Source: a virus. From it: DNA of 26,316 nucleotides. A program made the position numbers and the translations under genes. Below the pieces are notes generated by a model. The model had not been told where the DNA came from. It did no database searches and saw nothing but the letters and a program-made list of their open reading frames with translations. Below, in pieces: positions 1-26,316 of the stretch; the first letter of the stretch is position 1, and every line of letters starts with the position of its first letter. The stretch is from positions 1-26,316 of the IMG/VR virus record IMGVR_UViG_3300010155_000082, one strand, 5' to 3'.

Positions 1-1
1 A

Positions 2-124
2 GAAGGTGCTGCTGATCTAGATGCCATTGCTGAATTATTTGTAAAACGTACAGGTAATGAAGATGGAACTATTACAAAGACCGGCATTCTCTATGATTGG
101 CCTGAGTTAGAGGAAGAAGAATAG
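2..124 (+). CDS. 3' end of an unidentified phage gene (partial)
   Basis: An open frame enters from the left edge and stops with TAG at 122-124, giving 40 residues that end in an acidic tail (GILYDWPELEEEE). No start is present, so this is the C-terminus of a longer protein. It lies 63 bp before the tail/nozzle gene on the same strand, so a head or head-tail connector protein is a reasonable guess from position only. The residues themselves carry no motif I recognise. The frame is supported by phage-like codon use and by the two other forward frames being interrupted. Confidence 0.6.
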   Translation, partial: EGAADLDAIAELFVKRTGNEDGTITKTGILYDWPELEEEE

Positions 125-187
125 TCGGCTGGTGCATTGCTTTTGTTGATGGGTAGTTTATTGTGGAAAGTTTAAAAGAAGTATATC

Positions 188-2473
188 ATGCCTTTAGTAA
201 AAGTTCAACTTAATCCAGGAATTAATAGAGAAAGTACGCCATACGGGGCAGAAGGCACTTGGTCTAATTCTGATTTAATCCGTTTTCGAAAAGGACGCCC
301 TGAAAAAATGGGGGGATGGATTAGATTAAGTAGTAATACTATAGAAGGAATAGGTCGTTCTCTTCATGTTTGGGCTGCTCTTGATGGTTCCAAATTTATG
401 GGATTGGGAACCGAATTTAAATTCTATATTGAAGAGGGGGGTGGTTATAATGATATTACCCCTATTCGAACCACAGTTACTTTAGGAACTAATCCCTTTA
501 CTACTGGAACTGCCTCAAGTGGGATCATCACAGTAAGTGCCCCTAGTCATGGTGCAGTTACCGATGATTTTGTAACATTTACAGGGGCTACTCTATTTGA
601 CGGCATTACTGCCGCGCAATTAAATACAGAATTTCAAATTACCTTAATTGATGCGAATAGTTATACAATCAGTACTGCTGGAAGTGCTTCTTCAGGGGCT
701 ACTGCTGGAGGAGGATCAGCAGTTTCTGCTGCCTATCAAATAAACGTAGGTTTGTCTTCTTCTGTTGCTGGAGTAGGGTTTGGTGCTGGAGGATGGGGAG
801 GAATTAGTACCTCTTACTCACAAACAACATTAAATGGCCTTATAAGTGATTCAGCGACTTCTATCATATTAACAAGCGCCACAGATTTTGAAACATCGGC
901 CACAACCATCACTGCAAATCTTACCGTAGCCAGTACGTCTATCCCTCTTGCGGATTCTTCCGGTTTTCCTAGTAAAGGGACGGTTAAGATCAATAGTGAA
1001 AACATCAGATACGGAAACAACATCAGTAATACACTCAGTAATCTGACACGGGAAACGGACGGCACTACCATTGCGGGTCACACCAGCGGAGATACCGCAA
1101 CTTTTGTGGGGTTAATTCAAATTAGTGAAGAGTTAATACAGTATACTGGGAAAACTAGTCAAACTTTGGATGCAGGAGTAGTAAGGGGAGTTAGAGGAAC
1201 AACTGCTGTGGCCCATAGTGATGGTGCTTGGGTAAGAGAGGCTAATGACTTTATTGGTTGGGGCCAAGCCTCTGATATTGCGGCAACGACAGCAGCCAAT
1301 ATCCGCCTTTGGTCTCAAGATAATTATGGAGAAGATTTAATATTTTCGGTTTTAGACGGGACTCCTTTTTATTGGGATAGAACTTTGGGTCTTGCTGCTA
1401 GAGCTACCGACCTTGCCTCTCAAAGTGGTGCCTCAGATGCGCCTACTGTAACTAGAAAAGTAATGATTTCAGGGGCTGATCGTCATGCTATTTGTTTTGG
1501 TTGTAATCCTATTAATGAAACAGATCAGGATTTATTACAGGTTCGTTGGTCAAATCAGGAAGATCCTTTTGATTGGACTCCAACGACTACTAATACAGCA
1601 GGTTCTCAACGGATTTCATCAGGGTCTGAGATTGTAGCCGCTCAAAAAACAAGGCAAGAGATCTTAATTTGGACAGATGTCAATCTTCATGCAATGCGTT
1701 TTGTAGGTGCTCCATTTACTTTTGGATTTTCATTATTAGCTAGTAATGTTTCAGTTATTGGACCAAATGCAGTTATTACAGTTGGTGATAGAGTTTTTTG
1801 GATGGATCGAGAAAACTTTTTTGCATATACAGGACGAATGGAAGTATTACCCTGTACCGTATTACGTCATGTATTTGATAATATTAATTTAGGACAAAGT
1901 GCTAAATTTTTTGCTGCCTCTAATAAGATGTTCGATGAAATTATATGGTTTTATCTTTCGGAAGACGCTACTGAAATTGACCGTTATGTAAAATTTAATA
2001 TAGCAGAAAAAACATGGGATATTGGAACACTGTCACGCACTGCTTGGGTAGATTACGGCATCCATGATAATCCTCGAGCTGCGGGGGCGTTTAACGATAT
2101 TCAATATGTATATATTCATGAAAGTGGAGAAAGTGACGATGGTTTAGATATGACTTCTTTTATTGAATCAGGTGATTTTGATATTGGTGATGGAGAACAG
2201 TTTATGTTTATTAATAAACTAATCCCCGATATTTATATTTTAGACTCTAGTGTAGATTCCTCTGGTTCTGTAGATTATATCCTAAAAACTAGAGACTATC
2301 CTGGAGATTCTTTAACAACTAATTCTACAAGTGTGATTACAAGTACAACACAACAGGCGTTTCTAAGAGCACGTGCCAGACAGGGTGTTTTACGAATTGA
2401 AAGCACAACGACAGACATGACCTGGACTTTGGGTGATTTACGTTTAGATATGAAGCCTGATGGTAGGAGATAA
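188..2473 (+). CDS. Podovirus-type tail/nozzle (packaged-DNA stabilisation-like) structural protein
   Basis: A 761-aa virion protein. The N-terminus (PLVKVQLNPGINRES, then LIRFRKGRPEKMGGW at about residues 30-44) matches the conserved opening of marine phage tail proteins related in role to P22 gp10, which close the portal channel. Residues 100-350 are Ser/Thr/Gly-rich beta modules with repeated E-x-I-x-Y and RG-x-x-GT-x-x-x-HS patterns; one module appears inserted inside another. Residues 350-761 resemble a beta-propeller-like body (for example WYLSEDAT- and VKFNIAEKTWDIG-type strands). The ATG is preceded by AAGAAG at a good distance. The stop overlaps the next start (TAATG). The structural assignment is firm; the exact tail position is inferred from family resemblance. 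Confidence 0.7.
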   Translation: MPLVKVQLNPGINRESTPYGAEGTWSNSDLIRFRKGRPEKMGGWIRLSSNTIEGIGRSLHVWAALDGSKFMGLGTEFKFYIEEGGGYNDITPIRTTVTLGTNPFTTGTASSGIITVSAPSHGAVTDDFVTFTGATLFDGITAAQLNTEFQITLIDANSYTISTAGSASSGATAGGGSAVSAAYQINVGLSSSVAGVGFGAGGWGGISTSYSQTTLNGLISDSATSIILTSATDFETSATTITANLTVASTSIPLADSSGFPSKGTVKINSENIRYGNNISNTLSNLTRETDGTTIAGHTSGDTATFVGLIQISEELIQYTGKTSQTLDAGVVRGVRGTTAVAHSDGAWVREANDFIGWGQASDIAATTAANIRLWSQDNYGEDLIFSVLDGTPFYWDRTLGLAARATDLASQSGASDAPTVTRKVMISGADRHAICFGCNPINETDQDLLQVRWSNQEDPFDWTPTTTNTAGSQRISSGSEIVAAQKTRQEILIWTDVNLHAMRFVGAPFTFGFSLLASNVSVIGPNAVITVGDRVFWMDRENFFAYTGRMEVLPCTVLRHVFDNINLGQSAKFFAASNKMFDEIIWFYLSEDATEIDRYVKFNIAEKTWDIGTLSRTAWVDYGIHDNPRAAGAFNDIQYVYIHESGESDDGLDMTSFIESGDFDIGDGEQFMFINKLIPDIYILDSSVDSSGSVDYILKTRDYPGDSLTTNSTSVITSTTQQAFLRARARQGVLRIESTTTDMTWTLGDLRLDMKPDGRR

Positions 2474-2640
2474 TGGTTAAATTATTAGATCATAGTTTAC
2501 CTGATGCAACAACAGACTATGATGCAGAGACATTGCAAAGAATTTTAAGAGACATTGAAATGGCTTTAACAAAAATGGAATTTCCCACTGAAATAGAAGG
2601 AAAAGACGAAAATAAAGCCTTAACTTGGTTTATGGAGTAA
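2473..2640 (+). CDS. Small 55-aa protein between tail genes
   Basis: A 55-residue frame starts with the ATG overlapping the stop of the upstream tail gene (TAATG) and ends with TAA that overlaps the ATG of the following gene in the same way. A TAGGAGA ribosome-binding site lies just upstream. The product is acidic and probably helical (LQRILRDIEMALTKMEFP in the middle), with no cysteine, signal peptide or membrane segment. Translational coupling on both sides argues that it is a real gene. Its position suggests a small virion component or tail assembly factor; I do not recognise the family. Confidence 0.7.
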   Translation: MVKLLDHSLPDATTDYDAETLQRILRDIEMALTKMEFPTEIEGKDENKALTWFME

Positions 2641-2960
2641 TGGCCACAACTTATAAAAATATAGTAAGTTTAGTTGGTTCTACAGGAGATGTGACTGTTT
2701 ATACATGTCCCACTGCTACTGAGGCAATTATTAAGAATATTAACTTATATAATAGTCATAGTGGAACTATAGTTATATATCCTAAAATAACCGACAATTC
2801 TGCTTCCGTAACGGCTACTTTAAAAAAAATTAGTATTACAACTCTTGAACAAACTGCTCTTACTGGCCCTTTCGTTTTAGAAGAGAGTGATGTATTAATA
2901 TTTAATTGTGATGTGGCTTCGAAAATTTACGTTTTTGCGAGTGTGGCTGAAACTTCATAA
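2640..2960 (+). CDS. Small beta-rich putative virion protein
   Basis: A 106-aa protein. I chose the ATG at 2640 over an in-frame ATG 15 nt upstream because it forms the TAATG overlap used at neighbouring junctions. The sequence alternates short hydrophobic strands and Ser/Thr/Asn turns (TGDVTVYTCPTATEAIIKNINLYN, split here by its turn, then GTIVIYPKI), the look of a beta-sandwich. Similar small proteins follow the tail gene in marine phages as I remember them, annotated only as hypothetical or structural. No catalytic motif, signal peptide or membrane helix is seen. A decoration, tail-accessory or receptor-related role is inference from context. Confidence 0.65.
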   Translation: MATTYKNIVSLVGSTGDVTVYTCPTATEAIIKNINLYNSHSGTIVIYPKITDNSASVTATLKKISITTLEQTALTGPFVLEESDVLIFNCDVASKIYVFASVAETS

Positions 2961-2999
2961 ATTAGTATCTTTATTGGACTTAAAAAGGTATACATAATC

Positions 3000-5177
3000 A
3001 TGGCTCTATACAATAATCCAGATGCCCGAATGCAAGCCACTCTAGGCAGGAATCCTACAGCAGAAGAAATGGAAATTGCTAGCCAAATCAGTAATAAAGG
3101 ATTAGGTCAAGCTCTGAACCAGATGGGAGGAGGACAACCTCCACAACAACCCCCAATGGGAGAAGGACAACCTCCACAACAACCCCCAATGGGAGGAGGA
3201 CAATCTTTAGTAGCCCAATCTGCGCCTACTTCTCCGTTAGGGCCGGATTCAGGGGTTACAGAAGATATTATGAAGGATGAAGCTCGAGCTGCATGGGGTA
3301 TAACTAATCAAAATGAACCTGTTCCCTGGAACCGTAATACAACATGGGGTGATTATTTAGGTGAGCTTTTTGAAAAGTATGGTAAAGAGGCTGTTGATCA
3401 GGTGATAGACCAACAATTACAAAATGAAAGAGATAGTGGAGAATCGCAGGAGCCTCAACCACCTGGATTAGTGCCACCTAGTCCTTTTTTAATGGATGCT
3501 GGTGCGCCTAATGTACCAACGGCTCCAGAACTTCAACGAGCAGCCGCTCCTGTTTCTCCAACATCTCCTGTCCCAGAAGGAATTATGCAAGCTGCAGGAG
3601 GGGGTTATGTAGACCGAGGTATTATGCAGGGCTATGCTTTAGGAGGGTTAGAGGGACAGGGCGCTCCTGTTGGTGAAGAAGAGTTTTTGTCTGTAGCAGG
3701 TGATTTAGCAGGTCAGGCAGGAATTCCCACTGAAGCTATACAGGCAATCAGTGAATCAGTAGATGCTGGCCCACCAGCCAATGATAATGTCCTAGAAAGC
3801 GGTATTATGCAAACGGTTGAGCCAGAAGCCGCAACTGAAGCCGATATGGGAGGAATTGGTCAATTAGCGGCGTTAAATGAAGGCTTAGTTGAAATGGGCG
3901 AAGAAGGGTTGGTTCATGCGACTCCTGGAGAGGTAGTATTTGATCCTAATCTTCTTCCAGAAAATGAACGAAATATGCTTTATGCAGCTTTGGAAGCGGA
4001 GGGCATAGACCCAGCAAGGCTTACGGTGGGCGATCCCTCTAATATACTCAATGAAATGACGGGTCTTCCGGCTTTTGGGCTGTTTAGCTCCATTGGCCGC
4101 TTCTTTAAAAAAGGTGTCAAGAAAGTAGGCCGATTTCTTAAAAAGAATGCGGGAACTATCCTCGGTATAGCGGGAGCGATGACGGGTAATCCCCTTCTTG
4201 CCGCGCTTGGTTCTGGTATTGGCTCGTTAATTGAAGGAAAACCGATACAAAATGCCCTGATTAGTGCAGGATTGTCCTTTGCAGGAACAAAATGGGTTGG
4301 ACCTTGGATTGGAAAGCAACTAGGAGGTATTTCTTCTTTAGCCACACCAACTGGAGAGGCCTTAGCAGGAGGGGCAAAAACTGTAGGTCTTGAGGGTATT
4401 GGAAAAAGTATAGGTGAAGCAACAACTGGGGCAGTTGGGGTTAATGCGGCGATGGAGAAAGCTGCCGGAGCGGGCGCTAGGTCAATTTTAGGTGCAGGAG
4501 CAACTGCTAGCACAGATGTAATAGCAACGAATGCTATTGCAGAAATATCTAAGTCTCTTTCGGCAAATGCTGCTACAAAAGCTATGAGTAAAACAGCACT
4601 TGCCGAAACAGCAAAAAATATCTTTGGTAAAGTAGCAGGTGATATTAGTGCAAAAACACTGACACAAGCTGCTTTTGCAAAAGCGCCCCAATCTGTACTC
4701 TCTTCAGGAATAGGTGGTCTTTTAGCTCAACCAATGAGCCAAACTTTAGGACGCGCGGTTGCTGGAATAGGACAAAAGTACGTTGAACCTATGGTACAGG
4801 CATATGCTCAAGGGGTTCCTTCCGAAGATGAAGCTGAGTTAATAGCCGCATTTAACGCAAAATACAACTATACTCCCAGTAGCCAGGAACTTATCCAATT
4901 CTATAATACTGAATATACACCTCCTCCACCAGTAAATATTGCCCAAACTTTAGGCACTATTCCTGGATATGCTCCCCTCACAGCCGCTGGTGGGGGGTAT
5001 ATTAATGGAGTTGGTGGACCAAAAAGCGATTCAAATCTAGCTCGGCTTTCTGATGGGGAGTTTGTTTTCACTGAAGCAGCGGTAAGAGGCGCGGACCCAA
5101 CAGGAATGGGAGATCGTTTACGGGGAGCCACAGCAATGTATAATAATATGAAGGATCTTGAAAGAAGGGTAGCATAA
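3000..5177 (+). CDS. Large Gly/Ala- and Pro/Gln-rich virion protein with hydrophobic core segment
   Basis: A 725-aa protein with AAAAAGG upstream of its ATG. Residues 42-66 contain an 11-residue MGGGQPPQQPP repeat in two full copies and a partial third. Three GIMQ motifs occur between residues 195 and 270. Near residue 300 the segment GLVHATPGEVVFDPNLL resembles the Gly-rich linker motifs of marine phage virion proteins. Residues 358-440 contain a basic stretch (RFFKKGVKKVGRFLKK) followed by a Gly/Ala-rich hydrophobic region, which could insert into a membrane. The C-terminal region has GGGYINGVGGPKSDS, then ARLSDGEFVFT and AVRGADPTGMG, a terminal motif I know from many marine phage structural proteins. 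It probably acts as an ejection or internal virion protein; a tape-measure role cannot be excluded. Confidence 0.6.
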   Translation: MALYNNPDARMQATLGRNPTAEEMEIASQISNKGLGQALNQMGGGQPPQQPPMGEGQPPQQPPMGGGQSLVAQSAPTSPLGPDSGVTEDIMKDEARAAWGITNQNEPVPWNRNTTWGDYLGELFEKYGKEAVDQVIDQQLQNERDSGESQEPQPPGLVPPSPFLMDAGAPNVPTAPELQRAAAPVSPTSPVPEGIMQAAGGGYVDRGIMQGYALGGLEGQGAPVGEEEFLSVAGDLAGQAGIPTEAIQAISESVDAGPPANDNVLESGIMQTVEPEAATEADMGGIGQLAALNEGLVEMGEEGLVHATPGEVVFDPNLLPENERNMLYAALEAEGIDPARLTVGDPSNILNEMTGLPAFGLFSSIGRFFKKGVKKVGRFLKKNAGTILGIAGAMTGNPLLAALGSGIGSLIEGKPIQNALISAGLSFAGTKWVGPWIGKQLGGISSLATPTGEALAGGAKTVGLEGIGKSIGEATTGAVGVNAAMEKAAGAGARSILGAGATASTDVIATNAIAEISKSLSANAATKAMSKTALAETAKNIFGKVAGDISAKTLTQAAFAKAPQSVLSSGIGGLLAQPMSQTLGRAVAGIGQKYVEPMVQAYAQGVPSEDEAELIAAFNAKYNYTPSSQELIQFYNTEYTPPPPVNIAQTLGTIPGYAPLTAAGGGYINGVGGPKSDSNLARLSDGEFVFTEAAVRGADPTGMGDRLRGATAMYNNMKDLERRVA
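3123..3210 (+). repeat. 33-nt in-frame tandem repeat (two full copies and one partial)
   Basis: Copies begin at 3123, 3156 and 3189 with period 33 nt. The second differs from the first at one base in its GGAGGA/GGAGAA part, and the third diverges after about 15 nt. Each encodes MG(G/E)GQPPQQPP. Near-identity at the DNA level suggests recent slippage or unequal recombination inside the 725-aa virion gene. Confidence 0.9.
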
Positions 5178-6226
5178 TGGCCGTAGAAACAACAGTAGTC
5201 CGCGAAGCTCCGTTTCTTGAGGACATTCGTAAAAGGCTTCTTGAAAGTTCAGAGAAGTTAGTAGAAACTCCAATAACGCTCCCTCAGCAACAGCTAGCTC
5301 CCTTTTCTGATGTTACTGAACAGGCGTTTAGTCAGGCTCAGGAAGGAATTGGGGCTTATGAACCTTTATTGACTTCGGCTACGGGCCAATTTGCTGATGC
5401 TTCTGGTATTTTACAGGGGTTAGGCGCTCGTACTCCCGCTCGCTTAGAAGAGGCGCGGCTGGCCTCATTAGCTGGCGCAGGAGACATTACACCCCGTATT
5501 CAGGATTTTCAAGACCCCTATAGAACCCAAGTAATAGATGCGTTCACAGCGGAAGCTACCCGTCAGAATGAGCTAGCTAAAACTCGGATGCGTGATCAAG
5601 CGGCTAACGTAGGTGCATTAGGAGGTTCAGGGAGATATATTCAAGAAGCGGAAATGGAACGTGGTCTTGCTGATGTTTTACAGCGGAATACGGCTAGTCT
5701 TCTTAGTCAGGGGTATACTCAGGGATTAGGCGCGGCTGAACGGGAGGCCGCTCGATTGCAACAGGTTCCTGGTCAGCTTTTGGGAATTGAACAACTTCAG
5801 TATGCCCTTCCACAGAGTGTAGTCACGGGACAACAGAATCTTGGTCAGGGGATGGCTAACCTAGCGGGAATTACTCAACAACTTCCGGCAGCAGACATCG
5901 CTTTGTTGAGTCAGATTGGGTCACAGCAACAGAAACAGGGTCAGACAGCCTTAGACCTAGAACGACAGAATCAACTCGCTCAACTCTATGAACCTTATCA
6001 ACGTCTTGGGTATCTAGGTGATGTTCTTAAAGGCCAGCCGAGTTCAACTTCTACACTAACTCAAAGTACCGATCCGCGCACGAATCCTCTTTCTCAGGCA
6101 CTTGGAGCAGGAATCAGTCTAGCAGGAATATTTGGTAATCAGGGCTTTGGCAGTGGGTATTTGTTCGGAGGGGGTAATAACCTCGTTGGTAAACTACCAA
6201 ACTTATTAGGGTCAGGACAAAGTTAG
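5177..6226 (+). CDS. P22 gp7-like DNA ejection (internal virion) protein
   Basis: A 349-aa, Gln- and Ala-rich helical protein, coupled to the previous gene by TAATG. The central part (DPYRTQVIDAFTAEATRQ at about residues 112-129, then RMRDQAANVGALGGSGR and EAEMERGLADVL) fits the pattern of phage DNA-transfer/ejection proteins: an N-PY start, a long helix, then a G(A/G)GG turn and another helix. The C-terminus is Gly-rich and weakly hydrophobic (GAGISLAGIFG). Such proteins are packaged inside the capsid and leave before the DNA to help build the trans-envelope conduit. Assignment is by motif pattern and by its place among large internal proteins; no catalytic site is seen. Confidence 0.7.
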   Translation: MAVETTVVREAPFLEDIRKRLLESSEKLVETPITLPQQQLAPFSDVTEQAFSQAQEGIGAYEPLLTSATGQFADASGILQGLGARTPARLEEARLASLAGAGDITPRIQDFQDPYRTQVIDAFTAEATRQNELAKTRMRDQAANVGALGGSGRYIQEAEMERGLADVLQRNTASLLSQGYTQGLGAAEREAARLQQVPGQLLGIEQLQYALPQSVVTGQQNLGQGMANLAGITQQLPAADIALLSQIGSQQQKQGQTALDLERQNQLAQLYEPYQRLGYLGDVLKGQPSSTSTLTQSTDPRTNPLSQALGAGISLAGIFGNQGFGSGYLFGGGNNLVGKLPNLLGSGQS

Positions 6227-6227
6227 T

Positions 6228-9200
6228 ATGGTTTATAACCCTAATGATCCTACTCCTTATCGGCCGATGTTCTATCAAGGTAATCAAGGTCAAACTCAGG
6301 GTATTTTAAGTACACTGCCAATACAGACTGCTGCCCAACCTATTCAAGTTGCTGCCGCTCAACCTACTGTACAAACTGCAGGGATACAGGTAAAATCTGC
6401 TGATCTTGATGCTGATGGGAAACCAAGTTGGGAATTTCTGGAAAAGCGCTACAACCAGTTAGTCGAGAGAGATACGACCTATGAACAAGATCAAAAGGAT
6501 ATGGGACTCTTTTTAAAACAAATTCAAAGGCAATATGGTGATTATAAGGTTAAGGATCCAGAGGGACAACATGTTGGCTCTGTTAGAGAACTAATCGATT
6601 TTTATGACGAAGATAAAGGCAAACCCAAACCCAAAGACGGTGAAGTAGGAAAGAAAAATACTGATGTACTCCTAAAAGCGACTAAACGGGAGGCAGATAA
6701 CGCAGTTAATACAGGGAAGGTTTCTCCAACTGACGCTGAAAAGGCAAGTATAGACGCCGCAAAACAAGTTACTGGGTTTGATAATATAGGTAAAGGTACT
6801 GATGAGGAGAGTATGAAGGCTTCTTTTGAGGCTATGAACCTCAAATTTGATCCTAAAAACTATAATAAACAAGCTAAGACACTTTTAGGACTAGATCCTA
6901 ACGAAACAGATGTACCAGCATGGGCTGCGCCAATATTCCTCTTTGGTCTACAATTAATGAAGGGGCCAGTGAGCAGCAAGCAACAGGGGCAGACAGGATT
7001 AGGAGGGCTGTTAGGTGATATCGGTGCGGCAGGAACAGTTGCCTTTGCTCAGTTTGGTAAAGAACGTGACCGTAGGCAGAGGCAGAAGTCTGCTGTAGCT
7101 CAACTTTCTGCAAAACTACGGGGCCAGGATATTTCTCGATGGACTGCACTTCGAAAAGAAGCGATCCGGAGTAAAGAATGGCAACTGACTCATGGCCTAG
7201 CTCTAACTAAATTCGGCAATGACATGATGGATAAATCCCTCACACGAATGACAAAAGGTTTAGATTCAGGGAATACAACTGAGGTTATGAGTCTCTTTTC
7301 TGATTTAGTTAGCAATGCAAGTGCGCCAACTCAAAAACAAAAGGATGCTAAAGGATATAATGAAGGACTAGCACGTCAGCGAAATACAGCAGCGATATTA
7401 CGAAATCCTTTGTCAAGACTTATGCTCGAAAAGACAGCTTTAAGCCAAATACAGCCAAATGCTGATATTGTTTCAATAGAAACACCTACGGGTAAACTAT
7501 TCTATGATAAGATCGCTTTAAGCAGTACATTTAGAGGACTTTCAAAGGCAGATAAAGCAAAATATGGTGGCGAATCAGGGTTATTGAAAGCGGTTATAGA
7601 TACTCCTGCATTAGCAATAGGGAAAAAATTCGCAGTCAGTACTGGTACACCAGATCTTCAATATCAATTAGTTCCAATAAAAGGCGGTCTCGTCCGACCC
7701 ACTTGGTATAATAAAGCCACTGGTGAGATAGTTGAACAAGAAGCAGCGGTTCTTAAAGATAAACCACAATTTAAACAAATAACTATTACGGGTGAAGATG
7801 GCGTAGCAATGAATCTTTTAATTGATCCTGTTGCGCTATCTCGTTCTAATAAGACTCTTAATGAAATACTTACTGATCCAAACGCTGGAAAAAGATATCC
7901 TAAGATAGTTCAGAATCTGCCTAAGGATTATAGTCGTATTGCTAGTGCTGTTAAACCTATAGAACTATATGGACTAAATAATACAAAACAAAAAGGAATT
8001 TTGTATACACAAGCCGATGCTAACTTTATGAATAAGATAAGAGCATCGGATGCGTTACGTGCTGAATGGTATGGATTAACGCCACAACAAAAACAAGATC
8101 GAAAAGTTAATGCAGGTATTATACAACTTCTACCAAATACCTTTAAAACTAAGCAAAATGAAGAGTACATATCACTGACTAAAGATGGGACATATAAATC
8201 TATAAAAGCTGCACCAGGAATGATTTCTATTCTTCAGGATAAAGAGCAACGCGCAAAATTTGATGCAACACTTAATTTCAACCGTGGAGCAAATAATACA
8301 GCTGCTACAATATTCAGTATTTTTCAAAGAGCTAAACCAATAGACCAAATTCAAACTGCGTCACACATCACCGAATGGAAAAATGCACTTGCGGGCGCTC
8401 TTCGTCAAATCCCAGGAATGCAAAAACTTTCATTTTCGGGGTCAGTCAATGCTTTAAAAGGTTATAGTTCTACGAATACTGAAGCAACGGCAGAAGCCAA
8501 GGGGTTAATCGATGGTTTTATGAATCGCCTAGATAGTTGGGCAAATGGAATTGGTGGAACTTCAGAAGAAAGACAAAGAGTTAAATCACTATTCATAGAT
8601 CTAGCTTTCCAGGTTGCAAGTAGTCGAGAAGCAGGTAAGCTGACAGATCAGGATGTTAGGTGGGCATTTAAAACTATGGGCTTTCAGGATGATTCCTTTT
8701 TCCAAAGCCCAAGAAAAATCATATCTGGTGTTTACCAAGGTATGAAGACTCTTAATGAAAGGCTCGAGTCAGACGCTGTACGAAACATGGATGAAGTCGA
8801 ACTTGAAAAACTAAGAAAGACAAGAGAAACTGATCCACGTATGGGTTATTTCTTAGAAAATGCTCTTGGGTATAGATTAAAAGATGTACAGGGTCAAAGG
8901 GAATTAAAATATCAAGGAGCTGCTCGCCCTGATGATGCGACTTATAAACCTTTTTATCGTTTTGATTTATTTATAGAAGCTAATTATCCTGTAGGTTTGG
9001 GGGAACGTCCGGCAGCTGGTGACTCATCACAAGTGTCCGCAACAGCAAATAGACTTACCGCACCTATAGCTTCAATGAATATTCCACAAAGTAATACCTT
9101 TTTTAATGTTAATACGGTTAATCAAGGTTTTAATTTAGAACCTAGAGATGCAGTATTGTTTAAAGAGATTTTTGGTTTAAATACAACTTCAAATACTTAC

Positions 9201-9332
9201 TCAATCCTACCAAATACTCCACTAGAAGCATTGAAACGTGTACAAGGTTGGGCAGCAGGAGACCCAGATAAAGAGATTCAGGGTAAGGAGTTTTTAGAAA
9301 GACTTGAAAAAGCTAATATTATTTTACCATAG
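6228..9332 (+). CDS. Giant putative internal virion protein (1034 aa)
   Basis: Starts one base after the preceding stop. The first 60 residues are Pro/Gln/Thr-rich and low in complexity (PIQTAAQPIQVAAAQPTVQ), followed by a charged helical region. Around residues 225-265 there is a hydrophobic then Gly-rich stretch (PAWAAPIFLFGLQLM, later LLGDIGAAGTVAFAQF) preceding a strongly basic segment (KERDRRQRQK). The remainder is mixed helical sequence without a recognised enzyme motif. Size, location between the gp7-like protein and another giant protein, and absence of a signal peptide favour a capsid-internal ejection protein. I do not recognise a named family. Confidence 0.55.
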   Translation: MVYNPNDPTPYRPMFYQGNQGQTQGILSTLPIQTAAQPIQVAAAQPTVQTAGIQVKSADLDADGKPSWEFLEKRYNQLVERDTTYEQDQKDMGLFLKQIQRQYGDYKVKDPEGQHVGSVRELIDFYDEDKGKPKPKDGEVGKKNTDVLLKATKREADNAVNTGKVSPTDAEKASIDAAKQVTGFDNIGKGTDEESMKASFEAMNLKFDPKNYNKQAKTLLGLDPNETDVPAWAAPIFLFGLQLMKGPVSSKQQGQTGLGGLLGDIGAAGTVAFAQFGKERDRRQRQKSAVAQLSAKLRGQDISRWTALRKEAIRSKEWQLTHGLALTKFGNDMMDKSLTRMTKGLDSGNTTEVMSLFSDLVSNASAPTQKQKDAKGYNEGLARQRNTAAILRNPLSRLMLEKTALSQIQPNADIVSIETPTGKLFYDKIALSSTFRGLSKADKAKYGGESGLLKAVIDTPALAIGKKFAVSTGTPDLQYQLVPIKGGLVRPTWYNKATGEIVEQEAAVLKDKPQFKQITITGEDGVAMNLLIDPVALSRSNKTLNEILTDPNAGKRYPKIVQNLPKDYSRIASAVKPIELYGLNNTKQKGILYTQADANFMNKIRASDALRAEWYGLTPQQKQDRKVNAGIIQLLPNTFKTKQNEEYISLTKDGTYKSIKAAPGMISILQDKEQRAKFDATLNFNRGANNTAATIFSIFQRAKPIDQIQTASHITEWKNALAGALRQIPGMQKLSFSGSVNALKGYSSTNTEATAEAKGLIDGFMNRLDSWANGIGGTSEERQRVKSLFIDLAFQVASSREAGKLTDQDVRWAFKTMGFQDDSFFQSPRKIISGVYQGMKTLNERLESDAVRNMDEVELEKLRKTRETDPRMGYFLENALGYRLKDVQGQRELKYQGAARPDDATYKPFYRFDLFIEANYPVGLGERPAAGDSSQVSATANRLTAPIASMNIPQSNTFFNVNTVNQGFNLEPRDAVLFKEIFGLNTTSNTYSILPNTPLEALKRVQGWAAGDPDKEIQGKEFLERLEKANIILP

Positions 9333-9342
9333 GTGATTATAA

Positions 9343-12300
9343 ATGGCTAATTATGGAGCATTAGCTCAACAACTAGGAATGAGTACAGGCACATCTGGAC
9401 AGGGTTCTCCTATTCCAACAGACACGGCTAATATGCTTAATATAATGGCCGAAAAATATGACCCTAATAATCTTACACCAGATATGGATCCTAGAAAAAC
9501 ATTTCCTGAAATATCGGGATTTCTTGGAATTGGGGGAGATACATTTGATCCTGAGATTGAAGCAAAACTTACTCCAAAAGCCGTGAAGTTTGTTCAGGAT
9601 TATTATGGTGCAGATGAAATAACAACTCCTGGCCCTGACGAAGGGGTTATCAGTTCTATGTGGACTCGTATGTTTGGTAGACGACCAACAGATGACCAGA
9701 TGGATAGGTTATTGAGGACTTTACAAGATATAAAACAACGGGAAGGTGGTTTATTTGGTTCTTATGAAAAGGCAATTCATGAAGTAGTCGGAGGTTATAC
9801 TCCTTCTCGAGCAGAACTAGCAGGAAAGTTACCAGATATTCCTGGAGGTGTAATGCCTTCTGCGATACCAGAAGGGGGGTATCCTAAAGCTACAATAGAA
9901 ACACCTCAGGCTGCAATGAGAGTTTTAGAAAGAGATTATGGAATTAAACCCAGTTATACAACCCCTGACTTCGCAGCGAGAGCAAGAGAAGCAGGGAATT
10001 GGGTAAGCCAGTTAGAGACAATTCAACCAGGAATATCACAACAAATTATTGGCCCTATGATTGTGGCCGATTTTAATGCACAGTATAGAAGTAATCCTGA
10101 TGATCAACAAATCACTTTAGATGATTTAAAAATTAGAGCGCAGGTTTTACCAGGAGACAATAAACCTGTTCTGAGTTTTATACATCCTGAAAGCCAAAAA
10201 CGTGTTCCCATAGATCCTGTTAATTTTGAATGGGGAAAAGACATAGCTGACTGGTTGCCGGAAGCTATAGTTATTGGTAGCGATGTTGGAGCGGCGGTAG
10301 CAGGAACTGCTGCAGGATCCTTAATTGGTCCAAAAGGTATGGTCGCAGGTAATATACTTCTTGGTGCAGGAGGAGCTTTTGCAGGAAGACTTTTAAGTCA
10401 AAGAATAGCTATGGACAAAGCAGGATATGTGTTCGATCCTGCTCAAAAGGGTTGGGTAAACCCTAAGATAGAGGGTGGTCGCGTTATAAGATGGTCCGAT
10501 CTTATGAAAAATGCACTACCTGACGCATATTGGTCTGCTGGTGGCGCGGTAGTCGGAACTCTAGCGTTTAAACTTGGAAGAGCGATTTTATCTCGAGGGA
10601 ATTCAGTCATTGCTGATGCTATAGATGAAAAGGAATTCTATAAAGCCTTAGATGATTTTAAAGAGACACCTCTTGGCAAAGCTATGAAAACAGCAGGTGA
10701 AAAACCGTCTGCTGCTATGGTTATGGAAGAGCAAGCTAGAAGACTTTCAGACGAGGCATTTCAAGTAGGCCCAGCAGAAGCTGCGAAACTTACAGCTCGG
10801 GTAGAAAAACTTTATAAACAAGCGGCTTTTCTCAGACAAATAGAAGAAGCAGGGGAGACAGCAGGTGGAAAAAGAGCAGTGGCAGAAACTATAGCTACTG
10901 CTGAACTTGCTAAATTAGGAGGAACAACTACTAAACAAATCACTGACACAGATGCTGTAAAATTTGGCGAAAGTGTAGCAAAGGGTATTGAAACGGCTAA
11001 GATAGGGCCACTGAATAAAGAGATCGATGATTTAATCACAGCTAATGATAGTGCGATTAATGCTCTTGATGCTAGTGTTCGTGGGACTGAAACTGCACAA
11101 GTAAGATTGGGTGAAACATTAATAGACAAAGTTAAAAATATTTACGGGGATCCTGCTGGTTTAACTGGTATATATGGCGCTTTAAATAAAGTTAGGAATG
11201 CTGCTAATCGATATGGTAGAACAGTTTTCGATATAAGTGAAGTAGGTCCGTTCGTAGATAAAGCTATGCGGTTTAAAGGGATTGGTGCGGGACTTCCTAC
11301 TGATATTGTAAGTGGACTTAATGCTTTAGAAACAGGTTTAAAAGGAGGAGGAAAGCTCACTTTTACTGCTATAGATTCTGTTTTAGGTACAGTAAGAAAT
11401 ACTATAAATGATCCTAAAATTAATCAAGTGATGCGAAAAAACTTAATAGAGTTAGGTGATATTCTTGAAAAGAATATTAAAAAAGGTCTGGATGACATAG
11501 ATTCTCAAAATCTATTACAAGGAAATCGAACCACATTAGGAAAGCAATATACTAGAGCCTTAGACCAGTTTGATAAATTAGACACTATTTACAGAACTGA
11601 ACTGCTCGGAAATCTTAAAGAAGGTAACGTAGCTAATCTTGAAAAGGTGCTTTTTAGATCAGATGCGGATGAGGAAAGTATTGCCCGTATTTTTCAAAAT
11701 TATAACTTTACTAAAAATGAAAAAGAACTCCTTCAAGGTATTCTTGAGAGAAAATATAAAACTGCTGTCTTATCAAGAGAAGGGCCAGTTGGATTAGGAA
11801 GCCCAGCAAAAGAAGTTCCCCTTCCTGGAGGACAAAAGGTAACTGAAATAGGTGGCGCGGAAAATGCTCATAGAATATTTCTGGACCAGAATCGAGCATG
11901 GATTAATAAACTTTATCCTGATGACCCAGAACTTTCTAAATTTGGACGTACTGTTGAATCTGTCGTTAAACAAGCGGCTCAAGCAAAAAAGTTAACACAA
12001 GCAGAAAAGAAACTAAGAGACACTCCTTGGTTTAAAGACACTTTTGACGTATCTGATAATTTCCAACGTATTCTTAGAGAGGAACCGCAAAATCTTTTAG
12101 ATTCAGTTATCGGTGCAGAGTTTCCACGCAGAGCTTTACAAGATGTTAAACGATATATTCGTGCGTTACCTAATGAGGAGGCTAAAATAGCAAGAGGTCA
12201 ATTAAAGGCGTTGGGTATGCGAAAACTTCTTAATCCTTTAAACACTGAAGCGGTAGCCGCAGGAGGAACTGTAAATGTTAGACAAGGGGTTCAAACTAGT

Positions 12301-12801
12301 ATAGAACATTTGAACAGTAAAAGAGGGTTTTATAATGAGCTTTTTGATGAGTCGAAAGTCAATAATATGCTCAAACTTTTGAAAAATATGGAAAGCGTTA
12401 TAGAACCAAGAAGTAGGGCAAGAGGTGTTATTCAAGGAGAATTGAGAAAATCAGAACAGAAGCCTTTAGTGGCAATTCCATTAATTTTTGCTAAAGTTTA
12501 TGTTGGTGTTTTAAATAGAAAAGCAAGAGCATTTAACCTAGGTCGTAAATTTCTAGCATCTAATTTGGAACAAAAAATTGCTGATTCGACGCTTGACGCA
12601 GAAGTACTGGCTAAAATACTGCGAACTAGAAAACCTTCAAAAAGTAGGCGAGCTGCTGAAAGAACACTATCGGGTATTTTAGGATTAACTCAAACTGAAG
12701 CACACGAATTAAATGCCTTGAATAATGTATTACCAGAGGGAAGCCAGTTCCCAGAAATAAGTCCTTATGAACAGGCAGTTGAAGCGGCGGCAGTTCCCTA
12801 A
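9343..12801 (+). CDS. Giant putative internal virion/ejection protein (1152 aa)
   Basis: The largest protein in the window, preceded by an AGGTGATTATAA leader. Residues about 300-350 form a Gly/Ala-rich hydrophobic region (VIGSDVGAAVAGTAAGSLIG, then ILLGAGGAFAG), and a second one follows near 395 (YWSAGGAVVGTLAFKLG); both look able to enter a membrane. Much of residues 430-1090 is charged and alpha-helical, with coiled-coil-like heptads. No lytic transglycosylase or peptidase signature was found. The stop overlaps the start of the M15 peptidase gene (TAATG). By analogy with podovirus ejection complexes it may line a channel across the host envelope; this is inference from size, composition and context. 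Confidence 0.55.
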   Translation: MANYGALAQQLGMSTGTSGQGSPIPTDTANMLNIMAEKYDPNNLTPDMDPRKTFPEISGFLGIGGDTFDPEIEAKLTPKAVKFVQDYYGADEITTPGPDEGVISSMWTRMFGRRPTDDQMDRLLRTLQDIKQREGGLFGSYEKAIHEVVGGYTPSRAELAGKLPDIPGGVMPSAIPEGGYPKATIETPQAAMRVLERDYGIKPSYTTPDFAARAREAGNWVSQLETIQPGISQQIIGPMIVADFNAQYRSNPDDQQITLDDLKIRAQVLPGDNKPVLSFIHPESQKRVPIDPVNFEWGKDIADWLPEAIVIGSDVGAAVAGTAAGSLIGPKGMVAGNILLGAGGAFAGRLLSQRIAMDKAGYVFDPAQKGWVNPKIEGGRVIRWSDLMKNALPDAYWSAGGAVVGTLAFKLGRAILSRGNSVIADAIDEKEFYKALDDFKETPLGKAMKTAGEKPSAAMVMEEQARRLSDEAFQVGPAEAAKLTARVEKLYKQAAFLRQIEEAGETAGGKRAVAETIATAELAKLGGTTTKQITDTDAVKFGESVAKGIETAKIGPLNKEIDDLITANDSAINALDASVRGTETAQVRLGETLIDKVKNIYGDPAGLTGIYGALNKVRNAANRYGRTVFDISEVGPFVDKAMRFKGIGAGLPTDIVSGLNALETGLKGGGKLTFTAIDSVLGTVRNTINDPKINQVMRKNLIELGDILEKNIKKGLDDIDSQNLLQGNRTTLGKQYTRALDQFDKLDTIYRTELLGNLKEGNVANLEKVLFRSDADEESIARIFQNYNFTKNEKELLQGILERKYKTAVLSREGPVGLGSPAKEVPLPGGQKVTEIGGAENAHRIFLDQNRAWINKLYPDDPELSKFGRTVESVVKQAAQAKKLTQAEKKLRDTPWFKDTFDVSDNFQRILREEPQNLLDSVIGAEFPRRALQDVKRYIRALPNEEAKIARGQLKALGMRKLLNPLNTEAVAAGGTVNVRQGVQTSIEHLNSKRGFYNELFDESKVNNMLKLLKNMESVIEPRSRARGVIQGELRKSEQKPLVAIPLIFAKVYVGVLNRKARAFNLGRKFLASNLEQKIADSTLDAEVLAKILRTRKPSKSRRAAERTLSGILGLTQTEAHELNALNNVLPEGSQFPEISPYEQAVEAAAVP

Positions 12802-13193
12802 TGTTAAAGTATTTCACAAATGAAGAATTACAATGTCCCCTTACGAAGGAGATAAAACTAGCGGAGGGCTTTGGGGAAAAGCTAGATGAACTACGGGAGG
12901 GCTTAGATGCACCAATGCAACTCACTAGTGGGTGTAGGACGAGCGCCCATGTCAGTTGGTTATTGGAACGAGGCTATCCAGCTTCTGAAAACAGCTTTCA
13001 TCTCATTGATAATTCTAAATATGGCACTGATACTTGCGCTGTTGACGTGGCTATTCCTGATAGTATGTATCGTCTTAACCTTACCCAATTGGCTTTGGAA
13101 AAAGGTTGGACAGTGGGTGTGGCTAAAACCTTTCTTCATTTAGATTTGAGAGCAGACTATACTGATTTACCACAGTTAGTCTACGTTTATTAA
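12801..13193 (+). CDS. M15-family peptidase, probable endolysin
   Basis: A 130-aa single-domain protein matching the peptidase M15 (M15_3-like, D-Ala-D-Ala-type) pattern of phages: YFTNEELQCP at 4-13, the LREGLDAPMQLTSGCR segment at 31-46, SFHLIDN at 65-71, AVDVA at 80-84 and FLHLDLR at 111-117. Probable zinc ligands are His67, Asp82 and His113. It would cut peptide cross-links in host peptidoglycan during lysis, or locally during entry if it is virion-borne. There is no signal peptide, so release would need a holin or virion delivery. The start overlaps the preceding stop (TAATG). The family call is strong; the choice between lysis and entry role is open. Confidence 0.85.
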   Translation: MLKYFTNEELQCPLTKEIKLAEGFGEKLDELREGLDAPMQLTSGCRTSAHVSWLLERGYPASENSFHLIDNSKYGTDTCAVDVAIPDSMYRLNLTQLALEKGWTVGVAKTFLHLDLRADYTDLPQLVYVY

Positions 13194-13194
13194 A

Positions 13195-13290
13195 ATGCCT
13201 CATGCATTAGATAACCTTGATGACTTAGTGGCCCCACAAACTGCGGAAGAATTTGCAAGAGTTAAAGCCAAGTTTCCAAAACCAGAATAA
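13195..13290 (+). CDS. 31-aa ORF sharing a motif with the end of the 508-aa protein
   Basis: An ATG ORF encoding 31 residues that include PQTAEEFA. The 25 nt at 13234-13258 recur exactly at 15472-15496, where they encode the near-terminal residues of the 508-aa protein. There is no good ribosome-binding site before the ATG. It could be a tiny functional peptide, or the leftover 3' end of a duplicated gene; I slightly favour the remnant. The stop is ten bases before the next gene and its last bases form part of that gene's AAGGAA binding site. Confidence 0.4.
   Translation: MPHALDNLDDLVAPQTAEEFARVKAKFPKPE
13234..13258 (+). repeat. 25-nt direct repeat, copy 1
   Basis: Identical over 25 nt to 15472-15496, both in the same orientation and both encoding PQTAEEFA in frame. 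Copy 1 is in the 31-aa ORF after the M15 peptidase gene. Confidence 0.9.
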
Positions 13291-13300
13291 GGAATAGACT

Positions 13301-13633
13301 ATGCCGACACCCCCATGCCCCGAAAACAATTGCCGAAACTTCCAGATTTTGGAACCTGGGCCTAAAAAGTATTTGCAGTTTTTGCCTTTGGCACTGATCG
13401 TCGCCGCTGGTATTACCGGCTGGGCGAACCTTGAAAATGATGTTGCTGCCGGGGAAAAAGAGCAACTGAAGATAGTTAAAACAGTCAAGGACAATCAAAC
13501 AACGATCCAGCAGGTGTTGACTGATGTTGCAGTTATCAAAGAGCGTCAGCGACAGCAAGCAGATACTGCCAAGGAGATTAAGGCCGATGTAAAGATGATC
13601 CTGCGTGAAATCCGAAGAGAGGATGACAAATAA
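13301..13633 (+). CDS. Membrane-anchored coiled-coil protein, possible lysis protein (holin or i-spanin-like)
   Basis: A 110-aa protein with AAGGAA six bases before its ATG. After a short N-terminus with two cysteines (Cys6, Cys11) there is one hydrophobic segment (about residues 25-42, FLPLALIVAAGITGWA), then a charged coiled-coil region to the end (KIVKTVKDNQTTIQQVL, KERQRQQADTAKEIKAD). One membrane segment followed by a coiled coil resembles inner-membrane spanins of the Rz type and some phage holin-like proteins. It follows the M15 peptidase and overlaps the next gene by 11 nt. Its DNA is GC-richer than the rest (about 47% by hand count for 13321-13560, against high 30s in sampled flanking lines). 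A lysis role is inferred. Confidence 0.6.
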   Translation: MPTPPCPENNCRNFQILEPGPKKYLQFLPLALIVAAGITGWANLENDVAAGEKEQLKIVKTVKDNQTTIQQVLTDVAVIKERQRQQADTAKEIKADVKMILREIRREDDK

Positions 13634-13955
13634 GTTGCTGAAACCACTTCTCCTTACTTCCGCGATTGTCCTCTGGTCCTTGCCAGCCCTGTCTGAATTA
13701 ATTGTGGGGAATGTGCTAGTCAATATGATTTGTGGTGACAATGCTGACATGAAGTCTTTTTTAGCGGAAGCAGATGCTACTCTGATGGGGCATGGGGTAG
13801 CCAACGCTGGATATGCGATTGCTATCTGGAAGTTAGACGATGGACAGTTTGTAGTGATCAATGCAGAGAAAGGTAATGCTGGTCAAGCTTGTATTACTAA
13901 CATTGGCAGAGCTTGGGAAAATATTTCACCAAACCCGAAAGGCCAAGAGATTTGA
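13623..13955 (+). CDS. Small secreted protein with N-terminal signal peptide
   Basis: A 110-aa product from the ATG at 13623. I prefer this to an in-frame GTG 18 nt upstream because it gives a compact signal peptide: MTNKLLKPLL, a hydrophobic core (LTSAIVLWSL), and a PALS-E cleavage site near residue 25. The mature part has two cysteines (in NMICGDN and QACITN) that could form a disulphide, and an IAIWKLDDGQFVVIN strand pair. There is no lipobox cysteine, so it does not fit an Rz1-type outer-membrane spanin. The gene overlaps the previous one by 11 nt and shares its higher GC. Function unknown; periplasmic action during lysis or superinfection is conceivable. Confidence 0.65.
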   Translation: MTNKLLKPLLLTSAIVLWSLPALSELIVGNVLVNMICGDNADMKSFLAEADATLMGHGVANAGYAIAIWKLDDGQFVVINAEKGNAGQACITNIGRAWENISPNPKGQEI

Positions 13956-13989
13956 TGGTCCAGTTTAGTTCAGCATCTAGGATACGCCC

Positions 13990-15516
13990 ATGGTGGATAA
14001 TGAAATAAAGGACTTTATGAAAGGGGCTATTGGTTCTCCTAACCAAAACCCTTCTCCTTTTTCTCTTTATTTAAACCGTCTGGGTTCTTCAGATGTTCCT
14101 AGGTTTGGTGAAGGGGGTATCTTTGATGCTCTTTCACCAAGAATAGACCCTTCTAAATATGTTGAAAATCCTAACGACCCTGCTCAAATCGCCGATTTTA
14201 TAGCGTCCTTTCGTAAAGAAGAACGAACAAGTTCAAGAAATCCAGAAGGATTAACGGCTACGCAACGAATGCATAAACTATTCCCTTCTATAGATCCAAA
14301 TATTAAACCGGAAGAAAGGACAGGGATTTGGCCTCATCCTACAGGAAGTTTTACAGAAGGCTTTGATGTCACTGATTGGCAAAACTCTCAACTAGGGATA
14401 GATTTTTTAAAAGCACTTTCTCATGAAGGAGGAAGATACCCTTATGAAGCAGGAGCAGGAGACCCCGAGGCCGCACAAGCGGTAGGTCTTTTTAAAGGGT
14501 TATTGGGTCCAACTGGTGGTACTATTGGAGCAGGAATTACACGACACGCCCTTGATAATCTTTTAACGGGTGCTAAAGTCGACCCTGCTCTTTTAGGGAT
14601 GAATGTCCCTCCAAAAAGATATTTCAGTTCTATTTTAACTTTAGGTGAGCGGGGTCCAACTCCACGTAGGAATCCTAGTAAAGATATTCGAATAGGGATA
14701 TTTGATAACCAAAAAGGAGGGGCAATGGTGGCTGTCGCAGAAGGCGAATTACTCAAAAAAGGGACTTATGGAACTAAAAAAGTAAAAGGTGATTTACTGA
14801 AAATAGGCTGGGTTAGACCTTTATACAAACATGAAACAGACATCCTAAATAAAATAGGAATTAAAGCAACACAAGAAGTGGAAACAGTTTCACAACCTGG
14901 ACATTATGGTCGCCTTCCTATAGGAGGAAAAGAGTTTTTACAAATGACACGAAAAACCCAGAAACAAATACCTTCAATGGGTGGTATAGCAGGGTTCAGA
15001 GTATCGGGGGCAAGAAGAGCACATGAAACACAAGAAATGCTCGATCAGGGAGAAAGGGGTTCTGCGGCTTTTGGAGGTAAAAAAGGATTTCAAGCAGTAA
15101 AAAGAACGGGAGAAACACCCAAAGAGGCGTTTACAAGAGTCTGGCAGGAAACGGCGAACCTAACGGGTAAAAAACCAGCAGCGAGACAAGCGGCAAAAAA
15201 AGCAACAGGAACTTATGAAAAATTGCCGAATATAGACCACCTTACTGATAGAGTATTAGCAAATCTTGAAAAACTAGATATGTATGATTTGCGGGCACTT
15301 TCAAAAATGAGTCAAAGTTTTAGAGAGCGTATTATAGCGTTAGTTAATAAAAACCCAGAAACGTTACAGAGGATAGGACGTATGTCAAAACAGGAGGAGG
15401 ACGTGTTGGTTCGGGAAGGGTGGCCCCATGCGGAACCTATTGAAACATATCGAACAACGGAAATTCCAGTTCCACAAACTGCGGAAGAATTTGCAAATCA
15501 GATGGGCCCATGGTAG
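13990..15516 (+). CDS. 508-aa phage protein of unknown function
   Basis: The ATG is preceded by CTAGGA at suitable spacing. The product starts MVDNEIKDF and has PSPFSLYLNRL at about residues 21-31; it ends PVPQTAEEFANQMGPW. Both ends resemble those of the following 240-aa protein. The middle contains a loose HPTGSF/FDVTDW region (residues 115-135), a short Gly-rich stretch (GLLGPTGGTIGAGIT) and a basic, Lys-rich region (residues 390-410). An FRVSGARRAHETQEML segment lies near residue 340. I see no enzyme motif that I can name. The gene overlaps the next by seven bases. Placement after the lysis genes, at the end of the virion transcript, suits a late or virion-associated protein. Confidence 0.6.
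   Translation: MVDNEIKDFMKGAIGSPNQNPSPFSLYLNRLGSSDVPRFGEGGIFDALSPRIDPSKYVENPNDPAQIADFIASFRKEERTSSRNPEGLTATQRMHKLFPSIDPNIKPEERTGIWPHPTGSFTEGFDVTDWQNSQLGIDFLKALSHEGGRYPYEAGAGDPEAAQAVGLFKGLLGPTGGTIGAGITRHALDNLLTGAKVDPALLGMNVPPKRYFSSILTLGERGPTPRRNPSKDIRIGIFDNQKGGAMVAVAEGELLKKGTYGTKKVKGDLLKIGWVRPLYKHETDILNKIGIKATQEVETVSQPGHYGRLPIGGKEFLQMTRKTQKQIPSMGGIAGFRVSGARRAHETQEMLDQGERGSAAFGGKKGFQAVKRTGETPKEAFTRVWQETANLTGKKPAARQAAKKATGTYEKLPNIDHLTDRVLANLEKLDMYDLRALSKMSQSFRERIIALVNKNPETLQRIGRMSKQEEDVLVREGWPHAEPIETYRTTEIPVPQTAEEFANQMGPW
15472..15496 (+). repeat. 25-nt direct repeat, copy 2
   Basis: Second copy, in the 3' end of the 508-aa gene. The pair brackets the GC-richer lysis-like genes plus nearly all of the 508-aa gene, so recombination between the copies would remove about 2.2 kb. 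Confidence 0.9.
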
Positions 15517-16232
15517 ATTTTCAACAAAGCGGTATAATGGAGAGCTTGAGGCAACCTCGTTCTTTTTCTAAGTACTTACAAGCACTTAATACAGCGCCGA
15601 CTAACTACAATGTTGGTATTGGAGCGATTCCTGGTATGGAGTCGGGTGGTTTTTGGGATAGAACGGGAAGTGTTATGTCTGGTTTAGGAACAGGTGCAGG
15701 AATAATGACTAAACTAGGGATGGCTATCCCTAATCCTATTACATGGGGTTTAGGTTTAGGAGGGATGTTAGCTAGTTGGTTTGGTGCGCCGAAAGGAATA
15801 TCAACTAGAGAAAGAGCGGTACGGGCGGCTGTTCCTGGAGGTAAGTATATACCCCCAGCACTATATGGCGGTGAAGAAAAGAGTGATCCTCCTAGCCAAG
15901 GAAGAACCGGAATTTGGTCACCGCAAGTACAGGACATAATGAAAAGCGGGAGAGGGTATAGTGGACCAAACATAGATGTGACCGCCCTTAAAAATCCAGA
16001 CTTAGATGAACAGCAATTAAACCAACTCATAGGGCGGTTTATTGCTCAGCAAAATAGAGCTATAGCAGCGGAAGCAGGGCGAAGAGCTACAACACAAGAC
16101 CAAGGTGGGACTTTACCGTCATCAGGTCCAATTTCTACTGAGCGTGGAGAAGGTGGGCCACCAAGTGGGGAAGGGGGTGCTACTCCAGCAGAATTTGCCG
16201 CAATGGGGGCCGATTGGGGCGCTCCATTCTAA
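15510..16232 (+). CDS. 240-aa phage protein of unknown function, terminal-motif relative of the 508-aa protein
   Basis: Begins inside the last codons of the 508-aa gene. The N-terminus MVDFQQSGIMES with PRSFSKYLQAL (about residues 16-26) parallels MVD...PFSLYLNRL of its neighbour, and the C-terminus TPAEFAAMGADW parallels QTAEEFANQMGPW. Residues 55-95 are Gly-rich and hydrophobic (MSGLGTGAGIMTKLGMAI, then WGLGLGGMLASWFG), possibly membrane-active. The C-terminal third is Gly/Pro/Ser-rich and probably disordered. It ends in a stop that overlaps the stop of the opposing helicase gene. Possible minor virion or ejected protein; no known family recognised. Confidence 0.6.
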   Translation: MVDFQQSGIMESLRQPRSFSKYLQALNTAPTNYNVGIGAIPGMESGGFWDRTGSVMSGLGTGAGIMTKLGMAIPNPITWGLGLGGMLASWFGAPKGISTRERAVRAAVPGGKYIPPALYGGEEKSDPPSQGRTGIWSPQVQDIMKSGRGYSGPNIDVTALKNPDLDEQQLNQLIGRFIAQQNRAIAAEAGRRATTQDQGGTLPSSGPISTERGEGGPPSGEGGATPAEFAAMGADWGAPF

Positions 16233-17674
16233 ACCAACCAGTCTCTATAGTCTTCGCCTAATATTTGAGTCGCCATATTGATTTTGGACCTTAGAGATTT
16301 AATGATTTTCTCATCAACCGTCTTTTCTGAACAGAGGTCTATATAGGTGACTTTACTAGTCTGCCCGATCCGATGGGCGCGGTCTTCTGATTGAAGACGA
16401 ATTTCAAGGTCATAACTATTTGAATAATAGATTACATTTGTTGCTTCTGTTAGTGTCAATCCAAATCCCCCTGTGCGCGGCTGACCTACAAAGAACCTTA
16501 GTTCTGAATCCGGGTCTTGAAACTTTGTGACAATATTCTGTCTATCTTTGGTTGGGGTTTCTCCATAATACGAAGCGACTGAATCAGGGCCATAATCCTT
16601 TGATATTGCTTGAACAATTTTTCGGATATCATATTGATAGTTAGCCCAGATAATACACTTACTGTCAGTTTCTTCAAGAACGCTTAAAAGTTCGGTCATT
16701 CGGTTATTGGGTATTTCTTTTATTTCTCCCGCATCTGAACGTACAAAGCCACAAACTACTTGTTGGAGACGTAAAATTTGAGTAATAACCGAAACAGTGG
16801 TGACTGTGTCTAAGTCACCGAGTTCAGCGATCGCATAATCTTTAAGTTCTTTGTATATCTTTTTTTGTTCAGGGGTGAGTTCAACCGCTCGGATTGTGTA
16901 GGTTTTATCTGGAAGATCAAGACAGTCCTTTTTCAAAACTCTATACGAAAATTCTTTTAAGACGTCTTTGAGTTCTTCTAGGTTTCTATAGCCCACAATT
17001 TGTTGAAAGCTATGGGTGGCAATCGAACGCTTTTGTAAAACGGCAAAATGATTTCGGTATGAATAAAACGAACTGAACCCCAGCAGGTCTTCATTAAGAA
17101 AAGCGCATTGGCTATAAAGGTCAAGAGGCGATTTAGTAACAGGAAAGCCCGTTAAAATACGACGGTATTTGGCCATTATACTCAGTTTTATTGCTGCTTT
17201 TGTTCTTCGAGCTGTGGCATTTTTAATTGTGGTACTTTCATCGATAGCAAATAAGGGGCTATGGGAAAGTAAAAATTTCTCAGTGAACCCAACTCCTTTT
17301 TTGGTACTGAAGGCTTCTATGTTTATAATAAAGAAGATAAGATTTTCTGTCGATTCAAATAACTGAATCAAATTCTCTTTTTCTTGTTTAGTAGGGTTAG
17401 GGGTCCAAACAATTATATCATAGTGAATATGATCAGGTATGTGTTTAGGGATCTCGAGTTCAGCCCAGTTTTTATACACCCCTTTTGGAGCTACAATAAG
17501 GGCAGAATCAATCCGTCCATAGTCATAAAGAATTGCAATATTATCAATAAGAACTTTTGATTTCCCTGTTCCCATTTCCATAAAATATGCAAATTCTTCA
17601 GCCTTCCAACTCATTCCTAGTGCTGTTCGTTGGTGGGCATAGGGTTCGGTTTTGAAACGATATTTTTGCTTCAT
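16229..17674 (-). CDS. SNF2-family DNA-dependent ATPase/helicase
   Basis: A 481-aa two-lobed SF2 protein and the only minus-strand gene found. Motifs in order: YAHQRTALG (residues 12-20), Walker A MGTGKS (34-39), motif II DEST (about 144-147, in place of DEAH), motif III-like TGFPVT (about 174-179, in place of TGTP), the GGFGLTLTEA motif V region and DRAHRIGQ motif VI (about 431-440). These are diagnostic of SNF2/Rad54-like translocases, which move on duplex DNA using ATP. Phage members are minimal, lacking extra DNA-binding domains, and are thought to act in replication, recombination or transcription. It converges on the 240-aa gene with overlapping stops and starts at the divergent control region. 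The family call is very secure; the biological role is not. Confidence 0.92.
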   Translation of the reverse strand: MKQKYRFKTEPYAHQRTALGMSWKAEEFAYFMEMGTGKSKVLIDNIAILYDYGRIDSALIVAPKGVYKNWAELEIPKHIPDHIHYDIIVWTPNPTKQEKENLIQLFESTENLIFFIINIEAFSTKKGVGFTEKFLLSHSPLFAIDESTTIKNATARRTKAAIKLSIMAKYRRILTGFPVTKSPLDLYSQCAFLNEDLLGFSSFYSYRNHFAVLQKRSIATHSFQQIVGYRNLEELKDVLKEFSYRVLKKDCLDLPDKTYTIRAVELTPEQKKIYKELKDYAIAELGDLDTVTTVSVITQILRLQQVVCGFVRSDAGEIKEIPNNRMTELLSVLEETDSKCIIWANYQYDIRKIVQAISKDYGPDSVASYYGETPTKDRQNIVTKFQDPDSELRFFVGQPRTGGFGLTLTEATNVIYYSNSYDLEIRLQSEDRAHRIGQTSKVTYIDLCSEKTVDEKIIKSLRSKINMATQILGEDYRDWLV

Positions 17675-17780
17675 TGCTTTCTTTTTCTTTCTGAGAAGGT
17701 TTAAGTTTACCTTTTATATATAGCCCTATAAAGTAGTATTTACTCTTTCAGATGAATATTGACGACATGCTGAGTACATA

Positions 17781-17859
17781 CCAATATAGTACCAATACGG
17801 AGGTGACTCCCTCTGACTAAGGAAAAGGAAGTAAAGCTTATTGGCATATTGCTTATTGG
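17781..17859. repeat. Cluster of four CCAATA/TATTGG boxes with inverted symmetry
   Basis: TACCAATA occurs twice 11 nt apart (17779-17786, 17790-17797), and GCTTATTGGC occurs twice 15 nt apart (17836-17845, 17851-17860). TATTGG is the reverse complement of CCAATA, so the left pair and right pair face each other. This looks like binding sites for a dimeric or oligomeric repressor or replication initiator. No such regulator gene is seen nearby. Confidence 0.6.
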
Positions 17860-17876
17860 CTTCCGGAAGATAAAAT

Positions 17877-17906
17877 TTTACTAGCGTTTCCTAAACCGTA
17901 TATATA
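17877..17906 (+). promoter_or_regulatory. Possible rightward sigma70-like promoter for the early genes
   Basis: TTTACT (17877-17882) and TATATA (17901-17906) are separated by 18 nt, about 45 bp before the TTG start of the first early gene. Both hexamers are imperfect, and AT-rich DNA gives many such matches, so this is tentative. Confidence 0.3.
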
Positions 17907-17951
17907 TAATAAAGTAATATAAAAGTAGAGCGGTGCAGAAAGGAGAAAGTT

Positions 17952-18278
17952 TTGACAGTATATGTTGTTCAGGAAGTTCCTGGTCGGAACGTTTTAGGTG
18001 CCCGTCAGTATGGCGACCTGAAGGTTTTACTGCCATCCAATGTTAATATTATTCTTAGTCCCGCCCCAACCATCCGAAGATTAAAGGATGCTCTTCGAAA
18101 CTTTGAAGATCCTGATTATTTATTACTGATGGGTGACCCTGCTGTTATTGGTTTAGCGTGTGTTATAGCTAGTGAAAATAATAGAGGGAAATATTCTATT
18201 TTAAAATGGGATCGAATAGAAAAAGACTATTATCCTGTTTCCATAGATATTCACCAAAAAGGAGAAGACTATGAATAA
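17952..18278 (+). CDS. Conserved small phage protein, first gene of the early module
   Basis: A 108-aa protein starting at TTG; the strong AGGAG at 17941-17945, seven bases upstream, decides this start and no ATG fits. The sequence has two beta-alpha-like units (MTVYVVQEV, DLKVLLP, NIILSP, then DYLLLMGDPAVIGLACVIAS at about 54-73) ending in YSILKWDR. I remember similar proteins of about 100 aa near replication genes of marine phages, without a known function. The gene overlaps the next by eight bases. Placement first after the control region suggests an early regulator or replication accessory factor, but no DNA-binding motif is evident. Confidence 0.6.
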   Translation: MTVYVVQEVPGRNVLGARQYGDLKVLLPSNVNIILSPAPTIRRLKDALRNFEDPDYLLLMGDPAVIGLACVIASENNRGKYSILKWDRIEKDYYPVSIDIHQKGEDYE

Positions 18279-18846
18279 GAAACAAGTAGTTTCTAAAGAT
18301 GAAATAACCGCCTTTTTTGAACCAGAAATATCCTCCCCTGATTTTGAAGATAAAAAGCTAGGCCGAGTCGCTACTTTAGCTATTCAAATTTTAGATTTTG
18401 ATAAGGAAATAGCAGCAGAGGAAGCTCTCCTAAAAAAACTAAAAGAAAACAGAAGAAGGTTAGCTGAAGACCTACTTCCTGCAGTTATGACCGAACACGG
18501 GTTAACCGAAATAACGCTCAGTGATGGAAGCAAAGTATCCGTTAGAAAATTTTATAGTTGTACTATCCCAGCCGAGCAAACAGAAAAAGCGTTTGATTGG
18601 CTAAGAGAAAAGGGACACGAAGGTTTGATCAAGCACCGTATTACTGTAGACTTTAGTCGTGAGAAAGATGATCAAGCACTGCGTATAAAAGAAGACCTTG
18701 AAAATAAAGGGCTGTATCCAGCCGATAAAGAATGGGTGGAACCTTCTACTCTCCGAGGTTTTGCACGGGAACAAACTGAAGCAGGGGTTAATCTCCCCGA
18801 TAGTTTGTTCAATTTATTTATAGGAGAGCGAGCCACTATTAAATAG
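18271..18846 (+). CDS. Conserved 191-aa phage protein with N-terminal coiled coil, replication-linked
   Basis: Start ATG follows AAAGGAG. Residues 35-70 form a charged coiled coil (KEIAAEEALLKKLKENRRRL); the following part, LPAVMTEHGLTEITLSDGSKV (split across 72-92), leads to a beta-rich section and the segment WLREKGHEGLIKHRI near 112-126. Then come VEPSTLRGFAREQ and PDSLFNLFIGERATI at the C-terminus. This arrangement recurs, in my memory, in phage replication regions next to ssDNA-binding or recombination genes; no enzyme motif is present. It is sandwiched between the first early gene and the SSB-like gene, in one apparent operon. Function unknown; an accessory to the SSB or recombination apparatus is plausible. 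Confidence 0.6.
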   Translation: MNKKQVVSKDEITAFFEPEISSPDFEDKKLGRVATLAIQILDFDKEIAAEEALLKKLKENRRRLAEDLLPAVMTEHGLTEITLSDGSKVSVRKFYSCTIPAEQTEKAFDWLREKGHEGLIKHRITVDFSREKDDQALRIKEDLENKGLYPADKEWVEPSTLRGFAREQTEAGVNLPDSLFNLFIGERATIK

Positions 18847-18855
18847 GAGACTTAA

Positions 18856-19620
18856 ATGGCTAATCAAGTTGCGAAGAAAGAGGACGCTCCTCTTGCCGTT
18901 TCCAATGAAGAACTTTTAGAATTTGCGGGACAAGGGGTAGAAGGTCTAGGCACTGAAGACCTTGCTATTCCATTCGTGAATATTCTTCAAGCCCCCTCCC
19001 CTCAATTAAAAAAGCGCGAAGGTAAATATATTGAAGGAGCAGAAGAAGGAATGCTCTTTAATACCGTTACTAATGAACTTTTCAGTGGAGTTGAAGTAAT
19101 TCCCTGCGCGTATAAAAGGCTCTTAATAGAGTGGGTTCCACGCGAGCAACAAGGAGGTTTTGTTTTCGCTCATGATCCGGAAAGCGGGATTTTAAAAGAA
19201 ACAACTAAAAATGAACGTGGCCAGGATATATTACCAAATGGAAATTACTTAGCAAATACAGCGCAACATTATGTTCTTTTATTGAGTCCAATATATGGGC
19301 CCACACAGGCACTTGTCTCTATGACTTCTACACAATTGAAAAAGTCACGGCGTTGGAATACACAAATGGTTTCTCAAACTATTAAATTAAATGAGGGGGG
19401 TATTAAACCGATGCCTTCTTTTTCATCCGTTTATAACCTTTCAACATGCCCCGAAACCAATCAGCACGGAACTTGGTTTGGTTACGAAATTGGAGAAAGA
19501 CGGCCAGCTACTTCTGAAGAATTTCAGATGGGTGCTGCTTTTTATCAGGCAGTCACAGCTGGAACTATAAAAGCGACTGTTCCAGAACAGGAGGAATCGT
19601 CTGACGAAGTACCCTTTTAA
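18856..19620 (+). CDS. Putative phage single-stranded DNA-binding protein
   Basis: A 254-aa protein with a TAGGAGA ribosome-binding site. The body is beta-rich (for example IPFVNILQAPSPQLKKREG near 39-57 and QHYVLLLSPIYGPTQALVSM near 136-155). The C-terminus, EQEESSDEVPF, is an acidic tail ending in Pro-Phe, the layout of bacterial SSB tails (DDDIPF type) and functionally analogous to the acidic tail of T7 gp2.5. Such tails recruit replication and recombination partners. The primase and helicase genes follow directly, fitting this role. No classical OB-fold signature can be proven by eye, so the call rests on tail, strand pattern and context. Confidence 0.6.
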   Translation: MANQVAKKEDAPLAVSNEELLEFAGQGVEGLGTEDLAIPFVNILQAPSPQLKKREGKYIEGAEEGMLFNTVTNELFSGVEVIPCAYKRLLIEWVPREQQGGFVFAHDPESGILKETTKNERGQDILPNGNYLANTAQHYVLLLSPIYGPTQALVSMTSTQLKKSRRWNTQMVSQTIKLNEGGIKPMPSFSSVYNLSTCPETNQHGTWFGYEIGERRPATSEEFQMGAAFYQAVTAGTIKATVPEQEESSDEVPF

Positions 19621-19633
19621 GTAAAGACCTCTT

Positions 19634-21142
19634 ATGAATAATTTAGAAAGGTTCATAGAAAGATTCTCTGGACTTACTAGAGCATACGGAACTACTACTG
19701 TTGTTGGGTTGCGTGAGGATGGTAAAAAGAAAGTAGACTCACGAGTTCAACGGGGTGAACCTGTTCCGGAACTATGGGAAAAACATCTTGAGGGTGAAGA
19801 ACCCTCCTTGGGCATTATTCCTATAACGGACGACAACACTTGTCGTTGGGGGTGCATTGATGTCGATGATTTTTCAATTGATCTAAAGATCCTCAATTCT
19901 AAATTACAAGAAAAACAGCTCCCCTTGACATTATGTAGAAGTAAGTCGGGGGGAGCGCATCTTTTTCTTTTTACTTCTGAAGAAGTTCTTGCTTCTCTTA
20001 TGAGAATTAAACTAATTGAAATGGCTGCACTATTGGGCTTTGCTTCCCATGAAGTTTTTCCAAAACAAACTCAAATTTTAACAGAACGCGGGGACACAGG
20101 CAACTTTTTGAATTTGCCCTATTTTGGTGGAGATGAAACTACAAGATATTCCTTAAATAAAAAAGGAACAGCAATTTCACTTAAACAATTTTTAAATTAC
20201 ATCGATAAAATGGTACTTACTCCTCAACAACTCGAGGAATATAAAGTACCCATTCCCCCTAAACAATTAAAAAATGGTCCCCCTTGTCTTCAACACCTTA
20301 TTACAGAAGGCTTTCCATTAGGAACTAGAAATAATGGACTTTTTAATTTAGGGATCTATGCTAAATTTTCTGATTCAGATAGTTGGGAAACTAAAATAGA
20401 AGAATTCAATCGTGAATACCTTTCCCCTCCTTTAGCTGCCAGTGAAGTATTGGTCATTATTAAACAGTTACGAACAAAGGATTATAACTATAAATGCAAT
20501 GACCAGCCTATCTCTTCCCACTGTAATGCGGGTATTTGTAAAACTCGGAAATTTGGTATTTCTCCTGCCACAGCGATGCCTTCTTTTGGATCGTTAACAA
20601 AACAAAATTCTAACCCTCCTGTCTGGTTTTTAGATGTAGAAAATAATCGCTTAGAAATGTCAACTGAAGATCTTCAAAACCAAACTCGTTTCCAACGTGT
20701 CTGTATGGAAGTCATTAATAAAATGCCACCTAAAATGAGTGAAAAAGCATGGCAGGGGGTTATTCAAAATCTATTAGATAATCTTACTACAATCGATGTC
20801 CCACAAGATGCTTCAGTAGAGGGACAGTTCTTTGATTTGATTGAATCCTTTTGTACTGATAGGGCACAAGCTCAAACAAAAGAAGAAGTTTTATTAGGCA
20901 AGCCATTTACAGAAGATGGCCAAACACACTTCAGGTTGTCTGATCTTGAAGCCTATCTTCAGCGCCACAACTTTCGATACTTTTCTCGACCTAAAATTAC
21001 TGCTAGGTTAAGGGATCTTGGAACTAATCATTCAGGGCAGAATATAAAAGGAAGGTTTGTTAATCTTTGGAGTATCCCTGCCTTTAAAGTTCAGGCAGAC
21101 CCCTTCGGGCTTCCAGACTTTAATACGGAAGATGTTTTATGA
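19634..21142 (+). CDS. DNA primase of the archaeo-eukaryotic (AEP/PrimPol) type
   Basis: A 502-aa protein. The N-terminal half is an AEP catalytic domain: GCIDVDD (73-79) supplies metal-binding aspartates, SKSGGAHL (103-110) is the S-x-H-type nucleotide-binding motif, and LNLPYFGG (about 159-166) is the third conserved region. A middle helical section (GTRNNGLFNLGIYAKF near 236-251) resembles primase C-terminal domains. A cysteine cluster follows (about C288, C297, C302, within KCNDQPISSHC-NAGICKTRKFG), which could bind zinc or an iron-sulphur cluster. It would lay primers for phage replication. The 4-nt overlap (ATGA) couples it to the helicase gene. The ribosome-binding site is weak. The product could alternatively act as a primase-polymerase. 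Confidence 0.82.
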   Translation: MNNLERFIERFSGLTRAYGTTTVVGLREDGKKKVDSRVQRGEPVPELWEKHLEGEEPSLGIIPITDDNTCRWGCIDVDDFSIDLKILNSKLQEKQLPLTLCRSKSGGAHLFLFTSEEVLASLMRIKLIEMAALLGFASHEVFPKQTQILTERGDTGNFLNLPYFGGDETTRYSLNKKGTAISLKQFLNYIDKMVLTPQQLEEYKVPIPPKQLKNGPPCLQHLITEGFPLGTRNNGLFNLGIYAKFSDSDSWETKIEEFNREYLSPPLAASEVLVIIKQLRTKDYNYKCNDQPISSHCNAGICKTRKFGISPATAMPSFGSLTKQNSNPPVWFLDVENNRLEMSTEDLQNQTRFQRVCMEVINKMPPKMSEKAWQGVIQNLLDNLTTIDVPQDASVEGQFFDLIESFCTDRAQAQTKEEVLLGKPFTEDGQTHFRLSDLEAYLQRHNFRYFSRPKITARLRDLGTNHSGQNIKGRFVNLWSIPAFKVQADPFGLPDFNTEDVL

Positions 21143-22632
21143 ACATAATTCTAGGCCCACCAGGAACAGGTAAGACGTCTACCTTATTATCTTTAGTTGA
21201 GGAATATATTGACAAAGGTATTTCTCCTAATAAAATTGGTTATTTTGCCTTTACTAACAGAGCAGCAAATGAGGCAAAAGAACGAGCGTACGAAAAGTTT
21301 AAATTGTCAAGCGACGAGCTTCCTTATTTTAGAACACTACATAGTCTTGCTTTTCAACAGCTTGGGTTAAGTCGTTCTCAAGTATTAAATGAGGATTTAA
21401 GAAAAGAGTTTGGTAATTTGATGGGGTTACAAATTTCTGGAAAAGCGTTCCTTGAAGAAGGGGGATTGAACCTTTCTAAAAAAGGCGACCAGATATTAGG
21501 TCTTATTGAAATTGCAAGGGTAAAGGGAATTTCAAGTCGAAAACAATGGCTCTACGATAATTTAGATATAGGGTGGTTTGAAATTGAACGTGCAGAACGA
21601 GGATTGGCTGAATTCAAAAAAGCGAGGTGTCTTTACGATTTCACTGATATGTTATCTATGTTTATTTCAGAAAAGGCAGCTCCCCAATTAGATATAGTTT
21701 TTGTTGATGAAGCCCAAGATTTAAGTTTTTTACAATGGCAAATGGTATATCAATTACTAGACAAATCTGAAGATATTTTTATAGCTGGCGATGATGACCA
21801 AGCTATTTTTAGATGGGCTGGGGCAGATGTAAATCATTTCCTTTCCTTAAAAGGCCAAGTTAAAGTTCTAGACCAATCACACCGAGTTCCTCAACATGCT
21901 CATTACCTAGCAGATTCTCTTGTAAGAAGAGTTTCAAAAAGAAGACCTAAATTTTGGAAACCCCGTTCATATGCAGGAAAGCTCTACTGGCATTCTGACA
22001 TAGAACATATTGATATGAAACAGGGTGAATGGTTAATTCTAGCCAGAAATAATTATCTTTTGAATCAAGTAGAAAGCCAGTGCCGTTTGGAAGGATTCTT
22101 TTACAAAAGAAATAATCGAAAAGGGGTGACAGATTCACTATTGGAAGCTATTTTAAATTGGGAAAGATTAAGAAAAGGGAAGGGGGTTATAGCTTCAGAA
22201 GTAAGAAAAATATATCGTTACATGTCTTCAAATAAAGGTGTAGCTAAATCTTTTAAAACTCTTAAGAATATTTTTGAAGATGAGATTTTAACCCTAAAAG
22301 ATTTGTTGGCTTCTTATGGATTACTTACTACGGCTATTTGGCATGAAGCCTTTGATAGAATTTCAGATAAAGAAAGACAGTATTTAATTGCATGTTTACG
22401 GGGGGGTGAAAAACTCACTAAGGAACCACGTATTAATATATCAACCATTCATGGAGCAAAAGGAAGTGAAGCAAACAATGTGGTAGTTATAACAGATATA
22501 GGACAAAAAAGTTGGATACAAATGCAAAAAGAACCAGATGATGAAATTAGAGTTTTTTATGTAGCCTTAACCCGAGTCAAAGAAAACCTTCATATTGTTC
22601 AACCCATAACTTCCCGTTATTTTTCTCTTTAA
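21139..22632 (+). CDS. UvrD/Rep-like superfamily 1 DNA helicase
   Basis: A 497-aa protein with the full SF1A motif set: Walker A GPPGTGKT (6-13), Ia FAFTNRAANEAKERA (37-51), II VDEAQD (about 191-196), III GDDDQAIFRWAGAD (about 216-229), IV DQSHRVP (about 244-250), V STIHGAKGSEANNVVV (about 433-448) and VI FYVALTRVKENLHI (about 474-487). It unwinds DNA 3'-5' by family analogy. It is shorter than E. coli UvrD (about 720 aa), so the 1B/2B accessory domains are reduced, as in many phage homologues. It overlaps the primase gene by four bases, implying a primase-helicase pair made in step. No DNA polymerase is in this window. Confidence 0.93.
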   Translation: MNIILGPPGTGKTSTLLSLVEEYIDKGISPNKIGYFAFTNRAANEAKERAYEKFKLSSDELPYFRTLHSLAFQQLGLSRSQVLNEDLRKEFGNLMGLQISGKAFLEEGGLNLSKKGDQILGLIEIARVKGISSRKQWLYDNLDIGWFEIERAERGLAEFKKARCLYDFTDMLSMFISEKAAPQLDIVFVDEAQDLSFLQWQMVYQLLDKSEDIFIAGDDDQAIFRWAGADVNHFLSLKGQVKVLDQSHRVPQHAHYLADSLVRRVSKRRPKFWKPRSYAGKLYWHSDIEHIDMKQGEWLILARNNYLLNQVESQCRLEGFFYKRNNRKGVTDSLLEAILNWERLRKGKGVIASEVRKIYRYMSSNKGVAKSFKTLKNIFEDEILTLKDLLASYGLLTTAIWHEAFDRISDKERQYLIACLRGGEKLTKEPRINISTIHGAKGSEANNVVVITDIGQKSWIQMQKEPDDEIRVFYVALTRVKENLHIVQPITSRYFSL

Positions 22633-22707
22633 GATAAATTTCCGCTTTACTTTGTAATTGTTTTTTATAAAATAAACCCTTAATTAATAGCGTTAACGGA
22701 GTAGAAA
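22633..22707 (+). promoter_or_regulatory. AT-rich gap before the hypermodification cassette, possible promoter
   Basis: This is one of the few gaps in the early module, with TTTACT (22646-22651), TATAAA (22666-22671) and the palindromes TTAATTAA and GTTAAC. The spacer of 14 nt between the two hexamers is too short for a normal sigma70 promoter, so the site is only suggestive. No hairpin-plus-U terminator was found after the helicase stop. Confidence 0.25.
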
Positions 22708-22947
22708 GTGGCCGAAAAACAGAAACGGAAAACGCGTCTTTATCAAAGATCTCAGATAATTAAAATTCTTAATCCAAACAATCCCCGAAGAGAAGGAAGT
22801 AACCGATTTCGAATTTTCCAGTCTATTAAAGACGGGATGACAGTAGATAAATTTTTGGCATTGGTTTCAGAATTTAATGGGGGAACTAAGGATTTACAAA
22901 TTTTGATAAAGTCAGGGCATATAGAGGTTATGCATACTCCCGTTTAA
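22708..22947 (+). CDS. 79-aa basic protein at the head of the hypermodification cassette
   Basis: Starts at GTG with GGAG seven bases upstream (22698-22701). The N-terminus is strongly basic (AEKQKRKTRLYQRSQIIKIL), followed by NPRREGS near 25-31, IKDGMTVDKFL near 41-51 and GGTKDLQILIKSGHIEV near 58-74. I recall small phage proteins with this N-P-x-R-x-G-S and GMTV layout, probably compact DNA-binding modules, but no function is assigned. It follows a 75-bp AT-rich gap after the helicase gene, which may hold a promoter (TTTACT and TATAAA elements are present but poorly spaced). It is 28 bp before the aGPT-PPlase gene, so the two are probably co-transcribed. Confidence 0.65.
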   Translation: MAEKQKRKTRLYQRSQIIKILNPNNPRREGSNRFRIFQSIKDGMTVDKFLALVSEFNGGTKDLQILIKSGHIEVMHTPV

Positions 22948-22975
22948 AAAACCGATGCTCTAGAAAGGCAGGGCT

Positions 22976-23854
22976 GTGTTAGAAAGAATGAAAGAAAAGG
23001 CCAGTAATTTAGACCCGGATTTACGGGAACCAGTCGCTCGGTTCTTTTATTGGATTAACGAGCGTACTCAAATTGCTATTAAAAAAGAACAAGGCGATAA
23101 ATGGCCTTGGACTGATGATCCTATTCTTCAAGAATATAAATTTACCAACGCTTTCCGTGAAGACGATAAAACCACTGTTTGGTTTCGAAATTGGATTCGA
23201 GACCCTCTTCAAGATTCTCCCGATGTATATATGGCCATTGTTATTTTTCGCTGGTTCAATTTAATTGAGACAGGCATTACTTTAAAAGAGAATGATCTTT
23301 TAGTTAATTGGGATGCTCAAAAAGCGTATGATTTAATTATTCCTCAGGAAAAATGGGTAACAGGGGCATATATGATAAAAAGCCCTACTGGTCTTAATAA
23401 GGTAAAGGGAATTTGCCAAACTATAGATGCAGTATGGAAAGACAGAAAACGCTTTTTAAAACAAAGTCAAGCGCCTACTTCACTACAGCGCATGTGTCTC
23501 ATGTTAGAAGGTTATCCTTTTCTTGGACCTTTCCTCGCATATGAAATTGTTACAGACCTGAGACACACAAGTATTGGTAAACGTGCCAAGGATATAAGAA
23601 CTTGGGCTAATGCAGGTCCAGGAGCAATGCGAGGCTTAAATAGAATTTTTGGACGAGAGCTAGAGTATACCTCAAAGAAACATGGGTGGAATGAAGAAAT
23701 GCAATGGCTATTAGGAATCGCTAGTCATTTTTATGAGGGGCCACAAAGAACTTTTGAAATGCGAGAAATAGAGCATAGTCTTTGTGAATTTGATAAATAT
23801 GAACGGGTAAGAACAGGGTTAGGAAGACCTCGTTCAAAGTATTATCCAAAGTGA
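22976..23854 (+). CDS. aGPT-PPlase family DNA base hypermodification enzyme
   Basis: A 292-aa, mostly helical protein strongly matching the alpha-glutamyl/putrescinyl-thymine pyrophosphorylase family: FFYWINER (23-30), WPWTDDPIL (43-51), FTNAFREDD (56-64), FLAYEIVTDLRHT (about 184-197), GPGAMRGLNR (about 213-222), and EIEHSLCEFDKYERVR with GRPRSKYYP (about 263-291). These enzymes act on DNA carrying an activated 5-hydroxymethyluracil: a kinase adds pyrophosphate to the hydroxymethyl group, and this family is implicated in replacing that group with an amine or amino acid. The GTG start has AAAGG upstream; ATG four codons on is an alternative. Neighbouring glycosyltransferase, radical SAM and thymidylate-synthase-family genes support a thymine hypermodification pathway. 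The family is near certain; its attached group is unknown. Confidence 0.9.
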   Translation: MLERMKEKASNLDPDLREPVARFFYWINERTQIAIKKEQGDKWPWTDDPILQEYKFTNAFREDDKTTVWFRNWIRDPLQDSPDVYMAIVIFRWFNLIETGITLKENDLLVNWDAQKAYDLIIPQEKWVTGAYMIKSPTGLNKVKGICQTIDAVWKDRKRFLKQSQAPTSLQRMCLMLEGYPFLGPFLAYEIVTDLRHTSIGKRAKDIRTWANAGPGAMRGLNRIFGRELEYTSKKHGWNEEMQWLLGIASHFYEGPQRTFEMREIEHSLCEFDKYERVRTGLGRPRSKYYPK

Positions 23855-23878
23855 CTTTTTATATAGAAAGGATAGAGG

Positions 23879-24928
23879 ATGAAACTATTATACCTTTCTC
23901 ATAGTCGATTTGGGGGATGGGTTACTTTTACGACCCATCTATATCATGGACTAGTGGGAATACCCCCTTTAGCAAGAGAGGTAGTTCAAGTAACTGACGA
24001 TCACACAGTTATTCGAGTTACTAATCGCACTGAAAAAACATATAGAGACATGGGCAATTTTGTACCTTATCGAAATATGAGCGAAGAAGATACCCTAGAA
24101 CTCATGGAAGAAGAAGAGCCTGTTCTTATTACAGCGTTAGATAAAAACCATAGAGAACTGGCTATGAAACTTTTAGAAAAGGGGGCACATATTGTAATAC
24201 ATGATCCAACTGAATTGCGTAATCCAGCTTTCCGAGATTTTATAAATCCAAGCCAAGTTATTGTTATTCGACGTTCTATGCTAGAGCATATGAAAGATGC
24301 TGCTTTTATTCCACATCCTTATATGGCAGTAGGAAGAACTGATGGATTAGATTATAAGAACTGGCTAAATCGGCCTACTAATGCAATCAGTGTATCGCGC
24401 TTAGATTTTGATAAAAACAGCCACTGGTTATTCGAGGCCAATAGGAAACTCCCTGATGATCGTCAAATATTAATTCGGGGAGCAGAAAATCGTATGTATA
24501 CAAAAAATAAGATTGTTCCTGTTTACCCTGAGTATAAACAAGACAGCAATCGACCTAAAGATGAAAGGGCTATTTTTAAATTAGACTTCAGGGGAGCTTT
24601 TAATCTTTGTAGAACAGCAAAATATATGACAGACTTTTCAGTGATAAAAGGCGATGGTGGGGGAACACAGTATACCTTTCTTGAAGCTATTGATGCAGGT
24701 ACAATTTGTTTGCTTCATAAAGATTGGATAAAGGAAAACGATTCTATGATAGATAAAGGCCCAAATCAAAATTGTATTTCTTTTAGAAACTGGGAAATGG
24801 TCGCTCATTTTTTAAACAATGAAATCACTGAACAAACAACAACCCTCCTTAGAACAAATGCACTAAAGCTATTAACAGAACATGATGCAGTCAGGGTCGC
24901 TGCTCAATATACTATGAGGTTAACATGA
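23879..24928 (+). CDS. GT-B-like glycosyltransferase, probably acting on modified DNA bases
   Basis: A 349-aa protein with GAAAGGATAGAGG before its ATG. The N-terminus MKLLYLSHSRFGGW and THLYHGL fit the first Rossmann lobe of GT-B enzymes; NAISVSRLDFDKN near 170-182 is the typical lobe linker, and DGGGTQYTFLEAIDAG (about 259-274) fits the sugar-nucleotide-binding motif of GT4-like enzymes (conserved Glu then Gly). No signal peptide or membrane helix is present, so it is cytoplasmic. It lies between the aGPT-PPlase gene and the radical SAM gene (4-nt overlap), so the likely acceptor is a hydroxymethyl- or amino-modified thymine in phage DNA. Acting on a protein or lipid is possible. Sugar donor unknown. 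Confidence 0.78.
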   Translation: MKLLYLSHSRFGGWVTFTTHLYHGLVGIPPLAREVVQVTDDHTVIRVTNRTEKTYRDMGNFVPYRNMSEEDTLELMEEEEPVLITALDKNHRELAMKLLEKGAHIVIHDPTELRNPAFRDFINPSQVIVIRRSMLEHMKDAAFIPHPYMAVGRTDGLDYKNWLNRPTNAISVSRLDFDKNSHWLFEANRKLPDDRQILIRGAENRMYTKNKIVPVYPEYKQDSNRPKDERAIFKLDFRGAFNLCRTAKYMTDFSVIKGDGGGTQYTFLEAIDAGTICLLHKDWIKENDSMIDKGPNQNCISFRNWEMVAHFLNNEITEQTTTLLRTNALKLLTEHDAVRVAAQYTMRLT

Positions 24929-25923
24929 AACAACAGCCGCCCTTTTGTATTCAACTCGAACTTACGGAAGGGTGTAATCTTGCTTGTTCCTTTTGTGGGC
25001 TTGCTGCTATACGAGACAATGGTGCAGATGGGCCTAATAAAATAAGAGGAAAGAATTCTCATCCTTATAAATTTTTAGAATATGCCTCGGCTCGAGTTAT
25101 AGCTAAAAAATTACAACGAGCAATGAAAAAGGATAAATGGAACCCACGTATAGAAATGGCTATGCATGGAGAACCAACAATGAATCCTCAGTTTTTAAAT
25201 ATTGTTCAGCTTTTTAGAAAAGAACTGCCTACTACACACTTACAAATGACCTCTAACGGAGCAGGGTTGTTAAGTGGTGACTTAACTAAAAATATAGATA
25301 CTTTGCTAAGTTCTGGATTAAATGTTTTATTGTTAGATAATTATGAATCTATAAAAATTTGTGATAAGGTCAGAACACGGTATATAGGCAACTACCCAAT
25401 TTATGAATATCCTTTAAACAAAAAAGCTAATCCACACAGACGTAGAAAACCGAGTGATCATGACATAGTTATTGTTCAAGATATTGATCACGCATCTCAA
25501 GGAACTCATTCTACTATAAATAATCATGCTGGTTCGGCTTTCCCTAAAAACAGTAGGGCAGTAGGCAAACGATGTGCAAAAGTATTTCGTGAACTATCTA
25601 TAAGGTGGGACGGTTCCGTTGCTATTTGTTGCAATGATTGGCCTGGATTTTACAGGTGTGGTAATATAATTCAAAAAGGAGAATTTGAATCACTGTGGCA
25701 AAATACTGCTTTTATTGCAGCACGAAAGAAACTTTATCATGGCTACCGAGATTTTGGGCCATGCAAAGGTTGTGACGCTACAAGTTATCGTCCTGGTTTA
25801 TTACCTGATGCACAAGGAAAGAAAGAATATGAAAAGCCTGATGACTCTACTCTCATCGCCATTAAAGACGCCCTCAAAAAAGGACCGTATACTTCTGCAG
25901 TCCCTCGTCCTTGGGAAAGATGA
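24925..25923 (+). CDS. Radical SAM enzyme with SPASM-like C-terminus, linked to base hypermodification
   Basis: A 332-aa protein. CNLACSFC places the CxxxCxxC [4Fe-4S] ligands at Cys17, Cys21 and Cys24. EMAMHGEPTMNP near 76-87 is the SAM-binding GGE-like region. The C-terminal part has RCAKVFRELSIRWDGSVAICC (split at the strand break), CGN and GPCKGCD, the spaced cysteines of a SPASM/twitch auxiliary cluster domain. Such enzymes make a 5'-deoxyadenosyl radical and modify peptides, RNA or small molecules. As I recall, radical SAM enzymes occur beside aGPT-PPlase genes in phages with modified thymines and include isomerases acting on thymine side chains. The start overlaps the glycosyltransferase stop by four bases. 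The exact reaction cannot be read from sequence. Confidence 0.88.
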   Translation: MKQQPPFCIQLELTEGCNLACSFCGLAAIRDNGADGPNKIRGKNSHPYKFLEYASARVIAKKLQRAMKKDKWNPRIEMAMHGEPTMNPQFLNIVQLFRKELPTTHLQMTSNGAGLLSGDLTKNIDTLLSSGLNVLLLDNYESIKICDKVRTRYIGNYPIYEYPLNKKANPHRRRKPSDHDIVIVQDIDHASQGTHSTINNHAGSAFPKNSRAVGKRCAKVFRELSIRWDGSVAICCNDWPGFYRCGNIIQKGEFESLWQNTAFIAARKKLYHGYRDFGPCKGCDATSYRPGLLPDAQGKKEYEKPDDSTLIAIKDALKKGPYTSAVPRPWER

Positions 25924-25924
25924 A

Positions 25925-26316
25925 GTGCCCACTATATATGTAAGAAATGTTGCCGAAGCCTTACACACAGGGCTTTCTCTGCTCAAAAGAGATGGTATTT
26001 GGCAGGAGTCAAGATCAGGTAATACAATTGAACACCCTAACCCAGTAATGACAATTTATAAAAGACCAGAGGAACGGGTGCTTTTTTACAAAATTCGAGA
26101 CGCTAATCCATTTTTCCATTTATTTGAAGCATTTTGGATGTTGGCTGGTAAAGATAATGTTGACTATGTTGCTCAGTTTAATAGTCGCATGAAAGAATTC
26201 TCTGATGATGGGTATATTCTTAATGGTGCATATGGGTATAGATGGCGTGAATATTTTTTAAGGGATCAATTAGATTATATCGTTGAACATTTAAAAGATT
26301 TTCCTAATTCCAGACG
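25925..26316 (+). CDS. Thymidylate synthase-family enzyme, probable dUMP hydroxymethylase (partial, 3' end outside window)
   Basis: A frame of 130 codons runs to the right edge from a GTG one base after the radical SAM stop, with GGAAAG upstream; the ATG at 25920 reads only seven codons and is not a start. The sequence NPFFHLFEAFWMLAGKDNVD (61-80), QFNSRMKEFSDDG and NGAYGYRWR (100-108) matches the N-terminal half of phage thymidylate synthase-family proteins, with the YGxxWR substrate-loop residues. The catalytic cysteine would be downstream. In this neighbourhood the likeliest reaction is dUMP to 5-hydroxymethyl-dUMP, feeding the aGPT-PPlase pathway; ordinary dTMP synthesis cannot be excluded from the visible half. 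Confidence 0.82.
   Translation, partial: MPTIYVRNVAEALHTGLSLLKRDGIWQESRSGNTIEHPNPVMTIYKRPEERVLFYKIRDANPFFHLFEAFWMLAGKDNVDYVAQFNSRMKEFSDDGYILNGAYGYRWREYFLRDQLDYIVEHLKDFPNSR

Follow-up and report, generated by a model that had tools for sequence, protein, structure and literature searches.

Pseudomonas phage M6 carries hmdU-derived bases in its DNA (PMC6449724). In M6 (5-aminoethyl-dU), and in phages Lucjan and AIIMS-Plu-RaNi, a thymidylate synthase (TS)-family hydroxymethylase gene adjoins an HMUDK_hel (helical-domain) gene near the DNA polymerase gene, and both are homologous to, and arranged like, a pair in the locus described here. M6 and its kin also carry a P-loop 5-hmdU kinase and an amino acid:DNA transferase (ADDT); in M6 the helical-domain protein gp55 adjoins the kinase gp54 (PF18748), ADDT is the product of a separate gene, gp51 (PF18724), and a radical SAM enzyme and a PLP enzyme are present too. 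The M6 product gp56 (L007:9288-9845), encoded between the helical-domain gene and the TS gene, is a match to Nmad5 (nucleotide modification associated domain 5), and we noted no counterpart of it in the window cassette. The TS of this phage group is in places annotated as a hydroxymethyltransferase or pyrimidine hydroxymethylase (PMC11946847). In pelagiphages a putative glucosyltransferase has been noted close to pairs of TS and aGPT-PPlase (PMC9599517); in those of the HTVC023P type the same TS and aG/PT-PPlase1 pairing lies near PolA, and the discussion there mentions neither a radical SAM enzyme nor a kinase or GT-B partner (PMC9599517). Sugar transfer to hydroxymethylated bases also has precedents: the T4 beta-glucosyltransferase can glucosylate 5hmU (PMC4111573), and the TET-associated glycosyltransferase (TAGT), a phage sugar-on-base transferase of GT-A fold, attaches a further sugar to hmC that is already glucosylated in T-even phages (PMC13216743). 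The parts of the cassette described below, and the idea of hmdU-derived bases, are already known. For the kinase-free combination of a glycosyltransferase (GT) with a BtrN-type radical SAM enzyme we found no description in the accessible literature, although an earlier report from metagenomes is possible.

The stretch of DNA analysed (the window) takes in all 26316 bases of a virus record, and the cassette consists of five plus-strand ORFs at its right end (Table 1). These are consecutive and tightly spaced, in the order and at the positions that an earlier note on this DNA had given; the gaps among genes 1 to 4 are 28, 24 and -4 bases. Gene 5 probably starts at the ATG at 25829, within the 3' end of gene 4, the radical SAM gene; it breaks off at 26316, where the record itself stops. 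On the 5' side of the cassette lie genes for an AEP primase, which matches pelagiphage and other podovirus-like primases, and a UvrD-type helicase, together with Pam3-like genes. The earlier note took the locus for an hmdU-based thymine modification cassette, and this is supported, with a TS of the M6 group, HMUDK_hel, a GT-B enzyme and a radical SAM enzyme in a conserved order. The reading that we prefer, with a probability of roughly 0.55, is that the cassette carries out kinase-free glycosylation of thymine followed by radical remodelling of the sugar.

Table 1. Genes of the cassette at the right end of the window.
Gene	Product	Position	Strand	Basis
1	79-aa protein, no assigned function	22708..22947	+	ORF; no Pfam/phrog family
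2	HMUDK_hel protein, 292 aa	22976..23854	+	PF18723, phrog_2396
3	GT-B glycosyltransferase, 349 aa, proposed 5-hmdU DNA acceptor	23879..24928	+	AlphaFold2 model, fold matches
4	BtrN-type radical SAM enzyme, 332 aa	24925..25923	+	Pfam, profile match to BtrN
5	TS-family enzyme, proposed hydroxymethyl-dUMP synthase, truncated, start inferred	25829..26316	+	Pfam, phrog, homology

Gene 5 matches Thymidylat_synt (E 6.5e-5) and phrog_5131 (E 1.2e-49), in agreement with its earlier assignment to the TS family. Over the part present it is 67% identical to its homologue in the related contig L002. The full-length L002 protein in turn shares 48% identity across 95% of its length with the M6 TS, M6 being known for hmdU-derived bases (PMC6449724), and it is through this homologue that gene 5 falls in the hydroxymethyl-dUMP synthase-like group of M6. 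The catalytic cysteine lies beyond the end of the window and is present in the relatives. We propose on these grounds that gene 5 encodes a hydroxymethyl-dUMP synthase. Membership of the TS family would by itself fit an ordinary dTMP synthase and normal thymine in the phage DNA, but the similarity of the L002 homologue to the M6 enzyme and the constant linkage of the TS gene to the helical domain make this most improbable. It is very probable that the phage DNA contains an hmdU-derived base.

Gene 2 belongs to the family PF18723 (5-hmdU DNA kinase, helical domain), matching positions 5-275 of 281 with E 5.4e-46 (157.6 bits, cut-off 25), and it also matches phrog_2396 (E 2.3e-59). It is 38% identical to M6 gp55 and 45-46% identical to the homologues from Lucjan and AIIMS-Plu-RaNi; a sequence search found no relative of solved structure. 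The earlier note had called this gene an aGPT-PPlase, and the label holds insofar as aGPT-PPlase clade 1 is the older name of the HMUDK_hel family; gene 2 is neither an amino-acid transferase nor a kinase. Indeed, since the helical-domain gene of M6 is distinct from its ADDT gene, the label does not imply amine transfer.

In the surroundings of 109 distinct helical-domain genes a TS gene is almost always present, and it is the third component that varies. In M6, Lucjan and AIIMS it is a kinase together with ADDT, in 59 distinct loci a methyltransferase, and in others a glycosyltransferase. The glycosyltransferases are of three classes, namely the GT-B family of the window, TAGT and GT98, the last being weakly GT-like and kept here as putative. 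No kinase, ADDT or glycosyltransferase was detected in the 59 methyltransferase-type loci, which possibly make O-methylated hmdU. Examples in which the helical-domain and TS genes accompany a SAM-dependent methyltransferase are L019:7168-8837, L022:7033-8921, L041:7129-8909 and L085:7126-8873. We propose, solely from this exchange of partners, that HMUDK_hel is a DNA- or base-presenting subunit. Long branches meet in the helical-domain tree, and the count of partner switches is accordingly a lower-confidence result. In the marine relatives a gene of about 200 codons precedes the helical-domain gene; it was considered as a hidden kinase and rejected, having no P-loop motif and matching no kinase family.

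It is possible to imagine that the locus follows the M6/ViI-like route, in which an undetected kinase would allow an amino acid to be placed on hmdU, the radical SAM enzyme would rearrange it and the glycosyltransferase would decorate the product. The helical-domain and TS proteins are, after all, homologous to those of M6, and M6 has a radical SAM enzyme as well. Profiles for the kinase P-loop domain (PF18748) and for ADDT (PF18724) were therefore run against 17 related records of 18-76 kb, whose completeness is uncertain, and against three M6-type controls; each was found in 0/17 of the former and 3/3 of the latter. Nor was there any match in L002-L006 to the M6 kinase used as a single query, or in the window (a fragment) and the 17 relatives to the diverged AIIMS kinase, though a very divergent kinase could have been overlooked by these searches. 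No PLP or FAD tailoring enzyme was matched in the cassette loci. The radical SAM enzyme of the window and its M6 counterpart, gp53, also show no sequence relationship (BLASTP E 1.1), and a gp53 profile matches M6 alone. The amine route is consequently improbable, and the amine-linked group suggested by the earlier note finds no support in the gene content: the helical-domain gene is not ADDT, and neither kinase nor ADDT occurs in the 17 related records. Where M6 and its kin have kinase and ADDT, and M6 its own radical SAM and PLP enzymes, the window cassette has a glycosyltransferase together with a radical SAM enzyme of the BtrN type.

Gene 3 gave no significant family match in Pfam or phrog searches and no PDB match by sequence, so its assignment comes from its predicted fold. 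An AlphaFold2 model built on an alignment of 46 sequences has a pLDDT of 92.2 and a pTM of 0.91 (a version built on 6 sequences was poor, with a pLDDT of 49), and it has a GT-B fold over its full length, which bears out the earlier description of the gene as GT-B-like. Foldseek and VIA matches include HepE, tetrahydrobiopterin glucosyltransferase and T4 DNA alpha-glucosyltransferase (AGT). The model aligns with the complex of T4 AGT and hydroxymethyluracil DNA over 323/349 residues (Z 23.9, 4.0 A), a near full-length match, but the T4 enzyme is tied in Z (about 24, about 300 residues) with HepE and other GT-B enzymes. Since the tied enzymes include GT4 members whose substrates are small molecules or lipids, the fold marks the protein as a glycosyltransferase but is no proof that it acts on DNA. 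There is no detectable sequence relation to T4 AGT, which acts on hmdC-containing DNA, and no DNA glucosyltransferase Pfam family was among the matches of the 46 homologues. Within these homologues R174 (46/46), K179 (46/46) and E269 (44/46) are conserved, which we take to be the donor-site residues of retaining GT4-like enzymes. When the phage collection was searched directly with gene 3, nothing matched.

The gene order of the cassette, for which the earlier note had suggested a search, is kept in five related IMG/VR contigs (L002-L006), with glycosyltransferase proteins 62-71% identical to that of the window, and so is not a chance arrangement. In these contigs the TS gene is followed on its 3' side by a small gene and by one for a DNA polymerase of family A. 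According to the earlier note, its reading would fall if related phages had no kinase and no conserved order; no kinase was indeed found in the 17 related records, but the order is strongly co-conserved.

Two pairs of relatives show what can be exchanged within the cassette. L128 and L130 are nearly collinear (radical SAM 88%, helical domain 72% and TS 72% identical; neighbours 58-90%, in order), and yet one has TAGT where the other has a GT-B gene of the window type. The TAGT of this pair is a weak Pfam match (26.1 bits, cut-off 27.5) from a family in which 28/33 sequences match PF20691. TAGT thus fills the same slot as the window enzyme in related cassettes, although the one is of GT-A fold (PMC13216743) and the other of GT-B fold; gene 3 has no Pfam match to PF20691, and the two profiles are unrelated (hhalign probability 0.2). 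In T-even phages TAGT glycosylates the base, and its exchange with the GT-B gene is for this reason the strongest indication that gene 3 does so too. In the second pair, L155 and L171, identity is 91% for the helical-domain protein and 87% for the GT, and the radical SAM gene is missing from L171; the core of the cassette would therefore be TS, helical domain and GT, with the radical SAM enzyme as an add-on. Both pairs are natural experiments on the contribution of each gene.

Many homologues of the window glycosyltransferase occur in contigs without a helical-domain or TS gene, so this family must have other uses too, and many of the fold matches are glycosyltransferases that do not act on DNA. 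Genes 3 and 4 might on this account serve surface-glycan or small-molecule chemistry and adjoin the TS and helical-domain genes by chance. However, the four-gene unit persists through rearranged orders and in several phage groups, TAGT replaces the glycosyltransferase at the same spot, and two close matches to the radical SAM enzyme in bacterial MAG contigs keep the same gene company, all of which makes such a coincidence unlikely. We propose that gene 3 glycosylates 5-hmdU in DNA, and glycosylation of hmdU is, taken on its own, likely. The balance is towards a sugar on hmdU and away from an amine link, because kinase and ADDT were not found in the 17 relatives, because the glycosyltransferase is exchanged for TAGT and because all the radical SAM genes found beside a helical-domain gene are also near a known or putative glycosyltransferase gene, as follows.

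A set of 59 distinct radical SAM homologues was collected. A helical-domain gene is near 37 of them, and in 37/37 of these loci there is a known or putative glycosyltransferase nearby; if the putative GT98 is left out, 32/37 have a clear one. The remaining 22 have no helical-domain gene nearby, and TAGT is near 15/22. The association between radical SAM and glycosyltransferase genes gives a Fisher p of 5e-26, but the rows are related (5 independent contrasts), so that row counts overstate the independence of the link; on the helical-domain tree 3 of the 5 independent contrasts agree and 0 oppose (p 0.25), a comparison that is underpowered. The radical SAM enzyme of the window, used directly as query, matched nothing in the phage collection, and a divergent query gave only weak matches, in Campylobacter phage and gut phages.

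Gene 4 matches SPASM (E 1.8e-8) and Radical_SAM (E 1.1e-6) in Pfam, as expected from its earlier description as a radical SAM/SPASM protein. The profile of the 59 homologues matches BtrN with E 4.5e-26, in an alignment that covers the core as well as the auxiliary-cluster domain; NifB comes next (4.9e-7). Residues C17, C21, C24, C217, C235, C280 and C283 are invariant in 59/59 and align to BtrN; they comprise a CX3CX2C motif and the cysteines of a single auxiliary cluster, the pattern of a BtrN-type twitch domain. Judged by these matches, gene 4 encodes a radical SAM enzyme of the BtrN type that has a single auxiliary iron-sulfur (twitch/SPASM) domain. The nearest solved structure is that of BtrN, the 2-deoxy-scyllo-inosamine dehydrogenase of butirosin biosynthesis, its core, auxiliary domain and cluster cysteines all aligning with gene 4; it oxidises a secondary alcohol of an aminocyclitol, a free small molecule, in a bacterium, whereas gene 4 is a phage enzyme whose oxidation of a carbinol is putative. 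By analogy, we propose that gene 4 oxidises or otherwise remodels a sugar.

In the favoured scheme the TS-family enzyme would make 5-hydroxymethyl-dUMP, which would replace dTMP in the DNA fully or partly. HMUDK_hel would then present 5-hmdU in DNA to its partner, here the glycosyltransferase and in M6 the P-loop kinase, and the GT-B enzyme would move a sugar from a nucleotide-sugar donor onto the 5-hydroxymethyl oxygen. The radical SAM enzyme would take a hydrogen from a carbinol carbon of the sugar, on the DNA or on the donor, leaving it oxidised or epimerised. The modified base may plausibly let the phage avoid restriction. We infer the substrate, the sugar, the order of the steps, the role of the helical domain and the protection from restriction. 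A radical step on the sugar, whether before or after transfer, has somewhat better than even odds, and about half of that likelihood falls to a step on DNA.

A radical step on a free nucleotide sugar or sugar phosphate, with glycosylation by an unusual sugar as the step on DNA, would resemble the action of BtrN on a free small molecule. It would also agree with the presence in four relatives, in the same operon, of genes that may supply the donor: a nucleotidyltransferase fused to a mannose-6-phosphate-isomerase-like cupin lies between genes 2 and 3 in three of them, and the fourth has just the cupin part at that place. The same radical SAM family nevertheless occurs with unrelated glycosyltransferases, mostly without a nucleotidyltransferase-cupin gene, which is not decisive either way, and we regard action before transfer as possible, at well under even odds. 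The window cassette itself probably uses a host sugar donor. Nucleotidyltransferase and cupin genes are also found away from the cassette in G008 (the contig of L174; 5247-6328, minus strand), where the nucleotidyltransferase match contains one TAG stop.

HMUDK_hel is annotated as part of a kinase, yet most of the phage neighbourhoods examined have no recognisable kinase. A wider and more tentative suggestion is that it is an exchangeable adaptor, serving a kinase, two GT folds and a methyltransferase, and that the radical SAM enzyme edits a DNA-borne sugar to give a keto- or epimerised glycosyl-hydroxymethyluracil. If HMUDK_hel were such a general adaptor, its name would mislead annotation and the pathway would be modular, a single hydroxymethylated base being passed on to one transferase or another. 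To our knowledge, phage DNA has no earlier example of radical chemistry on a sugar that it carries, and such editing, if true, would be a source of enzymes for DNA labelling.

Pairs of radical SAM and TAGT genes were also seen in L144:6389-8960, L147:5425-8993 and L156:7223-9315, with no helical-domain gene or TS detected there; one of these pairs is duplicated and another has a cupin gene. They possibly represent the same sugar editing on another base.

Gene 1 gave no significant family match in Pfam or phrog searches. Relatives 64-70% identical occur in L002, L004, L005 and L006, and in most relatives one sits ahead of the helical-domain gene. A second copy lies past the DNA polymerase gene in L002, L003 and L006, as a longer paralogue (L002 17801-18169). 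The 79-aa protein, having a paralogue outside the cassette, is therefore probably not cassette-specific, and it is not clearly part of the modification chemistry. A DUF932 gene also accompanies the replication and modification region (L155:5453-6481, L104:4212-5234 and L002:16693-17703), lying 5' of the helical-domain gene in the marine relatives and 3' of it in L002.
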